Part shown: positions 1-64,000 of the stretch, piece after piece | Layout of the letters: every line of letters starts with the position of its first letter | How positions within the stretch are numbered: the stretch's first letter is position 1 | DNA from: Thermoleophilia bacterium SCSIO 60948 | GTDB lineage: Bacteria; Actinomycetota; Thermoleophilia; Solirubrobacterales; 70-9 | Direction of reading: 5' to 3' | Length of the DNA: 64,000 nucleotides | Assembly: GCA_021496505.1 (NCBI GenBank) | Contig: CP053031.1 | Span: forward strand, 2,038,001 to 2,102,000 | The notes under the pieces: model-generated | The model's input: the letters and a program-made list of their open reading frames with translations, nothing else | Databases searched by the model: none | What the model was told of the DNA's origin: nothing | Translations under genes and position numbers: made by a program

Positions 1-471
1 GTGGGCGATGATCTGATCGAGCCGGCCGCGGATGTCGATGATCTCCTTGGCGTGGATCTCGATGTCCGTCGCCTGACCCTGGAACCCAGCCGAGACCTGG
101 TGGATCAGGATCTTCGAGTTCGGGGTGGCGAGGCGCTTGCCCGCGGCCCCGCCGGCGAGCAGCAGCGCGCCCATGCTCATCGCGACGCCGACGCAGATGG
201 TCGAGACGTCGGGCTTGATGTACTGCATCGTGTCGTAGATCGCGAGGCCCGCGTACACCGACCCGCCGGGCGAGTTGATGTAGATCGAGACGTCCTTGTC
301 GGGGTCCTCGGACTCGAGGTGGATCAACTGCGCGACGATCAGGTTCGCGATGTCCTCGGTCACCGGGGTGCCGAGGAAGATGATCCGCTCGTTGAGCAGG
401 CGGGAGTAGATGTCGAAGGCACGCTCGCCACGCGAGGTCTGCTCGACGACCATTGGGACTAGAGGGCTCAT
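1..471 (-). CDS. clpP: ATP-dependent Clp protease proteolytic subunit (partial, C-terminus outside window)
   Basis: This is the serine peptidase barrel of the Clp protease, which degrades proteins unfolded by ClpX or ClpC in the cytoplasm. The visible 157 residues contain the oligomerisation and active-site core: [11 protein letters not shown] near residue 65, the nucleophile Ser99 in VAMSMGA, and the catalytic His124 in ILIHQ. The catalytic Asp and the C-terminus lie left of position 1. The start is the ATG at 469-471; an alternative ATG lies at 451-453. Trigger factor (1266-2738) is on the same strand upstream, as in the common tig-clpP-clpX order, but an RTX-like gene sits between them. 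Family assignment is secure. Confidence 0.96.
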
Positions 472-573
472 TGCAGCCGAGTCTATCCGCTGCCCTCGGC
501 GGCCCGATCGGGCGCGACGGCGGTCGGCGCGCGTTCGCCCGCGCCCGCCGACCGGCTCGCCGTGCGACCGTTT

Positions 574-1173
574 TCAGATGATCGGAAGCGCGTTCCTGGC
601 GCGCTCACAGTCCGGGTCGTGGAGGTCGTAGTCCCCCATCGGATCGTCGGGCTCGGGCTCACCCCCGTCGCACAGGTCCCCCTGTCCGTCGCCCCCGGCG
701 ATGACGTCCTCGTCGCCGTCACCGAACATGCGGTCCTTGGCGCCGCCGCCGCCGCGCACGTCGTCAGGACCCGGGCCGCCGCGGCCGACGTCGCGCCCGC
801 CACCGCCGGTGCGGATCGCGTCGCCTCCGCCCTGTCCCTTGACGGTGTCGCGCCCGCCCTCGCCGAACAGGCCGCCGTCGCTGCCGCCACCACCGGAGAT
901 GACGTCGTTGCCGTCGCCGCCGCAGACGTTGTCGTTACCGCCCTTGGCCTTGACCCGGTCGTTCCCCGCCCCGGCGATGATCACGTCGTCTCCGCTCGTA
1001 CCGGTGATCGTGTTGTCGCCGCCGCCACGGATGATCGTGGCGCTGAAGCCGTTGCAGCGCGGGGTTCCGCCCGCCGTCGCGCTACCGCCCGGCAGCACGA
1101 GCGCGGTTGCCACGAGCGCCACGAGCGCCGGTAGAGCCGCGGCGATAGCGGCACGCGAAAGGTTGAGCCTCAT
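574..1173 (-). CDS. Secreted RTX / hemolysin-type calcium-binding repeat protein
   Basis: Small exported protein of 199 residues. After a hydrophobic signal peptide of about 35 residues it is a run of Gly-Asp-rich nonapeptides (GTSGDDVI, GAGNDRVK, GGDGNDVI, GGGGRD and others), the signature of calcium-binding parallel beta-rolls. No enzymatic domain is visible, so it is a repeat-only protein. A C-terminal segment (CDGG...DPDC) has two Cys that may form a disulfide. The ATG at 1171-1173 is preferred over the upstream in-frame start at 1209 because GGGAGG lies just before it and the signal peptide begins there. It sits between tig and clpP on the same strand. Function beyond Ca2+ binding outside the cell is unknown. 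Confidence 0.85.
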   Translation of the reverse strand: MRLNLSRAAIAAALPALVALVATALVLPGGSATAGGTPRCNGFSATIIRGGGDNTITGTSGDDVIIAGAGNDRVKAKGGNDNVCGGDGNDVISGGGGSDGGLFGEGGRDTVKGQGGGDAIRTGGGGRDVGRGGPGPDDVRGGGGAKDRMFGDGDEDVIAGGDGQGDLCDGGEPEPDDPMGDYDLHDPDCERARNALPII

Positions 1174-1265
1174 CCCGGATCCCTCCCAAGTCTCGGTGGT
1201 CGGGGTCATCTAACCCCGAGCGGGCGGGGAGTGCAACCGGGAGAGACCGCGGACCGCGGCCCGCG

Positions 1266-2738
1266 CTAGTCGCGGCTTGGGGCCGTCTCCTCGGTCTCCT
1301 CGACCACGACCTCGGCCTCCGAGGGCTCCTCGTCGGGCATCGGCTCGGCCTCGTCGCCCGCGTCGGTCTCCTCGACGATGACCTCGGCCTCCGAGGGCTC
1401 CGCCTCGTCGGCGTCGTCGTCCTCGTCGGCGTCGGAGAGGACCGGCTCGGGCGCCGCCACCGGCTTCGCCTCCGCGATCACCAGGTCGGCGGCCTTGCGC
1501 AGACGCACGTCGTCGCGAAGCATCTGGTCGCGGCCGGACTTGCGCAGCTGCTTGAGGATCTTCTCGGGCTTGGTCTTCCCATCGCCCGGCCCGATCGCCT
1601 CGAGCAGCTCATCCTCGGTCGGCTCGATCTTCTCGGCGTCGGCGATCGCCTCCAGCGCGGCCTCGCGGCGCAGCGCGCGCTCGGCGTCGGCCCTGGCCTC
1701 GTCGATCAACTCGTCGCGCGTCTTGCCCTGCATCTGCAGGTACATCTCCGGGCTGATGCCGCGGTGGCCGAGCTGGTGCTCGACTCGCTCCCACATCTCC
1801 TCGGCGCGCGCCTGCGCGATCGCCTCGGGGATCTCCACCTCCGCCGCCTGCGCCGCCGCCTCGACCGCGGCCTCGCGGAACTCGGACTCGGCCCGCTGGT
1901 CGAGACCCTGGCGGAGCTTGCCCTCGATGTCGGAGCGCAGCTCGTCGATCGTGTCGAACTCCGAGGCGTCGGCGGCGAAGTCGTCGTCGAGCTCCGGGAG
2001 CTCCTTCTCGCGGACCTCCTTGACGGTGACCTCGAAGTTGGCGGTCTTGCCCGCTAGCTCCTCGGGCTGGTGGTCGTCGGGGAAGTCGACCTCGACCTCG
2101 ACGTCCTCGCCGGCCGCCTTGCCGGTCAGGCCCTGCTCGAACTCGGCCAGCAGGCCCTCGTTGCCGAGCTCGACGACGAAGTCCTGCGCGGTCGAGCCCT
2201 CGAAGGGCTCGCCTTCGACGGTGCCGGCGTAGTCGATCACGACCGCGTCGCCCGACTGGGCCGGCCGCTCGACCGGGTTCAGGCTCGCGAAGCCCTCGCG
2301 CAGACGGTCGAGCTCGGCCGCGATTGCCTCGTCGGGCACCGTCGGGTCGGCCTTCGGGACCTCGAGGCCCTTGTAGTCGCCGATCTCCGCGGTCGGGCGG
2401 ACGCCGACCTCGATCGAGAACGACAGACCCTTGCCCTCCTCCGGAAGCTCCTCGACGTTCAGGTCGGGCTCGCCGATCGGGGTGATCTCGGCCTCGAGGA
2501 TCGCCTGCTCGTACCACTGCGGCATCGCCTCGCGAAGCGCCTGGTCGAGGACGGACTCGCGGCCCAACTGCTGGATCACCAGTGGGGCGGGCACCTTGCC
2601 GGGGCGGAACCCGGGCACGCGCATCTCGCGGCCGAGGGCGGTCGCGGCCTTCGTCACCTGGCGCTCGAGGTCCTCGGCGGGCACCTCGACTTCGATTCGA
2701 ACCCGCGACTCGGGCAGGTCGGAGAGCTCGGTCTTCAT
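1266..2738 (-). CDS. tig: Trigger factor, ribosome-associated chaperone
   Basis: Peptidyl-prolyl isomerase/chaperone that binds nascent chains at the ribosome exit tunnel. The N-terminal domain carries the ribosome-binding signature as VPGFRPGK (near residues 41-48). An FKBP-like PPIase domain follows (about 160-245, with GDAVVIDYAGTVEGEPFEG), then the helical C-terminal chaperone domain. At 490 residues it is longer than the usual 430-450 because of a highly acidic tail that contains a duplicated EPSEAEV-VEET motif. The ATG at 2736-2738 is the natural start. The downstream RTX gene and clpP are on the same strand. Assignment is secure; the role of the acidic tail is not known. Confidence 0.96.
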   Translation of the reverse strand: MKTELSDLPESRVRIEVEVPAEDLERQVTKAATALGREMRVPGFRPGKVPAPLVIQQLGRESVLDQALREAMPQWYEQAILEAEITPIGEPDLNVEELPEEGKGLSFSIEVGVRPTAEIGDYKGLEVPKADPTVPDEAIAAELDRLREGFASLNPVERPAQSGDAVVIDYAGTVEGEPFEGSTAQDFVVELGNEGLLAEFEQGLTGKAAGEDVEVEVDFPDDHQPEELAGKTANFEVTVKEVREKELPELDDDFAADASEFDTIDELRSDIEGKLRQGLDQRAESEFREAAVEAAAQAAEVEIPEAIAQARAEEMWERVEHQLGHRGISPEMYLQMQGKTRDELIDEARADAERALRREAALEAIADAEKIEPTEDELLEAIGPGDGKTKPEKILKQLRKSGRDQMLRDDVRLRKAADLVIAEAKPVAAPEPVLSDADEDDDADEAEPSEAEVIVEETDAGDEAEPMPDEEPSEAEVVVEETEETAPSRD

Positions 2739-2750
2739 CGCGCGTAGAAC

Positions 2751-2903
2751 CTAGCGACGGCCGCGCCGGGCGGCGATCCGATCCATCACGGCCCAGCGCC
2801 ACCAGAGGACCGAAGCGTCGGCGAGAAAGGCCGCGACGCGACCCAGCGGGCCGGTGACGAGCCAGACGCCGAGGCGCTCGACCGCGCCGGGGGCGCGGCT
2901 CAC
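2751..2903 (-). CDS. Tiny hypothetical protein coupled to the spermidine-synthase-like gene
   Basis: A 50-residue ORF starting at a GTG (2901-2903) that overlaps the TGA stop of the upstream membrane/spermidine-synthase gene in the form GTGA. This suggests translational coupling. It encodes one amphipathic-to-hydrophobic stretch (LGVWLVTGPLGRVAAFLADA) followed by WWRW and a basic end (RIAARRGRR). It may be a small peripheral or single-pass membrane protein. No family is recognised. A longer in-frame reading starts at 2945 but lies inside the upstream gene. Support is the overlap geometry and the short 12-base distance to tig; it could be a chance ORF. Confidence 0.4.
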   Translation of the reverse strand: MSRAPGAVERLGVWLVTGPLGRVAAFLADASVLWWRWAVMDRIAARRGRR

Positions 2904-4456
2904 TGCTCGGCTGCGTAGCCGAGGATCGACGCGTCGATCAGCCACTCGACCGGCGCCTTGTCGTCCGTGTAGACCGTCCCGCCAGGCAGCCGCGGGCCGA
3001 GCTCGTAGGCCGATGCGTCGGCGATCGACTCGAGCTCCGGCGGGAAGTCCTCGGCCGCCTCGCGCAACGTCTCGGCGGAGATCTCGCCGTCGCTGCCGAG
3101 CAGGATCGTGTTCGTCGGCTCGATCGGATCACGGGCGACATTGGCGAAGACCTCGTTCATCGTCCGGCCGAGGACGGTCTCGAGGTCGTCGGACCCCTCG
3201 GGGTGACCGGCGTTGACCATGACGACGCCGCCCGGCGCGAGCTTCTCCTTGGCCTCGGCGAAGAACTCGGTCGTCGTCAGGTAGAACGGGATGTAGGGCT
3301 GGTGGTAGGCGTCGACGAGGATCGCGTCGTAGCCACCCTCGGAGCTGCGAAGCCAGGGTCGCGCGTCCTCGTTGAAGACGGTCAGGTTCTCGTTCGAGCC
3401 CATGTCGAAGTACTCGCGCCCGACCTCCTGGAGCTCGGGATCGATCTCGACCGCGTCGACGACGGTGTCGGGGAAGTACTCGCCGTAGGCGCGAGCGGTG
3501 GTCCCCGCGGCGTTGCCGAGGATCGCGATCCGCTCGGGCGGCTCGGTCGAGCGCGTGAACGGAAGCACGAGGTAGCCGTCCCAGACGTCGCCGGTGAGCA
3601 CGGTTCCGGGCTTCATCAGCGAATGGACGGCCTGGCCCTCGTTGAGCTCGAGGATCCGTGAGCCGTCGTCGCGATCGATCACGCGGATGTACTGGTGCTC
3701 GGACTCGTCCTCGAAGACGATCTCGCCGTCGGCCTGAGACTTGAGCGTGCCGACGGGGATCGCGAGTGCGGCGGCGATCAGCGCTGGAACGACGAGCCAG
3801 CGACGCCGCAGGCCGAGCGCCGCGACGAGCCCGATTACGAGCGCGAAGCAGATGAACGTCCGCTGGGTCCCGAGGAACGGGATCAGCAGGAGCGCCGAGA
3901 GCATCGTCCCGAGCAGCGAGCCGATCGTCGAGACCGCGTAGAGGCGACCGGCGACCTTGCCTGCATCGCGGACACTCGAGACGGCGAGGCGAAGCGCCCA
4001 CGGCGACGCCGTGCCGAGCAGGACCACCGGCACCGCGACGAGCGCGAGGACACCGAAGAAGGAGCCGATGAAGGTGCCGGCGGAGATCTCGTCGAGGGCG
4101 GAGACCGAGGCGTTGAACAGTGGCTGGGCCACGAACGGGATCAGCGCGATCAGGACCGAGGCGACGAGGATCACCGCGCAGAGCGCCGGCAGCTCGGGAC
4201 GGCGGTCCGAGAGCTTGCCGCCGAGCCAGTAGCCGATCGACAGCGCGACCAAGACGACACCGATCGTGTTCGCCCAGACGATCGTCGAGTCGCCGAAGAA
4301 CGGGCTCATCAGCCGGGCGGCCGCGATCTCGGCGCCGAGGCTGCCGGTACCGACGACCAGGACGAGGAGCGTCAGGTAGCGCGCGGACACGCGCGCCTCC
4401 GCCTTCCCGGCGGCCGGCGCGGCGGAGCCGGCGGCTGGGGATGCGACGTCGGACAA
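2900..4456 (-). CDS. Fused membrane (MFS-like) / spermidine-synthase-like protein
   Basis: A 518-residue protein. The N-terminal half (about residues 25-240) has seven or more hydrophobic helices starting at LTLLVLVVGTGSLGAEIAAARLM, the typical beginning of the fused MFS/spermidine synthase family. The C-terminal half has a Rossmann-like SpeE fold with AILGNAAGTTARAY, VEIDPEL and DARPWLR...YDAILVDAY. The nucleotide loop is GNAAGTT rather than GGGxG, so true aminopropyltransferase activity is uncertain. Substrates of this fusion family are not established. A 50-residue ORF follows in a 4-base overlap. Start is the ATG at 4454-4456. Confidence 0.85.
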   Translation of the reverse strand: MSDVASPAAGSAAPAAGKAEARVSARYLTLLVLVVGTGSLGAEIAAARLMSPFFGDSTIVWANTIGVVLVALSIGYWLGGKLSDRRPELPALCAVILVASVLIALIPFVAQPLFNASVSALDEISAGTFIGSFFGVLALVAVPVVLLGTASPWALRLAVSSVRDAGKVAGRLYAVSTIGSLLGTMLSALLLIPFLGTQRTFICFALVIGLVAALGLRRRWLVVPALIAAALAIPVGTLKSQADGEIVFEDESEHQYIRVIDRDDGSRILELNEGQAVHSLMKPGTVLTGDVWDGYLVLPFTRSTEPPERIAILGNAAGTTARAYGEYFPDTVVDAVEIDPELQEVGREYFDMGSNENLTVFNEDARPWLRSSEGGYDAILVDAYHQPYIPFYLTTTEFFAEAKEKLAPGGVVMVNAGHPEGSDDLETVLGRTMNEVFANVARDPIEPTNTILLGSDGEISAETLREAAEDFPPELESIADASAYELGPRLPGGTVYTDDKAPVEWLIDASILGYAAEQ

Positions 4457-4508
4457 GGCGCCGCTCAGGCTAGCGACGGACCCTTAAGAAGTTGTGCGGG
4501 CGCCGGAC

Positions 4509-5501
4509 TCAGGAGCCGCCGGCGCCGAGCCAGTCGATGCGACGGAAGAAGCGGTAGAGCGCGAGAACGCTGAGCGCCATGACCGCAAGCGCGAGCGGAT
4601 AGCCGAAGTGGGTGTCGAGCTCGGGCATGTAGCGGAAGTTCATCCCGTAGACCGAGGCGATGAAGGTCGGCACGGCGATGATCGCCGCCCAGGCCGAGAT
4701 CGACCGTACGACCGCGTTCTGTCGCACGCCGAGCAGCGCCAGGTTGGCCTCGAGGATCGAGGTCAGCAACTCGCGTTGTGAGTTGATGCGCTCGTTGGCG
4801 CGGCGGACGTGGTCGGCGACGTCGCGGAAGAAGCGGCGCATCTGCTCTGAGACCTGGGCGTAGTTGCCGCGCTCGACCGACTCGAGCGGCAGCTGGAGCG
4901 GCTGCACCGCGCGCTGGAAGGTGATCACCTCGCGCTTGAGGAAGTAGATCCGCTGGGTCGAGTCGCCCTTCTGGGTGAAGATCGCCTCCTCGACCTCGCC
5001 GATGTCGTTGTCGATCCCCTCGACGACGGGCTCGTAGTCGTCGACGACCTTGTCGACGATCGCCCAGGCGACCGACACCGGCCCCTCACGCAGCAGCTCC
5101 GGTCGCGCCTCCAGCCGCTCGCGCGCACTTCGCAGGTCGCACGGATGCCCGTGGCGGACGCTGATCGCGTAGCCCGAGCCGAGGAAGATGTGGATCTCGC
5201 CGAAGTGGACCGACTCCTCGGCGTCGTCGTAGGCGGCGCTTCGCAGCACGACGAAGATCGAGTCGCCGTAGCCCTCGATCTTCGGGCGCTGGTGTTGGTT
5301 GGCCGCGTCCTCGACAGCGAGCTCGTGGAGGTCGAAGAGCTCGCCGACACGAGTCAGCTCTTCGGGCTCGGGGTCGAGCAGGCCGAGCCAGACGAAGTCG
5401 CCCCCTCCCCCTGTACGCGCGGCCGCCGCGGCGTCCTCGAGGCTCAGCTCCTCGCTCGCCTGGCGCTCGCCATCGCGGTAGTGGGCGCAATCGACGATCA
5501 C
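4509..5501 (-). CDS. corA: CorA-family magnesium/divalent cation transporter
   Basis: Homopentameric inner-membrane channel for Mg2+ (also Co2+ and Ni2+ in the family). The N-terminal two thirds form the cytoplasmic domain with long acidic helices (DNDIGEVEEAIF). Two transmembrane helices lie at the C-terminus, the first ending in the diagnostic YGMNF motif followed by MPEL in the periplasmic loop. The cytoplasmic tail FRRIDWLG is short and positively charged. Length (330 aa) is normal. The GTG at 5499-5501 is the longest start. It is a single gene on the leftward strand. Confidence 0.94.
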   Translation of the reverse strand: MIVDCAHYRDGERQASEELSLEDAAAAARTGGGGDFVWLGLLDPEPEELTRVGELFDLHELAVEDAANQHQRPKIEGYGDSIFVVLRSAAYDDAEESVHFGEIHIFLGSGYAISVRHGHPCDLRSARERLEARPELLREGPVSVAWAIVDKVVDDYEPVVEGIDNDIGEVEEAIFTQKGDSTQRIYFLKREVITFQRAVQPLQLPLESVERGNYAQVSEQMRRFFRDVADHVRRANERINSQRELLTSILEANLALLGVRQNAVVRSISAWAAIIAVPTFIASVYGMNFRYMPELDTHFGYPLALAVMALSVLALYRFFRRIDWLGAGGS

Positions 5502-5566
5502 GGGGCGGCGTTCGGCGCGGGTCGCGGCCCTCCTGCGCCTGAGAGCGACCGTCCGGCCCGCCGGGC

Positions 5567-6460
5567 CTACCGCTCCGTGGGTAGGAATGCGCGCGGAACG
5601 TCCGTACCTCCGTAGGGGTTCTCACCCCAGCAGGCCAGCGTGCGATCGCGGTGCAGCGCACAAGCGTGATCGCTGAACGCATACAGGCTGACGCCGATGA
5701 AGCGCCCGGGCGCTGGGTCAGCGACCGGCTCGCTGAAGTCACCACCGCAGATCAACGATCCCCCACCCTTCGGAAGCGCGCAGTAGTTCCTCCAGCCGAC
5801 CCGCGTCTGTCCGGCGATTTTGCGATCGAGCTGACTGACGAGTCCATCCTCGTCAGAGCCCCAGCAGCTCAGCCGACCCGAGCGCTTCTGGGCGCATGCC
5901 GAGTAGGCGCCTGTCGTGACCGACTTGAACTCGCCGGTGGGCGCCATCGTTTGTCCCTCCTCGTCCTCGCCCCAGCACTCGACCCGGCCGCTCGGGCGCA
6001 GGCCGCAGGCGAAATCGCCGCCCATGGATACCGAGCGGAACTTCCCGCCCGGAACGCCGTCGCGATACGGGTCGTAACCAAAGCAGTCGACCTTGCCGGT
6101 CGGGCGGACCCCGCAATTCCCGTAGTAGCCGGCGGTGAGCCTGCGCCACCTGCCCGGCGCCTTCGTCGCATTGACGCTCGGGTCGCCCCAGCAGACTGCC
6201 CGGCCGCTGCGCTTCAGCGCGCAGGCGTGGTAGTTGCCGACGGTCAGCTGCTCGAACTTCGCCGTCGGCTCGTTCTCGAGCCCGTAGCTCGGCTCGCCAC
6301 CCCAACAGGTCACCTTGCCGGTCTTCGCGAGAGCGCAGCTGAATGCGTCCCCCACCCCGAACTGCTTGACCTCGGCTGCCGACGCGGGCGCGGCGAGCAG
6401 CGACGCGCCGAGTGCGCCGAAGGTCGCCGCGACGGCCAGCAATCCGATCACGCGCTTCAC
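5567..6460 (-). CDS. Secreted RCC1-like repeat protein with Cys pairs
   Basis: 297-residue exported protein with a signal peptide (about residues 1-28, ending ASAA). It then has roughly seven blades of the pattern CALxxxGxVxCWG (for example SCALAKTGKVTCWG, HACALKRSGRAVCWG, ACGLRPSGRVECWG). This is the extracellular, Cys-containing RCC1/BLIP-II variant that forms a beta-propeller, with paired Cys likely forming disulfides in each blade. No catalytic residues are apparent; a binding or scaffold role is inferred. The GTG start at 6458-6460 is preceded by GGGGGAGCGATC, a good ribosome binding site. Confidence 0.85.
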   Translation of the reverse strand: MKRVIGLLAVAATFGALGASLLAAPASAAEVKQFGVGDAFSCALAKTGKVTCWGGEPSYGLENEPTAKFEQLTVGNYHACALKRSGRAVCWGDPSVNATKAPGRWRRLTAGYYGNCGVRPTGKVDCFGYDPYRDGVPGGKFRSVSMGGDFACGLRPSGRVECWGEDEEGQTMAPTGEFKSVTTGAYSACAQKRSGRLSCWGSDEDGLVSQLDRKIAGQTRVGWRNYCALPKGGGSLICGGDFSEPVADPAPGRFIGVSLYAFSDHACALHRDRTLACWGENPYGGTDVPRAFLPTER

Positions 6461-6585
6461 GATCGCTCCCCCGAAGTCGGTTCGACAAGCTTCGGCTGCC
6501 GCCCAGAGCAGCCGACGACCCGACCCTAGACGCTCAGGGGACCCACACGACCGAGGTCTTTTCTGCCTCCGACCGAGGGGTTCGC

Positions 6586-7146
6586 TCAGCCGAACGAGAC
6601 CTGCGGCGCCGAGCGCTCCGCAGCGTTCTCGATCTCGAAGAACTCGCGTGCCGTGAATCCGCCCTGGTTGGCGACGATCGAGTTCGGGAAGATCTGGATC
6701 TTCGTGTTGTAGGACTGCACGTTCGAGTTGTAGATCCGGCGCGAGGCCTGGATCTCGTCCTCGATCTCCGACAGGTTGCGCGACAGCTGCTGGAAGTTCT
6801 CGGTCGCCCGCAGGTCGGGGTAGTTCTCCGCGACGGCGCGAAGGTCGGTGAGGGCGTTGGTCAGGTTGCCCTCGGCCGAGCTCGCCTCCTGCGGCGTGTT
6901 GGCGCGCATCGCCTCCGCGCGGGCGTCGGTGACGCGGGTGAAGGTCTGCTGCTCGTGGGTCGCATAGCCCTTGACGGTCTCGACGAGGTTCGGGACAAGG
7001 TCGTGGCGGCGCTTGAGCTGGACGTCGATGCCCGACCAGGCCTCGTCGACTCGGTTCCGCGATCCGATCATCGAGTTGCGGATCAGGATGTAGATGAGCC
7101 CGATCAGGACGATCAGGACCACGACGACGATGATTGCGATCAGCAC
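6586..7146 (-). CDS. LemA family protein
   Basis: 186-residue protein with one N-terminal transmembrane segment (LIAIIVVVVLIVLIGLIYIL), followed by the long helical LemA domain. Recognisable features include the NRVDEAWSGIDVQLKRRHDL segment, LVPNLVETVKGYATHE, and a C-terminal YN..V..YNTKIQIFPNSIVA block. LemA proteins are membrane-anchored with the helical bundle outside the cytoplasm; the precise biochemical role is not established. Start GTG at 7144-7146. The neighbouring genes do not add functional context. Confidence 0.93.
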   Translation of the reverse strand: MLIAIIVVVVLIVLIGLIYILIRNSMIGSRNRVDEAWSGIDVQLKRRHDLVPNLVETVKGYATHEQQTFTRVTDARAEAMRANTPQEASSAEGNLTNALTDLRAVAENYPDLRATENFQQLSRNLSEIEDEIQASRRIYNSNVQSYNTKIQIFPNSIVANQGGFTAREFFEIENAAERSAPQVSFG

Positions 7147-7221
7147 TTGGCGGGCTCCGGCTCTGTCGGCGTTTGAAGCGTCAGAGCTTTCTACACCGGC
7201 GAGCGGCGCGGCGCAAAGCGC

Positions 7222-7848
7222 TTAGCGCCCGGCCGACTCGCGTCGCAGCAGCTCGCGCTTCATCTCCGGCCCGCCCGCGTAGTGGCCGATCCCGCCGCCG
7301 GAGCGGACGATGCGATGACACGGGACGACGATCGGGATCGGATTCCGACCGCAGGCGCTGCCGGCAGCGCGGTGCGCGCGCGGATTGCCGGCGCGCGTCG
7401 CGAGCTCGGCGTAGGTGATGACCTCGCCGAACGGAACCGACTCGATCCCGCGCTGCGCCCTCGCGGCGAAGCCTTCGCCCGAGAGGCGACGATCGAGATC
7501 GAGGTCGAATTCGTGGCGGGCGCCGCCGAAGTACTCGTCGAGCTCGCGGCGGGCGCGATCGAGCCTGCGCGGGAGCTCGACGAGCCGCGGCGACACCCGT
7601 GCGGCGAGCTCGGCGAGCGCCGCGTCGCGATCGACGGTCGGCAGCGCGATCCGCACGAGCCCGCGCGGCGTCGCGGCGAGCAGCAGCTCGCCGAACGGCG
7701 AGTCGGCCGTCGCGATCGCCACGTCGGCGAGGCCCTCGCGGTCGGCACGCTCGGCCAGCGCCATCCGCGCGGCGTGCGTCAACTCGGCCGGGTCGTTCGC
7801 GGCTCGAAGCGCCACCTCGAGTCGCTCGGTTGATCGGGCGTCGGTCAT
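7222..7848 (-). CDS. ogt: Methylated-DNA-[protein]-cysteine S-methyltransferase
   Basis: Suicide DNA-repair protein that transfers alkyl groups from O6-alkylguanine (and O4-alkylthymine) to its own Cys. The C-terminal DNA-binding/active domain has the hallmark PCHRIV with the acceptor Cys, preceded by the helix-turn-helix region (FGEVITYAELATRAG, ACGRNPIPIV). An N-terminal extension (about 50 residues) precedes the RNase H-like domain. The ATG at 7846-7848 overlaps the stop of the upstream ECF sigma gene in a 4-base ATGA arrangement, so the two are translationally coupled. The sigma factor may control an alkylation or stress response that includes this gene; that is inference. Confidence 0.94.
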   Translation of the reverse strand: MTDARSTERLEVALRAANDPAELTHAARMALAERADREGLADVAIATADSPFGELLLAATPRGLVRIALPTVDRDAALAELAARVSPRLVELPRRLDRARRELDEYFGGARHEFDLDLDRRLSGEGFAARAQRGIESVPFGEVITYAELATRAGNPRAHRAAGSACGRNPIPIVVPCHRIVRSGGGIGHYAGGPEMKRELLRRESAGR

Positions 7849-8354
7849 CGAAGCTCCTTCGGATAGCGGTCGCGAAGCGTTGCGAGTCCGTCGGCGACCC
7901 GGCGCCGGGCTGCCTGCTCGCTGCAGTCGAGAGCGACGCCCACCTCCCGGTAGGAGAGGTCGGCGAAGAAGCGCAGCGATACGGCCGCGCGCTGGCCGTC
8001 GGCGAGGGCGGCGACCTGACGGCGCAGGTCGGCGGCTTCGAGCCGGTCGGGGTCGGAGGCCGCCGGTTCGGGCGGCTCGGCGAGACTGAGCGGGCGCCTC
8101 GCCGCGGCGCGGTGGTGATCGATCGCCTTGTTGTGGGCGATCCGGAAGATCCAGCCCGGACCGGGTGCGGGCAGGCCCGGCTCCCAGGCGCGCAGCGCGG
8201 CGATGAAGGCCTCCTGGAAGACGTCATCGGCGGCGTCGCGGCCGACCGTCGAGCGCAGGTAGGCGAGCACCGCGCCGGCGTGCTCGTCGAGGTAGCGATC
8301 GAACGGCCCCGGCGGGGCCGCGCGCTTCTGGGTCTGGTGCGTCCGGCTGGGCAT
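7845..8354 (-). CDS. ECF-type RNA polymerase sigma factor
   Basis: 169-residue sigma-70 family protein. Region 2 covers about residues 15-85, with DAADDVFQEAFIAALR and FRIAHNKAIDHHRA. Region 4 covers about 105-165, with ALADGQRAAVSLRFFADLSYREVGVALDCSEQAARRRV, a helix-turn-helix that reads the -35 element. It is translationally coupled to ogt downstream. No anti-sigma gene is adjacent, so control may act at expression level. The start ATG (8352-8354) lies inside one arm of a perfect 8-bp inverted repeat, which could limit translation. Confidence 0.92.
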   Translation of the reverse strand: MPSRTHQTQKRAAPPGPFDRYLDEHAGAVLAYLRSTVGRDAADDVFQEAFIAALRAWEPGLPAPGPGWIFRIAHNKAIDHHRAAARRPLSLAEPPEPAASDPDRLEAADLRRQVAALADGQRAAVSLRFFADLSYREVGVALDCSEQAARRRVADGLATLRDRYPKELR

Positions 8355-8400
8355 CGCTCTCGAGTGAATGACGATGCCCGACCTCGCGGCGTGAGGTCGG
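8349..8400 (-). promoter_or_regulatory. Tandem stem-loops over the start of the ECF sigma gene
   Basis: Two adjacent perfect 8-bp inverted repeats. Arms 8349-8356/8372-8379 enclose the sigma-factor start codon in one arm; arms 8378-8385/8393-8400 lie just upstream. In the leftward transcript these could be an RNA structure occluding the start, or the second could terminate the upstream LysM/VanY gene, which ends at 8430. Function is inferred only from the geometry. Confidence 0.45.
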
Positions 8401-8429
8401 TTCCTAGGCGCGGGACCCGCGGATCGGGA

Positions 8430-9188
8430 TCACCCGGTCCACTCGAAGTGCCACCACTCCTCGGTCGTCTGGACGAAGCCGTAGTTCGGCCCGATCTCGC
8501 TCACGACCGCGGCCATGTCCTCACTCGCGACGTCGACCGCGACCCCACGCTCGTGCGCGGAGCTGCCGGGCGGGTTCGCGGGCGCGCCGATGCCCGACAG
8601 GAAGAGGTCATAGAGATAGCTCTGCTGCTCTGAGCTCCGATAGACCGACAGCGTCCCCGCGGGCATCAGATCGACGCCGTAGTTCGCCAACGCGTCCTGT
8701 CGCATCTGCTCCCAGGCTGCCGCGACCCCGGCGTCGAGGTAACCCGTCCCCTCGAGCGTCTGGACCGGCGCGAGCCAGGACGCCGGCGCCGGGGCGGCGG
8801 GCTCGGTCGGCGCGACCGTCGGGTCACTGCTCGCGGTCGTGGTGGTGGTGTCCGGCGAGGTCGCGGTCGCCGTCGTGAGGCCCGCTGCAGCGGCCTCATC
8901 GGCGGTCGGGACCTGAAGCGTCTGCCCCTCGACGACGTAGGTCTCAGCCGAGATGCCGTTCCAAGATGCGAGCGCCGAGGCGTCGTAGCCGTTGGCGGCC
9001 GCGATCGAGCTCAGGGTCTCGCCGGAGACGACCGTGTGCTCGACCGCCGCTCCGGCGGGCGGGGCGAGGATGGCCGCCGTGGCGAGCGCCGAGAGCGTGC
9101 CGCCAGCGACCGCCGCGACGCGGCGTCGCATCGGCGCGAAGGCGGTCGGGGTCGGGCTGGCGTCGACGTGCGGGGGGAATTCGCTCAC
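8430..9188 (-). CDS. Secreted LysM / D-alanyl-D-alanine carboxypeptidase (VanY-like)
   Basis: Exported peptidoglycan enzyme of about 252 residues. After a signal sequence (MRRRVAAVAGG...PPAGAA) comes one LysM domain (HTVVSGETLSSIAAANGYDA...VEGQTLQVP), a Thr/Ser/Pro-rich linker (TTTTTASSDPTVAPTEPAAP), and a C-terminal VanY-type metallopeptidase with SSAHERGVAVDV (H and D zinc ligands) and EWWHFEW (third His). It trims D-Ala from peptide stems. The GTG at 9186-9188 is taken as start; the ATG at 9129-9131, right at the signal peptide, is an equally plausible alternative. The in-frame extension to 9752 runs inside the PhoD gene and is not real. Confidence 0.88.
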   Translation of the reverse strand: MSEFPPHVDASPTPTAFAPMRRRVAAVAGGTLSALATAAILAPPAGAAVEHTVVSGETLSSIAAANGYDASALASWNGISAETYVVEGQTLQVPTADEAAAAGLTTATATSPDTTTTTASSDPTVAPTEPAAPAPASWLAPVQTLEGTGYLDAGVAAAWEQMRQDALANYGVDLMPAGTLSVYRSSEQQSYLYDLFLSGIGAPANPPGSSAHERGVAVDVASEDMAAVVSEIGPNYGFVQTTEEWWHFEWTG

Positions 9189-9274
9189 GCGGCCGGGTTC
9201 ATTGACCGTGACCGGCTCCCTTCCGCCTGGTCGAGATCGTTCAGGCCTGCAACGCGACGCCCGTGGCGCGCCGC

Positions 9275-10900
9275 TCAGCGATTCTCGACCGCCGCCGTGC
9301 CGGCGGCGACCGTGAAGCTCGCGAGGGTCTCGACCTCGCTGCGTCGCTCGCGGACGGTGGCCGGCGAGCGGAAGTCGACATCGAGGCGGTCCGACCGCGC
9401 CTCGAGGACGCCGTAGCCCTTGCGCTGGAGGTCCGTGAACTTGATGTGCGGGTTGTTCGAGGCGACGACGGCCGAGCTGGCGAGCCCGGTCTGGATCTCC
9501 GGCGGAGCCGGCTCTCCGGACTCGGCCTCGATCGTGTCGAGGATCCCGCGGGAGGTCGTCGAGCCGCCGACGAACTCGGTCGCGACGGCCTCGGGCGTCG
9601 CGACCGGGCCGATGCCGGTCTGGCGCCCGGTCGGGCTGACGTCGCCGGCGAAGAAGGTGTGGATGTCCCCGGTCAGCAGGGTGACGTTCTTGATGTTCTT
9701 GTCGCGGACGCCCTCGAGGATGCGGGCGCGCTCGGCGCCGTAGCCATCCCACTGATCCATGTTGATCGGGTTGCCCGACGGCGCGTCGAGCGCCATCGCC
9801 ATCACCTGGTTGGCGACGATCTTCCAGCGCGCCTGGGAGCGCTCGAGACCACGCTCGAGCCAGCGGCGCTGTTTCGATCCGAGCAGCGTCCGGCCCGGCG
9901 CGTCACGCTCCGACGGCGGGCACGGGATCTGCTCGTCGCAGGCCTGATCGTCGCGGTAGCGGCGCTCGTCGAGCATGAACAACTCGGCGGTCCTGCCCAT
10001 CCGGATCGAGCGATAGAGCCGGAAGCGCTCGTCGGCGACGGCGTCGAAGGGCATGTACTCGTAGAACGAGCGGTAGCCGTTGCGGCGGCGGCGCAGGAAC
10101 TTGATCCGCCTGTCGAGCGTCGCCTCGCCGGGCTCACCGGCGGCGTAGTTGTCCTCGACCTCGTGGTCGTCCCAGATAGCCATCATCGGAACGCCGGCAC
10201 GCAGCTCTCGAAGCGCGCGGTCGCGGTGGTAGAGGCGGTACTTCGACCGGTACTCCTCGAGCGTCTGGACCTCGCCGTCGCGGTTCTTGCCGGAGCGGTC
10301 CGGCCGCACACCGCCGTCGCCATAGAACGGGCGCTCGTAGATGTAGTCGCCGAGGCAGATGACGAGGTCGAGGTCGTCCTCGCGCGCGAGCCCGCGATGG
10401 GCCGTGTAGTACCCGGCCTCCCATGCCTGGCAGGAGAAGAAGCCGATTCGGATCGGCCGGCGCGAGTCCGCGGGAAGCGTGGTGAAGCGACCGACGTCGG
10501 ACGTCCGGCCGTGGCTCGAGAAGCGGTAGAAGTAGCGCTCGTCGGGCTGGAGGCCGCCGACCCGGGCGTGCGCGGTGAAGTCGCGCTTCGGACCGACACC
10601 GATCCGCCGGCGCTCGACGACGCGGCGGAAGTCAGGGTCGCGCGCGACCTCGAGCTCGATCCGGCCGCTGCGCTCGGCGCCGTGAACCCGGGTCCACAGG
10701 GTCATCGCCCGCGAGGCAGGCGCCCCGCTGGCCACCCCGCTGCGGAAGCGGACGTCGCGCAGCAGGCGCGGCCGCTTGGCTAGCGCGCCGTTCCGGCTCG
10801 CGGCGGCCGGCGAAGCCGCGATCAGCAGCCCGGCGCCCGACCCGGCAGCGGTTTTCACGAACGCTCTGCGATCCAGCTCCCCCGTCATCCGCGGCGACAC
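9275..10900 (-). CDS. phoD: PhoD-type alkaline phosphatase/phosphodiesterase, Tat-exported
   Basis: 541-residue metallophosphatase. The N-terminus carries a Tat-type signal (LDRRAFVKTAAGSGAGLLIAA). A Fn3-like PhoD N-terminal domain follows (about 45-140), then the catalytic domain with FFSCQAWEAGYY, CLGDYIYERPFYG, IWDDHEVEDNYA and LLTGDIHTFFAGD, which supply the Fe/Ca ligands. It hydrolyses phosphodiesters or monoesters outside the cytoplasm to supply phosphate. GTG start at 10898-10900; an ATG lies four codons further in. No Pho-box was identified. Confidence 0.93.
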   Translation of the reverse strand: MSPRMTGELDRRAFVKTAAGSGAGLLIAASPAAASRNGALAKRPRLLRDVRFRSGVASGAPASRAMTLWTRVHGAERSGRIELEVARDPDFRRVVERRRIGVGPKRDFTAHARVGGLQPDERYFYRFSSHGRTSDVGRFTTLPADSRRPIRIGFFSCQAWEAGYYTAHRGLAREDDLDLVICLGDYIYERPFYGDGGVRPDRSGKNRDGEVQTLEEYRSKYRLYHRDRALRELRAGVPMMAIWDDHEVEDNYAAGEPGEATLDRRIKFLRRRRNGYRSFYEYMPFDAVADERFRLYRSIRMGRTAELFMLDERRYRDDQACDEQIPCPPSERDAPGRTLLGSKQRRWLERGLERSQARWKIVANQVMAMALDAPSGNPINMDQWDGYGAERARILEGVRDKNIKNVTLLTGDIHTFFAGDVSPTGRQTGIGPVATPEAVATEFVGGSTTSRGILDTIEAESGEPAPPEIQTGLASSAVVASNNPHIKFTDLQRKGYGVLEARSDRLDVDFRSPATVRERRSEVETLASFTVAAGTAAVENR

Positions 10901-10969
10901 TAGACCCTTGCCCGCGGCGGATGTGTCGGTTCGGTGAAACCCCGTCGAACCGACCGTCAGCGTGGCCGT

Positions 10970-11647
10970 TCAGCCCTCCGCTCGACCCGGCGCGATCAGC
11001 CCCGACTCGTAGGCGAGCACCACGGCCTGGACCCGGTCACGGATCCCGAGCTTCATCAACACCCGCGCGACGTGGGTCTTGACGGTCGTCTCGCCGACGA
11101 TCAACGAGTCGGCGATCTCGGCGTTCGACATCCCGCGGGCGATCAGCTTCAGGACCTCGAGCTCGCGCGGGGTCAGCTCCTCGATCCCCTCGGCCTCGGT
11201 CTGTTGGGACGGCGCGACGCGCGAGAACTCCTCGATCAGCCGCCGCGTCACGCTCGGCGCGAGCAGCGATTCGCCCTGCGCGACGACGCGGATTCCGTCG
11301 GCGAGCCGATCCGCCGGGACGTCCTTGAGCAGGAAGCCGCTGGCTCCGGCGCGCAGCGCGTCGTAGACGTACTCGTCCAGGTCGAAGGTGGTCAGCATCA
11401 AGACCTTGGGACCGTCCTCGATCTGAGTGATCCGCCGGGTCGCCTCGATGCCGTCCATCTCCGGCATGCGGATGTCCATCAACACGACGTCGGGCTTCAG
11501 GCGCTTGGCCGAGTCCACCCCCTGCGTGCCGTCGGCCGACTCGCCGACGATCTCGATGTCCTCCTCGGCATCGAGGATCATCCTGAACCCGGTCCGGATC
11601 AGCGCCTGGTCGTCGACGAGCAGGACACGGATTGCCCCATCGCTCAT
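10970..11647 (-). CDS. NarL/FixJ-family response regulator
   Basis: 225-residue two-component regulator. The receiver domain (about 1-120) has the acidic pair DDQ, the phosphoacceptor Asp in VLMDIRMPEMDG, and LLKDVPADRL. A C-terminal LuxR-type helix-turn-helix follows (ELTPRELEVLKLIARGMSNAEIADSLIVGETTVKTHVARVL). Its ATG overlaps the stop of the histidine kinase gene upstream by 4 bases, so the pair is coupled. The signal is unknown. Confidence 0.95.
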   Translation of the reverse strand: MSDGAIRVLLVDDQALIRTGFRMILDAEEDIEIVGESADGTQGVDSAKRLKPDVVLMDIRMPEMDGIEATRRITQIEDGPKVLMLTTFDLDEYVYDALRAGASGFLLKDVPADRLADGIRVVAQGESLLAPSVTRRLIEEFSRVAPSQQTEAEGIEELTPRELEVLKLIARGMSNAEIADSLIVGETTVKTHVARVLMKLGIRDRVQAVVLAYESGLIAPGRAEG

Positions 11648-12927
11648 GAATCCTCCGTCGTGTTGATTGCCGCAGCCTGCTCGGGGTCGCGGACGGACTC
11701 GGTCCGATCCGGCCCACCGTCGTTGGTCTCACCGACCCGGGTGCTCGCCGCGGCGGTCATCTCGCGGACGCCGTCTCGCGCCGGCTCGACCGGTATCCGG
11801 GCGATCACCTCGAAGCCGCCGTCACGAGGACGACCCGCCTCGAGCTCGCCGCCATAGACCGCGACGCGCTCTCGCATCCCGACGAGCCCGTGACCACCTC
11901 CCGGCGCCGCCGGGGTCTCGGCACCGCCCGGCCCGACGCCGTCGTCGCTGACGCGGAGCCTGAGCTCCGAACGCCCGTAGGTCAGCTCGACCTTCGCCCT
12001 CGCGCCCGCACCGGCGTGCTTGAGAGCGTTCGTGAGCGCCTCCTGGAGCACGCGATAGGCCGCCAGGTCGACGCCCGTCTGGACCGCAACCGGCGTGCCC
12101 TCGACCCGCAGCTCGGTCTCCAGGCCGGCGGCGGTCGCACGCTCGACGAGTCCGGGGACGCCGGCCAGCCCCGGCGCACGGGCCGGTTCGTCGCCGCGGT
12201 GGACGGGCCCGAACAGGTGGCGCAGCTCCGCCATCGCCTCGCGGCCTGTCCGCGAGATCAGCTCGGCGGCCTCGATCGCAGTCTCCGGCGAGCGGTCGAC
12301 GAGGCGCCGCGCGGCGGCCGCCTGGATCACGATCACGCTGAGGTCGTGGGCGAGCACGTCGTGGAGCTCGCGCGCGACGCGCCGGCGCTCGTCGAGCACC
12401 GCGCGCCTGCCCTCGATCTCCGTCTCGAGCTCGGCCTGCTCGGCGAGCTCGGTCAGCTCGCGAGCGCGCTCGCGGTTGCCGCGCATCGTCGCGCCGGCGA
12501 TCCACGGCAGGACGGCGAAGATCGCGACCGGGAAGACGATGTCGGTCGGCGTCTGCCACGCGAACAGCGCGGTGTAGCCGAGGACGGCGATCCAGAGGCC
12601 GAGGATCCCCGGGGCGAACGCGCCGGCCGAGTAGCAGGAGATCAACATCAGCAACACGCCCATCGGGAAGTAGCGGTCGACGTCGGCGAAACCGACGATG
12701 GCGACGATCACGGCGAGGACCGCGACCTGGACCTCGAGCGGGCGCGAGCGGCGGAAGAGCAGGATGAGCGCGCCGAGCGTCCACAGCGCGATCTCGACGG
12801 GATCGCCGCGGACCTCTTCGCGGGTCGCGGCGTCGATCGCGAAGACGGCGAGCACGCCGGCCACGACCAGGCGATCGAGGGCCGCGAGGTCGCGCTCGGC
12901 GAGTCGCCCGACCCGCGCCAGCTTCAC
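11644..12927 (-). CDS. Sensor histidine kinase, HisKA_3 (NarX/DesK-like) family
   Basis: 427-residue membrane kinase with about five hydrophobic N-terminal segments (residues 20-150), a short coiled region, the dimerisation/phosphoacceptor motif RRVARELHDVLAHDL with His189, and an HATPase domain with an intact N box (YRVLQEALTNALKHAG) and G boxes (SDDGVGPGG, GHGLVGMRERV). An extra C-terminal tail of about 45 residues lacks known motifs. It overlaps by 4 bases both the response regulator downstream and the degenerate kinase upstream, forming a three-gene operon. Confidence 0.94.
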   Translation of the reverse strand: MKLARVGRLAERDLAALDRLVVAGVLAVFAIDAATREEVRGDPVEIALWTLGALILLFRRSRPLEVQVAVLAVIVAIVGFADVDRYFPMGVLLMLISCYSAGAFAPGILGLWIAVLGYTALFAWQTPTDIVFPVAIFAVLPWIAGATMRGNRERARELTELAEQAELETEIEGRRAVLDERRRVARELHDVLAHDLSVIVIQAAAARRLVDRSPETAIEAAELISRTGREAMAELRHLFGPVHRGDEPARAPGLAGVPGLVERATAAGLETELRVEGTPVAVQTGVDLAAYRVLQEALTNALKHAGAGARAKVELTYGRSELRLRVSDDGVGPGGAETPAAPGGGHGLVGMRERVAVYGGELEAGRPRDGGFEVIARIPVEPARDGVREMTAAASTRVGETNDGGPDRTESVRDPEQAAAINTTEDS

Positions 12928-14045
12928 GTCCCCACCTCGGTCGGGAGCCTGGCGCGAAGCGCGAACCCGATCCCGCCGGAGCCGACGCGGACGCTGCCGT
13001 CGTAGATCCGCACGCGCTCACGGATCGCCGCGTAGTCGGAATGCGGTGCCTCGCGCGGTCGGTCGTCGGTGACCTCGACGCCGACGTCGCGCTCGCCGTA
13101 GGTCAGCCTGACCTCGGCGTTGGTCGCGCCGGCCTCGGCGGCGGCCTCGAGGCCTCGCTCGATCAACCGGTAGGCGGCGAGCTCGACGCCCGAGGACAGC
13201 TCGGGCCGGGCCCCCTCGACCTCGACCCGGGCGATCAGGCCGGACGCGGCGGTGCGTTCGACCAGTTGCCGCAGGTCGCCGAGAGACGGCAGGGGCCGAC
13301 GCTCCGCGCTCTCGCCGTCGCGCCGCAGCACCCCCAGCAGACGCCGCATCTCGGCGAGCGCGTCGCGGCCGGTCTCCTCGATCACGGCCAGCGAGCGCGA
13401 GGCGGCCGCCGCGTCCCCGGAGCCCAGCAGACGCGGCACCGCCTCGGCCTGGGCGACAACCACCGAGACGCCGTTCGCGACCACGGCCTGCAGCTCGCCC
13501 GCGATCCGCTCGCGCTCCTCGCCGACGGCGTTCTCCGCCTCGGTGCGACGGCTCTGCTCGATCCTCGCGACGGCGGCCCGCAGGCGCGCGTTCAGATCGA
13601 CGCGGGCACGGACCGCGTAGCCGACCCCGAGCGGTGCCACGAACAGGAAGCCGCCGGCCAGGGTCTGGGTCAGTCCCACGGATGCGATCAGCGCTCCGAA
13701 TCCGCCGGCGATCGAGGCCACGGCGAGCGGGATCAGCGGTTCGGCCCAGCGACCCAGCGAGTAGAAGCACCAGAGCATGCCTACGAACGCGACGCTCAGC
13801 CCGTCCAGGTAGCGGGCGCCCACCTCGAGCAGGACGAGCGACCCGAAGACGAGGACGATCATCGCCCAGGGCGCCCGGCGCCTGAACGCGAGCCCGGCGC
13901 AGAGGGTCAGCGTCAGCACGATCCCGAGCAACGGATCGGGGTCGGGGGACGTCGGGTCGGCGAGGACGAGGATGTCGAGGACGCCGACGATCGCGAACAG
14001 CGCGGCGACCGCCACGTCGAAGACGATCGGGTCCAGCTCACGCAT
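12924..14045 (-). CDS. Degenerate histidine-kinase-like membrane protein (predicted pseudokinase)
   Basis: About 373 residues with the same layout as the next gene: five or six membrane segments, then a HisKA_3-like helix and an HATPase-like region. The phosphoacceptor His is replaced (RIAGELQAVVANG where the neighbour has VARELHDVLAHD). The N box reads YRLIERGLEAAAEAG instead of YRVLQEALTNALKHAG, and the G1 box reads TDDRPREA instead of SDDGVGPG. ATP binding and autophosphorylation are therefore unlikely. Its stop overlaps the start of the active kinase by 4 bases, suggesting equal expression and a role as heterodimer partner or sensor. ATG 14043-14045 is chosen; GTG starts lie upstream at 14072 and 14102. 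Confidence 0.85.
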   Translation of the reverse strand: MRELDPIVFDVAVAALFAIVGVLDILVLADPTSPDPDPLLGIVLTLTLCAGLAFRRRAPWAMIVLVFGSLVLLEVGARYLDGLSVAFVGMLWCFYSLGRWAEPLIPLAVASIAGGFGALIASVGLTQTLAGGFLFVAPLGVGYAVRARVDLNARLRAAVARIEQSRRTEAENAVGEERERIAGELQAVVANGVSVVVAQAEAVPRLLGSGDAAAASRSLAVIEETGRDALAEMRRLLGVLRRDGESAERRPLPSLGDLRQLVERTAASGLIARVEVEGARPELSSGVELAAYRLIERGLEAAAEAGATNAEVRLTYGERDVGVEVTDDRPREAPHSDYAAIRERVRIYDGSVRVGSGGIGFALRARLPTEVGT

Positions 14046-14272
14046 CCTGGTGCGCGTCCTCGCGACTGCCACGCGTGCAAGGTACGCCCCGCGGGCGCGC
14101 ACGCCCTCATCAGAACCGCCGAGTCCGCGTCCTCCTCAGGGATGACCCCCCGGCTCCGAACTCATCCCGGCGGCGATCCGGATATCGGCGCCGCGGGTGA
14201 CGACGCGGCGGCGGGCCCGTAGGAGATTGCCGCCATCAGCCCGGACAGGCCGGGCGGGATCGAATTCCGGGG

Positions 14273-14728
14273 GTGAGCGAGATGGGCAGCTGGAGCGCGA
14301 GCACGAAGACCGATGCGACACCGGACCAGGTGATCCGTGTCCTGACCGACCCCGAGGCGATCGGCGCCTGGTCGCCGGTTCCGTTCGACGTCTCCGAGCT
14401 CGACGGGCCCGTGCTTCGCAGTGGCAGCGAGGTCCGCGTCAGCGGCAGCCTCGCGGGAATGCGGGTCGGCTTCGACGTCGAGGTCCACGAGGCGAGCAGC
14501 CATGGCCTTCGGCTGACCGCGACCGGCCCGATCGCGATCGACGTGAGCTACGAGCTCAGCGGCGACCCGGAGGCGATCGAGGTCGACGCGACCGTCGCGG
14601 TCCGGGCCAAGGGGATAACCGGCCGCGTGCTCGGCAAGGCCACCGAGGCCCTGCTGGCGGCCGGAGCGCTCGAGGGCGCGACGGGCCGCATCGCCCGCGC
14701 CGCCGCGGCCGCCCCGGTCGCCGCCTGA
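14273..14728 (+). CDS. SRPBCC-fold protein (CoxG/polyketide cyclase-like)
   Basis: 151-residue single-domain protein with the START/SRPBCC pattern: an N-terminal strand SWSASTKTDATPDQVIRVLTDPEAIGAWSP, a central antiparallel sheet, and a long C-terminal helix (VLGKATEALLAAGALEGATGRIARAA). These helix-grip folds bind hydrophobic ligands; a substrate cannot be assigned. GTG 14273 is the longest start; the ATG at 14282 is possible and has GGGGGTGAG just before it. It is divergent from the sensor kinase operon. Confidence 0.75.
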   Translation: MSEMGSWSASTKTDATPDQVIRVLTDPEAIGAWSPVPFDVSELDGPVLRSGSEVRVSGSLAGMRVGFDVEVHEASSHGLRLTATGPIAIDVSYELSGDPEAIEVDATVAVRAKGITGRVLGKATEALLAAGALEGATGRIARAAAAAPVAA

Positions 14729-14738
14729 GCCGCGGGAC

Positions 14739-15017
14739 TCAGCGCGAGCCGCGAAGCAACGGCTCGAAGCCCTGGACGCGGGTCCTGCTCCCGTCCGGAA
14801 GCGAGATGAACACACCGCCCTCGCGCTCGAGTTGCTCGCGTGGTGAGACGAGGACGATCCCCGAGAAGCGCCCGCGCTCATCGAAGCGCAGGACGTGCTC
14901 CTCCGGGGTCGGCCGGCGCTCGCCCGGCTCCGGCCTGACGATCGCCGCGTAGAGGACGTCGCTCGCCTCGTCGTAGGTCACGTGGTTGAACGTGTACGGG
15001 CCGGCTCGCAGGCTCAT
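14739..15017 (-). CDS. DUF2283-like small protein
   Basis: 92-residue cytoplasmic protein. The N-terminal part (VTYDEASDVLYAAI) matches the DUF2283 pattern, in which a Tyr-Asp-x3-Asp-x-Leu-Tyr core precedes a short beta sheet; the rest (HVLRFDERGRFSGIVLVSPREQLE) fits the second half. Function of the family is unknown. It is convergent with the SRPBCC gene and divergent from the MFS transporter that begins 44 bases away. Confidence 0.7.
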   Translation of the reverse strand: MSLRAGPYTFNHVTYDEASDVLYAAIVRPEPGERRPTPEEHVLRFDERGRFSGIVLVSPREQLEREGGVFISLPDGSRTRVQGFEPLLRGSR

Positions 15018-15060
15018 TCGTCGATCAGCCTAGGCCCGCGACGGCTGCCCACCATCATCT

Positions 15061-16365
15061 GTGCCCGTGAGCGACGAGGCGCACACCGCAGCGACCGGCG
15101 AAGCGGCCGGCGAGCCCGGCCGCGGAGCCCTCGCGCTGCTTCGCGACCGCACCTTCGGGCCGTTCTTCGCCGGCAACCTGGTCTCGAACGCCGGCAACTG
15201 GATCTTCAACGTAACGGCTGCGGTCGTGGTCTACGAGATGACCGGATCGGCCACCGCGGTCGGGCTCGTGACCGCCTTCCTGTGGGCAGGCGCGCTGGTC
15301 CTGCAGCCCTGGGCGGGAGCGCTGACCGATCGCGTCGACCGGCGCCGGATGCTGATCGCCGGCCAGGTCGTGTCGCTGGCCGGCGCGCTCGCTGTCGCGG
15401 TGCCGATCCTGCTCGGTGGCACCGGCGCCCTGGAGGGCACGGGGGCCTGGGCGATCTACCTGCCGACGCTCGTGATCGGAATCGGCCAGGCGTTCTCGAT
15501 GCCCGCGATGCAGGCGCTGCTCCCCGCCCTCGTCGACCGAGCCGACCTCGATCAGGCGCTGGCGCTCAACTCGGTGACGTTCAACCTCGGACGGGCGCTC
15601 GGCCCCGCCGTCGCCGGACTGCTGCTGCTCGACCTGGGCCCCGGGATCGCGTTCGCCGCCAACGCGTTGAGCTACGCGGCGCTCGTAGCCGTCCTGGTCG
15701 TGATCCGGCCGCGGCGCGAAGAGCAGCGACCGGACGGGGATCGATCGGTGCGCGCCGGCTTTCGCTGGGTGCGCGCGCACCCGCGGAGCATGCTCCTGCT
15801 CGCCTCGATGGTCGCGATCGGCTTTGCGACCGATCCGCTCAACACCCTGACGCCCGCGCTCGTGGCGCTCTCGGACGAGCCGAGCTCGCTCGTCGGGCTC
15901 ACGGTGGCGGCGTTCGGGGTCGGCGCCGTCGGTGTCGCGCTGGGAGTCGAACGGGTCCGCACGCTGCTCGGCCGCGAGCGCTCGGGCATCGTCGGGCTCG
16001 CTGTGCTCGCGACCGGCATCGCGGCGCTCTCGCTCGCATCCGCGCCGGGCGCGACGCTCGGGTCGGCGGCGCTCGCCGGCGGCGGATTCATCGTCGCCGT
16101 CACCTCGGTCACCGCCCAGCTCCAGCGGCTCGTGCCCGACGAGCTCCGCGGTCGCGTGATGGCCCTTTGGGGTGTCGCGTTCCTCGGCACCCGGCCGCTT
16201 TCGGCGACGATCGACGGTGCCCTCGCCGACCTGATCTCGGCGCGCTTCGCGGGCCTCGCGATGGCCGCGATCGCGGCGGCGGCGGCGATCGCGCTCGCGG
16301 TCGTCCGCTCTCGCAAGCCGGCGCGCCGGTTTCGGTTCGAGGCGTCGCGGGCAGAGCAGGGTTAG
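15061..16365 (+). CDS. MFS transporter (EntS/MFS_3-like exporter)
   Basis: 434-residue permease with about twelve membrane helices. It begins after a short polar N-terminus with LRDRTFGPFFAGNLVSNAGNWIF, the characteristic entry of the MFS_3 exporter group. The intracellular loop between helices 2 and 3 carries GALTDRVDRRRML, the MFS signature. Substrate unknown; relatives export siderophores or drugs. Start GTG 15061 or GTG 15067 two codons in. Confidence 0.9.
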   Translation: MPVSDEAHTAATGEAAGEPGRGALALLRDRTFGPFFAGNLVSNAGNWIFNVTAAVVVYEMTGSATAVGLVTAFLWAGALVLQPWAGALTDRVDRRRMLIAGQVVSLAGALAVAVPILLGGTGALEGTGAWAIYLPTLVIGIGQAFSMPAMQALLPALVDRADLDQALALNSVTFNLGRALGPAVAGLLLLDLGPGIAFAANALSYAALVAVLVVIRPRREEQRPDGDRSVRAGFRWVRAHPRSMLLLASMVAIGFATDPLNTLTPALVALSDEPSSLVGLTVAAFGVGAVGVALGVERVRTLLGRERSGIVGLAVLATGIAALSLASAPGATLGSAALAGGGFIVAVTSVTAQLQRLVPDELRGRVMALWGVAFLGTRPLSATIDGALADLISARFAGLAMAAIAAAAAIALAVVRSRKPARRFRFEASRAEQG

Positions 16366-16419
16366 CTGGCCTGATGCGCGCAACGAATCTCTTCGATCCT
16401 CGGAGGCCGAGCGAGAGCC

Positions 16420-17106
16420 ATGACTGACTCGACGGAAAAGCCGAGCGAGGCTGGCCCCGGTCCGATCCACACTCCGCGTCAGTCCCCCGAGGCTCCGCCC
16501 GCGGCCGAGGCCGGGGATGCGGGCACCCATACGACGCCGACGGGCGGTGCCCCGCGCAACGAGGAGCCGGGCGGCGGTGCGAAGGCCGCCCGCGCCGCCG
16601 CGAGCGCGGCCGAGCGCGTCGGAGCGACGGTCGAGCGTGGTCTCGTGGCCGGCTGGCGCGAGCTCGCCGACCGCCGTGGCCTGCGGACCGCGCTCGTCGG
16701 CGCGACCCTTCTGATCGCCGCCCTCATCCTCGGCGGCGACTCGGCGCTGACAGTCCCGTTCCTCGTGCTGGGAATCGTGCTGCTGATCCTCGGCGTCATG
16801 GGCCCGCGGCTCTCGGGTCATTTCTCGGTCGAGTTCGGCAGCGACGGCACGCGGATCGACCTGCGCACCGACATCGCGGCCCCGGGCACCACCGCGCCGT
16901 CCATCCGCGGCGAGCTCCGAGAGGCCGAACGCGACATCGAGCGGCTCTCCGAGCGCGTCTCGGACGCCGAGGTCGTCGAGGGTCAGGGCGAGACGATCGA
17001 GATCGACGTGTCCGAGCTCCGCAGCCTGATGGCGGCTGCTGAGTCGAAGGGCGAGCCGGGCAGCCGGACGAGCCCGACATCACTCGCCGACCGGCGCGCG
17101 GGCTAG
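16420..17106 (+). CDS. Membrane protein with Pro-rich head and coiled-coil tail, unknown function
   Basis: 228-residue protein. Residues 1-60 are disordered and Pro/Gly/Ala-rich. A helical region with Ala repeats follows, then a pair of adjacent hydrophobic segments (LVGATLLIAALILGG and VPFLVLGIVLLILGVMG) that would form a hairpin in the membrane. The C-terminal part has a charged helix (ELREAERDIERLSERVSDAEVV). No family is recognised. ATG at 16420; 54 bases downstream of the MFS gene, so possibly cotranscribed. Confidence 0.7.
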   Translation: MTDSTEKPSEAGPGPIHTPRQSPEAPPAAEAGDAGTHTTPTGGAPRNEEPGGGAKAARAAASAAERVGATVERGLVAGWRELADRRGLRTALVGATLLIAALILGGDSALTVPFLVLGIVLLILGVMGPRLSGHFSVEFGSDGTRIDLRTDIAAPGTTAPSIRGELREAERDIERLSERVSDAEVVEGQGETIEIDVSELRSLMAAAESKGEPGSRTSPTSLADRRAG

Positions 17107-17313
17107 CGCCGCCGCCGCGCCGGCACCGACTCGGCCGCGGCGGGCGCCGAGGGTCCCGCCGGCCTCTGGGCCATTCGTCCACCGGTCGGGCGGACGGCTG
17201 TATGACCTCGGTTGATCGTGGTGGCGCTCCGTCCGACAGGTCGTCAGGAAACGAAAACCGAGCTCACCACCAAAGGGGGCGGTGAGACACGAGGAGCCAA
17301 GGAGGTGCTGCGC

Positions 17314-18336
17314 ATGCGCGGCATCAAGAAGGCCCCCCGTCTGACGGCCCTCATGGCGTGCGCGACGATCTCGTTGCTCGCGCCCTCGGTCGCTGACGCG
17401 GCGGTCAGCAAGTACGCACCCGACCAGAACGCCCGTGACTTCCAAGGAAGCGCGGGTGGCTGGACGTCGTCCTCCGACCCAGATCCCCTCTGCATCCTGC
17501 CCGGCGCGATCTGCCCGGCGATCTCCGGCGGCCGCGAGGCCGACGGTGGCGCCGGCGGTGGTGGCTACATGGCGACGAACATCGACACGACGCTGCTCAA
17601 CACCGTCCTCGCGACGAACACAGGTGTCCTGAGCAGCCCGGGGTTCACGTACAGGGGCGCCAAGGGCAAGCAACCTCAGCAGCTCAACTTGCGGCTGAAG
17701 CGCAAGAGCGAGCTCGCTGATCTGCTCGCGATCCCGGGCAACTCGGCCGAGCTGAGCGTCAGCCTCGTCCCGGCCGGTGGCGGGGCAGTCGTGGAGGCGA
17801 TCGAGCCGCGGCCGATCGGAGCGCAGGCCGCGTGGTCGCCGGTCGGAGCGAAGCTCGCGCCGGGTGAGCTCGAGGTCGGAAAGCGCTACCGGATCGAGAT
17901 CGCGTCGCGGTTCACCACGATCGCGTCACTGCTGCCGAGCGGTTCGGTCGGCTACGACGACGTCGTCCTGAGCGCGCGTCGCAAGGGCTCACGCGGCGGC
18001 GGTGCAAACCCCGGCAAGCAGATCGCCAACGGCATCGGCAAGACGATCAAGATCAAGGGCAACAAGGCTCGCGTGCGGGTCGCCTGCCCGCGCTCGGCCA
18101 AGCCCGGGAAGTGCCGTCTGAAGGTCTCGGGCCTGCAGAAGCGCAAGGGGCCGAAGGTCACGAACACCAAACGGGTGAACCTGGCCGCCGGCCAGCGGAA
18201 AGTCGTCCGGCTCAAGGTCGTGCGCAAGCGTCGCGCCATCGCCAGGCGCGGCCGGATGTTCGTCAAGGTCCGCTACCGGATGCCCGGAGCTCGCGGCAAG
18301 GTCGTGAAGCCGGTTCGCGTCCGCGCCAAGCGCTGA
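17314..18336 (+). CDS. Secreted protein with basic C-terminal beta domain, unknown function
   Basis: 340-residue exported protein. The start ATG 17314 has an excellent ribosome binding site (AAGGAGGT, 7-base spacing) and begins a signal peptide ending PSVADAA. The mature protein contains a Gly-rich segment (GGAGGGGYMA), a beta-rich middle region resembling a jelly-roll, and a C-terminal basic domain with CPRSAKPGKCRLKV and many Arg/Lys pairs. Two Cys in that motif may bond. A role at the cell surface is inferred. An in-frame extension to 17212 is not supported. Confidence 0.8.
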   Translation: MRGIKKAPRLTALMACATISLLAPSVADAAVSKYAPDQNARDFQGSAGGWTSSSDPDPLCILPGAICPAISGGREADGGAGGGGYMATNIDTTLLNTVLATNTGVLSSPGFTYRGAKGKQPQQLNLRLKRKSELADLLAIPGNSAELSVSLVPAGGGAVVEAIEPRPIGAQAAWSPVGAKLAPGELEVGKRYRIEIASRFTTIASLLPSGSVGYDDVVLSARRKGSRGGGANPGKQIANGIGKTIKIKGNKARVRVACPRSAKPGKCRLKVSGLQKRKGPKVTNTKRVNLAAGQRKVVRLKVVRKRRAIARRGRMFVKVRYRMPGARGKVVKPVRVRAKR

Positions 18337-18350
18337 GGCGAGGTGTCAGA

Positions 18351-18383
18351 GCGGGTCCCGCGACCTCGTGTCGCGGGACCCGC
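18351..18383 (+). terminator. Strong stem-loop after the secreted protein gene
   Basis: A perfect 14-bp inverted repeat (18351-18364 and 18370-18383) with a 5-base loop lies 15 bases after the stop at 18336. It lacks a clear T-tract, so it may be a U-less terminator or an mRNA 3' stabiliser. Confidence 0.6.
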
Positions 18384-18430
18384 GACGGCACTAAAGACGG
18401 CGGCGGATCGTGTCGATCCAGGGTGGCGAG

Positions 18431-19435
18431 ATGGCACCGTCGACCGCCACCGCGCCGCGTTCGGGATCCGTCCGTCCGGCCCAGGGGTTCGCCGCGATCG
18501 CCTCGCGCGTCCTCGAGGTCCTCGAGCAACAGCTTCCCGGCAGCCTCTTCTACGTCAGCCAGTTCGACCGCGAGACCGACGAGCTCCGCTACGTCGACGC
18601 GCGCGGCGGCGAGGCGATCGGCATCGCGGCGGGCGAGTCGATCACGCTCAGCGAGAGCTTCTGCGTCCGCATGGCCGACGGCGGCGCGCCCAACCTCGCC
18701 AACCGCACCCAGGAGGACTCGCCCTACGCCGAGCTCGAGATCGCCTCGATCGTCGGCAGCTACCTGGGCGTCGCGCTGCGAAGCGACGACGGGCCCGCGA
18801 TCGGCTCGCTGTGTGCGGTCGCCGACGAGCGCGACGCGTTCAGCGAGTCCGACCTCGAGCTGATCTCGCTCCTCGGGCGCCTGCTCGAGCGCGAACTGGA
18901 GCGCGAGGCCGTCCTCCAGGGACCGGTGCTGGTCGAGACCGCGCTCCGCGAGGCGGCGAGCACGGACGCGCTCACCGGGGTCGGCAACCGGCGCCGGCTC
19001 GAGGTGGCGCTCGCGCACGAGCTGGGCGAGGTGGCCACCGACCGTCGCCGGACCGCGACGCTGATGCTGATCGACCTCGACCGGCTGAAGCCGATCAACG
19101 ACACGTACGGACACAGGGCGGGCGACGCGGTTCTGCGCGCCTTCGGCCAGGCCCTGCATCGCACCGCGCGAGAGACCGACGTCGTCGCTCGGATCGGCGG
19201 CGACGAGTTCGCCGCCCTGCTGCGCGGCGCCTCGGTGGATACGCCCTGCGTCGACTTCGCGGCGCGACTCGAGGAGAGCCTCCGCGAGGCCGGGCCGGAG
19301 GGCGGGCCGATCGAGTTCTCGTGGGGCTGCTCGAGCCTCCGCGACCACACGCTTCCCGCCGGCGTGCTCGACGAGGCGGACGCGCGGATGTACGAGCACA
19401 AACGCTCACGCCGGCGCGCCGGCGCCCGCGACTGA
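18431..19435 (+). CDS. GAF-GGDEF diguanylate cyclase
   Basis: About 334-residue cytoplasmic enzyme making cyclic di-GMP from two GTP. An N-terminal GAF sensor domain (about residues 20-160; ITLSESFCVRM, GSYLGVALRSDDGPAIGSLCAV) is followed by a GGDEF domain with DALTGVGNRRRL, MLIDLDRLKPINDTYGHRAGD and the intact active-site motif RIGGDEFAALL. No clear RxxD inhibitory site is seen at the usual position. ATG 18431 follows GGGTGGCGAG; a GTG at 18410 would add seven residues. No EAL domain is present. Confidence 0.92.
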   Translation: MAPSTATAPRSGSVRPAQGFAAIASRVLEVLEQQLPGSLFYVSQFDRETDELRYVDARGGEAIGIAAGESITLSESFCVRMADGGAPNLANRTQEDSPYAELEIASIVGSYLGVALRSDDGPAIGSLCAVADERDAFSESDLELISLLGRLLERELEREAVLQGPVLVETALREAASTDALTGVGNRRRLEVALAHELGEVATDRRRTATLMLIDLDRLKPINDTYGHRAGDAVLRAFGQALHRTARETDVVARIGGDEFAALLRGASVDTPCVDFAARLEESLREAGPEGGPIEFSWGCSSLRDHTLPAGVLDEADARMYEHKRSRRRAGARD

Positions 19436-19452
19436 GTGGCTCCCTCCGGGGC

Positions 19453-19483
19453 CTAAGGGGTCCGTGGTTGCGGCTAAGGGGTC
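19453..19483 (+). repeat. 10-bp direct repeat, 21-bp period, upstream of the LAL regulator operon
   Basis: CTAAGGGGTC occurs at 19453-19462 and 19474-19483, exactly two helical turns apart, in the non-coding region before the small ORF at 19576. The spacing suits a regulator binding one face of DNA. The regulator is unknown. Confidence 0.5.
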
Positions 19484-19575
19484 GGCCGCCCGAGATATGG
19501 GCATCCGCCCGTTTCCGGTCCGCCGCCTCAGCCGTAGCTTCGTGTGTGTCCCGATCGACGCACGAGGAGCACACC

Positions 19576-19773
19576 ATGGACACGAGGATCGAAGCGAGCA
19601 TCCAGGCCACCCGGATAGCCGAGATGCACGAGCGGGCGGCACGCTCGCGGCTCACCGCCGAAGGCGCAGAGGACGTCGCACGCGGGCGCGCTGGGCACGG
19701 GCTCCTCGTCTCCCTGGGTGGATACTTCCGGCGTGGCGCGCATGGCATCGGCCGGCTTCATCGGACGGGCTGA
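19576..19773 (+). CDS. Small basic hypothetical protein upstream of LAL regulator
   Basis: 65-residue ORF with a good start: GAGGAG six bases before ATG 19576. The N-terminal half is a charged amphipathic helix (IQATRIAEMHERAARSRLTAEG), the second half Gly/Arg/His-rich (RGRAGHGLLVSLGGYFRRG). It overlaps the start of the next gene by 32 bases in another frame, which suggests coupled translation. No family is recognised. Confidence 0.55.
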   Translation: MDTRIEASIQATRIAEMHERAARSRLTAEGAEDVARGRAGHGLLVSLGGYFRRGAHGIGRLHRTG

Positions 19774-22657
19774 GGAGCTCGGCGAGCTCGACGCCGGTCT
19801 CGATGCCGCTGAGCGTGGCGAGGCCGGCGTGACCGTGCTCGCCGGCGACTCGGGCGTCGGAAAGACGCGCCTGATCGGGGAGGTCGAGCGCCGCGCCGCG
19901 GAGCGCGGATTCCGCGTGCTCGAGGGCGAATGCGTCGACCTCGGCTCCGACCAGCTCCCATATGCCCCGCTCGCCGCAGCGCTGCGACCGCTGGTGCGCT
20001 CGGCCGACCCGGTGCTCGGCGAGCTCCCGGACTCCGCGCGCGCCGAGCTCGCGGCGATCGCGCCCGGGCTCGCCGGCGGCACACGACCCGGCCCCGGGGA
20101 CGGGCAGGCGGCGCAGCTGCGGCTGTTCGAGGCGGTGCTGACACTGTTGTCGCGAATCGGCGAACAGCAGCCGGTGCTGCTCGTGATCGAGGACACGCAC
20201 TGGGCCGATCGCTCGACGCGGGGTTTCGCGGTCTTCCTCAGCCGTGCGCTTCGCGACGAGCGCGTCCACGCGATCCTCAGCCTGCGCTCCGACGAGCTCG
20301 GCCGCCGCCATCCCCTCCGCCCCGCGCTCGCCCAGATCGAACGCGCGCAGCTGACACGCCGGATCGACCTGCGGCCGTTCGACCGCGAGGAGCTCGCCGC
20401 GCAGGTCGTCGCGATCGGCGGCGCCGAACCGCGGCCACACGTGCTCGACGCCCTCTTCGCGCGCAGTGAGGGCAACGCGCTGTTCGCGGAGGAGCTGATC
20501 GCGTCGGGCGCCGAAGCCGGCGGCCCGCTTCCCTCGACGCTCCGCGACGCGATGCTGCTGCGCTTCGAGTCGCTCTCACCCCGGGCGCGAGCGGCGATCG
20601 ACATGCTCGCGATCGCCGGGAGCGCCGACGACGAGTTGCTCGCCCTGGCAACCGGGATCGATGTCGAGGTCCTCAGGGACGGCTTGCGTGAGGGCCTCGA
20701 GGCGAATGTCCTGACGCGCGACTCGGAGAACCGGATCGGCTTTCGCCATGCGCTGCTGCGCGAGGTCGTGCTCGATGAGCTGCTACCCGGCGAGCGCTCG
20801 GAGTCCCACCTCGCGCTCGCCCGCGCGCTCGAGGCCACCGAGCCCGGCGACGTCGCGTCGTGTACGTCGATCGCGCACCACTTCCACGCTGCGGGAGCAC
20901 AGCGCGAGGCCTTCACGAGCTCGCTCGAGGCCGCGCGACTCGCCGAGGAGGTCGCCGCGTTCGGCGAGGCCGGCTCGCTGTATGAGCGCGCGCTCTCGCT
21001 GTGGCCGCGGATCGACGATGCCGAGTCGCTGGCGGGTGCTGACCTCGCCGAGCTCGAGCTTCGCGCCCACCGCTCGTTCTACGGCGCCGGCGAGGACTCG
21101 CGGTCGCTGCCGCTGCTCCGCCAGGCAATCGACAGGCTCGATCCCGAGACCGACCGCATGCGGCTTGCGATCGCGTTGGGCGAGCTCGCCTACACGCTCT
21201 GGGCGCGCGGTCATGCCGAGGAGAGCCGCGCGAACCTCGACCGCGCGCTCGATCTCGCCGGGCCCGAGCCGGGACCCGTCCGAGCGAGGCTGCTCTCCTA
21301 CCGCCTGCGCCAGCACCTGCTCCAGGGCCGTCTGCGCCATGCGATCGAGATCGGCGACGAGGCGCTTCGCACCGCCGAGGCCTCCGGCGAGAACTCGCTG
21401 CGACCCTTCATTCTCGCGAGGCTCGGCTCGGCCCTGTTCGCGGTCGGACGATTCAACGAGGGGCGCGCGGCGTTCGAAGAGGCGCAAGAGCTGGGCGCGG
21501 CCGACCCCCTGCTCGAAGGCGTCGCGGCGGCGTATGCGAACTACGCCGACTCGCTCATGCTCGCCGGGCGCACGCGCGAGGCCGTCGAGGTGATCGAGGC
21601 GGGCCACACCGCGCTGGCGCACGCGAGCCGCGGGTTTCGCTGGATCGGGATCGTGCGCTCGGAGATGCTCTTCGGGGCGGGTCGCTGGGACGAGGCGGAG
21701 GCGGCGCTGCCGAAGACCTACGGCACGGATGGGGTCGCCTGGCTCCTGCGCCGGGCCGAGATGGCGCTCGGCCGCGGCGACGAACCGCGGGCGGCGGAAG
21801 CGCTCGCGGAGGCGCGGGAGCGGCTCGCCGACGCGCTCGAGCCCCAGTACCTCGCGACGCAGGTGATCCTGTCGGTCGACCTCGAGGTCCATCGGCGCGA
21901 CCACGCGGCGGCGCGGGCGCTGATCGAGGAGGGCCTCGACCGGATCGAGTACTGCTCAGAGGACATCGCACGGCTCGGCCAGGTCGCAGCGGCGGGCGTC
22001 TCCGTCGAGGCCGGCGCGGCCCGCCACGCGCGCGACGTCGGCGACGCGGACGCCGAGCGCCGCGCTCGCGAGGGCGCCGACCGCTTCATGGCGCGCGTCG
22101 AGGCGGCCGCCGATGACGCGGTCAGCCCGCTCGAGGCGGCCGTAGCCGCCCATGCCCGGGCCGACCACGCCCGCGCCCACGCGCGCGCGGACGAGGCCGA
22201 GCTGCGCCGCCTCGCAGCCGAGCGCTGGCGCGATCTCGAACGCCCATACGAGGAGGCGACGACGCTTTGGAAGGCGGCCGAGGCGGCGCTCGATCGCGGC
22301 GAGCGCGGCGCGGCCGCTCGCGACGCGTCGCGAGCGCTCGAGATCGCGCGAGGGCTCGGGTCGCGCTGGCTCGTCGATGAGACCGAGGGCCTGATCGCCC
22401 GCGGGAGGCTGAGCGCCCCCGCGGAGGCCGCGAACGGGTCCGCCGCGCCCGACGAGCGCCCGTTCGGCCTCACCGCGCGCGAGGCCCAGGTCCTCGAGCG
22501 CGTCGCTCGCGGTGAGACCAATCGCGAGATCGCCTCCGAGCTCTACATGGCCGAGAAGACCGCGAGCGTGCACGTCTCGCGGATCCTGTCGAAGCTCGGG
22601 GTGCGCTCGCGGACCGAGGCGGCGGCGGTGGCCCACCGCCAGGGGCTCACCGGCTAG
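19742..22657 (+). CDS. LAL-type LuxR transcriptional regulator with AAA ATPase
   Basis: 971-residue MalT-like regulator. It begins with FIGRAEELGEL, then the P-loop LAGDSGVGKTRL (Walker A) and VLLVIEDTHWAD (Walker B) of the STAND ATPase module, a long TPR-like helical region rich in Ala/Glu/Arg (about 400-880), and a C-terminal LuxR helix-turn-helix (FGLTAREAQVLERVARGETNREIASELYMAEKTASVHVSRIL). Such proteins bind a ligand and ATP to activate transcription. An in-frame GTG at 19718 is possible; ATG 19742 places the conserved core at the N-terminus. The target genes are not evident. Confidence 0.93.
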   Translation: MASAGFIGRAEELGELDAGLDAAERGEAGVTVLAGDSGVGKTRLIGEVERRAAERGFRVLEGECVDLGSDQLPYAPLAAALRPLVRSADPVLGELPDSARAELAAIAPGLAGGTRPGPGDGQAAQLRLFEAVLTLLSRIGEQQPVLLVIEDTHWADRSTRGFAVFLSRALRDERVHAILSLRSDELGRRHPLRPALAQIERAQLTRRIDLRPFDREELAAQVVAIGGAEPRPHVLDALFARSEGNALFAEELIASGAEAGGPLPSTLRDAMLLRFESLSPRARAAIDMLAIAGSADDELLALATGIDVEVLRDGLREGLEANVLTRDSENRIGFRHALLREVVLDELLPGERSESHLALARALEATEPGDVASCTSIAHHFHAAGAQREAFTSSLEAARLAEEVAAFGEAGSLYERALSLWPRIDDAESLAGADLAELELRAHRSFYGAGEDSRSLPLLRQAIDRLDPETDRMRLAIALGELAYTLWARGHAEESRANLDRALDLAGPEPGPVRARLLSYRLRQHLLQGRLRHAIEIGDEALRTAEASGENSLRPFILARLGSALFAVGRFNEGRAAFEEAQELGAADPLLEGVAAAYANYADSLMLAGRTREAVEVIEAGHTALAHASRGFRWIGIVRSEMLFGAGRWDEAEAALPKTYGTDGVAWLLRRAEMALGRGDEPRAAEALAEARERLADALEPQYLATQVILSVDLEVHRRDHAAARALIEEGLDRIEYCSEDIARLGQVAAAGVSVEAGAARHARDVGDADAERRAREGADRFMARVEAAADDAVSPLEAAVAAHARADHARAHARADEAELRRLAAERWRDLERPYEEATTLWKAAEAALDRGERGAAARDASRALEIARGLGSRWLVDETEGLIARGRLSAPAEAANGSAAPDERPFGLTAREAQVLERVARGETNREIASELYMAEKTASVHVSRILSKLGVRSRTEAAAVAHRQGLTG

Positions 22658-22676
22658 CCGGCCTCAGCGCCTCGCC

Positions 22677-23003
22677 TCAGGCGGGCTCGGGACGCTTGCC
22701 GATCAGCATCTCGACGCCGCCCAGCTGGAGCGTCAGCGATCCGTCGGAGTGCGCGATCGCATCGGTGAACACCTCACGGTCGAGCGAGATCGAGCCGACC
22801 TCCTCGCCGCCCTCGATCCGTACGTAGATCGACTCGAGGGCGCCCGCCGAGCGGTCGCCGATCGGCCGGCCTTCGATCAGCGTGCCGCCGAACGTGGCGA
22901 CGAGATGCGGGCGCCCGCCGGCGTCGAAGATCGAGACCTCGACCCGGCGACCGATCAGGCCGAGCAGAGCGGTGAGCGCCTCGTCGAATGTCACGGGCGC
23001 CAT
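22677..23003 (-). CDS. Conserved-looking hypothetical protein
   Basis: 108-residue soluble protein, predicted as mixed beta sheet: RVEVSIFDAGGRPHLVATFGGTLI, SIYVRIEGGEEVGSISLDREVF, SLTLQLGGVEMLIG. No motif or family is recognised. Codon composition resembles neighbours and the ATG (23001-23003) is clear. It is convergent with the LAL regulator and divergent from the MFS gene, with 80 bases between starts. Confidence 0.65.
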   Translation of the reverse strand: MAPVTFDEALTALLGLIGRRVEVSIFDAGGRPHLVATFGGTLIEGRPIGDRSAGALESIYVRIEGGEEVGSISLDREVFTDAIAHSDGSLTLQLGGVEMLIGKRPEPA

Positions 23004-23083
23004 TGTGCCCGAGCGCGGAGCATCGTGGCGCGTGCGTCCGCCCGGACGGCTCGCTGGCCGGGCGGCTCGTTAGCTTGCCGCCC

Positions 23084-24523
23084 GTGGAGGCCGCGAAGGG
23101 CAAGCAGGCGCTCGACGGCCCGACCCGTCTCGCGCTCATGGCGATGGCGCTGGTCGTCTTCGTGATCGCCAACGACTTCACGGCCCTCAGCGTCGCGTTG
23201 CCCGAGATCGAACGTGACCTCGGCTCGAACATCTCCTCGGTGCAGTGGGTCATCAACGCCTACGCGCTCGTCTTCGGCGTCCTCATCGTCACCGGGGGAC
23301 GGCTCGCCGACATGCTCGGGCGACGGCGGATGCTGTTCGTCGGCTGCGCCCTGTTCGCGGGCGGATCGATCGTCGCCGGCGCCGCGCCGAGCGTCTCGGT
23401 CCTGATCGCCGCCCGCGCCGTCATGGCCGTCGGCGGCGCGCTGATCTGGCCGGCGACCGTCGGGCTCACCTTCTCGATCCTGCCGGCGGCCATGGCCGGG
23501 CTGGCGGGCGGGCTCATACTCGGGGTCAGCGGGATCGGCAACGCCTTCGGCCCGATCCTCGGCGGCTTCCTCACCGACACGCTGAGCTGGCGCTGGGTGC
23601 TGTTCCTGAACGTCCCGATCGCCGCGGCGGCCGTCCTCGTCACGCGCGCGACGGTCAAGCCCGAACCACCGAGCGACCGCGGAGAGCGACTCGACCTGGC
23701 CGGCGTCGCGACGCTGTCGCTCGCGCTCGTCGCGTTGATGCTCGCGCTCGACGAGTCCGACGATCTCGGCTGGGGCAGCCCCGCCGTGATCGCGCTGCTC
23801 GCCACCTTCGTCGTCGCGCTCCCGGCCTTCGTGTGGTTGCAGCGGCGCGGCGGCGAGCGCGCCCTCGTCCCGCCCGCGGTGTTCGCCAACCGTCGCTTCG
23901 CCTTCGCCTGCGTCGCGACCCTGCTCGCCTCGGGCGCGTTCTTCTCGATCGTCCTCTACGCGCCGCAGTTCATGCAGAAGGTGCTCGGCTTCTCGCCGCT
24001 CGACAGCGGTCTCGGCTTCCTTCCGCTGATGCTCTGCTTCGCCGGCGGCTCGTTCGCCGGCGGACCGCTCTACCAGCGACTCGGAGCGCGCCCGCTGTTG
24101 CTCGGCGGGTCGGCGATGATCCCGGTCGGCTGCTTCCTCGTCAGCCTCGTCGACGCCGGCTCGGAGTACCTCGCCCTCGTGCCCGGGATGGTCGTCTTCG
24201 GGATCGGCGCCGGGTTCTTCTACTCGACGCTCACGACCGCCGCCGTGACGACGCTCGACCCTTCGCGCTCGAGCCTCGCGGGCGGGATCATGTTCATGTT
24301 CCAGCTCGTCGGCGGCTCGCTGGGGATCGGGCTCACGACGGCCGTGTTCACGGCGTCGAGCGCCGCGGCGGGCGGCTCGGCGGTCGACGCCTTCGCGACC
24401 GGGATGTCGGACGGCCTGCGGGTCAGCGCCGCGATCGCATGCGTCGCGATCGCAGCCGTCTGGGTCGTCATCCGGCCCGGCCCGGCGGGCGCCCGGGACG
24501 AGGGCCTCCGACCCGCAGGCTGA
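23084..24523 (+). CDS. MFS drug-resistance transporter, DHA2 (14-TM) family
   Basis: About 479-residue exporter. The first helix is LALMAMALVVFVIANDFTALSVALP, followed by SSVQWVINAYALVFGVLIVTGGRLADMLGRRRML, the DHA2 signature (EmrB/QacA type). About fourteen membrane helices can be counted. It likely extrudes hydrophobic compounds with proton exchange; substrate unknown. GTG 23084 is preferred because the preceding in-frame segment to 22988 reads as non-membrane filler overlapping the divergent gene. Confidence 0.91.
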   Translation: MEAAKGKQALDGPTRLALMAMALVVFVIANDFTALSVALPEIERDLGSNISSVQWVINAYALVFGVLIVTGGRLADMLGRRRMLFVGCALFAGGSIVAGAAPSVSVLIAARAVMAVGGALIWPATVGLTFSILPAAMAGLAGGLILGVSGIGNAFGPILGGFLTDTLSWRWVLFLNVPIAAAAVLVTRATVKPEPPSDRGERLDLAGVATLSLALVALMLALDESDDLGWGSPAVIALLATFVVALPAFVWLQRRGGERALVPPAVFANRRFAFACVATLLASGAFFSIVLYAPQFMQKVLGFSPLDSGLGFLPLMLCFAGGSFAGGPLYQRLGARPLLLGGSAMIPVGCFLVSLVDAGSEYLALVPGMVVFGIGAGFFYSTLTTAAVTTLDPSRSSLAGGIMFMFQLVGGSLGIGLTTAVFTASSAAAGGSAVDAFATGMSDGLRVSAAIACVAIAAVWVVIRPGPAGARDEGLRPAG

Positions 24524-24532
24524 ACGAGCGCC

Positions 24533-25451
24533 TTGCACACGCCGAGCGACCATCCGGTGGTCCGTGCCGTCCGCGACGGCGACCCCGGCGCGCGCGTCGC
24601 GCTGGTGATCGAGGGCGGCGGGATGCGCGGCGCCGTCTCCGGTGGCATGGCCGCGGCGCTCGACGAGCTCGGTCTCACCGGCCGCTTCGCCTCGGCGTTC
24701 GGCTCGTCGGCGGGCTCGCTCAACGCGATGTGGCTTGATCTCGGGCCGGATCGACGACGGTGCGCGGACCTGGGTCGACCCCGAGCTCAACCGCGAGCTG
24801 ATCGACCGGCGGCGGGCACTACGCGGCGGTCCTCTGGTCGACATGCGCCGTCTCGTCGAGGAGGTCTACGAACGGGTCTCCCCCGGTCTGTTCGCCGCAG
24901 TACTCGCGAGCCCGACCGAGCTTCACCCGCTCGCGACCGACGCGGATCGCGGAGTCTGCGTCGACCTGCACGACCAGATCCGAGACGAGCGCACGCTGCG
25001 ACTGGCGCTGCGGGCCTCCGCGGCCCTCCCCTTCGCGGCCGGCGGCCCCGTCGCGCTCGGCGGCCGGCGCTATCTCGACGCCGGCCTCACGGCGGCGATC
25101 CCGTTTCGCTCGGCGCTCGAATCGGGAGCGACGCACGTGCTCGTCCTGCGCTCGCGGCGCGCCGGCGACATCGTCGCTCCCCCGGGCGGCTTCCAGCGGC
25201 GGGTTCTGGCACCGGTCATGAGCCGAGTCTCGCCGCTCGTCACGACCCAGGTCCTCAGCCGCCCCGCCCGCGAGGGGGTCGACGAGGAGGAGCTCGAGCG
25301 GCTCGAGGCGGACTCCGGGGACGGCCCGGCGATCCTCTCGGTGCGCCCCGCCCCTGGCTCGCCCGTACCGAGCCGGCTCGAGCGCGACGTCGAGGTCGTG
25401 CGCGGAGGGTTCGCGGCCGGTCGTGACGCGGTTCACGCTACTTTCGGTTGA
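24533..25451 (+). pseudogene. Patatin-like phospholipase, interrupted by a single-base frameshift
   Basis: Two overlapping reading frames together give one complete patatin-like lipid acyl hydrolase. The first frame (TTG 24533 or GTG 24557) has the oxyanion loop EGGGMRGAV and the nucleophile FGSSAGSLNA. The second continues with SGRIDDGARTW and the catalytic dyad region YLDAGLTAAIP (DAG motif replacing DG[A/G]). The switch is at 24735-24737: removing one T from GGCTTGATC restores a continuous frame reading NAMWLISGRIDDG. Either a sequencing error or a recent inactivation. The 3' end overlaps PPK2 in TGATG. Confidence 0.8.
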
Positions 25452-26347
25452 TGGAGAGGCATGCCGAGGACGCTGGCGGTCCGGATCGGATCGTCGAGGG
25501 TCCGATCGAGTCGATGGTCGAGTGGGAGCGTCCCGATCCACCCGCACCCGGTGAGATCGAGACCGAGGAGCTCTCGAAGAAGGGCTACGAGAAGAAGCTC
25601 GCCGACCTCCAGCTCGAGCTCGTCCGCCTCCAGGGCTGGGTCGAGAAGACGGGCAAGCGGATCGCCGTCGTCTTCGAAGGCCGAGACACCGCCGGCAAGG
25701 GCGGGACGATCAAGCGGATCACCGAGAAGACGAACCCGCGGACGGTCAAGACCGTCGCTCTCGGCACCCCGACCGAACGCGAGAAGACGGAGTGGTACTT
25801 CCAGCGTTACGTGGCGCACCTCCCCGCCGCCGGCGAGATGGTCCTGTTCGATCGCTCCTGGTACAACCGCGCCGGCGTCGAGCGGGTCATGGGCTTCTGC
25901 ACCGAGGCCGAGTACCAGGAGTTCCTGCGCTCGGCCCCGCGCTTCGAGCGGATCCTCCTGAACTCGGGACTCATCCTGATCAAGTACTGGCTCTCGATCT
26001 CCGACGACGAGCAGGAGAAGCGCTTCCACAAGCGGATGAAGGACCCGATGAAGCAGTGGAAGCTGAGCCCGATGGACCTCGAGGCCAGGGCGCGCTGGGT
26101 CGACTACGCCGAGGCGAAAGACGTCATGTTCGCCCACACGGACACGAAGGAATGCCCGTGGTACGTGGTCGAGGCCGACGACAAGAAGACGCTTCGCCTG
26201 AACCTGATCAGCCACCTGCTGAGCCTGATCCCCTACCACGACGTCGGCGAGAAGGACCTCGAGCTGCCACCCCGTCAGGAGCGCGACTACGAGCGCCCGC
26301 CGCAGAGCTGGCAGACGGTCGTCCCGGAGCGATATCGAGTCGACTGA
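25451..26347 (+). CDS. ppk2: Polyphosphate kinase 2 (PPK2)
   Basis: 298-residue P-loop kinase interconverting polyphosphate and nucleoside diphosphates/triphosphates. Key motifs: Walker A FEGRDTAGKGGTIKRI (about 75-90), the following TEREKTEWYFQRYVAHLP lid region, and Walker B VLFDRSWYNRAGVERVMG. The DxxWKxS-like segment KQWKLSPMDL is also present. Length is typical of single-domain class I PPK2. ATG 25451 overlaps the patatin stop, so the two form an operon. It likely maintains energy or phosphate reserves. Confidence 0.95.
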   Translation: MERHAEDAGGPDRIVEGPIESMVEWERPDPPAPGEIETEELSKKGYEKKLADLQLELVRLQGWVEKTGKRIAVVFEGRDTAGKGGTIKRITEKTNPRTVKTVALGTPTEREKTEWYFQRYVAHLPAAGEMVLFDRSWYNRAGVERVMGFCTEAEYQEFLRSAPRFERILLNSGLILIKYWLSISDDEQEKRFHKRMKDPMKQWKLSPMDLEARARWVDYAEAKDVMFAHTDTKECPWYVVEADDKKTLRLNLISHLLSLIPYHDVGEKDLELPPRQERDYERPPQSWQTVVPERYRVD

Positions 26348-26375
26348 GCCGGCGGCTCTCAAAGGGGGAAACGCG

Positions 26376-27164
26376 TTGCCGAACTCACAGCAGGGAAGGA
26401 GCATCCGACGAGCGCTCGAGGTGTTGCGCGCGCTCGGTGAGGAGGGAGCGAGCGACAACGGCGGGTTGTCGGTGACGCGGCTGTCCGAGCTGCTCGGTCA
26501 CGACAAGAGCCAGATCTCGAGGGCTCTCACCCTGCTCGCCGAAGAGGGATTCGCCGAGCGTGTGCCCGGACAGCGCGGTTACCGGCTCGGGTGGGAGATC
26601 TACACCCTCGCGCGCAGGGCCGCTCGCGACCCGCTCGTCGAGGAGGGCGAGAACGTGGTCGCCGGGCTTGTCGCGGCGATCGAGGAATCGTGCGCCGTGA
26701 TCGTGCGAAGCGGCGACGAGCTGCTGACCGTCGCGGCCGAGACCGCCACGCGCACGCTCAAGGCCGTCGGGTTCGTTGGGGCCCGCGGGCCTCTGATGGC
26801 GACCGCGGCGGGGCGGGCGATGATGAGCGGCCTGACACGCGACGAGTTCGATGCGCTGCTCGAACGCGTCCCCCCGAAAGCGATGAACGAGCTCACCGAG
26901 ACCGACCCGGCGAGGATCTGGGAGCTGGTCGAGGCCGATCGAGAGCGAGGTTGGTGGCTCGTCGACCGAGAGTACGACCTCGAGCTCTGCGGGATCGCCG
27001 CCCCGGTCACCGATCCGAGCGGCTCGGTGGTCGCGGTCCTCAGCACCGCCGGTCCTCGCCTCCGTCTGCTCGAGCGCACCGAGGAGATCGGCGCCGCGGT
27101 ACGTGCCGGGGCGATCGAGCTTTCATCGAGGATGCGCGGCGAGCCGAGGCCCATCGCTGACTGA
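26376..27164 (+). CDS. IclR-family transcriptional regulator
   Basis: 262-residue repressor/activator. The N-terminal winged helix (RSIRRALEVLRALGEEG...LSVTRLSELLGHDKSQISRALTLLAEEGFAERV) is followed by the effector-binding IclR domain (about 95-255), including GFVGARGPLMATAAGRAMM and LCGIAAPVTDPSGSVVAVLSTAGP. TTG 26376 is preceded by AAAGGGGG at suitable spacing. The effector is unknown; the convergent SDR gene next to it is a candidate partner. Confidence 0.92.
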   Translation: MPNSQQGRSIRRALEVLRALGEEGASDNGGLSVTRLSELLGHDKSQISRALTLLAEEGFAERVPGQRGYRLGWEIYTLARRAARDPLVEEGENVVAGLVAAIEESCAVIVRSGDELLTVAAETATRTLKAVGFVGARGPLMATAAGRAMMSGLTRDEFDALLERVPPKAMNELTETDPARIWELVEADRERGWWLVDREYDLELCGIAAPVTDPSGSVVAVLSTAGPRLRLLERTEEIGAAVRAGAIELSSRMRGEPRPIAD

Positions 27165-27167
27165 CGC

Positions 27168-27836
27168 TCAGTCCGTCGCCACCTCGAGCCGGAAGCGGTC
27201 GCGACCCGTGTGCAGCTCCCAGAGCCGCTCCGCGAGCTCGGCCGGGTCCTTCTCGGGGTGACCCTCCTCGATCGCGCCACCGATGACGAGCTGGGAGACC
27301 TGGATGCCCTCGTCGGAGAGCGCCTCGTTCAGCATCTGCGCGTAGGCCGATAGGCCCGCGAAGGCGATGCTGGTGCCGGCGGCGAAGTCGTGGCGCGGCT
27401 TGACCGCGGTGCCGCCGTTGACGAACAGGATCGTCCCGGTGTCGTCGGGCAGGAAGCGCATTCCCGGGATCACCTGGTGGGCGGCGGCGATCGGGCCGTA
27501 GATCGAGAACTCGACCGGCCCGACGACGTCCTCGGGAGTCGTTTCGAGGACCGGGCGCATGAAGTCCTTCTGGGGTAGGGGGCTGTACTGGAGCACCTCG
27601 ATCGGCCCGAGCGTCTCGGTCGCGCGCTCGAGCGCCTTTGCGATCGCGCCCGGCGAGCGCACGTCGGCCTCGAAACCGGCTGCCTGGACCCCGTCGGCCG
27701 ACAGCTCCGACGCCAGCGCGTCCACGCGCTCCTGGCTGCGCGAGATCAGCGCCACCGCGTAGCCCTCGCGCCCGAAGCGCCGCGCGACCGCCGCGCCGAG
27801 TCCCCTGCCTGCACCGATGATCGCGAGAGTCGTCAT
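27168..27836 (-). CDS. Short-chain dehydrogenase/reductase-like protein
   Basis: 222-residue Rossmann-fold protein. The nucleotide-binding motif is present as TLAIIGAGRGLGAAVARRFG (near residues 3-20), with D at VRSPG and a strand ILFVNGGTAV where classical SDRs have the catalytic Ser. The usual YxxxK is not clear: FAAGTSIAFAGLSAYAQ occupies that region. It may therefore be a non-catalytic or atypical member. ATG 27834-27836. Convergent with the IclR gene. Confidence 0.8.
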   Translation of the reverse strand: MTTLAIIGAGRGLGAAVARRFGREGYAVALISRSQERVDALASELSADGVQAAGFEADVRSPGAIAKALERATETLGPIEVLQYSPLPQKDFMRPVLETTPEDVVGPVEFSIYGPIAAAHQVIPGMRFLPDDTGTILFVNGGTAVKPRHDFAAGTSIAFAGLSAYAQMLNEALSDEGIQVSQLVIGGAIEEGHPEKDPAELAERLWELHTGRDRFRLEVATD

Positions 27837-28012
27837 GCCGGTCGGCTACCCAGCCTCCATTGTGCGCAATCGAAACGCCTCGAACCGCGTTTGCGTCCAG
27901 ATCCCGCGCCGTGGCTCAACGTTCGTATGAGACCCGCCGACTAGGTCCTGACTTCCCGCACGGCGGGTCGTCCCAAGTTCGGAATGACCGCTCCATGGAG
28001 GGAGAAGGAGAG

Positions 28013-28348
28013 ATGAGGAATCTGGCCAAGGCAACGCTCGCGAGCGTGGTGTTGATGTTCGGAGCAGCGGCCCCCGCGGTCGCCGGCGACGGTCCGTCGG
28101 AGAACGCGAAGGCCTACGGCAAGTACTGCAAGGAAGAGAGCAAGAAGCACGTCAAGGGCGAGAAGGGCAGTCCCTTCAGCCAGTGCGTCAAGGCGATGGC
28201 CCAGCTCGACAAGGGCAAGGCCGACAGCCCGCGCGAGGCGTGCAAGGACCTCTCGAAGAAGCACGTCAAGGGAATGAAGCGCACGCCGTTCGCCGAGTGC
28301 GTCAAGGGTGGCAAGAAGCTCGAGGAGGAAGAGACCGAGCAGGTCTGA
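28013..28348 (+). CDS. Small secreted Cys/Lys-rich protein with duplicated motif
   Basis: 111-residue exported protein. The start ATG 28013 follows GGAGAAGGAG. A signal peptide (residues 1-24, ending PAVAG) is followed by two copies of the pattern Cx4SKKHVKGxKx[ST]PFxxCVK (CKEESKKHVKGEKGSPFSQCVK and CKDLSKKHVKGMKRTPFAECVK), each with a Cys pair. A disulfide-stapled basic module is likely. Function unknown. A strong intrinsic terminator follows at 28373. Confidence 0.75.
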   Translation: MRNLAKATLASVVLMFGAAAPAVAGDGPSENAKAYGKYCKEESKKHVKGEKGSPFSQCVKAMAQLDKGKADSPREACKDLSKKHVKGMKRTPFAECVKGGKKLEEEETEQV

Positions 28349-28372
28349 TCCGACTCTCGGGAGCCAGCAGTG

Positions 28373-28404
28373 AACGGGGCGCCATGGAGGGCGCCCCGTT
28401 TTCG
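28373..28404 (+). terminator. Rho-independent terminator
   Basis: Perfect 11-bp stem (28373-28383 with 28390-28400), 6-base loop, then TTTTCG. It ends the secreted-protein gene and lies just past the convergent DUF2200 gene. Confidence 0.85.
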
Positions 28405-28409
28405 TTCAT

Positions 28410-28778
28410 CTACGGCTCGCGGAGGATCTTCTCCATCGCCTTGCCGCGCGCGAGCTCGTCGATGAGCTTGTCGAGGTAGCGGATCTCGCGCATCGTCGGC
28501 TCCTCGATCTCCTCGACCCGGACGCCGCAGACGACGCCCGTGATCAGCTCGCGCGACGGGTTCATCCGCGGCGCCTCAGAGAAGAACGTCTCGAAATCGG
28601 TCCCGCCCTCGAGCTGCGCGTGCAGCCCGTCGCGGTCGTGCCCCGTCAGCCAGCAGAAGATCTCGTCGACCTCGTCCTGCGTCCGGCCCTTCTTCTCGGC
28701 CTTCTTGACGTAGTGCGGGTAGACGCTCGCGACGCTCGTCGTGTAGATGCGGTGCTTCTTGGTCTGCGTGGGTGCCAT
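28410..28778 (-). CDS. DUF2200 family protein
   Basis: 122-residue cytoplasmic protein matching DUF2200: [39 protein letters not shown] near the N-terminus and the conserved [25 protein letters not shown] core. Function of the family is unknown. ATG 28776-28778 is chosen; an in-frame start at 28820 adds 14 unsupported residues. Confidence 0.88.
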
Positions 28779-28844
28779 GTCGACGAAGCCTCTCGGAGCG
28801 GGTTGCGAGCAGACACGCAACCTAGCCGCGGCGCCGGACCCGCT

Positions 28845-29276
28845 CTAAGACCGATGCGGGTACTCGATGTAGGTCCAGCCCGAAGCCTCCGGCCCTCTCG
28901 TGACCGCGCTCGGAGGCTTGTCCCAGCAGACCTCGCTCCAGAGACCGTCCGGATCGGTGAACCCGGCGCTCAGCAGTGGTCCCAGGTCGGTGACCTGACC
29001 GTCGCTGCCACCGGCGTTGTAGATGCGCTCGCGCAACTCCCAGAAGGCCTCCTCGGAGTCGGCTCGCAACGCGAGATGATCGATCCGCCCACGGTCGAAC
29101 ATCGCCAGCTCGCCCTGCGGAACGTCGACGCCCTCGATCTCGAACGGGTGGAGAACGAATCCGCCCCCGAGGTCGAGGAAGACATGACGCAGGCCCTGCT
29201 CGGTCATGTCGAGGGTGATCTCGGCGTCGAACACCGTCGCGTAGAACTCGATCAGCCGATCCATGTCGGCTGTCAC
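28845..29276 (-). CDS. VOC (glyoxalase/bleomycin-resistance fold) protein
   Basis: 143 residues of a vicinal oxygen chelate enzyme: DRLIEFYATVFDAEI, FDRGRIDHLALRADSEEAFWELRERI, FTDPDGLWSEVCWD. Metal-ligand-type His (IDHLAL) and Glu (SEV) are visible. The first canonical start codon (GTG 29274-29276) falls inside the first beta strand: the in-frame codons upstream spell THHIAT, the usual VOC beginning, but no ATG/GTG/TTG occurs before a stop at 29322-29324. The true 5' end is therefore uncertain (rare start codon or sequence error). Confidence 0.82.
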   Translation of the reverse strand: MTADMDRLIEFYATVFDAEITLDMTEQGLRHVFLDLGGGFVLHPFEIEGVDVPQGELAMFDRGRIDHLALRADSEEAFWELRERIYNAGGSDGQVTDLGPLLSAGFTDPDGLWSEVCWDKPPSAVTRGPEASGWTYIEYPHRS

Positions 29277-29361
29277 CGTCGCGATGTGGTGTGTACCGGA
29301 GGTGAGAGCGATGGATCCAGACTACGCGCGGCTGTCAAGCGCGAGCGACGCCGGACCGAGG

Positions 29362-29435
29362 GGTGAGCGAGGGGACTCGAACCCCCGACCGCCTGGACCA
29401 CAACCAGGAGCTCTACCAGCTGAGCTACGCCCACC
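29362..29435 (-). tRNA. tRNA-His (GTG anticodon)
   Basis: Complete cloverleaf on the minus strand. The anticodon loop TTGTGGT gives anticodon GTG. The T arm is GGGGG-TTCGAGT-CCCCT, and the acceptor has the extra 5' G (G-1) opposite C73 that is unique to tRNA-His. Confidence 0.96.
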
Positions 29436-29485
29436 GAGGGGCACCCAATCTAGCGGCCGAGCGAGCGCGTGAGAGACTGCGGCCG

Positions 29486-30043
29486 GTGAGCGGGACCCAG
29501 CAGCTGGCGCTGATCCGCGGCATCAACGTCGGCGGCAAGAACATGATTCGGATGGCCGACCTGCGCCTGGCCTTCGAGGAACTCGGGTTCGGCGAGGTGC
29601 GGACCTACATCCAGACGGGCAACGTCTTCTTTCGCGCACCGCGGGAGCGTCGCGTCGCGCTGAGCGAACGCCTCGAGTCGAACCTGAGCGCGCGGTTCGG
29701 GATCGAGCTCAAGGTCGTGCTGCTGAGCGAGCGCCGGCTGCGTGACGTCGTCGAGTCGGCGCCCGAGGGCTTCGGCGCCGAGGGGTTCAACTGCGACGTC
29801 ATCTTCCTGCGGCCCCCGCTCGGAGTCCGCGAGACGCTGGGCTCGATCGAGACCCGCGAGGGGATCGATCAGGTCTGGAGCGGACCGGAGGTCCTCTACT
29901 TCTCGCGGCTCGCCAGCCGCGCCTCGGGCAGCCGGCTGTCGAAGTTCGTGATGACGCCCGCCTACAAGGAGGTCACGATCCGCAGCTGGCGGACGGTGAC
30001 GAAGCTGGAGGCGATGCTCGAGGCGCGCGAGGAGGGCTGGTGA
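29486..30043 (+). CDS. DUF1697 family protein
   Basis: 185-residue protein of the DUF1697 (Pfam) family: QLALIRGINVGGKNMIRMADLRLAFEELGFGEVRTYIQTGNVFF at the N-terminus is diagnostic, and YKEVTIRSWRTVTKLEAML ends it. Biochemical function is unknown. GTG 29486 is the start; the reading frame upstream runs through tRNA-His and is not coding. The stop overlaps the next ORF in a 4-base arrangement. Confidence 0.9.
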   Translation: MSGTQQLALIRGINVGGKNMIRMADLRLAFEELGFGEVRTYIQTGNVFFRAPRERRVALSERLESNLSARFGIELKVVLLSERRLRDVVESAPEGFGAEGFNCDVIFLRPPLGVRETLGSIETREGIDQVWSGPEVLYFSRLASRASGSRLSKFVMTPAYKEVTIRSWRTVTKLEAMLEAREEGW

Positions 30044-30279
30044 CCCGGTTCGTCACCCGCGCCTGGAAGCTGCAGCTCCGGCTGCTCGGCGACGCGGTCC
30101 TTCGCCGCGTCGCCTGGGAGGTCGCCGACGAGCTCGGCTGGGCCTCGACGCTGCGCGCCGAGTACGTGGCGCTCACGAAGCTCCAGGGCGATGCGCTGAT
30201 CACCGCGGACCCGGACCTGCGATCTGCGCTCGAAGGCGTGGTGGCGACCGCGTCGGTCGGTGCGCTCGAGCGCGCCTAG
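30040..30279 (+). CDS. Truncated PIN-domain-like protein
   Basis: 79 residues corresponding to the C-terminal part of a VapC-type PIN ribonuclease: RLLGDAVLRRVAWEVADELGW, the characteristic AEYVALTKLQGDALITADPDL (Asp of the third acidic position). The N-terminal half, with the first conserved Asp, is absent and no matching sequence is present upstream, where DUF1697 ends. GTG/ATG overlap with DUF1697 (4 bases). Probably a remnant, or a small protein that reuses this fold; no antitoxin is adjacent. Confidence 0.5.
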   Translation: MTRFVTRAWKLQLRLLGDAVLRRVAWEVADELGWASTLRAEYVALTKLQGDALITADPDLRSALEGVVATASVGALERA

Positions 30280-30286
30280 CCCAGCC

Positions 30287-30508
30287 TCAGCTCGAGCGCT
30301 TGTCGAGCGCGTCGGGCTTGTGCGCGGCCTGCTTGCCCGTCTTGTCGGACTCGACGAGGTAGCGCGGGTCGTCCTCGGAGGCGGAGATCTTCGTGCCCTC
30401 GACGTGGGTGTCGGAGGTCAGGCGCTTGACGACCTTGCCGTGGGTCTTGCCCTGCGGTGTGTCCCAGGAGACCTTGTCGCCCTGGGTGAACTTCTGCTTC
30501 TCGGCCAT
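30287..30508 (-). CDS. DUF2945 / hypervirulence-associated TUDOR-domain protein
   Basis: 73-residue protein: KFTQGDKVSWDTPQGKTHGKVVKRLTSDT and a following DPRYLVESDKTGKQAAHKPDAL, the standard pattern of this small beta-barrel family. Function is not established. ATG 30506-30508 is preceded by GAGGGCGAGGCG. The in-frame extension to 30601 is not supported. Confidence 0.88.
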   Translation of the reverse strand: MAEKQKFTQGDKVSWDTPQGKTHGKVVKRLTSDTHVEGTKISASEDDPRYLVESDKTGKQAAHKPDALDKRSS

Positions 30509-30663
30509 CGCCTCGCCCTCTTCTCGTCTCGCGCTTGAACGTCCTGACGCACGGTCCTGGTCAGTGCGTAGAACGCGGTACCTGCGCGGCGCGCGCGGCA
30601 AACCTCGCCGCCGGAGGATCGGCGGCAGCGCCCGCGAACCAGCTGCAGGATGGGTGTGAAGCG

Positions 30664-31020
30664 ATGACGACGCTGCTCGTCGCGGCCGGCGGGACCGTGG
30701 GCGTGCTCGCTCGCTACGGGCTCTCGCGCTGGGCGGAGTCCGGCTCGAGCCTGATCTGGACGACGGCCGCGATCAACATCGTCGGTTCGTTCCTGCTCGG
30801 GCTCCTCGTCACCCAGCACCACTTCTCCTCGCAGGCGCAGAGCGCACTCGGGATCGGGCTGCTCGGCGGGTTCACCACCTACTCGACCTTCTCGGTCCAG
30901 GCGGTGCTCGAATGGGACGGCGGGCGACATGACGTGGCCATCGCCTACGTCCTCGTCTCGGTGCTCGGCGGGATCGCCGCGGGCGCCGCGGGAATCGTCC
31001 TCGGGCGCCAGATCGCCTGA
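30664..31020 (+). CDS. crcB: Fluoride ion channel CrcB/FluC
   Basis: 118-residue membrane protein with four helices. The conserved features are GGTVGVLARYGLSRW, the Asn of INIVGSFLLGLL, and the phenylalanine/threonine track GGFTTYSTFSVQ. Functions as a dual-topology dimer exporting fluoride. ATG 30664. No fluoride-riboswitch core was found in the preceding 130 bases. A second crcB copy is not adjacent, consistent with a homodimeric form. Confidence 0.94.
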   Translation: MTTLLVAAGGTVGVLARYGLSRWAESGSSLIWTTAAINIVGSFLLGLLVTQHHFSSQAQSALGIGLLGGFTTYSTFSVQAVLEWDGGRHDVAIAYVLVSVLGGIAAGAAGIVLGRQIA

Positions 31021-31086
31021 GCCCACACCCGGTCGATTCGTCCACGAGCGCGTTCCCGCGACGCGACACGGGTGTAGAGGGCAGCG

Positions 31087-31779
31087 ATGGATGACGAGCA
31101 CCGCGGAGCCACCGCCGAGCGCGAGCCGAACTTCTTCCTCGCGCGCGCCGAGAAGCGCGCGCTGCGCTGGATCGCCGCGCGCCTCCCCCGCTTCGTCCTG
31201 CCCGACGACCTGACCGCGCTCGGCGTCGTCGCCGCCATCGGGATCTTCGTCGCCTACTCGCTCTCGAACACGGACCCCGCGTGGCTCTGGGCAGCAAGCG
31301 CTCTGCTCGTCGTCCACTGGCTCGGCGACTCGCTCGACGGCACCCTGGCGAGGGTCCGCGGGATCGGCCGACCGCGCTACGGCTACTACCTCGACCACCT
31401 CGTCGACGCGATCTCGACGGCGCTGATCGGGATCGGCCTCGGGCTCTCGCCCTACATGCTGCTCTCGATCGGGACCGTGCTCGTGGTCGCCTACCTGACG
31501 CTCTCGATCAACGTCTACCTCGAGAGCCAGACCCTCGGCCGGTTCTCGATCGGCTACGGGAGCGTCGGGCCGACCGAGATGCGCCTGATCCTGATCGCGC
31601 TGAACACGGCGCTCTTCTTCGGCGGCGGGATCGGCTTCGAGCTCTTCGGCCTCAGCCTCACGGCGCTCGACGTCGCCGGCCTCGCGATCGCCGCCGTGAT
31701 GATCGCGCTCCTGATCGGCCGGGCGGCGCGCAATCTGCGTGAGCTCGCGGCCGACGAACCGGCCGCCCCGCGGCGCTAG
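31087..31779 (+). CDS. CDP-alcohol phosphatidyltransferase family protein
   Basis: 230-residue membrane enzyme that transfers a phosphatidyl group from a CDP-linked donor to an alcohol in phospholipid synthesis. The catalytic motif is DGTLARVRGIGRPRY followed by GYYLDHLVD (D-G-x2-A-R-x9-G-x3-D-x3-D). Six or so membrane helices. The acceptor cannot be assigned. Start ATG 31087; the gene ends in a 4-base convergent overlap with a methyltransferase. Confidence 0.9.
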   Translation: MDDEHRGATAEREPNFFLARAEKRALRWIAARLPRFVLPDDLTALGVVAAIGIFVAYSLSNTDPAWLWAASALLVVHWLGDSLDGTLARVRGIGRPRYGYYLDHLVDAISTALIGIGLGLSPYMLLSIGTVLVVAYLTLSINVYLESQTLGRFSIGYGSVGPTEMRLILIALNTALFFGGGIGFELFGLSLTALDVAGLAIAAVMIALLIGRAARNLRELAADEPAAPRR

Positions 31780-32573
31780 AAGCCGGCGAGCGGGCCGCGC
31801 TTGGCGGCGATGATCGAGTTGTAGAAGATCGGCTCGCCGCGGGTCGAGAGCCGGTGCCGGTAGCGCGACTGGTCCCAGAGCTCGAGCGCGCCGGACTCGA
31901 GCGAATCGGCGATGACGCCGGCGAACCCGGTCCGGTCGGTGTCGGTCGTGAAGTGCTCGTTGATGTTGAACGCGACCCAGCCGCCGTCGCCGATCAGCTC
32001 GTAGGCGGCGTTGAAGACCTCGGGCGGGATGTCCCCGAAGCCGAGCGCAGCGACGGTCACCAGGCAGTTGAGCTCGCGCGACTCGAGCTCGCTGCGGTCG
32101 CCGGGGTCGAGCGCGGTCATGTCGGCGGCGAGGTAGTCGTCGTAGACGCCGGGCCGGTCGCGCTCCGCGGCCTCGGCCGCCTCCTCGAGCAGGTCGATGC
32201 CGACGACCGTCGAGGCGCCGAGCGCGCGCAGCTCGTCTCCGACGATGCCGTTGCCGGCGCCGAGATCGAGCACCGACAGGTCGGAGGGGTCGTACTCGAC
32301 CTGCTCCATCGCGTGGGCGAGACGGGAGCAGACGAAGCGCGGTGAGTCGCAGCGGAGCAGGTCGTAGAAGATCTGCTCGTAGAGCCCTGGGATCTCGTAG
32401 ATCTCGTGGTAATCGTGGAACCGGATGCGCCGGACCTCGTCGTCGACGCGGACGTCGCACCACTCCTGATCCTGGCCGAGCCCGTCCTGCGGGGGCAGCT
32501 TGATCTCGTACTGGGCTCGCAGCTCTCGGCTGCCTGTCGGCGGCGGCGTCACGGTTGTCTCGATTCCCTTCAA
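31776..32573 (-). CDS. SAM-dependent methyltransferase
   Basis: 265-residue class I methyltransferase. Motif I is LSVLDLGAGNGIVGDEL (about residue 100), followed by VVGIDLLEEAAEAA, and the motif region NCLVTVAALGFGDIPPEVF. The N-terminal half has an unusual lead-in (DYHEIYEIPGLYEQIFYDLL) seen in predicted methyltransferases acting on small molecules. Substrate unknown. TTG 32571-32573 is the longest start; a GTG at 32552 is possible. Confidence 0.85.
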   Translation of the reverse strand: MKGIETTVTPPPTGSRELRAQYEIKLPPQDGLGQDQEWCDVRVDDEVRRIRFHDYHEIYEIPGLYEQIFYDLLRCDSPRFVCSRLAHAMEQVEYDPSDLSVLDLGAGNGIVGDELRALGASTVVGIDLLEEAAEAAERDRPGVYDDYLAADMTALDPGDRSELESRELNCLVTVAALGFGDIPPEVFNAAYELIGDGGWVAFNINEHFTTDTDRTGFAGVIADSLESGALELWDQSRYRHRLSTRGEPIFYNSIIAAKRGPLAGF

Positions 32574-32692
32574 TCCACTGGCTTGACGCCTCCTTCCGAA
32601 GGCCGGTCTCCTGCTCTCTCCGCCTTAAGGGATACCAAGCGGGGATCGAGCGCTCGCCGATCGCCGTCCGGCGCCGACGGGCTGAAACCCGC

Positions 32693-33691
32693 TCAGGAGC
32701 GCTTGCCTCCGCCGGGTAGACGGTCCGCGAGCCGGCCGAGCGGTTCGACCGCACCGCTGAGCTGATCGGCCGAGTCGCGAAGGCTGTCGAGCGCGGGCTC
32801 GACGCGGTCGATCTGCTCCGAGATCGAGCCGACCCGCGCCTCGACGGCCTCGACGTGCTTCGGCAGCTCGGGCAGTCCCTGGGTCGAATCGGCGAGCGTC
32901 TCGAGTGCCTGGGCCAGCGCGCCGAGACGGCGCAGCGCCTGATCGAGCTCGGCGAGCCTCGAGAGCACGTCGGTCAGGTCCGTGAGCTGGGAGATCGGGC
33001 CGTCCTCGGCGACGAGACGCTCGATCGCGCCGTCGGGCGCGAGCAGGCGATCGACGGTGCCGTCGTCGGCGAGCATCCGGTTCACCGTCCCGTCGGCGGC
33101 GAGCAGCCGCTCGAGGGTCCCGTTCTCCGTCAGCATCTGCTCGAGCAGGCCGTTCTCGGCGGTGAGGCGCTCGAGCGGGCCACCCGGCTCGAGGATCCGC
33201 TCCAGGGGCCCGCCGGGCTCGAGCAGGCGATCGAGCGGTCCACTCTCCTGGGTCAGGCGGTCGAGCGGGCCCTCCTCGGCCAGCAGGCGATCGAGCGGTC
33301 CGCCCTCGAAGAGCAGGCGATCGACGATCCCGCCCTCGGCCAGCAGCTTGTCGAGCGGTCCGCCCTCGACGAGGAGTCGCTCGACGACGCCGCCCTCCGC
33401 GAGTAGCCGATCGAGCGGCCCGCCCGGCGCGAGCGCGCGGCCGAGCGGCCGATCGTCGCCGGTCAGCTCGGCGAGCTGCTCGATCCGGGCGAGCGGCCCG
33501 TCGGGGTCGGAGAGCCGGCCGAGCTGTTCGACCGGTCCGCCCTCGGCGAGAAGGATCCGAAGCCGCTCGTCGTAACCGCCGGGCCTGCGAATCGGACCGT
33601 CGGCCGACACGGCGCGGCCGGCCGCGACGATGATCTCGGCGGCGGCGAGCGCGGTGCGCGCGGGCAGCAGCGCGAAAGAGAGCAGTCCCAT
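32693..33691 (-). CDS. Decapeptide-repeat protein, unknown function
   Basis: 332-residue protein. A short hydrophobic N-terminus (GLLSFALLPARTALAAAEIIVAAG) is followed by about fifteen tandem 10-residue units with consensus GGPLDRLLAE (variants: GGVVERLLVE, NGTLERLLAA, DGTVDRLLAP) at 32975-33424, then a heptad-like Leu-rich helix (LTDVLSRLAELDQALRRLGALAQALETL, and PKHVEAVEARVGSISEQIDRVEPALDSL) typical of coiled coils. No known family is recognised. The 10-residue period would place Leu pairs on one face and G-P turns between. ATG 33689-33691 used. Confidence 0.7.
   Translation of the reverse strand: MGLLSFALLPARTALAAAEIIVAAGRAVSADGPIRRPGGYDERLRILLAEGGPVEQLGRLSDPDGPLARIEQLAELTGDDRPLGRALAPGGPLDRLLAEGGVVERLLVEGGPLDKLLAEGGIVDRLLFEGGPLDRLLAEEGPLDRLTQESGPLDRLLEPGGPLERILEPGGPLERLTAENGLLEQMLTENGTLERLLAADGTVNRMLADDGTVDRLLAPDGAIERLVAEDGPISQLTDLTDVLSRLAELDQALRRLGALAQALETLADSTQGLPELPKHVEAVEARVGSISEQIDRVEPALDSLRDSADQLSGAVEPLGRLADRLPGGGKRS
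32975..33424 (-). repeat. Coding 30-bp tandem repeat array
   Basis: Fifteen in-frame degenerate 30-bp units encode the decapeptide G-G-P-L-D-R-L-L-A-E. Codon usage within the units is degenerate, so the array has aged. It is coding repeat, not CRISPR (no spacers). Confidence 0.85.
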
Positions 33692-33761
33692 GGGGGTCAA
33701 CGTACCCGGCGAGCGCTCCCGCAGAGCCACCGCTTCTCACGGCTGGGTCTAGGTTGGCGCG

Positions 33762-34001
33762 ATGAGCGACATCCCACCCCAGCTGCCGTCGCGGATCGCG
33801 GCGCTCGAGAAGAAGGTCAGCGACCTCTACCGCCGCCTCGGTGTGCCCGAGCCGTCGCTGGCCGAGCTCGCCGGCGAGATCCCCGCCGAGGTCGTCGAGC
33901 TCGCGCAGGCCGGCAATCAGATCGGGGCCATCAAGCTGCTCCACGAGATGACCGGGTGCGGACTCGCCGAGGCGCGCGAGAAGGTCCAGACACTCACCTA
34001 G
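33762..34001 (+). CDS. Short ribosomal L7/L12 C-terminal-domain-like protein
   Basis: 79 residues: an N-terminal helix (LPSRIAALEKKVSDLYRRLG) and a C-terminal segment (EIPAEVVELAQAGNQIGAIKLLHEMTGCGLAEAREKVQTL) that matches the last helices of the L7/L12 C-terminal domain (IKxxREITGxxLKEAKxxV). The L7/L12 N-terminal dimerisation domain is missing, so it is not the ribosomal stalk protein. A factor-binding or ribosome-related role is only inferred. ATG 33762; divergent from the decapeptide-repeat gene. Confidence 0.75.
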   Translation: MSDIPPQLPSRIAALEKKVSDLYRRLGVPEPSLAELAGEIPAEVVELAQAGNQIGAIKLLHEMTGCGLAEAREKVQTLT

Positions 34002-34041
34002 ACGTGCACGCGAACCTGGTGCGATCGGGTAGCCGAGAGAC

Positions 34042-34428
34042 GTGAGCGAGGAGACATCACCCGATCGGGGGTCGGAGGCGAGCCCGGGCGACGTCACGCG
34101 GCGGACCAGCCTCGCCGCCGAGCGGACGTTCCTCGCCTGGTGGCGGACCGGGCTGACCTCGTTCGCGGTCGCCCTCGGAGCGGGGGCGATCCTGCCGGAC
34201 GTCGTTGCCGAATCGCGCACGCGGTGGCCCTACGTCGTCGTCGGGTGCGGGTTCGCGATCGTCGGGGCGATCGCGGTCGTCTACGGGACGCTACGCGAGC
34301 GAGCGGTCAGGCGCGCCGCCCTCCGCGGCGAGTGGGTCCCCGCGGGTGACGCGATCATGCTCGTCCTCACGGGATTGCTCGTCGCTCTCGCGATCGGGCT
34401 GCTCGCACTGCTGATCGGCACCGGATAG
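34042..34428 (+). CDS. YidH/DUF202 family membrane protein
   Basis: 128 residues with three membrane helices. The DUF202 hallmark is the R-T-x-LAxxRTxLAWxRTxLxxF region, here RRTSLAAERTFLAWWRTGLTSFAV. C-terminal helix AIMLVLTGLLVALAIGLLALL. Function unknown. GTG 34042; it ends 9 bases before the left attachment repeat of the integrative element, so it is the last chromosomal gene on that side. Confidence 0.9.
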   Translation: MSEETSPDRGSEASPGDVTRRTSLAAERTFLAWWRTGLTSFAVALGAGAILPDVVAESRTRWPYVVVGCGFAIVGAIAVVYGTLRERAVRRAALRGEWVPAGDAIMLVLTGLLVALAIGLLALLIGTG

Positions 34429-34436
34429 TCGCGGGT

Positions 34437-34480
34437 AGCGCCCCCACTTGGATTCGAACCAAGGACCTGCGGATTAGAAG
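34437..34480 (-). repeat. attL: 44-bp copy of the tRNA-Arg 3' part
   Basis: Identical to 43808-43851. It covers the tRNA 3' half from just past the discriminator base up to the anticodon loop. Sequence beyond (34481 onward) is unrelated to the tRNA, so this is a partial copy left by site-specific integration. Confidence 0.93.
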
Positions 34481-34527
34481 GGGCTCAGCTGCTGTGCTGC
34501 TACGTCGTGCCCCGCTCTAGCAAGCCG

Positions 34528-34607
34528 CGCTCGGTGCTCTCATTTGCGCTCGGTTTCGCTCGGTTCGGCACCCAATTCGGCATCCGGTGACACCCGGTTT
34601 GACATCC
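34528..34607. repeat. Short direct repeats near attL (possible integrase arm sites)
   Basis: CGCTCGGT occurs at 34528, 34547 and 34557. A second family G[GA]CA[CT]CC occurs at 34567, 34579, 34589 and 34601 with 10-12 base spacing. They lie in the 157-base non-coding stretch between attL and the first gene. Arm-type integrase or regulator binding is inferred. Confidence 0.4.
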
Positions 34608-34637
34608 GTATCCGCGCACGCCCTTACCTTGAGACGT

Positions 34638-35306
34638 ATGACTGAACAACTCACCAGCAAGATCTCGCAGCTTGACGCTCGTTTGGCCGCTCTTCCAATC
34701 GAGATGGATACGCACCGTGAGGCCTTTCTAGACGCCACAGCCCAGCACCTCGCGTGGTACTACAGCGATGCCGCGCGTGTCGCCGCCGAGAATCAAGAGG
34801 TCGAGACTCTGCGAATGATGAAAGACACCGGGAAGCTGAGTGAGCTCAAGGCAGAGGTTGCCGCCCTCGCGGAACGCGCAGGCCCCCTTACCAGACGAAA
34901 GCTGGTCGACGAACAAACCGACCATTTCTGGCCGCAGGATTGGACGCCAGACGAGATCGAGCGACTCGATCACACAGCGCGGCATCGCTTCGAGCGTGAT
35001 TGGGATCCGAGCCACATCGCTGGGGACAACGCGCAGGCAAAAGCCCTCGTCAGTCCGCTCCAGGAGCTGTTTGGACTAGTTGGAGAGGTTCTGGCGTCGT
35101 ACGGCCTTACAGCTCCGAATGTCGACAGACTCCGGTCCGGCAGCTACGCGGCATGGCGTGAATTGGAGTGGAGCGAGGGAATGGTCCAGTCGATGGTTGA
35201 GTACCGAGCCGTTTTCCATCAGTACCTCGCCGACATGAATGAGCGGGGGCGGTTGAGCGAGGACCTGCGACGTCAGCAGGCAACGAGCCTGTGGGACGAG
35301 GCGTAG
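34638..35306 (+). CDS. Element-borne hypothetical protein
   Basis: 222-residue protein, the only rightward gene of the element. It is largely helical and charged (QLTSKISQLDARLAALPIEMDTHREAFLD, and ELKAEVAALAERAGPLTRRKL). No family is recognised. Base composition is less GC-biased than chromosomal neighbours, in line with recent acquisition. ATG 34638 is preceded by a TTGACA at 34599-34604. It ends in a 34-base convergent overlap with integrase. Position at the edge of the element suggests cargo. Confidence 0.65.
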   Translation: MTEQLTSKISQLDARLAALPIEMDTHREAFLDATAQHLAWYYSDAARVAAENQEVETLRMMKDTGKLSELKAEVAALAERAGPLTRRKLVDEQTDHFWPQDWTPDEIERLDHTARHRFERDWDPSHIAGDNAQAKALVSPLQELFGLVGEVLASYGLTAPNVDRLRSGSYAAWRELEWSEGMVQSMVEYRAVFHQYLADMNERGRLSEDLRRQQATSLWDEA

Positions 35307-36460
35307 TTGCCCCCATCGACCAGATGCGTGAGCGCGTCGGCAGCTGCTCGCTTCGGGATGTGGTGCGCGTAGATCATCGTCGTCGTCACGCTGCTGTGGC
35401 CCATATACGCCTGCACGTCAACGAGCGGCCACACCTGCGCAGCTAGCGTCCCAAACGTGTGGCGCAGGTCGTGAAAGCGCAGCGGCCGGTCCCCTGTGCG
35501 CTTGTGGCCAAGCCCGGCCCGGTCGAGCGCTGAGTAGAAGCGCATCCGCATTTCCTTGTCATCCAGGTGCCGCCCGGTCGGGCTGGCGAATACGAGGTCC
35601 GTGCTCGCGGTGAAGTGCTGCCGGCGGCTGAGGCGGTCGAGCTCCACGGCGGCTTGATCGATCAGTGGCACGGACCGGACCTTGCCGCTCTTCGGCTCGT
35701 GGACCCTGCGCTCCTTGGAGTAGCTGCTTCGCACGAACACGGTCCGCCCGGCAAAGTCGATGTCGCCCCAGCGCAGCGCTCGTAGCTCCCCCATGCGCAG
35801 CCCCGTAAAGGCCGCGACGACCCACAGCGCTGCATCCTGCTCGTTGTCAGCTACGCGGGATACCTGGGCTACCTCCTCGGGACTTAGGACGTTGAAATCC
35901 CCGCTGCGCTTGACCGTCACCCGCTCGGCGTCCTCGGCCGGGTTCGTTTTGATCCACCCCTTGCGCTTTGCGCGCTTGAGGATCGAGTAGTTGACGACCA
36001 GCACCTTCTGAACGGAGCGTCGGCTGATCGCCCCCTCCGCGAGCATGCGCTCCCGAGCTTCATCGATCCGCTGTGTGGTGATCGAGCTCAGTGGCGTGTC
36101 TGCCCCGAACGCCGGATAGAGGCGGCGCTCGATGCAGTACCGGTAATCCCGCACGGTCGAAGCCGAGCGGTCGCGGTCCTGCTCCGTGTACCGCAAGAAC
36201 TCTTCGCAGGCATGCGCGTACGTGCGCGACGCGCCCACAGGGTCCGGCCCAGCAAGCTCACCCCTTCGCGCGTCCGTCAGCAGCGCTTGGAGCGCAGCCT
36301 CGGCGGTCCGCTTCGTGAAGTAGCCCTCGGGGGGTCTCCCCCGCTCCGTCCACACCGGGCCGAGGCGCCGGTTCATCCGGCGACCCTCGACCCTCAGCTG
36401 GGCGTACCACTGGTCCCCGCGCTTGCGCTCGCGGATGTAGACGCGGCCGCTAGCTCGCAT
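35273..36460 (-). CDS. int: Tyrosine recombinase / integrase
   Basis: 395-residue phage-type integrase. N-terminal arm-binding and core-binding SAM-like region (VYIRERKRGDQWYAQLRVEGRR, then TYAHACEEFLRYTEQDRDRSASTVRDYRYCIE) and C-terminal catalytic domain with AFTGLRMGELRALRW (first Arg), KSGKVRSVPL (beta-hairpin Lys), FHDLRHTFG (His-x2-Arg), and YMGHSSVTTTMIYAHH (His and nucleophile Tyr). It catalyses integration and excision at the 44-bp tRNA-Arg core. ATG 36458-36460 overlaps the Xis-like gene by 11 bases. The in-frame stretch up to 36628 is not part of the gene. Confidence 0.95.
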   Translation of the reverse strand: MRASGRVYIRERKRGDQWYAQLRVEGRRMNRRLGPVWTERGRPPEGYFTKRTAEAALQALLTDARRGELAGPDPVGASRTYAHACEEFLRYTEQDRDRSASTVRDYRYCIERRLYPAFGADTPLSSITTQRIDEARERMLAEGAISRRSVQKVLVVNYSILKRAKRKGWIKTNPAEDAERVTVKRSGDFNVLSPEEVAQVSRVADNEQDAALWVVAAFTGLRMGELRALRWGDIDFAGRTVFVRSSYSKERRVHEPKSGKVRSVPLIDQAAVELDRLSRRQHFTASTDLVFASPTGRHLDDKEMRMRFYSALDRAGLGHKRTGDRPLRFHDLRHTFGTLAAQVWPLVDVQAYMGHSSVTTTMIYAHHIPKRAAADALTHLVDGGNYASSHRLVAC

Positions 36461-36662
36461 CGGCGGCCTCCTTTTCCTGCTGCGCCTTGAAGCGCTTGGC
36501 CAGCTGCCCGGCCTTCTGGGGCGTGAACGAGTAGCGGCCGTTGCGCTGGCCCCGCTCCCCCAGGCCGAGCCCTTCGGAGCGCAGCCACTTGCGCAGCGCC
36601 TTGGGATCGACTTCCAACCGCTCGGCAAGCTGCTTTGCGGTGACTTCCTGCTTCTCGCTCAT
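36450..36662 (-). CDS. Xis-like small DNA-binding protein
   Basis: 70 residues with a helix-turn-helix-like arrangement (EVTAKQLAERLEVDPKALRKWLRSEGLGL) and a basic C-terminus (KAGQLAKRFKAQQEKEA). Directly upstream of, and overlapping, integrase, which is the classic recombination directionality factor position. ATG 36660-36662 with AAGGAGGG as ribosome binding site. Excision role is inferred from position. Confidence 0.75.
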   Translation of the reverse strand: MSEKQEVTAKQLAERLEVDPKALRKWLRSEGLGLGERGQRNGRYSFTPQKAGQLAKRFKAQQEKEAADAS

Positions 36663-36686
36663 GGCGAGCCCTCCTTGAGGTAGTTA

Positions 36687-36700
36687 GTGCGAATCCGCAC
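36687..36700 (-). promoter_or_regulatory. Dyad upstream of the xis-int pair
   Basis: GTGCG-AATC-CGCAC, a 5-bp-arm inverted repeat 25 bases before the Xis-like start, within the 110-base gap that separates it from the upstream gene. Possible operator for a separate xis-int promoter. Confidence 0.35.
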
Positions 36701-36772
36701 CAAGCTATGAAAGTCGGCCTCGGACCCAGTCCGCCCTCGTCGGGAGAACCCCGGCGCTGGCTTGCGCGCCCC

Positions 36773-37453
36773 CTATGCCGCTCGGCGTCGGCGCGACTTC
36801 GGAGGGCTCGGCGGCCGAATCGAGCTCTCGCCGTCGAGCAGCCCGGCCGGCACTGGCGGGACTAGCTCCTCGAGACCCCCGAACGGGTTGGTCGGCAGCT
36901 GGGACCAATCCATGCCCTCGGCCTTCTCCAAAAGCGGACGCCACAGGCCGCGAAGCTCGACGTACTCCTCGCTGGCCTGGCGTGCCTTGTCCATCACAGC
37001 GCGGTAGCGCGCAACGAAGTCGCGGCCGAGCGCGGCGATATCGACGGCGAGGTCATCGAACCTGCGGCGGATGAATGCGTCGAGCTCGTTCTCGGCGGTG
37101 ACCAACGCCTCGCGGGCACCTGTGAGCTGACCCTCGATCTTCGGGTTGACGAGTTCGACGCTCGACCCGTCCACCCCACCAGACCGTGGATTGAAGACGA
37201 CTTGGGGCGCAACTTCCTGCTGCGCCTTCGCCACAGCTGCCTGAAGCTCGGCTTCCTCGTTGGGATCGTGCTCGCGCTCGCCCGTCTCGACCTGCCGGTA
37301 GTAGTCCTGGAGCGGCGAGACGGCGCGATCAAGGTCACGCTTGCTCGCGCGCTGCTCGGTCGTCAGCTGCTCCATGCGAGCCTTAGCTAGCTGCACCGCC
37401 TCCTGATGTTCGGCCAACTCATCGAGCGCGGGTGTGCTCGGCTTAGTCATCAT
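36773..37453 (-). CDS. Element-borne coiled-coil hypothetical protein
   Basis: 226 residues, strongly helical: LAEHQEAVQLAKARMEQLTTEQRASKRDLDRAVSPLQDYY, then VAKAQQEVAPQ, and a central long helix ending in EEYVELRGLWRPLLEKAEG; the C-terminus is Pro/Arg-rich (PPSPPKSRRRRAA). No family is recognised. Overlaps the preceding small gene by 11 bases, so cotranscribed with terminase. It could be a packaging accessory or scaffold-like protein; this is speculation from position. Confidence 0.65.
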   Translation of the reverse strand: MMTKPSTPALDELAEHQEAVQLAKARMEQLTTEQRASKRDLDRAVSPLQDYYRQVETGEREHDPNEEAELQAAVAKAQQEVAPQVVFNPRSGGVDGSSVELVNPKIEGQLTGAREALVTAENELDAFIRRRFDDLAVDIAALGRDFVARYRAVMDKARQASEEYVELRGLWRPLLEKAEGMDWSQLPTNPFGGLEELVPPVPAGLLDGESSIRPPSPPKSRRRRAA

Positions 37454-37637
37454 CGTCCTCCGGTGTCAGGTCCGCCGGGACTTCTTCGAGCCGCTTGACG
37501 TTGCGTAGGCGGTCGAGCCCGTACGGCTCGTCTTCGATCTGCCGACGCATCTCGTCGTCGGCCTCGTGGATTGCTCTGAGCTCGGCGAGCTCACCCTCTA
37601 AGCGCGCGATGCGCTTTCCGATTCGGTCCCTGGCCAC
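37443..37637 (-). CDS. Small element-borne coiled-coil protein
   Basis: 64 residues, one long charged helix (RIGKRIARLEGELAELRAIHEADDEMRRQIEDE) and an acidic end (LTPEDDDD). GTG 37635-37637 follows GGGAGGACTGACT. Starts 2 bases after the terminase stop and overlaps the next gene. No family is recognised. Confidence 0.65.
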   Translation of the reverse strand: MARDRIGKRIARLEGELAELRAIHEADDEMRRQIEDEPYGLDRLRNVKRLEEVPADLTPEDDDD

Positions 37638-37639
37638 AG

Positions 37640-39241
37640 TCAGTCCTCCCGTGGGTCGATTGCCGTCCCGACGCGCTCTCGCAAGTGCTTGAGGCGCGGG
37701 CTTTCTGGTGGTGGGCCGGTTTGACCCGGCGAAGTTGTCTCCGGCCCGCTCACGCTCTGCCAGACAGGCAGGCGCTCGGCAGACACGGGCTCGTCCTCCC
37801 CGGCGATCAGCTGGCCGAGGACGGTCTGCCAGCGACCCCGCTTGTCGCGGTGGGGCACCGTGGCGAGCATCAGCGCGTCGGCTAGGTCGTCGTGGCCGAC
37901 CGATGCCTCGATCCGCTCGGTGCCGCTGGCCTGAAGGTCGACGCGCAGTAGCAAGAGCTCGCGGCGCAGGTCCTCGGCCGAAGCCGGGAGCAGCAGACGC
38001 CCACGGTCGATGGCGAGGCGCAGCGCTGTGTAGCCGGTGGCCTTGAGCTCGGCGGTGGTGTGGATCGAGACCTTGCGAGTGACGAACGGGCTCGGCCCCG
38101 GCTGAATCTCGCGGCGCAGCTGGTCGCGCTCGATCTGCTTGCGGAGCTTCCCGAACTCCCAGTCCTGCACATCGACCAGCCGAAGCCGGCGAGCCGGTCC
38201 CCCTCCCTCCGGAGCCGGTCGCTGCCTCAAAAGGCGGGTGAGCTCTTGGGCACAGGGGGCGCCGACCCCGTTCGTCTCCATCGCGATCGTGTCGAAGTGA
38301 GCGGGCGAGGCGGCTATCGAGCCGTAGACGTCGTGCAGCGGATGACCGGACGGCCAGCGGTAGGTACAGCGCACCGCGAACGTCCGCGTCCCGGCAAGCC
38401 GTCCGATGGCTGCGACGGCGCTGTGGTCGTGCGAGACGCCCCAGTCGACTCCGGCAAGGACTCGGGCCGGGCCGCGCATCTCAGCGAGCCGGTCCGGCAG
38501 GTAGTCACGGGTCGCGGCGTCGAGGCTTGCTCGGGTGAAGAGCGAGTCAGCCCCGGAGGCGAATACGCCCTCGTACTCGGCAGCGAAGCGCGTTTCGGTC
38601 ATCGACTCCCGCGCGGCTTCGATCACGGACGGGCTGATCCACTTGCAGTCAGTCAGCGCCCACCTGTGAAGCGCGATGTTCTGCGACCCGGCTTCGGCGC
38701 GACGGACGTGGTCGAAGAACGCCCCCGATGCCACTGTGGCCGAGCTCGCCAGCACCACGCGTGCATCCGGCCTGGCAGCGGTCGTCGGGATAGCCGCACC
38801 CAGCAGCAGGTCGTCGGACACGAGCGCTGCCTCGTCCACCAGGAGAAGGTCCACCGTCCAGCCTCTGATCTGGCGCTCGGACGCGGGCACGGAGCGGATT
38901 ACCGACCCATTGCTGAGAGCCACCAGGGCAGCGCCCTCGTCGGTGACGGAACCCTCCAGGTACGGCGACCCTGTGACCAACCGGCGCACTTCGCTGAGCA
39001 GGCGTCGGGCGGCGTCCTCCCCAGCGCTGACGATGAGCACGTGCTGCCGGGGCTTGCGAAAGGCCCAGTAGGCGGCGGCCACCGCGAGGCTGCGCGACTT
39101 CCCCGACTGGCGTGGCGCGACGATCGCCGTCGTCCGGGTGCGCAGCGTGAGGGCTCGTGCTTGCCACAGGGTCATGGGCATGCGGGCGAGCTCGTCAGCG
39201 AAGACGGCGATGTTGCGCCGGGCGCGGTCGAAGTCAGGCAT
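37640..39241 (-). CDS. terL: Phage-type terminase large subunit
   Basis: 533-residue DNA-packaging motor. ATPase domain: Walker A IVAPRQSGKSRS (about 41-52), Walker B DLLLVDEAAL with Glu137 as catalytic, and the coupling motif ASSATVASGAFF. Nuclease domain: AGVDWGVSHDHSAVA (first Asp) and GHDDLADALMLA near residue 455 (last Asp pair). Both domains appear complete, so it should be an active enzyme. It overlaps the small subunit by 8 bases. No portal protein, protease or capsid gene follows, unlike a prophage packaging module. Confidence 0.93.
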   Translation of the reverse strand: MPDFDRARRNIAVFADELARMPMTLWQARALTLRTRTTAIVAPRQSGKSRSLAVAAAYWAFRKPRQHVLIVSAGEDAARRLLSEVRRLVTGSPYLEGSVTDEGAALVALSNGSVIRSVPASERQIRGWTVDLLLVDEAALVSDDLLLGAAIPTTAARPDARVVLASSATVASGAFFDHVRRAEAGSQNIALHRWALTDCKWISPSVIEAARESMTETRFAAEYEGVFASGADSLFTRASLDAATRDYLPDRLAEMRGPARVLAGVDWGVSHDHSAVAAIGRLAGTRTFAVRCTYRWPSGHPLHDVYGSIAASPAHFDTIAMETNGVGAPCAQELTRLLRQRPAPEGGGPARRLRLVDVQDWEFGKLRKQIERDQLRREIQPGPSPFVTRKVSIHTTAELKATGYTALRLAIDRGRLLLPASAEDLRRELLLLRVDLQASGTERIEASVGHDDLADALMLATVPHRDKRGRWQTVLGQLIAGEDEPVSAERLPVWQSVSGPETTSPGQTGPPPESPRLKHLRERVGTAIDPRED

Positions 39242-39767
39242 CGCTGGCCTCCGCCTCGATGGCGTCCTCGCGGCGGGCGGCCTGGTCGCGCTGCTCCCAC
39301 TCGCGGGCTAGGTCCATCGAGCGCGCCTGGTCGAGCCCGAGCCGTGCGCGGCTGGTCGGGGTCATGCCGAGCTTGTCGAGCAGCCCCTCTGCCCGGCCGA
39401 CGAGCCTGTCCTCGAGCGCGATGAGGCGCAGGGGGTCCACGGACGCTGTGGTGCGTGGGGCTCGCTTGCGCTGCCGCTTCTTCTGCGGGTCGGTCGAGCG
39501 GTAGCGGCGTGCGGTCAAGCCGTTCTGGTCGATGTAGGCGCGGAGGTCGTCGAGCCGAACCAGCGTCTGCGCCAGCAGCGACACGGCTGCGCCATCAGCG
39601 GCGGGCAGTCCCCCATCCGCATCCCGCACGGGGGCATCGGCTGCCAACGCGTCGAAGATCTCCCTGGCTTTGGCGTCCTCGCGCTCCGGCGCGACCTTCG
39701 CGTACGCCCCGTGAGAGACGGCGAGACGGTTGCCACGAGGTGCGGGCTCCGGCGTCCTTTCAGCCAC
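39234..39767 (-). CDS. terS: Probable terminase small subunit
   Basis: 177 residues. The N-terminus (GNRLAVSHGAYAKV) and the helical C-terminus (VDPLRLIALEDRLVGRAEGLLDKLGMTPTSRARLG) fit the P27-like small terminase pattern, where a C-terminal helical hairpin carries LGLTPxxR. It would recognise the packaging site and deliver DNA to TerL. GTG 39765-39767 has AAGGGGG at good spacing; the in-frame GTG at 39812 is an alternative. Its stop overlaps terL. Confidence 0.8.
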   Translation of the reverse strand: MAERTPEPAPRGNRLAVSHGAYAKVAPEREDAKAREIFDALAADAPVRDADGGLPAADGAAVSLLAQTLVRLDDLRAYIDQNGLTARRYRSTDPQKKRQRKRAPRTTASVDPLRLIALEDRLVGRAEGLLDKLGMTPTSRARLGLDQARSMDLAREWEQRDQAARREDAIEAEASDA

Positions 39768-39841
39768 CCGGCACCCCCTTTTCGCACCCGGCTCGACACC
39801 TAGCGCCGACACAGCGCAGCGTCAAGCGGTTTACCTGCGGA

Positions 39842-40144
39842 CTATTCATCCGCCTGCACCTCCTCCCAACGCTCGATGGCGTCGGCTCGGTAACGGAAGT
39901 AGCGGCCGATCCGCACGACCGGGATCGAGCCCTGTCGCGTCAGCCGGTAGACGTGGGTCTTCGGGACCTGCCAGCGCTCGGCAAGCTGCTCGGCCGTCAT
40001 CAGCTGGGATGCGCGCAGCGGCTCGGCGCCTTGCGCGGCGTCGTGCGGGCCGTGGACCGGCTCAGATGGGGTAGCTCGCCCGGGAGCGCTTTCGCGGACG
40101 CCTCCGGCCCGCATACGCCCTCGGGCATTACGGGGGTCGCTCAT
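39842..40144 (-). CDS. HTH (excisionase/MerR-type) DNA-binding protein
   Basis: 100 residues. The C-terminal half is a helix_turn_helix_17 domain: LMTAEQLAERWQVPKTHVYRLTRQGSIPVVRIGRYFRYRADAIERW. The N-terminal half is disordered and basic. Such proteins act as Xis, Rep accessory, or regulators of element genes. ATG 40142-40144 follows GAGGGGGCAACGC and overlaps the upstream ORF stop in ATGA. Confidence 0.82.
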   Translation of the reverse strand: MSDPRNARGRMRAGGVRESAPGRATPSEPVHGPHDAAQGAEPLRASQLMTAEQLAERWQVPKTHVYRLTRQGSIPVVRIGRYFRYRADAIERWEEVQADE

Positions 40145-40458
40145 GCGTTGCCCCCTCGTTGGCGGCGGGCACGGACGGGGCGCGAGGCCAGCTCCACAGC
40201 CTCGGCTACGCGCGATGCGCGTGCGCTCGTGCGCGGGAAGCAGCTTGGCCCCCTGGCTCCCTGGGGTAGCTCGGGCACCAAAGGGGTTGGCCTCCTGGGC
40301 CCAGGGTGCCAGCCAGGGGGCCAAGCTTGGCCTTCTGCTTTTATCGCTCTACTAAGCCAACCTTGAACCCTGGGGGCCAGAAGGCCAAAGGGGCTTGGGG
40401 AACCCTGACGCCCACCCCTGGCCCCCTGGGTTGGCAGGGTGGGTCGGAAGGCGGTCAC
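40141..40458 (-). CDS. Pro/Arg-rich ORF over inverted repeats (uncertain)
   Basis: 105-residue reading frame. It overlaps the RepA-like gene (GTGA at 40455-40458) and the HTH gene (ATGA at 40141-40144), exactly continuing the operon's 4-base overlap pattern, which favours real translation. Its composition is biased by repeats (PPGWHPGPRRPTPLVPELPQG). No family. The same DNA contains a cluster of inverted repeats at 40243-40388, so it may primarily be a cis-acting site. Confidence 0.4.
   Translation of the reverse strand: MTAFRPTLPTQGARGGRQGSPSPFGLLAPRVQGWLSRAIKAEGQAWPPGWHPGPRRPTPLVPELPQGARGPSCFPRTSARASRVAEAVELASRPVRARRQRGGNA
40243..40388. repeat. Cluster of inverted repeats within the replication region
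   Basis: A perfect 16-bp inverted repeat (40243-40258 and 40311-40326) with the palindrome CCTGGGCCCAGG (40294-40305) between the arms. A second 11-bp inverted pair occupies 40327-40337 and 40378-40388. All contain a shared TTGGCC core. Location next to the RepA-like gene suggests an origin, packaging or partition site; untested. Confidence 0.6.
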
Positions 40459-41588
40459 TTTGACCCCTCCTTCTCAAGAGTCCACACCCAGCGGTTCTTC
40501 CCGTCGGTCCATTGCTGCTCGGTGCGCACGGCAAGATCGGCTTTGGCTCGCTTGAGCGTGCGCGGCTTGATGTCGCGCTCTTTGGCCTTTGCCTGGATGT
40601 CGAACGCGAGGGCCGAGCCGTCAGCGAGCTCTTCCTCGATGAAGCGCTTTGCCTCGGCTCGGTCGCTGCGCTCGTCCGCGTCCTGATTGCTCGCCCCCAC
40701 CAGCTCGGTCGCGCTATGCGAGCTCGTCTTGCCGATCCGGATGTACGGCTGGCTGGTCGGCCCGTCGCTGGTGCGGACACGCTTCGTCTCGATGGAGCAG
40801 CTGCGCGACTGCGCGAGCTTCCCCACGTTCGACTTGGCCTGCGCGAGCACCCGGTCCGATGCGAGGCCGTCCGGGTCTGAGGGGTCCGACGCGAAGACCA
40901 ACACGGAGCGCGGGGCAGCCGTGAAAGCCACAGAGCCGGAAATGCGCGTGAGGGCATCCGCTGTCGCCGTCGACTTGTTGAGATGCATGATCGACAGCAG
41001 CGCGAAGCCGTGCTCCTCGGCTGCGTCGGTCAGGGGGCTCAGCGCTCGTCGCGTGTCGTGATCGCGGTGAGAGTCGAAGCCCTTGCCCCCCTCGCCCCCG
41101 AGGAAGGCCATGCCGGGATCGAGCACGACGAGTGCGACGTCTTGACGCTCGGCTTGAGCGGCGAGGTCCCGCACATCTTGCGGCAGCCGGATCGGCCCGG
41201 AGTCCCCCTTGTCGATGACGCTCGGAAAGTGGACTCGCCGCAGGTCGGCCCCGGCTGCTTTGAGGCGCGGGACCAGCGTCTGGGCAAGAGCGTCCTCAGC
41301 TGAGGCGTAGATGACCGAGCGCGGTGTGCCCTTGAGCTCGCCGGGCAGCTTGCCCCGCGTCACCAAACTCGAGAGGCGGACGGCAAGAGTGCTCTTCCCG
41401 AGCCCCTGCCGACCAGCGAGCACGGTCACCATTCCGAGCGGGACATAGTTGCTCCACAGCCACTTCGTTCGCTCGGGCTCGATGTCGGCCGCTGAGACGA
41501 ATTCGACGGTACGCCGCTCGAAATCGAGGTCCGGGTCCCAATCGCGGTTCGTGTCGAAGCTGCCCTTGAGGTCCGGTCGGTCGCTCAC
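40455..41588 (-). CDS. RepA-like AAA ATPase (AAA_25 family)
   Basis: 377-residue RecA-fold ATPase of the RepA/DnaB-like helicase group. Walker A VLAGRQGLGKSTLAV (about 57-71), Walker B DVALVVLDPGMAFLGG, then HGFALLSIMHLNKS sensor strand and a DNA-facing region with ALTRISGSVAFTAAPRSVLVFA. The C-terminal part (DERSDRAEAKRFIEEELADGS, KERDIKPRTLKRAKADL) is a winged-helix-like segment seen in mobile-element ATPases. It likely drives replication of the excised element. GTG 41588. Confidence 0.9.
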   Translation of the reverse strand: MSDRPDLKGSFDTNRDWDPDLDFERRTVEFVSAADIEPERTKWLWSNYVPLGMVTVLAGRQGLGKSTLAVRLSSLVTRGKLPGELKGTPRSVIYASAEDALAQTLVPRLKAAGADLRRVHFPSVIDKGDSGPIRLPQDVRDLAAQAERQDVALVVLDPGMAFLGGEGGKGFDSHRDHDTRRALSPLTDAAEEHGFALLSIMHLNKSTATADALTRISGSVAFTAAPRSVLVFASDPSDPDGLASDRVLAQAKSNVGKLAQSRSCSIETKRVRTSDGPTSQPYIRIGKTSSHSATELVGASNQDADERSDRAEAKRFIEEELADGSALAFDIQAKAKERDIKPRTLKRAKADLAVRTEQQWTDGKNRWVWTLEKEGSK

Positions 41589-42067
41589 GGCGCACCGCCG
41601 AAATCGATGGCAAGGAAGTCAGCGCAGCTGATCAGTCTCCGAGCAGAGACGGACGCCGCGCGCCGAGAAGCGACGCCCGCCCTGCCGGAGTGCTCGGCGC
41701 GGAAAGGAGACGCGCCATCCACCGCCACGGCAGAGGAACCCGTGACGGAAGCTTTGTGATGCCGACGCGAGGCCGGCGCAGAAGAGTGAGGTTCGCCAGG
41801 GTCGTCGCTAGACGACGAGCGGGAGCGGGACCGAACGACGGGGCGACCCTCACGCGATCTGGGTGCTGTGATCCGAGCTTCGACCCTGGCGGTCCGACGA
41901 GCGGCCCGGAGGCGTCGCTGTGCCCGGTCAAGGGATCGGAGCGCTGCTCGGACGCCGCGGGGCGTCTGTGCGCGCTCTAGGCGGCGCTGCGCCTGCCTTA
42001 CCGACTGCTTCCGCGCGCTGAGCTCGGACGGAGCCTGGCCGAAGTCGATAAGCACCATGCCGCTCAC
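41585..42067 (-). CDS. Arg/Ser-rich element protein with repeated DFG-x-AP motif
   Basis: 160-residue reading frame between the XRE repressor and the RepA-like gene, overlapping both in GTGA junctions. It has a basic helical N-terminal half (RQAQRRLERAQTPRGVRAALRSLDRAQRRLRAARR) and a Ser/Arg-rich middle. LIDFGQAP near the N-terminus recurs as AIDFGGAP at the very end, possibly an internal duplication. No family is recognised. Translation is supported by the overlaps; function unknown. Confidence 0.55.
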   Translation of the reverse strand: MSGMVLIDFGQAPSELSARKQSVRQAQRRLERAQTPRGVRAALRSLDRAQRRLRAARRTARVEARITAPRSREGRPVVRSRSRSSSSDDPGEPHSSAPASRRHHKASVTGSSAVAVDGASPFRAEHSGRAGVASRRAASVSARRLISCADFLAIDFGGAP

Positions 42068-42312
42068 CGCGCGGCCCGTTTCTCACGGAAGTTGTCGTTC
42101 CACCGCAGGACGATTTCGCGAGGCGTTGGCACGGCTTCATCGCGGAACACCTCGTCTACCGGCACGTCGAGCGCGGAAGCGATTGCCTGGGCGGTCTTGA
42201 GCGAAGGCTGCTTGCGCCCCCGCTCCACATTGTTGAGAAAGACCTTGCTTACGCCCGTCTCATCCGAAAGGTCCCCGAGCGTCAGGCCTTTCGCTTCGCG
42301 CCAGAAGCGCAT
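42064..42312 (-). CDS. XRE-family (Cro/CI-type) transcriptional repressor
   Basis: 82 residues: RFWREAKGLTLGDLSDETGVSKVFLNNVERGRKQPSLKTAQAIASALDVPVDEVF is a canonical HTH_3 domain. It is the first gene of the long leftward operon and its own promoter (42345-42373) carries a dyad centred on the -10, so autoregulation is likely. It would serve as the master repressor (Stl-like) of the element. ATG 42310-42312. Confidence 0.9.
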   Translation of the reverse strand: MRFWREAKGLTLGDLSDETGVSKVFLNNVERGRKQPSLKTAQAIASALDVPVDEVFRDEAVPTPREIVLRWNDNFREKRAAR

Positions 42313-42330
42313 CCAGTTGTCGGTGAAACG

Positions 42331-42373
42331 AGCGATAGAACAGCATTATAGCCCATCGCTTTGAAGATGTAAA
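42331..42373 (-). promoter_or_regulatory. Strong promoter with operator-like dyad, element operon
   Basis: On the minus strand, TTTACA (42368-42373), a 17-base spacer and TATAAT (42345-42350) form a near-consensus sigma-70 promoter, exceptional in this GC-rich DNA. The dyad AGCGAT (42331-42336) / ATCGCT (42355-42360) is centred on the -10. The first gene is the XRE repressor at 42312. Confidence 0.88.
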
Positions 42374-42381
42374 CCATGACG

Positions 42382-43677
42382 TTACGCAGCGCCGCGCTCG
42401 ATATCGGCCTCGGAGAAACCGCTCTGACGGAGCAAATCCGTTCGATCCTGGTAGGTCACCCAGATCAGGAAGCCCTTGTCTACAACGCTCAAGCGTCGGG
42501 CCGACTGGTGGTAATCGAGGATCAGGGGTTGGATCCCATGATGGAGCTGCAGCGAGGCTGCGGACTTCAAAGCCTGAGTGACATTTCCGGGATTCAACTC
42601 CTCGCCGCGCGGGTGAACACGTTGCAGAGTGCGATTGATCTCGGTGAGCCCTACCCCGGTCTCGAGTTGCTCCGGGGTTGCAGTAAGCATCGGATAGAGC
42701 AGGTACCGATACATCTCTAGCTCGGTATGCATGAACCCGGATGCAAAGCGCGACAAGAAGGCGTTGTACCGAGCCGACTGTTCATCGACTACCCCGCGAA
42801 TCTCTGAAGCGGCATCGACCTCTTCGCCTACCGATGCTTCCGCTTCTCTCGTCGAAACAATCCCCGCCTCGTCGCATACTCGGAAGCACGTGTCTTGCAC
42901 GACGGAGACGCTCTCAAAGCACCCGTCGATGAGGGCAGTCGCAAAATCCGGATCGAACCGAACATTCAGCAGCTTGGCGCCTTCATCCATCACGCTCCTG
43001 AGCTCCTCAGGCGCCCAAGCGTCGGCGTCTACGGCGATAACACGCCCAGCTAGATCGCCATTCAGTTCGATCAATCGGTTCTCATCAAGCCAAACGCCGA
43101 CAACGATGAAGGAAAACTTGGAGTTTTCGTGGAACGCCTTCAGTGAAACCGCGAAGTCATGCTGCGCGTCTTCACCGAGGTAATGGAAGTCCTCAAGAAC
43201 GAGGAAGTCAGGCGCGTCGGCTTCCTGTAGAGCCGCGATCACATCGTTGACATCGAGTGGGTCTAGCTCAAGAGGCTCCGAGGTGACTTGATCGCTTTCC
43301 TCCGAAGCTTTTTCGCCGCTGAGGGTGCTGCCGAGAGATGCACCGGGGACGCGGAGCCGGCCGGTGAGCTTCGCGGCCAGCTTGTTGGTTCCTGTTTCAG
43401 TTCGTGTCGAGCTCTGCTTTATCTCGTAACCGGCGGCCTTGAGCACCGCGGAGTGGATTTCCGCCAGACCCCACTTGTTTGAGCAGGTGATGACGAGGTG
43501 GTCGTCCTCGGTCAGGTTGTACTTACGCAGACAGGTCTTGCCTTGCTTCGAGCTCCCGAAGACGGCCACGTGCTTATCTCGCGTAAGACTCTCGATGAAG
43601 GCCCCATCCACCGAAGGGCGGGGAACGTAATTTGCCGGGATATCCCTCGAGATCCCGAAGACATCGGCCAAACGCAT
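42382..43677 (-). CDS. Stand-alone AAA/STAND-like ATPase, element cargo
   Basis: 431-residue ATPase of no recognised specific family. Walker A VFGSSKQGKTCLR (40-52), Walker B FLVLEDFHYLGED (158-170), a sensor-like strand SKFSFIVVGVWLDEN, and a C-terminal helical part ending SEADIERGAA. No nuclease, TIR, protease or transmembrane effector domain can be seen, so the effector could be intrinsic or elsewhere. Codon use is visibly less GC-rich than the chromosome. It is transcribed from its own promoter (43694-43722). It occupies the usual cargo slot next to the attachment site; a defense or interference role is an inference. ATG 43675-43677; GTG at 43684-43686 would be near-leaderless. Confidence 0.75.
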   Translation of the reverse strand: MRLADVFGISRDIPANYVPRPSVDGAFIESLTRDKHVAVFGSSKQGKTCLRKYNLTEDDHLVITCSNKWGLAEIHSAVLKAAGYEIKQSSTRTETGTNKLAAKLTGRLRVPGASLGSTLSGEKASEESDQVTSEPLELDPLDVNDVIAALQEADAPDFLVLEDFHYLGEDAQHDFAVSLKAFHENSKFSFIVVGVWLDENRLIELNGDLAGRVIAVDADAWAPEELRSVMDEGAKLLNVRFDPDFATALIDGCFESVSVVQDTCFRVCDEAGIVSTREAEASVGEEVDAASEIRGVVDEQSARYNAFLSRFASGFMHTELEMYRYLLYPMLTATPEQLETGVGLTEINRTLQRVHPRGEELNPGNVTQALKSAASLQLHHGIQPLILDYHQSARRLSVVDKGFLIWVTYQDRTDLLRQSGFSEADIERGAA

Positions 43678-43693
43678 GGTGGTCACAGGGCTG

Positions 43694-43722
43694 AACCTAG
43701 AAACCCAGCCGCGGACCTGCAA
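43694..43722 (-). promoter_or_regulatory. Promoter of the cargo ATPase gene
   Basis: TTGCAG (43717-43722), 17-base spacer and TAGGTT (43694-43699) on the minus strand. The predicted start of transcription falls within a few bases of the GTG at 43686, so the mRNA may be leaderless. Confidence 0.6.
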
Positions 43723-43749
43723 GGCGCAAGCGGCACCCGATAGTCACCC

Positions 43750-43763
43750 GTTGCTACTGCAAC
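43750..43763. promoter_or_regulatory. Short dyad upstream of the cargo ATPase
   Basis: GTTGC-TACT-GCAAC, a perfect 5-bp-arm inverted repeat about 30 bases upstream of the -35 element. Possible operator. Confidence 0.35.
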
Positions 43764-43807
43764 TACCGTGCCCGGCGCTGCATTCCGCTTGCTAGCGCGA
43801 TAAGCGA

Positions 43808-43851
43808 AGCGCCCCCACTTGGATTCGAACCAAGGACCTGCGGATTAGAAG
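43808..43851 (-). repeat. attR: 44-bp repeat inside tRNA-Arg
   Basis: Identical to 34437-34480. It ends at the 5' side of the anticodon loop of the tRNA, the commonest crossover site used by tyrosine integrases in tRNA genes. Confidence 0.93.
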
Positions 43852-43883
43852 TCCGCCGCTCTATCCAGCTGAGCTACAGGGGC
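43810..43883 (-). tRNA. tRNA-Arg (TCT anticodon)
   Basis: Full cloverleaf on the minus strand. The anticodon loop CTTCTAA gives TCT (reads AGA/AGG). T arm CTTGG-TTCGAAT-CCAAG. Acceptor stem GCCCCTG pairs with TGGGGGC using two wobble pairs. Its 3' part is supplied by the integrated element's repeat, leaving the gene intact. Confidence 0.96.
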
Positions 43884-43981
43884 TCTGGGCCGAGAGTAGC
43901 CGCGGGCCCGGCGATCGGCGAGGGCGGGAACGTTCGGCCAACTCTCACCCGATTCGTGGCCGAAGCCGATCTAATCGTGTG

Positions 43982-44398
43982 ATGGCCGCTGCCGAACCCA
44001 GTGGCGCTGAGCGCAGGTACCCGTCCTACGCGCGCTGGGAGATCGACGCTGATCCGAAACGAGTCCGTGCGGTGCTCGGCGAGATCGAGCGCTCACTCGC
44101 CGGGATCGACGCACCCGTGCGCCGTCGCGTCACGTTGCTCGTCGGCGAGCTGATCGGACGCGCGGCCGAGCCCGAGATCGACGCCGATCAGCTGCGGATG
44201 GAGATCCACGAGCGCCCGGGCAGCCTGCGCCTCGACATCTGGGACGAGCGCGGGCGCCTCGGCGAGGACTTCTGGACGCGGCTGGCCGACTCGGCCCTGG
44301 TCGGCCTCGCGAGCTCGTGGGGACTCGACAGGCGCCGTGCTTCAGGCGCCTGGTTCGAGGTCGTCCACCCTCAGGAGGGTCGCTCGCCCCGCGCCTGA
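43982..44398 (+). CDS. Small RsbW-like ATP-binding protein
   Basis: 138 residues resembling the GHKL anti-sigma/serine-kinase fold (HATPase_c_2): RWEIDADPKRVRAVLGEIERSLAG...VRRRVTLLVGELIGRAAE corresponds to the N-box helix of RsbW (normally LVxELVTNAV), and LRLDIWDERG to the following strand. The N-box Asn is replaced (ELIGRA), so ATP binding may be weak. It overlaps the convergent sigma-fusion gene by 28 bases. A -10-like TCTAAT just before GTG/ATG suggests near-leaderless expression. Confidence 0.7.
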   Translation: MAAAEPSGAERRYPSYARWEIDADPKRVRAVLGEIERSLAGIDAPVRRRVTLLVGELIGRAAEPEIDADQLRMEIHERPGSLRLDIWDERGRLGEDFWTRLADSALVGLASSWGLDRRRASGAWFEVVHPQEGRSPRA

Positions 44399-46110
44399 CG
44401 CTCGCCGCCGGACCCGCTCGCGGTCGTGTCGCGCTCGGGCCGCGGCTCGTGATCGGTTCGGGGCTCGCGCTCCGCGTCGCGTCCGCCGCCGTTCGTGCCG
44501 TTCTGGCGCTCGGGCGCCGCGTCATCAGACCGGCCGCCGGAACCGCCGCGCTCGCCGCTCGACCCTCGGCCGCCTCCGCGACCCTCATCCGCGTTCGGCC
44601 CGCGACCGCGGTCCCCCGCCGTCGCCGAGTTGCCGCCCCGGTTCGAGCCCGAGGATCCGTTGCCCCCCTGTTCGGCGCGCTCGCGACCTCCTGCGGAGCG
44701 CTCGGAGCCGCGGTCGTTCTCGCCGGCGCGCGACCCGGGGTCCGCGGGTCGCCCGGCATGGTCGGGACGGCTCGATTCGGCCTGCTCCTGCCCGTCCGCC
44801 GCGGCTTCGGGAAGCTCGTCGGATCCCCCGGCCCCGCGACCGGCGGAGTCGGAGGCGTCCTCGCCTGAGGAGCCCGTGCCGACCCCCGATTCGGCGCCTC
44901 TGGAATCCCGAGCGTCCTCGGTCGTCGCACCCACGTCCGCGCCGGGGGCATCGTCCGATGCCCGGGCCGTGGCGGCGCCATCCCCAGTGTCCGGGGAGCC
45001 CTCGATCGAGCCGGAGCCGTCCTCCGTTGGATCGTCGGAACCCAGTTCCGAACCACCCGCCCCCGGCTCGGCGGGGCCGGCGGCGCCCGAGTCGGCCGAA
45101 CGCCCCTCCCCACCGCCGATGACGCCGGTCGCCTTCAGGCCGCCGTAGCCGCCGGCGCCGATCGCGAGCGTCGCGGCAGCGATCGCCGCGAGCTTGGCCG
45201 CGCCGCCCGCGAGGACGGCTGTGCCTCCCGCGCCCGCGGCCCCCGCGCCGGCTGCCGCCGCCCCCGACCCCGCCGCGACCGCGCCCGCGCCGCCCGAGGC
45301 GGCTCCGGCGCCGAGGACCTGCTGCAGGATGCCCGCGGCGAGCGCGGCCGGCAGAACCGGAGTGAAGGAGTTCAGCGTGCGCGAACGGTCGTCGATCGCC
45401 GCGGCGAAGGCCCGGCAGCGCTCGCACGTGCGCAGGTGGGCGCGAACCTGGCGTCCGCGCAGGACGCGGCCGTCGCCGTCGGAGAGCGCGCGCTGGACGG
45501 GCTCACACGGCATCTCGCGACCCTCCCGGATCTCGGTCAGCGCGACGCGCGCCTCGTAGACCGCCTGCTTGGCCGTCGACTCGCTCGTCTCGAGCGCCGC
45601 CGCGATGTCCCCGGTCGACAGGCCGGAGAGCTCGCGCATGAGGATCGCGCTCCGCTGGCGCTCGGGCAGGCTGCGGATGTCGACGATCAGGGCCTCGAGT
45701 CGCTGTCGATCCTCGCTCTGCTCGGCGGGGCTCGGAGCCACCGAGGCCGATGTCCCCGACTCCTGCTCGACCACGTCGCCGAGCGCCGAGCGCGAACGGC
45801 GCTCGCGGATCAGGTCGATCGACTCGTTGTGTGCGATCCGGTAGAGCCACGGCCGCAGGTCTCGCGGCGGGTCGCCGTCGCGAAGCGCGACGAGCGCCTT
45901 GGTCATCGTCGCCTGAAGCGCGTCGGCGGCGTCGTGCTCTCCGAGCATCGACGCGCAGTAGCGATAGATCGCCGCCCGATGGCGCTCGTAGATCCGCGCG
46001 AACGCGGAATCGTCGCCTCGCGAGGCGGCCAGCGCCAGCGACCGGTCGATCTCGGTCGGCGGGGGCTCGGAGCGCACAGCGGCCTCCGGTTCGATCTCGG
46101 TCCCCGTCAT
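44371..46110 (-). CDS. ECF sigma factor fused to zinc-finger, membrane helix and long extracytoplasmic tail
   Basis: 579 residues. Sigma region 2 (about 20-90; FARIYERHRAAIYRYCASML, WLYRIAHNESIDLIRERR) and region 4 (about 120-180; LPERQRSAILMRELSGLSTGDIAAALETSESTAKQAVYEAR) are complete. Directly after comes an anti-sigma-type zinc finger (C-x...HLRTCERC) that normally lives in a separate protein, then an Ala/Gly-rich hydrophobic stretch (about 255-325) and a tail of about 250 residues rich in Gly, Ser, Asp, Glu and Arg. The fusion would tether the sigma factor at the membrane. ATG 46108-46110. Confidence 0.88.
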   Translation of the reverse strand: MTGTEIEPEAAVRSEPPPTEIDRSLALAASRGDDSAFARIYERHRAAIYRYCASMLGEHDAADALQATMTKALVALRDGDPPRDLRPWLYRIAHNESIDLIRERRSRSALGDVVEQESGTSASVAPSPAEQSEDRQRLEALIVDIRSLPERQRSAILMRELSGLSTGDIAAALETSESTAKQAVYEARVALTEIREGREMPCEPVQRALSDGDGRVLRGRQVRAHLRTCERCRAFAAAIDDRSRTLNSFTPVLPAALAAGILQQVLGAGAASGGAGAVAAGSGAAAAGAGAAGAGGTAVLAGGAAKLAAIAAATLAIGAGGYGGLKATGVIGGGEGRSADSGAAGPAEPGAGGSELGSDDPTEDGSGSIEGSPDTGDGAATARASDDAPGADVGATTEDARDSRGAESGVGTGSSGEDASDSAGRGAGGSDELPEAAADGQEQAESSRPDHAGRPADPGSRAGENDRGSERSAGGRERAEQGGNGSSGSNRGGNSATAGDRGRGPNADEGRGGGRGSSGERGGSGGRSDDAAPERQNGTNGGGRDAEREPRTDHEPRPERDTTASGSGGERQARGERPS

Positions 46111-46145
46111 TCACACCCATTATCGGAACGAATCCGGAAGACCAG

Positions 46146-46210
46146 AAGTAAGGACCTATCCGGCACTCCCTAAGGAGTTCGGAAAGTCTCCGGCGAAAGG
46201 TCCTGACTTC
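46146..46210. promoter_or_regulatory. Divergent promoter region with inverted AGGTCCTNACTTC motif
   Basis: Two inverted copies of AGGTCCT[G/T]ACTTC (46146-46158 minus orientation; 46198-46210 plus) flank a dyad ACTCC-CTAA-GGAGT (46165-46178). The region separates the sigma-fusion gene from the glycosyltransferase gene. The same 13-mer occurs before the secreted gene at 27943-27955. Confidence 0.55.
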
Positions 46211-46236
46211 GTCTCGCGCGCGCCGTCTCAGCCCCG

Positions 46237-47286
46237 GTGCCGCAGACACACGACAACCGAACCCAGCCGACGGGGCTCACGGTCATCGTCCCCGCCTTCA
46301 ACGAGGCCGAGTCCGTCGCCGAGACCGTTCGCTCGCTGTTGGGCCAGACCGCCCCGCCGGAGCGCCTGATCGTCATCGACGACTGCTCGACCGACGACAC
46401 GGCTGACGTCGCTCGGAGCGCGGGTGCCGAGGTCGTCAAGCCGCCGGCCAACACCGGCTCGAAGGCCGGTGCGCAGAACTTCGCCCTCGAGCTCGTCGAC
46501 ACCGAGTTCGTGATGGCGGTCGACGCCGACACGACGCTCGAGCCCGAGGCGATCGAGAAGCTCCTGCCCTCGCTCGACGACCGCGACGTCGCCGCCGCCT
46601 GCGGGTTCGTCCTCCCGCGGCACGTCGGCACGATCTGGGAGCGCGGGCGCTACGTCGAGTACCTGCTCGCCTTCTCGTTCTTCAAGCGGATCCAGGACTA
46701 CTTCGGCAAGCCGCTGATCTCCTCGGGCTGCTTCTCGGTCTACCGCACGGACGAGCTGCGGGCGGCGGGAGCCTGGCAGACGCGGACGATGGCCGAGGAC
46801 ATGGATCTCACGTGGACGCTCTACTCGCGCGGCCACAAGGTGCGCTTCGAGCCCGACGCGGTCTCGTATCCCATCGAGCCGCACAACCTTGAGTTCATGG
46901 GCAAGCAGCTCAAGCGCTGGTCGCACGGCTTCGTCCAGAACGTACGGCTGCACTGGCGGACCGTTCTCGACCTCGGCTATCTGCGCTCGATCGTCACCGT
47001 CGGCTTCTGGGACGCGGTGATGGCGTCGTTCGCCTACCTGATCCTGCTTCCGGTGCTGGCCGTCCTGGTCGACCCCCTTTTCCTGCTCGCGTACCTCGTC
47101 GACGCGCCGCTCGTGATGGTCCCGGTGTTGTGGCAGGCGCACTCGCGCGGCGAGACGCTGAAGGCGCTGGCCAGCTTCCCGAGTTTCTTCGTGCTTCGGA
47201 TCGTCAACGGCGCGTTCATGCTCGCCGCTCTCTGGCGCGAGTTCGTCGTTCGCCGCCCACTGCTCGTCTACGAGAAAGGACACTGA
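46237..47286 (+). CDS. Family 2 glycosyltransferase, membrane-associated
   Basis: 349 residues. GT-A domain: LTVIVPAFNEAESVAETVRSLLG (N-terminal), VIDDCSTDDTA, VMAVDADTTLEPEAIEKLLPSL (DXD), and QxxRW-like KQLKRWSHGF, as in processive or polyprenol-type GT2 enzymes. Two or three hydrophobic helices close the C-terminus. It probably builds a cell-surface glycan. GTG 46237. The next gene overlaps its stop in TGATG, so they form an operon. Confidence 0.92.
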   Translation: MPQTHDNRTQPTGLTVIVPAFNEAESVAETVRSLLGQTAPPERLIVIDDCSTDDTADVARSAGAEVVKPPANTGSKAGAQNFALELVDTEFVMAVDADTTLEPEAIEKLLPSLDDRDVAAACGFVLPRHVGTIWERGRYVEYLLAFSFFKRIQDYFGKPLISSGCFSVYRTDELRAAGAWQTRTMAEDMDLTWTLYSRGHKVRFEPDAVSYPIEPHNLEFMGKQLKRWSHGFVQNVRLHWRTVLDLGYLRSIVTVGFWDAVMASFAYLILLPVLAVLVDPLFLLAYLVDAPLVMVPVLWQAHSRGETLKALASFPSFFVLRIVNGAFMLAALWREFVVRRPLLVYEKGH

Positions 47287-47738
47287 TGTCCGCCGGACTT
47301 CCCGGACTCGGCCTAGGAGGCCTCTTCCTGATCGTCTCAGCGCTGCTCGCGCCCCTCGTCGAGCTCGTCCGCACCCTCCGCGGCCGCAGCTCGGCGGGAG
47401 CGTGGCGTGAGGTCGGGCGCAACTTCACGATCGCGGTCTGCATGGTCGCTGTGATCGACCTGTCGCTCCGCGCGTTCCTCGCGGTGTCGTTGCTGTGGGG
47501 CGCAGGCAACGCCCCGCGACTGGACGATGCGACGGTGGTTCCGCTCGGACCCGCCGCGATCACGTTCGCGTTGCTGGCGACGGTCCTCGCCGTCGCGAAG
47601 CTCACCGGCCTCGGGCTGGCGGCCCACGCCCGGCGCCGAGCGCCCGTCTACCTGATGCGCGGCGATGCGAGCCGTGACCGCGACCGCGGCGGCGAGGGAC
47701 GTCGCCGGCGCGATCGCATCGGTTCGGAGCACCTCTAG
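47286..47738 (+). CDS. Small membrane protein partner of the glycosyltransferase
   Basis: 150 residues with three to four hydrophobic segments (LFLIVSALLAPLVELVRTL, FTIAVCMVAVIDLSLRAFLAVSLL, ITFALLATVLAVAKLTGLGLAA) and a basic tail. No family is recognised. ATG 47286 overlaps the glycosyltransferase stop. It may anchor or regulate the enzyme. Confidence 0.7.
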   Translation: MSAGLPGLGLGGLFLIVSALLAPLVELVRTLRGRSSAGAWREVGRNFTIAVCMVAVIDLSLRAFLAVSLLWGAGNAPRLDDATVVPLGPAAITFALLATVLAVAKLTGLGLAAHARRRAPVYLMRGDASRDRDRGGEGRRRRDRIGSEHL

Positions 47739-47818
47739 GGCGCCGTCGCCGTCCGCGGCTGCCGATCTGGGGGGCGGCAGTCGCGGAGGGCGTCAGGCCT
47801 GCCGCCGCCGCGAAGGCG

Positions 47819-48085
47819 TCAGGTCTTGCGTCGGCTCTCGCTCGCCTCGACCGCGCCGGCCTGCTGATCGACCACCGGATCGGTGCCCTTCGTCGAGCCC
47901 GTGGCGCCAGTGGCGCCCGGCTCCTTGAGCGCCTGAGCCGCGGCCTTGGCCTTGTCGGAGAGCGAGCCCTTGCCCTTCGCGATCGTCTTCAGCTCGTCGG
48001 CGTCGCGCTTGAGCGACTCTGTGCCGCCGCGCTGATCGACGACCCTCTTCGCCTGGTCGGCGATCCGCTTCCATTTCGGGTTCAT
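47819..48085 (-). CDS. Small basic protein resembling MT0933-type antitoxin
   Basis: 88 residues: an N-terminal helix WKRIADQAKRVVDQRGGTESLKRDADELKTIAKGKGSLSDKAKAAAQALKEPG and a disordered Gly/Thr tail. The helix pattern is similar to small actinobacterial proteins grouped as MT0933-like antitoxins; a toxin partner is not adjacent. Resemblance is by pattern only. ATG 48083-48085. Confidence 0.6.
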   Translation of the reverse strand: MNPKWKRIADQAKRVVDQRGGTESLKRDADELKTIAKGKGSLSDKAKAAAQALKEPGATGATGSTKGTDPVVDQQAGAVEASESRRKT

Positions 48086-48156
48086 GCGTGACGACTTCCC
48101 CGAGTGGCGCGAGTCACGCACCGATGCGGCTTGCGCGGTCAGGGCTCGAACCCGTA

Positions 48157-48230
48157 TCGGGGTGCCCGGATTCGAACCGGGGACCTCGGCCACCCAAAGG
48201 CCGCGCGCTGCCAGGCTGCGCCACACCCCG
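48157..48230 (-). tRNA. tRNA-Pro (TGG anticodon)
   Basis: Minus-strand cloverleaf. The anticodon loop TTTGGGT gives anticodon TGG (reads CCA/CCG family). Acceptor CGGGGTG pairs with CACCCCG, discriminator A73, T loop TTCGAAT. Confidence 0.95.
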
Positions 48231-48368
48231 CCGCCCGAACCTTAGGCGAGGCCAGCGCGGGCGCGCGCCCGGCGAGCCGGGCCGAGAAGCCGATGCCAGG
48301 GGATCACGATCTCGGCCCACCTCGTCTCGCGCACCCTCGTCCCCTCCACCGGTAGCCTCCCGGCCGCC

Positions 48369-49634
48369 TTGGCCGACGTCGCCCCGATCAACGCGGTTCG
48401 CTACGACCCGACGGCGGTGCCCTCGCTCGGCGACGTGGTCGCGCCTCCCTACGACGTGATCGATGCCGCGAAGCGGCGCGAGCTGCTCGGGCGCTCCCCG
48501 TTCAACGTCGTCGAGGTCGATCTCCCCGAAGCGCCGGCCGGCGAGGACCCCTATGCGCGGGCCGCCGAGACGATCGAGTCGTGGAAGCTCCAGGGCGTTC
48601 TCGCGACCGAGCGCGAGCCGTCGATGTGGGCGCTCGCGCAGGACTACACCGGCCCCGACGGCCAGCGCCGGACCCGGAAGGGGATCATCCTGCGCTCCCG
48701 GGTCACGGGCTACGGGCCCGGCCTCGTCCGGCCGCACGAGCGCACCCAGCCGGGGCCGAAAGAGGACCGCCTCCGCCTGACCCGCGCGACGAAGCTCAAC
48801 CTCTCCCCCATCTTCTCGCTCTCCGACGCCGACGCCTGGCGCCACGTCGCCGGCTACACGCGAGGTGAGCCGTGGGCCGAGGTCACCGAAGACGACGGCA
48901 CCGTCAACCGCGTCTGGCGAATCGACGAGCCGACCGCGCACTCCGCCGTCGCTTCCGAGCTCTCGGATTCGGAGCTCCTGATCGCCGACGGCCACCACCG
49001 CTACGAGACGGCCCGCACCTACGCCGACGAGATCGGCGGCGACGGCCCGCAGCGCTGGACGCTCAACTGCGTCGTCTCGCTGTCGGATCCGGGGCTGACG
49101 GTGTTCGGCTACCACCGACTGCTATCCGGCCTCACCGACACGCGGCGCCAGCTCGCGATCCGCGATGCGCTGTTCGAGTTCTTCGATCTCGAGCAGCTCG
49201 ACGAGGCCGAGCTCGACCCCGCCGGCGAGGACGGGGTCGGGGTGTTCGGTTACATCGACTCCCACTTCCGCCAGGGCTATCGCCTGCGGCTCAAGGACCC
49301 GGACCTGCTCGACGGAATGATCCCGGAGCGCTCCGAGCCCTACCGGCGCCTCGACGCGGCGATCCTCGAGGAGGTGGTCTTCAAGCGCGGCCTCGGCATG
49401 AGCGACGAGGACATCGCCGCGAAGCGCGGCCTCGGCTACGCCAAGGGCGCCGAGGAGACGCTCGCTCAGTTGAGCAACGTGCCGGGTGAGGGTTACGACG
49501 CGGCGTTCCTGCTGCGCCCGACGCCGGTCGAGGCGGTCCGCGCCGTCGCCCGCGAGGGCGAGACGATGCCGCCGAAGTCGACCTACTTCTTCCCGAAGCT
49601 CCTCACCGGCTTCGTCTTCAACCCCGTCGGCTGA
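48369..49634 (+). CDS. DUF1015 family protein
   Basis: 421 residues. The N-terminus (INAVRYDPTAVPSLGDVVAPPYDVIDAAKRRELLGRSPFNVVEVDLPE) and the central LIADGHHRYETARTYADE block are hallmarks of DUF1015; the family's biochemistry is uncertain and some members are annotated as kinases. TTG 48369 is the best start. It is the first gene of a rightward cluster with PduO and OsmC. Confidence 0.88.
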   Translation: MADVAPINAVRYDPTAVPSLGDVVAPPYDVIDAAKRRELLGRSPFNVVEVDLPEAPAGEDPYARAAETIESWKLQGVLATEREPSMWALAQDYTGPDGQRRTRKGIILRSRVTGYGPGLVRPHERTQPGPKEDRLRLTRATKLNLSPIFSLSDADAWRHVAGYTRGEPWAEVTEDDGTVNRVWRIDEPTAHSAVASELSDSELLIADGHHRYETARTYADEIGGDGPQRWTLNCVVSLSDPGLTVFGYHRLLSGLTDTRRQLAIRDALFEFFDLEQLDEAELDPAGEDGVGVFGYIDSHFRQGYRLRLKDPDLLDGMIPERSEPYRRLDAAILEEVVFKRGLGMSDEDIAAKRGLGYAKGAEETLAQLSNVPGEGYDAAFLLRPTPVEAVRAVAREGETMPPKSTYFFPKLLTGFVFNPVG

Positions 49635-49695
49635 TCGGCCGCGACCCGCGCCCGTAGGATCAGCGGCGCGATGGAGATGGTGAGCAGGTGAAGCG

Positions 49696-50265
49696 GTGAA
49701 GATCTATACGAAGAAGGGCGACGACGGATCGACGTCGCTCTGGTACGGCGGCCGGGTCCAGAAGTACGCCGCACGCACCGAGGCCTACGGGACGCTCGAC
49801 GAGGCCGTCTCCGCGCTCGGCGCCGCGCGCGCGCTGTGCGACGACATGCACGACGTCGTCGGCCGCGACATCCTCGAGCTCCAGACGGAGCTGTTCGTCG
49901 CCGGCGCCGAGCTCGCCACCGCACCTGAGGCGGCCGGGCGGCTCGAGGACGGCGTCAGCCGCCTGACCGAGTCCATGGTCGAGCGGCTCGAGGGCCGGAT
50001 CGACCACTACATGGACCAGGTCGACCTGCCGCCGAAGTTCGTCATCCCCGGCGGCACGCCGCTGTCGGCCGCCCTCGACGTGGCGCGCACCGCTATCCGA
50101 CGCGCCGAGCGGCGGATCGTCTCGCTGCGCGACTCCGAGGGCCTCGACTCCGAGGTCGTCCTGCACTACGTCAACCGCGCCTCCGACCTCTGCTTCGCCC
50201 TCGCCCGCTTCACCGACCTCCCCGACCCGGAGCTGTTCGGCGGCCGCGACGGGGCCCCGGCCTGA
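49696..50265 (+). CDS. pduO: PduO-type cob(I)alamin adenosyltransferase
   Basis: 189 residues. It attaches the adenosyl group of ATP to Co(I) corrinoid. Diagnostic N-terminal IYTKKGDDGSTSLWYGGRVQKYAARTEAYGTLDEAVSALG (ATP-binding), and the C-terminal helix with ARTAIRRAERRIVSL and YVNRASDLCFALAR. GTG 49696. It overlaps the OsmC gene in TGATG, forming a coupled set. Confidence 0.93.
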   Translation: MKIYTKKGDDGSTSLWYGGRVQKYAARTEAYGTLDEAVSALGAARALCDDMHDVVGRDILELQTELFVAGAELATAPEAAGRLEDGVSRLTESMVERLEGRIDHYMDQVDLPPKFVIPGGTPLSAALDVARTAIRRAERRIVSLRDSEGLDSEVVLHYVNRASDLCFALARFTDLPDPELFGGRDGAPA

Positions 50266-50660
50266 TGGTCACCGCGAGGCGCCGGTCGGGACTCACCAAC
50301 GAAGTCTTCTTCGAGGGCGGACACTCGATCCTCGCCGACGAGCCGGAGTCGGCCGGCGGCGCGAACGAGGGCCCGAGCCCGGTCGACCTGCTCGCCGCCT
50401 CGCTCGCCTCGTGCACGGCGATCACTGTCGAGATGTACGCCGACCGCAAGGACTGGAACCTCGGCGAGTTTCAGGTCGATGTCGAATCCGGCGGCGACGG
50501 GATCGTCCCGGAGCGCTTCGAGGTCACCCTGCGCCTGGCCTGCGACCTCGACGACGCACAGCTCGACCGTCTCCTCGAGATCGCGGGCAGGTGCCCGGTC
50601 CATCAGGCCCTGTCGGCCGGCTCCGAGGTCGCGATCGGCGACCACGTCGAAAGGGTCTGA
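50265..50660 (+). CDS. OsmC-family peroxide-resistance protein
   Basis: 131 residues. OsmC/Ohr fold, with the two redox Cys: SLASCTAITVEMYAD (first) and AGRCPVHQAL (second). Reduces organic hydroperoxides with lipoyl-type donors. ATG 50265 overlaps the preceding stop. Length is normal. Confidence 0.93.
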   Translation: MVTARRRSGLTNEVFFEGGHSILADEPESAGGANEGPSPVDLLAASLASCTAITVEMYADRKDWNLGEFQVDVESGGDGIVPERFEVTLRLACDLDDAQLDRLLEIAGRCPVHQALSAGSEVAIGDHVERV

Positions 50661-50661
50661 G

Positions 50662-51456
50662 ATGGATCTAGGCCTCGGCGGCCGGATCGCCGCGGTGACC
50701 GGAGCCTCGAGCGGCATCGGGCGCGAGGTCGCGCTGAAGCTCGTCGCCGAGGGTGCGAGCGTGCTCGGGGTCGGGCGCTCGCAGGAGCGTCTGGCGCAGA
50801 TGGCCGACGCGGCCGGTGCTCCCGACCGCGTCGCGACGCTGGTCCTCGACGTCACCGACGCGGACTCGGGCGAGCGCATTCTCGAGACCGCCGTGAGCAG
50901 GTTCGGGCGCCTCGACGTGCTCGTCAACAACGCCGGAACGTCGAGCCGGCGAGCGCTCGACGAGCTCCCCGACGAGGACTGGTATGAGCAGTTCGAGCTC
51001 GGCGTGATGGCGCCGATGCGGGCGATGAGAGCGGCGATCGGGCCGATGCGAGAGCGCGGCTGGGGCCGTGTCGTGAACGTGTCCTCGTCGGCGGGCAAGC
51101 GGCCGTCGGCCGACATGGGCTCCTACTCCGTCTCGAAGGCCGCGCAGCTCTCGCTCTCGCGCCTCTACGCCGACGAAGCGGCCGCCGACGGCGTCCTCGT
51201 CAACGCGATCTGTCCCGGCCCCGCGACCTCCGAGCTGTGGATGGCGCCGGGTGGGATGCTCGACCAGGCGGCCCGCAACGCCGGCCGAAGCCGCGAGGAA
51301 GAGCTCGAGTCCGCGGGCGCCAAGCGCCCGATCGGGCGCCTCGCCGAGCCCGCCGAGATCGCCGACGCGATCGTCTTCCTGTGTTCGGAGCGCGCCTCCT
51401 ATATGAGCGGCGCGGCGATATCCGCCGACGGCGGCTCGGTGGCGGTGATCATCTGA
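50662..51456 (+). CDS. SDR-family oxidoreductase
   Basis: 264 residues. NAD(P) motif AAVTGASSGIGREVA, NNAG at 90s (VLVNNAGTSS), Ser in VNVSSSAGK, and YSVSKAA (Tyr and Lys of the catalytic triad), PG segment ICPGPATSELW. All key residues are in place; substrate unknown. ATG 50662 lies 1 base after the OsmC stop. Confidence 0.95.
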   Translation: MDLGLGGRIAAVTGASSGIGREVALKLVAEGASVLGVGRSQERLAQMADAAGAPDRVATLVLDVTDADSGERILETAVSRFGRLDVLVNNAGTSSRRALDELPDEDWYEQFELGVMAPMRAMRAAIGPMRERGWGRVVNVSSSAGKRPSADMGSYSVSKAAQLSLSRLYADEAAADGVLVNAICPGPATSELWMAPGGMLDQAARNAGRSREEELESAGAKRPIGRLAEPAEIADAIVFLCSERASYMSGAAISADGGSVAVII

Positions 51457-52013
51457 GCTGGGCGGATGAGCTCCGGGCCCGGCTGCTCGAGCCGGCCGAG
51501 GTCGAGCGGATGAAGGCCGCCGGCGGGCGAACCGATGCCGCCGTCCTCGTCGCGCTCCACGGACTCGAATCCGAGCCGGCGGTGATCCTGACCGAGCGCC
51601 GCCACGACCTGCGCCGCCACGCGGGCGAGATCTCGTTCCCGGGCGGGCGCCGCGATCCCACCGACCGCGACCTCGAGCACACCGCGCTGCGCGAGGCCCA
51701 CGAGGAGATCGGCCTCGACCCCGCCGACGTCGAGGTGATCGGAGCGCTGCCGCCGTTCGGCACATTCGTGACGAACTACCGCGTCCACCCCTACGTCGGG
51801 TTGATCCCCGACGGACTCGAATGGACCCTGAGCCCGAACGAGGTCGAGACCCTGCTCGACTTCCGGATCTCCGAGCTTCGCGATGGATTCGCGATGCGCC
51901 GGCTGGTCCGTCGCGGCATCCCGTTCCAGACCCCGACCTACGAGGTTGACGGCCACCTGGTGTGGGGCGCGACGGCGCGAATGCTCGGCGACCTGCTCGA
52001 GCGCCTCGACTGA
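51453..52013 (+). CDS. NUDIX hydrolase (CoA-pyrophosphatase-like)
   Basis: About 186 residues. The NUDIX box is complete: GRRDPTDRDLEHTALREAHEEIGL (G-x5-E-x7-REUXEEXGU), after HAGEISFPGG, the UPF0035/CoAse motif. It cleaves CoA or related pyrophosphates. N-terminal LRARLLEP is typical of the family. The frame has no ATG/GTG upstream of Met at 51510; a CTG (51453) overlapping the SDR stop as CTGA is the likely start. ATG 51510 would lose the conserved N-terminal segment. Confidence 0.88.
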   Translation: MSWADELRARLLEPAEVERMKAAGGRTDAAVLVALHGLESEPAVILTERRHDLRRHAGEISFPGGRRDPTDRDLEHTALREAHEEIGLDPADVEVIGALPPFGTFVTNYRVHPYVGLIPDGLEWTLSPNEVETLLDFRISELRDGFAMRRLVRRGIPFQTPTYEVDGHLVWGATARMLGDLLERLD

Positions 52014-52085
52014 GTCCCGCGAGCGAGCGCTCACGCGACGGTTGCCGGTTGTTGCGAGGACCGCGCGCCGGGTAGTGTCGTCCCC

Positions 52086-52718
52086 GTGCAGGCTGAGGAG
52101 CGCACCGAGGACGAGGACGACGCGACCCCGGAGTCGGCCGACGAGGGCGCCGACGACGTCGAGGACGCGCGCACGGACTCCGAGGAGGAGGCCGGCGATC
52201 CCGACGGTGACGCGTCCGACGATTCGGCCTCCGGCGACGACGATCCGAACGACGAGAACGCCGAGGGCGTCGCCGCACCATCGATCGGTCCCGACACCGA
52301 GATCGAGCGCGAGCCGCCCGAGGAGCGCCTGGCGCGCCACGAGCAGTCGACCGTCGACGCGATGGGCAACGACAAGCGCCGCCAGGTCACCGAGCAGTCC
52401 TTCGGCGCGTCGAAGACGAAGCGGCTCCTCCTCTACGGGGCCTTCATCGTCGGCCTCGTCGTGGTCGTGTTCGCGGTCCAGTTCGCGATCGCCGAGTTCG
52501 ACAAGCCGCGGGATCGAAACGGCGAGGACCCGGCACCGTGGGCCCAGGAGGACGCGCGCGAGATCCAGCCGGCCGCGCTCGACTTCCCGCGCAACGGCAG
52601 CCAGGACATCGAGCAGCCCGACAGCGATCTCGGCGACGCCCAGAACGCCTCACAGACGTCCGGCGCCAAGGAGCCGCAGGGCTCCTCGGGCGGCTCGGGC
52701 TCGGGCTCCGCGAACTAG
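52086..52718 (+). CDS. Acidic single-pass membrane protein, unknown function
   Basis: 210 residues: a strongly acidic, disordered N-terminal half (EDEDDATPESADEGADDVED), one membrane helix (LLLYGAFIVGLVVVVFAVQFAIAEF at about 118-142) and a Gly/Ser-rich C-terminal tail. No family is recognised. GTG 52086. Possibly an anchored regulator or envelope protein; evidence is composition only. Confidence 0.65.
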   Translation: MQAEERTEDEDDATPESADEGADDVEDARTDSEEEAGDPDGDASDDSASGDDDPNDENAEGVAAPSIGPDTEIEREPPEERLARHEQSTVDAMGNDKRRQVTEQSFGASKTKRLLLYGAFIVGLVVVVFAVQFAIAEFDKPRDRNGEDPAPWAQEDAREIQPAALDFPRNGSQDIEQPDSDLGDAQNASQTSGAKEPQGSSGGSGSGSAN

Positions 52719-53186
52719 TCAGCCGAGCGCGGCGGAAACGGCGCGCCTCGCCGCATCGAGCCAGCCCGGGCCGGGCTCAACGTCGATCGAAGCGACCCCG
52801 ATCCGCCAGGTCTCGCTCGCCCGCTCGGCCGGTGCGCGAGCCGCCTCCCCCGCTCCCCAGCCCTCGTAGGCGACGCCGCGGACCGGCGTGTCGACGATCT
52901 CCTCGAAGAGCCGCGCGAGGACCCCGCCGTTGATCTCACGCGCCGCCTCCGGATCCGCGCCCGGGTCGCCGAGCAGCCAGGCGATCACGGCGACGCCCTC
53001 GATCGCATCGACCACGCTGCCGAGCCGGGCAGGGTCGGCGACGACGGCCTCGGCCCCGGGTGCGTCGAGCGATCCTTCAACCGGCTCATCGGCGACGCCG
53101 ATCCAAACCGCCCACCCGTCGCCCACGAGCGCTTCGGCGAGCGCGAGCGCGCGGTCTTCGCCGCCGAGGATCAGAGCTCGCGCCAC
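52719..53186 (-). CDS. Rossmann-like NAD(P)-binding protein
   Basis: 155 residues. ALILGGEDRALALAEALVGDGWAVWIGV at the N-terminus looks like a dinucleotide-binding beta-alpha-beta unit, though the Gly pattern is G-G-E rather than GxGxxG. GVAVIAWLLGDPGADPEAAREIN and VASIDVEPGPGWLD follow. No catalytic residue is evident. Convergent with the acidic membrane protein. Confidence 0.6.
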   Translation of the reverse strand: MARALILGGEDRALALAEALVGDGWAVWIGVADEPVEGSLDAPGAEAVVADPARLGSVVDAIEGVAVIAWLLGDPGADPEAAREINGGVLARLFEEIVDTPVRGVAYEGWGAGEAARAPAERASETWRIGVASIDVEPGPGWLDAARRAVSAALG

Positions 53187-53188
53187 CG

Positions 53189-53548
53189 CTAGCGCTCGGC
53201 GCCGGGCTCGTCGTCGCCCTCGGAACCCGGCGGTGGCGTGTCGACCTCTTCGAACTCCTCCTCGAGCGCCTGAACCTTCGGGTTGCGCTTCCGGGCCTCG
53301 TCGTCCTCGGCGACCCAGCGACGCAGGTCCTCGTTGGTCAGCTTGGCCTCGCCGCGACGCCGCCGATACTCGTTCTGGGCCTTGACCATCTGATCGACCT
53401 CGAGCGCCTCGAGGTTCGCCTCGGTCTCGTAGGAGCGATCCGAGCGGTAGCCGACCAGGTCGGCGCCGCTACCCGGGTAGCCGTTGGAGACGACGACAAG
53501 GATGACGACGATCAGCGCGAGCATCCCGAAGATGATCAGGAAATCCAT
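53189..53548 (-). CDS. Small N-terminally anchored membrane protein
   Basis: 119 residues: one N-terminal hydrophobic helix (FLIIFGMLALIVVILVVVSNG), then a charged helical region (QMVKAQNEYRRRRGEAKLTNEDLRRWVAEDDEARKR) and an acidic tail. No family. It starts 2 bases before the gene that precedes it in the same direction ends, so likely cotranscribed with the Rossmann-like gene downstream. Confidence 0.68.
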   Translation of the reverse strand: MDFLIIFGMLALIVVILVVVSNGYPGSGADLVGYRSDRSYETEANLEALEVDQMVKAQNEYRRRRGEAKLTNEDLRRWVAEDDEARKRNPKVQALEEEFEEVDTPPPGSEGDDEPGAER

Positions 53549-53614
53549 CCCGCTCGGAGGCTAGAGCAGAGTCGGACCGCGCCCCGCGCTTGCGCGCGGA
53601 AATAGGCTGCGCGA

Positions 53615-54403
53615 ATGGGACAGAGCGACCAGATCGCCAGCGTCGACGGCGAGATCGGACCCGCCGGCGAGGCGACGCTCGCGCTACCGGATGACGGGCT
53701 GTTTCGCGGCGACGGCGTCTTCGAGGTTCTCCGCGTCTACGCGGGGCGCCCGTTCGCGCTCGCCGACCATCTACGCAGGCTCGAGGAGTCGGGGGCGAAG
53801 ATCGACCTCGAGATCGACCGTGGGCGGATCGAGGCCGAGGTGGCCGTCGTCCTCGAGCGGGTCGACGACGACCGCCTGGTCCGGATCGTCTCGACGCGGG
53901 CCGGGCGGCGGCTGATCTTCACCGAGCCGATGCCGCGACACCCGGAGACGATCGCGCTCGAGCCGGTCACCTACTCCCCGACGGTGATCCTCGACGGCGT
54001 CAAGTCGATCTCCTACGCCGCGAACATGCATGCGACCCGGATCGCGAAGCGAAGCGGCGCCTCCGACGCGCTGCTCGTGACCCCGGACGGAACCGTTCTC
54101 GAGTCGCCGACCTCATCCGTGTTCTGGGTCGCCGGCGGCGAGATCCGAACCCCGTCGCTCGACCTGCCGATCCTCGACTCGATCACCCGCCGGCGACTGC
54201 TCGGCTGGATCGAGGCGAGCGAGGGCACCTGGAAGCTCGACGAGCTCCTCGCCGCCGACGAGGTCTTCATCGCCTCGACGACGCGCGAGGTCCACGCCGT
54301 CGAGCGCGTCGGCGAGACGACGTTCGGCGCACCCGGGCCGCTCACGACCCGAGCCGCGAACGCATTCGCCGCCGGCCGCGCCGCCGAGCTCGGCGTCGAC
54401 TGA
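53615..54403 (+). CDS. PLP-dependent class IV aminotransferase/aminodeoxychorismate lyase
   Basis: 262 residues. Class IV fold: DDGLFRGDGVFEVLRVYAGRPF at the N-terminus, Lys130 (GVKSISYAANMHA) as the PLP Schiff base, and the PLP-phosphate loop GTVLESPTSSVFWV. It may be 4-amino-4-deoxychorismate lyase, a D-amino acid or branched-chain aminotransferase; the sequence alone does not decide. No folate genes are adjacent. ATG 53615. Confidence 0.88.
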   Translation: MGQSDQIASVDGEIGPAGEATLALPDDGLFRGDGVFEVLRVYAGRPFALADHLRRLEESGAKIDLEIDRGRIEAEVAVVLERVDDDRLVRIVSTRAGRRLIFTEPMPRHPETIALEPVTYSPTVILDGVKSISYAANMHATRIAKRSGASDALLVTPDGTVLESPTSSVFWVAGGEIRTPSLDLPILDSITRRRLLGWIEASEGTWKLDELLAADEVFIASTTREVHAVERVGETTFGAPGPLTTRAANAFAAGRAAELGVD

Positions 54404-54426
54404 GCTCGACTCCCGACGCGGCCCGA

Positions 54427-55320
54427 TCAGGGCGGCTGCGGGCTGGCTCGGCGCAGGGCGCGCAGACGCCCTCCGGCCGCGAACCACGAGCCGGCGAGGA
54501 TCATCGCCAGGCCGGCGATCGCACCCGGCCCGATCGGCTCGTCGAGCAGCGTGACGCCGTAGAGCACCGCGAACGCGGGCGCGAGGTAGGAGACGATCAT
54601 CGTCTTCGCCGGGCCGACGCGCGCGAACAGGCTGTAGAAGAGCGCGAAGGCGACGCCGGTGCCGATCACGCCGAGCGTCCCGACCGCGATCAGCGAGTCG
54701 GCCGACGGTGCGTCGGTCGGCCGCGCGACGACCGCGGCCGGGAGCAGGACGAGCGCGGCGCCGCACATCACGCAGCCGGCGAGCCACGTCGGCGGGACGT
54801 CTCGCATCCGCGCCTTGATCCACAGCCCGCCGATCGCATAGCCGAGGCCGGCGAGGACGATCGCGAGGCCGCCGAGCAGCTCGGATCCGGATCCGCCGAG
54901 ATCGATGCCGAGCAGCGCGCCGACGCCGGCGAGCCCGAGCAGGACGCCGAACAGCCGCAGGCCCTCCGACCGCTCGTCGGGATCGAAGAAGAACGCGAGC
55001 ACCGCGGTGAGCAGGGTCGATGAAGCGACGAGGATCCCGGCCAGTGAGGAGGGGATCGCGGTCTCGCCGAGCGAGATCAGCGTGAAAGGCCCCGCGACCT
55101 GGACGGCGCCGATCGCGATCACCTCGGGCCAGCGCCGTCCGATCCCGCGCGCCTCGCCGAGCGCGACCGCGACGGCGACGAGGACGAGCGCGGCGAGCGC
55201 GACCCGCCCCCAGGCGACGACGACCGGCGAGAGATCGCGCAGGCCGATCTTGATCTGGAGGTAGCTGGCGCCCCAGATCGCCGCGAGGCCTCCGAGCATG
55301 AGCCACGAGCGCCGGTCCAC
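54427..55320 (-). CDS. EamA/DMT-family transporter
   Basis: 297 residues, ten membrane helices in two EamA repeats: GGLAAIWGASYLQIKIGLRDLSP begins the first, and GLAIVLAGLGYAIGGLWIKARM the second. Drug/metabolite exporters of this type carry amino acids or nucleotides. Substrate unknown. The GTG or ATG at 55318-55320 is the start. Convergent with the aminotransferase. Confidence 0.9.
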   Translation of the reverse strand: MDRRSWLMLGGLAAIWGASYLQIKIGLRDLSPVVVAWGRVALAALVLVAVAVALGEARGIGRRWPEVIAIGAVQVAGPFTLISLGETAIPSSLAGILVASSTLLTAVLAFFFDPDERSEGLRLFGVLLGLAGVGALLGIDLGGSGSELLGGLAIVLAGLGYAIGGLWIKARMRDVPPTWLAGCVMCGAALVLLPAAVVARPTDAPSADSLIAVGTLGVIGTGVAFALFYSLFARVGPAKTMIVSYLAPAFAVLYGVTLLDEPIGPGAIAGLAMILAGSWFAAGGRLRALRRASPQPP

Positions 55321-55431
55321 CGGGCGAGCCTAGGTCCGGCCGCGACGCGCCCGGAGGATTACGGGACCTAAGTGGCGGATAAAGAGCCTCCCGGTATCGC
55401 CGCCTCATGGGAGGGGGCAAGGGGAGGCGAC

Positions 55432-56865
55432 GTGGGCATAACCGATTCGAAGCTTTTCGTCCGCAAGCCGGTCGAGCAGCTCGTTCAGGAGACGAAGCAG
55501 CGCGGCGAGGAGCTCAAGCGCGACGTGGGCGCCCTCGACCTCACCGCGCTCGGCATCGGCGCGATCATCGGTACCGGGATCTTCGTGATCATCGGCGAGG
55601 CGATCGGCCTCTCCGGCCCGGCGATCATCCTCGCCTTCGTCCTCGCCGGCGTGACCTGCATCTTCTCCGCCCTCTCCTACGCGGAGCTCGCCTCGACGAT
55701 CCCGATCTCGGGCAGCGCCTACACCTACGGCTACGCGACGCTCGGCGAGTTCGCCGCCTGGATCATCGGCTGGGACCTGCTGATCGAGTACGGGCTGGGG
55801 GTCGCGACCGTCGCGGTCGGCTGGGGCGAGTACCTCTCGGCGCTGTTCGCGGACCTGTTCTCGTTCTCGCTCCCGGACGCGATCGCCCTCGCCCCGGGCG
55901 AGGGCGGCGTCGTCAACCTGCCGGCCGTCCTGCTGATCGCGGCGATCACCGCGCTGCTGATCTACGGGGTCCGAGAGACGGCGCGTGCGAACGCGATCAT
56001 GGTCGTGATCAAGATCGGCATCCTGCTGGTCTTCATCGCGCTCGGCCTGACCGCCTTCGACGGCGGCAACATGACCCCGTTCGCGCCCGAGGGGTTCCCG
56101 GGGATCGAGAGCGCGGCGGCGCTGATCTTCTTCGCCTACATCGGCTTCGACGCCGTCTCGACATCGGGTGAGGAGGCGAAGAACCCCGGCCGCGACCTGC
56201 CGATCGCGATCGTCGGCTCGCTCGTCTTCGCGACGATCCTCTACATCATCGTCGCGACGGTGGCGGTCGGCACGCTGCCGGCCGACCAGCTCGCGGGGGC
56301 GCCGGCGCCGCTTGCCACCGCACTCAGCGAGGGCTCCGGCCTGCAGTGGGGCGCGACGCTGATCTCCTTCGGCGCCCTGATCGCGATCACGAGCGTCGTC
56401 CTCACCCTCTTCTACGGCCAGACGCGGGTCGCGTTCTCGATGTCGAGGGACGGCCTGCTGCCGCGCGGGCTGGCCAAGCTGACGGCCCGCAAGACCCCGA
56501 TCGTCCTGACGCTCCTGTTCGGCGCGCTCAGCGCGGTCCTCGCCGCCCTGCTGCCGCTCTCCGAGCTCGCCGAGCTCGTCAACATCGGCACGCTGTTCGC
56601 GTTCCTGATCGTCAACCTCGGCGTGATCATCCTGCGCCGCACGCAGCCGGACCTCAAGCGTGGCTTCCGGGTTCCGTTCAGCCCCGTCTTCCCGCTGATC
56701 GGCGCGGCGCTCTGCATCTACCTGATGACGAAGCTGCCGATCGTGACCTGGGAGCGCTTCGGGATCTGGATGGGGATCGGCGTCCTGATCTACGTGTTCT
56801 ACGGGCGTCGCCACTCGCTCGCGCGACGCGGCACCACCGCCGAGGCGGAGTCGAACGCCGGCTGA
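55432..56865 (+). CDS. APC-family amino-acid permease (CAT-like)
   Basis: 477 residues, twelve membrane helices. DLTALGIGAIIGTGIFVIIGEAI is the unwound TM1 substrate motif; FFAYIGFDAVSTSGEEAKNPGRDLP is the APC signature. GTG 55432 has GGGGAGGCGAC before it and places the cytoplasmic N-terminus correctly; the in-frame extension to 55372 is unsupported. Likely an H+-coupled amino-acid importer, probably for cationic or branched substrates. Confidence 0.94.
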   Translation: MGITDSKLFVRKPVEQLVQETKQRGEELKRDVGALDLTALGIGAIIGTGIFVIIGEAIGLSGPAIILAFVLAGVTCIFSALSYAELASTIPISGSAYTYGYATLGEFAAWIIGWDLLIEYGLGVATVAVGWGEYLSALFADLFSFSLPDAIALAPGEGGVVNLPAVLLIAAITALLIYGVRETARANAIMVVIKIGILLVFIALGLTAFDGGNMTPFAPEGFPGIESAAALIFFAYIGFDAVSTSGEEAKNPGRDLPIAIVGSLVFATILYIIVATVAVGTLPADQLAGAPAPLATALSEGSGLQWGATLISFGALIAITSVVLTLFYGQTRVAFSMSRDGLLPRGLAKLTARKTPIVLTLLFGALSAVLAALLPLSELAELVNIGTLFAFLIVNLGVIILRRTQPDLKRGFRVPFSPVFPLIGAALCIYLMTKLPIVTWERFGIWMGIGVLIYVFYGRRHSLARRGTTAEAESNAG

Positions 56866-56887
56866 GCCGACCGCTACTCTGCCTCGG

Positions 56888-57772
56888 GTGCAGGGGGAGC
56901 AAGGGGACGCGCGGAGAGGACGAGCGATTCGCGCGCGGATCGCACTCGCGCTGGCAACCGCGCTCGCCGCCGTCGCCGCCGCGGCGACGCTGATCGGCCT
57001 TCTCGGAGCGCCGGCGGTCGCCGGCGAGGACGAGCGGCTGCTCCCGGACATGGTCACGCTGAGGCTGCACGACACCGGCCTGTCGATCGACCACGGGAAG
57101 AAGACCGGACGGACCAAGCTCGAGCTCGACAACGCGATCGCCAACAAGGGCGCCGGACCGCTCGAGATCACGGCGTCGGCCGAGGACGGGATCGGCCCGT
57201 GCGCGGCGGGCGACTACAGGTCGATCCAGGCGGTCTACAGCGATTCCGACGGCAGTGGCAGCTACGAGCCCGGCGTCGACGTCAGCGAGCCCGAGGCTGA
57301 GCCGTTCGGCTGCATGAGCTTCCACCCGAAGGTCGGCCACCAGCACTGGCACGTCCTCAACCTGACCCATTACCAACTGCTCTCGTGGCGGCGCGGGACC
57401 GAGGTCGCCGAGGTCCGCAAGCAGGGCTTCTGTCTGCTCGACTACGGCGCCCTTCCCGGCCAGACGTCGAAGCCGGTCTACCGCGGAATGGAGTGCGGCG
57501 GACCCGGCGAGGACAAGGGCGACCCTCCGCTGCCCCCGGGCGTCGAGGGCATCTCGATCGGTTTCTACGACCTCTACGGCCGCGGCCTCGCGGGCCAGTC
57601 GATCAACATCACCGACGTACCCGCCGGTCGCTACTGCCTCAGCTCGACCGTCGATCCCAACGGCGTCATCGCCGAGACGAACGACGCCAACAACGCCCGG
57701 CTGACGCCCGTCCAGATCGCGCCGCGAATCGAGCGGGTGACCAAGCTTCCCGGCACCTGCCCCGAAACCTGA
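56888..57772 (+). CDS. Secreted lysyl-oxidase-like copper protein
   Basis: 294 residues with a signal peptide (residues 15-45). The domain has the copper-binding His cluster KVGHQHWHVLNLTHYQL and supporting Cys (GPCAAGD, FGCMSF, QGFCLLDYG, GMECGG, GRYCLSST, GTCPET) as in bacterial lysyl oxidases, which deaminate lysine side chains; the Tyr of the LTQ cofactor may be Y of THYQLL. GTG 56888. The two downstream Tat proteins may be associated with it. Confidence 0.85.
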   Translation: MQGEQGDARRGRAIRARIALALATALAAVAAAATLIGLLGAPAVAGEDERLLPDMVTLRLHDTGLSIDHGKKTGRTKLELDNAIANKGAGPLEITASAEDGIGPCAAGDYRSIQAVYSDSDGSGSYEPGVDVSEPEAEPFGCMSFHPKVGHQHWHVLNLTHYQLLSWRRGTEVAEVRKQGFCLLDYGALPGQTSKPVYRGMECGGPGEDKGDPPLPPGVEGISIGFYDLYGRGLAGQSINITDVPAGRYCLSSTVDPNGVIAETNDANNARLTPVQIAPRIERVTKLPGTCPET

Positions 57773-57865
57773 ACCAATCGGCGCAACGCGCCGCGGACCG
57801 CAGCGCACCGACCGCGCCGACCACTAGGTTGGCCGACCACCCTCCACCCGAAGGACCCCTCACCC

Positions 57866-58429
57866 ATGTCGAACGAAGAGCTCGTCAACGCCTACGCCCA
57901 GGGGCGAGTCAGCCGCCGCACGATGATCCAGGGACTCGTCGCGGCCGGCGTGTCGACCGGCGCCGCCGTGTCCTACGCCCACCTGCTCGCGCCCGAGCGC
58001 GCCAAGGCCGGCGGGCGCGGGTTCGCCGACGAGTATCCGTCGACGTGCCTCGACGAGTATCCGTCGGTCGACATGCTGATCGTGGACCGCAAGATCGCGG
58101 TCGTGCGCAGAGAAGCCGAGCTACGGGTGAGGGTCCGCTTCTCGAAGTCGAGCTTCGACTTCGGGGCCAATCCCGACCAGGAGCTGATCAAGCTGACGGC
58201 GACCGCGCGCCGCAACGGCAAGCCGCAGCGCATGGGCACGACGACGACCCTGCTGAGCGACGGCGAGACCACCGAGGTCACGATCCCGCTCGACAACACC
58301 GCGCCGCTGCGCGGTGCCGCACGCAAGACGGTGTTCGTGCGCGCGAGCAACCCGAACCCGGTCGGGACGCCGCTCTGCCGACGCAGCAGCCCCAGCAACC
58401 TGATCAGGATCAAGGGCGCGCTGAACTGA
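57866..58429 (+). CDS. Tat-exported protein, tandem paralog A
   Basis: 187 residues. Twin-arginine leader: ELVNAYAQGRVSRRTMIQGLVAAGVS then AAVSYAHLLAPERA. The mature part is beta-rich with DEYPSTCLDEYPSVDMLI, and a C-terminal Cys (PLCRRSSPSNLIRIKG). Not a known family. ATG 57866. It is followed 109 bases later by a close paralog. Confidence 0.78.
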   Translation: MSNEELVNAYAQGRVSRRTMIQGLVAAGVSTGAAVSYAHLLAPERAKAGGRGFADEYPSTCLDEYPSVDMLIVDRKIAVVRREAELRVRVRFSKSSFDFGANPDQELIKLTATARRNGKPQRMGTTTTLLSDGETTEVTIPLDNTAPLRGAARKTVFVRASNPNPVGTPLCRRSSPSNLIRIKGALN

Positions 58430-58538
58430 TCAGTGGGCCGCGCCCGCTGGGCGCAGCCGGACGGAGATCTCTGAGCATCCACCGCGTCCGGTGGTACGTT
58501 GCCCCGCGCTCGTGTTCCAGTCGCCGGGGGGCGCTCAG

Positions 58539-59096
58539 ATGTCGAACGAAGAACTCGTCAACGCCTACGCGCAGGGCCGGATCAGCCGTCGCACGATGAT
58601 CCAGGGCCTCGTGGCCGCCGGGGTCTCGGCGGGCGCGGCCGTCTCCTACGCGCATCTGCTCGCACCGGAGCGCGCGCGAGCGGGCTCCCGCGGCTTCGCC
58701 GACGAGTATCCCTCGACCTGCTTCGACAACTATCCGTCGATCGACATGCTGATCCTCGACCGCAAGATCGCCGCCGTACGCCGCGAGGAGAAGTTGCGCG
58801 TCAAGGCGCGCTTCGCCCGCGCGGACTTCGAGTACGGCACGAACCTGGAGGCCGTCGACATGCGGCTTACGGCCGTCGCGAAGAAGAACGGGATCCTGAA
58901 GATCATGGGCTCGAAGGTCTTCCGGCTCGTCGACGGCAGGACCCGCGAGGTCACGATCCCGCTCGAGGACATCTCGCCGCTGCGCGGAGCCGAGCGAAAG
59001 ACGGTCTTCATCCGCGCCGAACGCTCCGACTCCGACGTCTTCTGCCGCCCGAACAGCCCGCGGAACTTCATCCGCATCAAGGGCAAGCTGAGCTGA
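58539..59096 (+). CDS. Tat-exported protein, tandem paralog B
   Basis: 185 residues. The N-terminal 70 residues are nearly identical to paralog A (SRRTMIQGLVAAGVS, AHLLAPERA, RGFADEYPSTC), while the C-terminal halves differ markedly, indicating duplication then divergence. Cys at FCRPNSPRNFIRIKGKL matches paralog A. ATG 58539. Function unknown; both probably end outside the membrane. Confidence 0.78.
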   Translation: MSNEELVNAYAQGRISRRTMIQGLVAAGVSAGAAVSYAHLLAPERARAGSRGFADEYPSTCFDNYPSIDMLILDRKIAAVRREEKLRVKARFARADFEYGTNLEAVDMRLTAVAKKNGILKIMGSKVFRLVDGRTREVTIPLEDISPLRGAERKTVFIRAERSDSDVFCRPNSPRNFIRIKGKLS

Positions 59097-59129
59097 GATC
59101 CGCGGCGGCCCGCCGAGGCGATCGCTCGC

Positions 59130-61547
59130 TCAGCGATCCGCCGCGGGCTCGGGCTCGCCGAGCGACTCGAGGCGGTCGTGGCGCACCATCCGCTCGAGTT
59201 CGCCATCGCCCCCCGGCACGATGAGCAACTCGAACAGTGCCCCCGCGGTCGCGGCGAGAGCTCCGAGCGCGATCAGGCCTCGAGCGGACTCGAAGCGCTC
59301 CTCGAGCTCCGGTCCGCCCCAGCGGCGTACGGCCCGCGCCATCCCCCGCAGTCGGGTGAGCGGATAGCCGCGGACGATTCGGAGGTTCGTCGGCAGGGTG
59401 GCGTTCGTCGCCGCCAGCAGCCGTCCGTAGGCGCGTCCGCGGTTGAAGTGGTGGCGCGCCAGGTGCCTCGCGGTCCGCGAACGGTTCACGTGGACGAGCT
59501 CGAGGTCCTGGGCGCGGTAGGCGCTGTAGCCGGCCGAGAACAGGGCCCGGTTGACGATCGTGTCCTCCCCCGCCCGGGTGTCCTCGGGGAACCCGCCGAC
59601 CTCGAGCAGCGGCTCGCGCAGGTAGGAGCAGTGCGACGGCGGACCGCCGAGCTGTTCGGACGGGCGACCGGGCAGCGCGCGGCTGTGATCGAGGAAGTAC
59701 GCGGCCCAGCCCGCCGATGTCGGGTTGCCGTTGAGGATCGAGCCGGTGACCATCGCGTAGCCGAGCCGGTGGGCCCGGATCCGGGCGGCGAGGCTGCCCG
59801 GCCGCAGGACGACGTGTGAACCCGGGAACGAGACGATGTCGCCGCGGGCGATCTCGAGTCCTGCGTTTCGCGCCGCGCCCGGTAGCCCGGGCTCGGGCAC
59901 CCGCGCGATCCGGACCTCGGGAAACTCGGCGGCGACCAGCTCGCGCGTGCCGTCGTCGCCGCTGGCGGCGAGGATCACCTCGAACGGCTCCGGCGTCTCC
60001 TGCGCGAGGATCGACCGCATCGTCTCGGCGATCGTCCCGACGTCGTTTCGCGAGATCACGACCGCCGACAGCGCCGGCGCCCCCGGGTCGAGGTCGGTGA
60101 CGTCGACCCCGACCCCGTAGCCGAGCGGGTCGGCGAGCACGGGAAGGTCCTCGGGGCGCGCGGGCCACGGCCTGCCCGCGTCGGCCTCAGCGAGCCGCGA
60201 ATAATCGAGCTGCCAGCGACGCTCGGGATCGGCCTGCTCGTACTTGGCGACCCGCCGGGCGCGCCGCTCCGCGGTCATGCCGCCGAGGTGCTGGATCCGG
60301 ATCGTGGTCCGCAGCCGGTCGCGCGGCGCGATCGCGGTCGGTACCGGCACGAGATGCAGGCGCCGGGCGTCGAGCGTCTGCCCCTCCTCGGCGTGGAACA
60401 GGCGCGCGACCCAGAGCTCGGAGCGGTCGTAGTGATCGAGGTCTCCGCTCATCCGGAAGACCCGCATCGCGTAGGCCTTCGACGGATCGGCGTCGCGCTC
60501 GAGAAAGCCCCGCAGCGCCTCGGCGTCGTCGGCGTCGATGCGCTCGTCGGCATCGAGGAACAGCACCCACTCCGCCCCGGCCTCGATCGCCGCGTCGAGC
60601 AGCGCCTGGCGGTTGGCGGCGTCGTCCCAGCCCGCGTAGGTCTCGCGGACGGGGTTCCTGAGCAGGGTCGTGACGAGCGGCGAGGCCCCGAGCAACGCGG
60701 CCGTCTCGTCGGTCGAGCCGTCGTCGAGGCAGATCGCCGCGTCTGCGAAGCGCTCGACGGACCCGAGCCAACCCGGGATGTCGTCCGCTGCGTTGCGGGC
60801 CGGGCAGAGGACGGTGAGGGAGCCGCCCGCCGGCCGCGAGAGCAGTCCGGAGTCGATCGCGAGTGGCGCCAGGCCCGCCGGCCGCGGCGTCCACGGCACG
60901 ATCTCGGCCTGCGGGGCGACGAGCCGCCGGGCGCCCGACGGGGCGAACTCGTCCTCCGGGTCGGCCTCGCGGTACTTGTGGTTGCGCCTCTCCGTGCGAT
61001 CTAGCGAGTCGAGGTGGCGCGCGCGGAGGGTCGTCCGCACCCAGAGCTCGGGCGGGATCGAGTCCGGCAGCGGGTTGAAGTGAAGCCGTGAGCCGGCGAT
61101 CCGCTGGCCCGGCGCCGCGTGGAACAGCCGGAAGACGTAGACCGGCGTGGCCTCGACCTCCTCCTCGGAGCCCCAGCATCGAAAGAGCTGCAGCGCGTAG
61201 GCGCAGACGGGCAAAGCGTCGCGCTCGAGAAAGCCCCGCAGCGCCTCGGCGTCGTCGGCGTCGATGCGCTCGTCGGCATCGAGGAACAGCACCCACTCCG
61301 CCCCGGCCTCGATCGCCGCGTCGAGCAGCGCCTGGCGGTTGGCGGCGTCGTCCCAGCCCGCGTAGGTCTCGCGGACGGGGTTCCTGAGCAGGGTCGTGAC
61401 GAGCGGCGAGGCCCCGAGCAACGCGGCCGTCTCGTCGGTCGAGCCGTCGTCGAGGCAGATCGCCGCGTCTGCGAAGCGCTCGACGGACCCGAGCCAACCC
61501 GGGATGTCGTCCGCTGCGTTGCGGGCCGGGCAGAGGACGGTGAGCAC
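59130..61547 (-). CDS. Three-module family 2 glycosyltransferase with internal duplication
   Basis: 805 residues. Modules: residues 1-243 and 244-485 are homologous GT2-like domains (LTVLCPARNAADDIPGWLGSVERFADAAICLDDGSTDETAALLG and WVLFLDADERIDADDAEALRGFL, with DXD as DAD). The third (about 500-750, PALSAVVISRNDVGTIAETMRSILAQ) is a distinct GT2 domain, ending in a hydrophobic helix near the C-terminus. The first two share an exact 329-bp DNA segment. Likely involved in surface polysaccharide. GTG 61545-61547. Confidence 0.88.
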   Translation of the reverse strand: MLTVLCPARNAADDIPGWLGSVERFADAAICLDDGSTDETAALLGASPLVTTLLRNPVRETYAGWDDAANRQALLDAAIEAGAEWVLFLDADERIDADDAEALRGFLERDALPVCAYALQLFRCWGSEEEVEATPVYVFRLFHAAPGQRIAGSRLHFNPLPDSIPPELWVRTTLRARHLDSLDRTERRNHKYREADPEDEFAPSGARRLVAPQAEIVPWTPRPAGLAPLAIDSGLLSRPAGGSLTVLCPARNAADDIPGWLGSVERFADAAICLDDGSTDETAALLGASPLVTTLLRNPVRETYAGWDDAANRQALLDAAIEAGAEWVLFLDADERIDADDAEALRGFLERDADPSKAYAMRVFRMSGDLDHYDRSELWVARLFHAEEGQTLDARRLHLVPVPTAIAPRDRLRTTIRIQHLGGMTAERRARRVAKYEQADPERRWQLDYSRLAEADAGRPWPARPEDLPVLADPLGYGVGVDVTDLDPGAPALSAVVISRNDVGTIAETMRSILAQETPEPFEVILAASGDDGTRELVAAEFPEVRIARVPEPGLPGAARNAGLEIARGDIVSFPGSHVVLRPGSLAARIRAHRLGYAMVTGSILNGNPTSAGWAAYFLDHSRALPGRPSEQLGGPPSHCSYLREPLLEVGGFPEDTRAGEDTIVNRALFSAGYSAYRAQDLELVHVNRSRTARHLARHHFNRGRAYGRLLAATNATLPTNLRIVRGYPLTRLRGMARAVRRWGGPELEERFESARGLIALGALAATAGALFELLIVPGGDGELERMVRHDRLESLGEPEPAADR
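60490..60818 (-). repeat. 329-bp exact internal repeat, copy 1 of the glycosyltransferase gene
   Basis: Identical to 61216-61544 by direct comparison, offset 726 bp (242 codons), in frame. Flanking parts of the two modules are homologous but divergent. Confidence 0.95.
61216..61544 (-). repeat. 329-bp exact internal repeat, copy 2 of the glycosyltransferase gene
   Basis: Second copy, at the 5' end of the gene, encoding the N-terminal 110 residues of the first module. Confidence 0.95.
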
Positions 61548-61577
61548 CGGCGCAGGCTAGCGGCGATAGTTGCGGGC

Positions 61578-62309
61578 GTGCCCGCCCAGCCCGAGGTCCC
61601 GCCCGAGGAGGACGCGATCGCCGTCCTCGTCATGGACCGGCAGGGATTCGACGCCGACACGGACGTCATCGTCATCGCTCAGATTCGACGCCGTCACCTG
61701 CTCTGGGTGCCTCGCGACCTGTTCTCGCCGCGGTTCGGTGACCGCGTCAACCAGGCCTACAAACGCGGCGGGCACGGGCTCGCGTCCGAGGTCCTCAGCG
61801 GCCTGGGGTTCCATTTCGAGCGCAGCCTCTGCCTGTCGATCGCCGCGATGCAGGCGGGATTCGCCGCGCTCGGCGAGGTCGTGGTGCCGGTCAGGCGCCG
61901 CTACGAGCTCTGGTACCCGCTCTCTCCCCTGAGCCCGATCGAAGAGGGCCGCAGGAAGGTCGTCTTCGAGCCGCTCGCCGAGCGCTTGTCGGGCGAGCGC
62001 TTCGACCAATGGGTCGGAGCCCGCTACGAGGAGAACGGGCCATCGACCGACACCGTCCGGCTCGGGCGCCAGCAGGTCCTGCTCGCCACCGTCCTCGGCG
62101 AGGGCCGCGACCTGAGCCCTTTTGTCGCCGACCCCGAGGCCCGCCGGATCCACGGCGAGGGCGTCCTGCGTGACCTCGCCGGCGTCGACGCCGGCTGGAC
62201 GATGTCGACCTTCAAGCGCCACGAGCCGGCACGGATCGACGGCAAGCGCGTTCAGCTGGTGAAGCTCCCCGGCGGCGGCGGCGGGTCCGACGAGCCGGGC
62301 CGGCCCTAG
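61578..62309 (+). CDS. LCP (LytR-CpsA-Psr)-like protein without N-terminal anchor
   Basis: 243 residues. The pattern DTDVIVIAQIRRRHLLWVPRDLF, FGDRVNQAYKRGGH and LSGLGFHFERSLCLSIAAM resembles the LCP fold, which attaches glycopolymers to peptidoglycan from undecaprenyl-linked precursors. The usual N-terminal membrane helix is absent from GTG 61578. Only 30 bases separate it from the divergent glycosyltransferase start. It may act with the adjacent glycosyltransferase; assignment is by pattern and moderate. Confidence 0.65.
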   Translation: MPAQPEVPPEEDAIAVLVMDRQGFDADTDVIVIAQIRRRHLLWVPRDLFSPRFGDRVNQAYKRGGHGLASEVLSGLGFHFERSLCLSIAAMQAGFAALGEVVVPVRRRYELWYPLSPLSPIEEGRRKVVFEPLAERLSGERFDQWVGARYEENGPSTDTVRLGRQQVLLATVLGEGRDLSPFVADPEARRIHGEGVLRDLAGVDAGWTMSTFKRHEPARIDGKRVQLVKLPGGGGGSDEPGRP

Positions 62310-63310
62310 CTCGCGAGCTCGGGCGCGACCTCGAGCGGCTCACCGTCGCGCTGCCAGTGCGCCTCGGGCGAGGGCGGCGTGTCGCGCAGATACCACTCGG
62401 CGTCGAGTGCGCCCTGGCACCCGGACCCGGCGGCGGTGATCGCCTGGCGGTAGGTGTGATCGACGAGATCGCCGATCGCGAAGACGCCCTCGAGGTTCGT
62501 CTGGGTCGTCTTGCCCTGGGTGAGGACGTAGCCGTTCTCGTCGGTGTCGACCTTGCCCTGGACGAGCTCGGAGCGCGGGATGTGGCCGATGGCGACGAAC
62601 GCCCCGCCGACCTCGAGCTCCTCCTCCGCCCCGGTCTCGGCATTGCGAAGCCGGATCGCGCGGAGCTTGCCGTCCTCACCGGCGAGGAACTCCTCGGGCT
62701 CGAACGGCGTCTTGACCTCGATGTTGTCCTTCTCGCGCGCCCGCGCCTCCATGATCTCCGAGGCCCGGAACTCGTCGCGGCGATGGACGATGTCCAGCTC
62801 GGAGGCGAACTTCGAGATGAAGATCGAGTCCTCCATCGCCGAGTCGCCGCCGCCGATCACCGCGACCTTCTCGCCGCGGAAGAAGGCGCCGTCGCAGACG
62901 CCGCAGGTCGACACGCCGCGGCCCGACAGCTCCATCTCGCCCGGGATCCCGAGCCTGCGGGGCTCGGCGCCCATCGCGAGGATCACGCTGTGGGCGCGGT
63001 ACTCGTCGGGCCCGACGCGGACGGTGTGGACGCCGCCGTCGGAGAGCTCGAGCTCTGTGACGTCGTCGGTGACGAACCGCGTGCCGAAGCGCTCGGCCTG
63101 CTCGCGGAACTTCATCATCATCTCCGGGCCCATGATCCCCTCGGGGAAGCCCGGGTAGTTCTCGACGTCGGTCGTGTTCTGGAGCTGACCGCCCCACTGG
63201 AAGCCCTCGACGACGAGCGGCTCGAGATTGGCGCGTGAGGCGTAGAGCGCCGCCGTGTAACCGGCCGGGCCACCACCGACGATGATCAGGTTCTCGATTC
63301 GGTCGTTCAT
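62306..63310 (-). CDS. trxB: Thioredoxin-disulfide reductase
   Basis: 334 residues. Dinucleotide-binding motif for FAD: IIVGGGPAGYTAALYASRA; redox centre STCGVCDGAFF with Cys136 and Cys139 (usual CATC, here CGVC); NADPH motif VIGGGDSAMEDS; and C-terminal FAD motif VFAIGDLVDHTYRQAITAAGSGC. It reduces thioredoxin with NADPH. ATG 63308-63310 is preceded by CTGGAGTTGAG. An AT-rich promoter lies upstream. Convergent with the LCP gene in a 4-base overlap. Confidence 0.95.
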   Translation of the reverse strand: MNDRIENLIIVGGGPAGYTAALYASRANLEPLVVEGFQWGGQLQNTTDVENYPGFPEGIMGPEMMMKFREQAERFGTRFVTDDVTELELSDGGVHTVRVGPDEYRAHSVILAMGAEPRRLGIPGEMELSGRGVSTCGVCDGAFFRGEKVAVIGGGDSAMEDSIFISKFASELDIVHRRDEFRASEIMEARAREKDNIEVKTPFEPEEFLAGEDGKLRAIRLRNAETGAEEELEVGGAFVAIGHIPRSELVQGKVDTDENGYVLTQGKTTQTNLEGVFAIGDLVDHTYRQAITAAGSGCQGALDAEWYLRDTPPSPEAHWQRDGEPLEVAPELAS

Positions 63311-63321
63311 CTCAACTCCAG

Positions 63322-63336
63322 AGTATAGCCAATACT
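63322..63336 (-). promoter_or_regulatory. AT-rich promoter/dyad of trxB
   Basis: On the minus strand the sequence contains a TATACT -10-like element (63322-63327) and a dyad AGTAT-N5-ATACT (63322-63326/63332-63336) in an AT-rich patch unusual for this genome. It could bind a redox-responsive regulator; no clear -35. Confidence 0.5.
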
Positions 63337-63341
63337 TTACT

Positions 63342-64000
63342 TTATGAAGTGGGGCGGACGGCGCCGCTCTCCGGGGTGGCGGAGGCGCGCGCGGCGCGTC
63401 GCTCCTCGGTCCACCGGGCGACGGTCTTCCGCAGCCCGAAGAAGGCGACGATGCCGGGCGGGATCGGCATCCAGAAGGCGACGATCCGGTAGGCGAGCAC
63501 CGCGGCGAAGACCTCGTTCTCGGGCAGACCGAAGAGGACGAAGGTCCCGATCATCCCGGCGTCGACGGCCCCGACGCCCCCGGGCGCGAACGGGAACAGG
63601 TTGGCGAGCATCCCGATGAAGAAGCCCTGGACGACCACGGCGAGCGGAACCGCGACGTCGAAGGCGTGAAACGAGGCCCAGAGGATGCCGACGTTCGCCG
63701 CCCAGAAGCCGACGGCGCCGGTCAGCGCGAGCCCCCCGCGCGACGGTCGGCGCACGAACGCGATCGCCATCCGGGTGCCGTCGGCGAGGGTCGCCGGGGC
63801 GGTGATCAGCTTGTCGAGGAACGCCCGGACGCGTCCCCGGTAGCGGCGCGAGCGCATCCGCCGCTCGAAGTCCGAGGGGATCAGCGCGATCAACAGGAAC
63901 AGCACGATCACTCCGGCAGCCGCCGCCGCCGGGATCAGGGTCAGCCCGAGCGGGTTGTTCCCGGCGGCCACCCCGGTGTAGAGAAGGGTCCCGGCGAGTA
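63342..64000 (-). CDS. Flippase-like / lysylphosphatidylglycerol-synthase-type membrane protein (partial)
   Basis: At least 219 residues. Several membrane helices typical of UPF0104/LPG_synthase_TM proteins: the conserved GFFIGMLANLFPFAPGGVGAVDAGMIGTFVLFGLPENEVFAAVLAYRIVAFWMPI block. The reading frame stays open to the right edge (LAGTLLYTG), so the 5' end lies outside. Functions in the family range from lipid flipping to hopanoid export. Gene not complete. Confidence 0.85.
   Translation of the reverse strand, partial: LAGTLLYTGVAAGNNPLGLTLIPAAAAAGVIVLFLLIALIPSDFERRMRSRRYRGRVRAFLDKLITAPATLADGTRMAIAFVRRPSRGGLALTGAVGFWAANVGILWASFHAFDVAVPLAVVVQGFFIGMLANLFPFAPGGVGAVDAGMIGTFVLFGLPENEVFAAVLAYRIVAFWMPIPPGIVAFFGLRKTVARWTEERRAARASATPESGAVRPTS

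What the first reader, a model, noticed from the sequence alone, without database searches (positions are those of the whole stretch)
32693..33691. Decapeptide-repeat protein with consensus GGPLDRLLAE
About fifteen degenerate 10-residue repeats between a hydrophobic N-terminus and coiled-coil tail match no family that I recognise. A regular spacing of short amphipathic helices broken by Gly-Pro turns could build a novel solenoid.
Basis: partly seen in the sequence, partly recalled or inferred. Interest (0 to 1): 0.6.

Follow-up and report, generated by a model that had tools for sequence, protein, structure and literature searches.

The report
Decapeptide short-helix repeat protein (Rv0756c family)
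A real, conserved bacterial protein built mostly of strictly 10-residue repeats, each predicted to be a very short helix plus a turn; it is the relative of an unstudied tuberculosis-bacterium gene beside phoP, belongs to no named family tested, and probably acts as a membrane-attached rod or scaffold.

Summary
Window 32693-33691 (-) encodes a 332-aa protein with 14 in-register decapeptides (consensus GGPLDRLLAE, residues 90-229). They lie between a conserved hydrophobic N-terminal helix and a long helical tail. Lag-10 self-identity is 84, against 16 (maximum 32) in 10,000 shuffles. The protein is not an orphan. Collinear homologues occur in 145/201 sampled genomes (23/31 genera) of the Mycobacterium family and in 15/232 of the window's own order. 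The mycobacterial orthologues lie divergent from phoP, which makes them Rv0756c. That gene is only listed, never studied, in the papers found. Spacing is exactly 10 across the family, copy number is about 8-23, and mycobacterial dN/dS is about 0.1. No family in Pfam, NCBIfam or PHROGs, no PDB sequence and no Foldseek target matches convincingly. AlphaFold2 gives, independently for the window protein and a mycobacterial orthologue, an array of 6-residue helices joined by 4-residue turns, at pLDDT about 70 in the repeats. The solenoid idea is therefore plausible locally but unproven globally. The best reading is a cytoplasmic, peripherally membrane-bound rod or scaffold of variable length with a C-terminal helical oligomerisation tail. 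A PHA-granule (phasin) role is disfavoured, because most carriers tested in the order lack PhaC.

The parts
32693..33691 (-). CDS of the decapeptide-repeat protein, 332 aa plus stop
   Evidence: homologues share start, frame and end; NG dN/dS 0.46 against L071 and 0.08-0.11 among mycobacterial orthologues
33699..33704 (-). possible -10 element TACGTT (TANNNT type) 7 nt before the ATG; no clear Shine-Dalgarno, so the transcript may be leaderless (inference)
   Evidence: sequence, read by eye
33611..33688 (-). N-terminal hydrophobic/amphipathic helix (residues 2-27) with conserved P10-x-R12 and A16-x-A18; candidate membrane anchor
   Evidence: conservation; helix, low pLDDT; KD19 1.66, max muH 0.43
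33425..33544 (-). degenerate N-terminal repeats and conserved cap motif DDRPLGRALAP (residues 50-89)
33005..33424 (-). 14 decapeptide repeats GGPLDRLLAE (residues 90-229)
   Evidence: AF2 6-residue helices at 92-97, 102-107, 112-117, 122-127 etc.
32720..33004 (-). long helical tail (residues 230-324); its start keeps the decad hydrophobic register without the Gly turns
   Evidence: weak coiled-coil hits only
32714..32752 (-). conserved C-terminal motif AVEPLGRLADRLP (residues 314-326) followed by a short basic end
   Evidence: also in the shorter relatives L004, L005, L006, L008

Best explanation
This is a conserved actinobacterial structural protein, the window organism's member of the Rv0756c family. 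The N-terminal helix carries a conserved P-x-R and A-x-A/S and has no signal-peptide layout; it most likely attaches the protein to the inner face of the cytoplasmic membrane (inferred). Each decapeptide is one short amphipathic helix (P3-L-D-R-L-L-A9). Gly or Pro ends it, with D5/R6/E10 on the polar side and L4/L7/L8 forming a single hydrophobic stripe (predicted). Repeats of exactly constant length stack those stripes into a narrow helical rod or solenoid whose length depends on copy number (inferred). The rod then passes into a long helix with the same register, which oligomerises through its nonpolar stripe and ends in the conserved PLGRLADRLP-basic motif (inferred). The likely role is a membrane-attached spacer or scaffold rather than an enzyme.
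For: Over 58 loci, 658 of 814 successive repeat spacings are exactly 10, none is 8 or 11, and shuffled sequence gives 1.2% at 10. Strict length with variable copy number (8-23) is what stacked repeats need and what a disordered linker would not need. AF2 gives the same 6-residue helix plus 4-residue turn array for two proteins that are about 44% identical. The order of parts (N-helix, DDxPLGRAL cap, repeats, tail, VxPLxxxAxRxP end) is collinear from Mycobacterium to the window. Purifying selection is strong in mycobacteria, dN/dS 0.08-0.11. No catalytic domain is found. The N-helix is moderately hydrophobic, KD19 about 1.0-1.7 over the family, with conserved Arg and often Asp/Glu inside, which fits peripheral insertion better than a classical transmembrane helix.
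Against: AF2 confidence is low overall (pLDDT 59 and 55; pTM 0.38 and 0.23), so stacking is not shown. The N-helix itself has pLDDT around 30-40. There is no localisation, interaction or mutant datum, and gene neighbours are not conserved outside the phoP context. The family is patchy in the window's own order (15/232) and was found in no other sampled genome of its own family.
Confidence: 0.42

Rival explanations
1. Lipid-surface protein that works like perilipin/apolipoprotein or a phasin: the short amphipathic helices do not stack on each other but lie flat on a membrane, a triacylglycerol droplet or a PHA granule, with Gly-Gly hinges between them.
For: Each decad makes one clean nonpolar face (consensus). 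Isolated short helices with GG hinges would explain the moderate AF2 confidence. All 24 genomes tested, carriers included, have WS/DGAT genes, so substrate lipid bodies are possible.
Against: PHA granules are disfavoured: of 9 other carrier genomes tested only 1 has PhaC_N, while 3 non-carriers do. WS/DGAT is universal in the sample and so says nothing. Perilipin and apolipoprotein repeats are 11-mers; the lag-11 signal here is at background (20, against 84 at lag 10). The rigid 10-residue spacing is more than a flat array needs.
Confidence: 0.25
2. Low-complexity, mostly disordered spacer between an anchor helix and a coiled-coil, with repeat length fixed by duplication history only.
For: pLDDT is about 70 at best in the repeats; Gly, Pro and charged residues are abundant; copy number varies.
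Against: Position-specific conservation (G2, L4, D5, R6, L7) in 507 repeats, no 8- or 11-residue units, low third-codon identity with conserved protein and dN/dS of about 0.1 point to a folded constraint.
Confidence: 0.2
3. Accessory of the PhoPR system: the protein works with the PhoR sensor, since it is encoded back to back with phoP in mycobacteria.
For: Divergent phoP/phoR neighbour in all four Mycobacterium-group loci inspected in full and, by neighbour clustering, in about 20 loci. There is a PhoP ChIP peak between Rv0756c and phoP (PMC4038636).
Against: Rv0756c expression hardly changes (-1.24) in the same table. Gene order differs in other genera, and in the window and its order the family gene is not beside such a pair.
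Confidence: 0.07

Closest known systems
Mycobacterium tuberculosis Rv0756c and its orthologues (unnamed 'unknown protein' beside phoP)
   Same: Same order of parts, 34-41% identity of the best segment, the same decapeptides, cap and C-terminal motif
   Different: The mycobacterial versions lie beside phoPR and have 9-19 repeats; the window gene lies between a methyltransferase gene and a small divergent ORF. No function is known for either. The name Rv0756c rests on synteny (adjacency in PMC4038636), not on a search of the M. tuberculosis genome.
Alpha-solenoid repeats (HEAT, ARM, TPR, SEL1)
   Same: Tandem helix-turn units with a conserved hydrophobic stripe
   Different: One 6-7-residue helix per 10 residues instead of two or more helices per about 30-47 residues; no profile match and no Foldseek match
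Perilipin/synuclein/apolipoprotein 11-mer repeats
   Same: Short amphipathic helical repeats without catalytic residues
   Different: Period 10 with an invariant Gly, not 11 without breaks
Decapeptide DDGLVGGLLG protein of Sulfitobacter plasmids (WP_243263354.1, two genes from a TolC-family gene)
   Same: 10-residue period with [DG]G-L/V at the turn
   Different: Lacks the D/E-R/K pair, the N-helix and the C-terminal motif; 980-residue putatively secreted protein; weak match, E 2e-8 over 37%; probably convergent
Mycobacterial HBHA / Wag31-type membrane or lipid-body coiled-coil proteins
   Same: General layout of membrane- or lipid-binding N-part with long coiled-coil (from the abstracts and own knowledge)
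   Different: No DivIVA or HBHA profile match; decapeptides absent there (own knowledge)

Membership tests
Rv0756c family (phoP-adjacent mycobacterial protein) | Collinear N-helix (P-x-R), DDxPLGRALA cap, decapeptides, VxPLxxxAxRxP end | tested here: met
Rv0756c family (phoP-adjacent mycobacterial protein) | Gene divergent from phoP | tested here: not met
   Met in mycobacteria but not in the window, whose neighbours are a methyltransferase gene and a 79-aa ORF; synteny marks the mycobacterial branch only and does not define the protein family
Alpha-solenoid (HEAT/TPR/ARM) | Profile match to a helical repeat family | tested here: not met
Alpha-solenoid (HEAT/TPR/ARM) | Stacked helices forming a continuous hydrophobic core | tested here: inconclusive
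   local helices predicted, packing not confident
Pentapeptide-repeat proteins | Five-residue period and beta-helix | tested here: not met
   lag-5 identity 10 against 84 at lag 10; helices predicted; no Pfam hit
Perilipin/apolipoprotein-type amphipathic repeats | 11-residue period | tested here: not met
   lag-11 identity 20, background
Perilipin/apolipoprotein-type amphipathic repeats | Binds lipid droplets or membranes | not testable with these tools
   needs experiment
Phasin (PHA granule) | Phasin profile | tested here: not met
   no Pfam hit
Phasin (PHA granule) | Co-occurs with PHA synthase | tested here: not met
   own genome has PhaC but 8 of 9 other carriers tested lack it
Phage protein | Match in phage collections | tested here: not met
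   no phage record; only a weak PHROGs hit, E 1.2e-4; the gene lies outside the integrated element at 34437-43851

The most novel reading that the evidence does not exclude
The decapeptides form a new class of helical solenoid with one 6-7-residue helix per 10-residue repeat, a shorter unit than in the alpha-solenoids known to me. It would be used as a ruler-like, membrane-attached rod in mycobacteria and Solirubrobacterales-like actinobacteria.
Probability: 0.3. Interest if true: 0.68.

Novelty: new variant of a known kind. Interest (0 to 1): 0.5.

Why it matters
An undescribed repeat architecture is widespread among the sampled mycobacteria and relatives (145 of 201 genomes), under strong selection, in a gene beside one of the best-studied regulators of M. 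tuberculosis, yet it has no family model and no study in the papers found. If the short-helix solenoid is real it adds a minimal helical repeat, useful for design, and points to an overlooked envelope or membrane scaffold in mycobacteria.

Tried and rejected
Pfam, NCBIfam, PHROGs and PDB sequence searches gave only weak coiled-coil or chance hits: DUF7310 at 22 bits against a cut-off of 40; AAC(3) at 21 against 270. Foldseek against PDB and BFVD gave nothing with E <= 0.001. A PHA-granule role was tested by PhaC co-occurrence and disfavoured; WS/DGAT and MCE were universal or nearly so and not informative. A conserved operon was sought in 58 loci: only the phoP context recurs widely, plus a second shared context in another subset. 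Period-3 (30-residue) superrepeats show weakly in Mycobacterium (identity 0.405 at lag 3 against 0.32-0.36 at other lags) but not in the window, so three helices per turn is not claimed. Literature searches for Rv0756c gave lists only; M. smegmatis locus tags guessed from memory gave nothing. Streptomyces plasmid hit H5 lies on an annotated protein with an unrelated low-complexity repeat (GHGDDGWPQK), so the match looks like a composition or other-frame artefact.

Full report
OBSERVATION. The ORF at 32693-33691 (-) encodes 332 aa from an ATG at 33691. Residues 90-229 are fourteen exactly in-register decapeptides; position 2 is Gly in all, and positions 4-7 follow [LVI]-[DEN]-[RKQ]-[LMI]. Lag-10 identity over residues 81-235 is 84, against a shuffled mean of 16 and maximum of 32 in 10,000; lags 5, 9 and 11 stay at 10, 21 and 20. 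Between repeats, codon position 3 is the least conserved (0.49, against 0.67 and 0.76), so the repeats are old and conserved at protein level. Several overlapping ORFs in other frames are taken to be shadows: this is the frame for which homologues were found.

FAMILY. The search for related loci brought 16 homologous loci, all from Mycobacterium or Mycolicibacterium records. Their genes are divergent from a response regulator which, in M. asiaticum, matches M. tuberculosis PhoP structures (3r0j, E 4e-145). A histidine kinase and, in most, a HIT protein follow. By this synteny the M. tuberculosis orthologue is Rv0756c; the number is from memory, supported by the Rv0756c/Rv0757 phoP row of PMC4038636. 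That paper lists it beside a PhoP ChIP peak, with nearly unchanged expression (-1.24). No function was found in papers. A profile finds the family in 145 of 201 genomes and 23 of 31 genera of the Mycobacterium family, in 15 of 232 genomes of the window's order and in 14 of 396 across the phylum. In the window's own family only the window genome has it among those sampled. A tree places the window protein near the base of, or beside, the other members from its order, apart from the Mycobacteriales members (weak internal support).

ANATOMY. All members aligned share a hydrophobic N-terminal helix with P-x-R/K and A/S-rich turn, the cap DDxPLGRAL, about 8-23 decapeptides, a helical tail and a VxPLxxxAxRxP-like end. 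Among 814 successive Gly-motif spacings in 58 loci, 658 are exactly 10 and none is 8 or 11; shuffled sequence gives 1.2% at 10. One member (L080) carries a 6-residue truncated unit (read by eye). Pairwise dN/dS is 0.08-0.11 in mycobacteria and 0.17-0.46 in the window's order (approximate, high GC). The N-helix has KD19 of about 1.0-1.7 and charged residues inside: peripheral insertion is likelier than a classical transmembrane helix, and there is no signal-peptide layout (inference).

STRUCTURE. AlphaFold2 on the window protein (16-row alignment) gives helices 92-97, 102-107, 112-117 and so on, a 2-27 helix, and long helices 232-269 and 276-324. Mean pLDDT is 59; the repeat blocks are mostly 65-71, falling to about 48-57 around residues 181-210. 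The M. asiaticum orthologue, folded separately, gives the same 6+4 array (pLDDT 55, repeats 57-74). The secondary structure is therefore consistent, but the global packing is not determined. Foldseek finds nothing significant. In the consensus, Gly2 fits an N-cap, Pro3 an N1 position, Asp/Glu5 an N3 position, Arg6-Glu10 an i,i+4 salt bridge and Gly1 a C-prime position (established helix-capping rules, applied by inference).

MECHANISM. The best-supported reading is a membrane-attached rod or scaffold: anchor helix, stacked short helices of fixed unit and variable number, and an oligomerising tail. Shown here: the repeats, their strict length, conservation, selection, and order of parts. Predicted: helices and turns. 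Inferred: stacking, membrane binding, oligomerisation, scaffold role. The main rival is a lipid-surface protein lying flat. Its PHA-granule form is disfavoured because eight of nine other carriers tested lack PhaC. The TAG form cannot be tested, since WS/DGAT is universal in the sample.

KNOWN OR NEW. The protein belongs to the family of an annotated but unstudied gene; the repeat has no model found in Pfam, NCBIfam or PHROGs and no PDB relative. It behaves like a short helical repeat protein but is not a member of HEAT/TPR/ARM, pentapeptide, 11-mer or phasin families by the features tested. I rate it a new variant of a known kind (helical tandem-repeat protein) with moderate interest.

Noticed in passing
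window 34437-43851: Integrated element of about 9.4 kb: a 44-bp perfect direct repeat (34437-34480 and 43808-43851) overlapping tRNA-Arg (43809-43883, -), with a tyrosine integrase (35273-36628, -) and a terminase-like gene (37640-39241, -); it ends about 750 bp from the decapeptide gene.
   Followed up: partly
window 33762-34001 (+): Divergent 79-aa ORF whose C-terminal half weakly resembles the ribosomal L7/L12 C-terminal domain (Pfam E 0.0018, below cut-off), 70 bp from the repeat gene's start.
   Followed up: no
L004, L005, L006, L008: Shorter proteins in the same order carry a helical tail and a similar xGPLSRLAxRxPG ending but no decapeptides; possible sister family.
   Followed up: partly
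L073 8514-9773 (-), L074 6810-7982 (-), L085 7244-8416 (+): In these members the tail itself has expanded into a second decapeptide array (xLGDRLxPLE) in the same 10-residue period but without the Gly turn.
   Followed up: no
L111 (G811:C15, about 237.7-242.8 kb) and G838:C164: Two copies of the family gene about 4 kb apart in each of these two same-genus genomes.
   Followed up: no
L086 2098-5040 (+): Sulfitobacter plasmid protein of 980 residues with many DDGLVGGLLG decapeptides, two genes upstream of a TolC-family gene; no Pfam match.
   Followed up: partly
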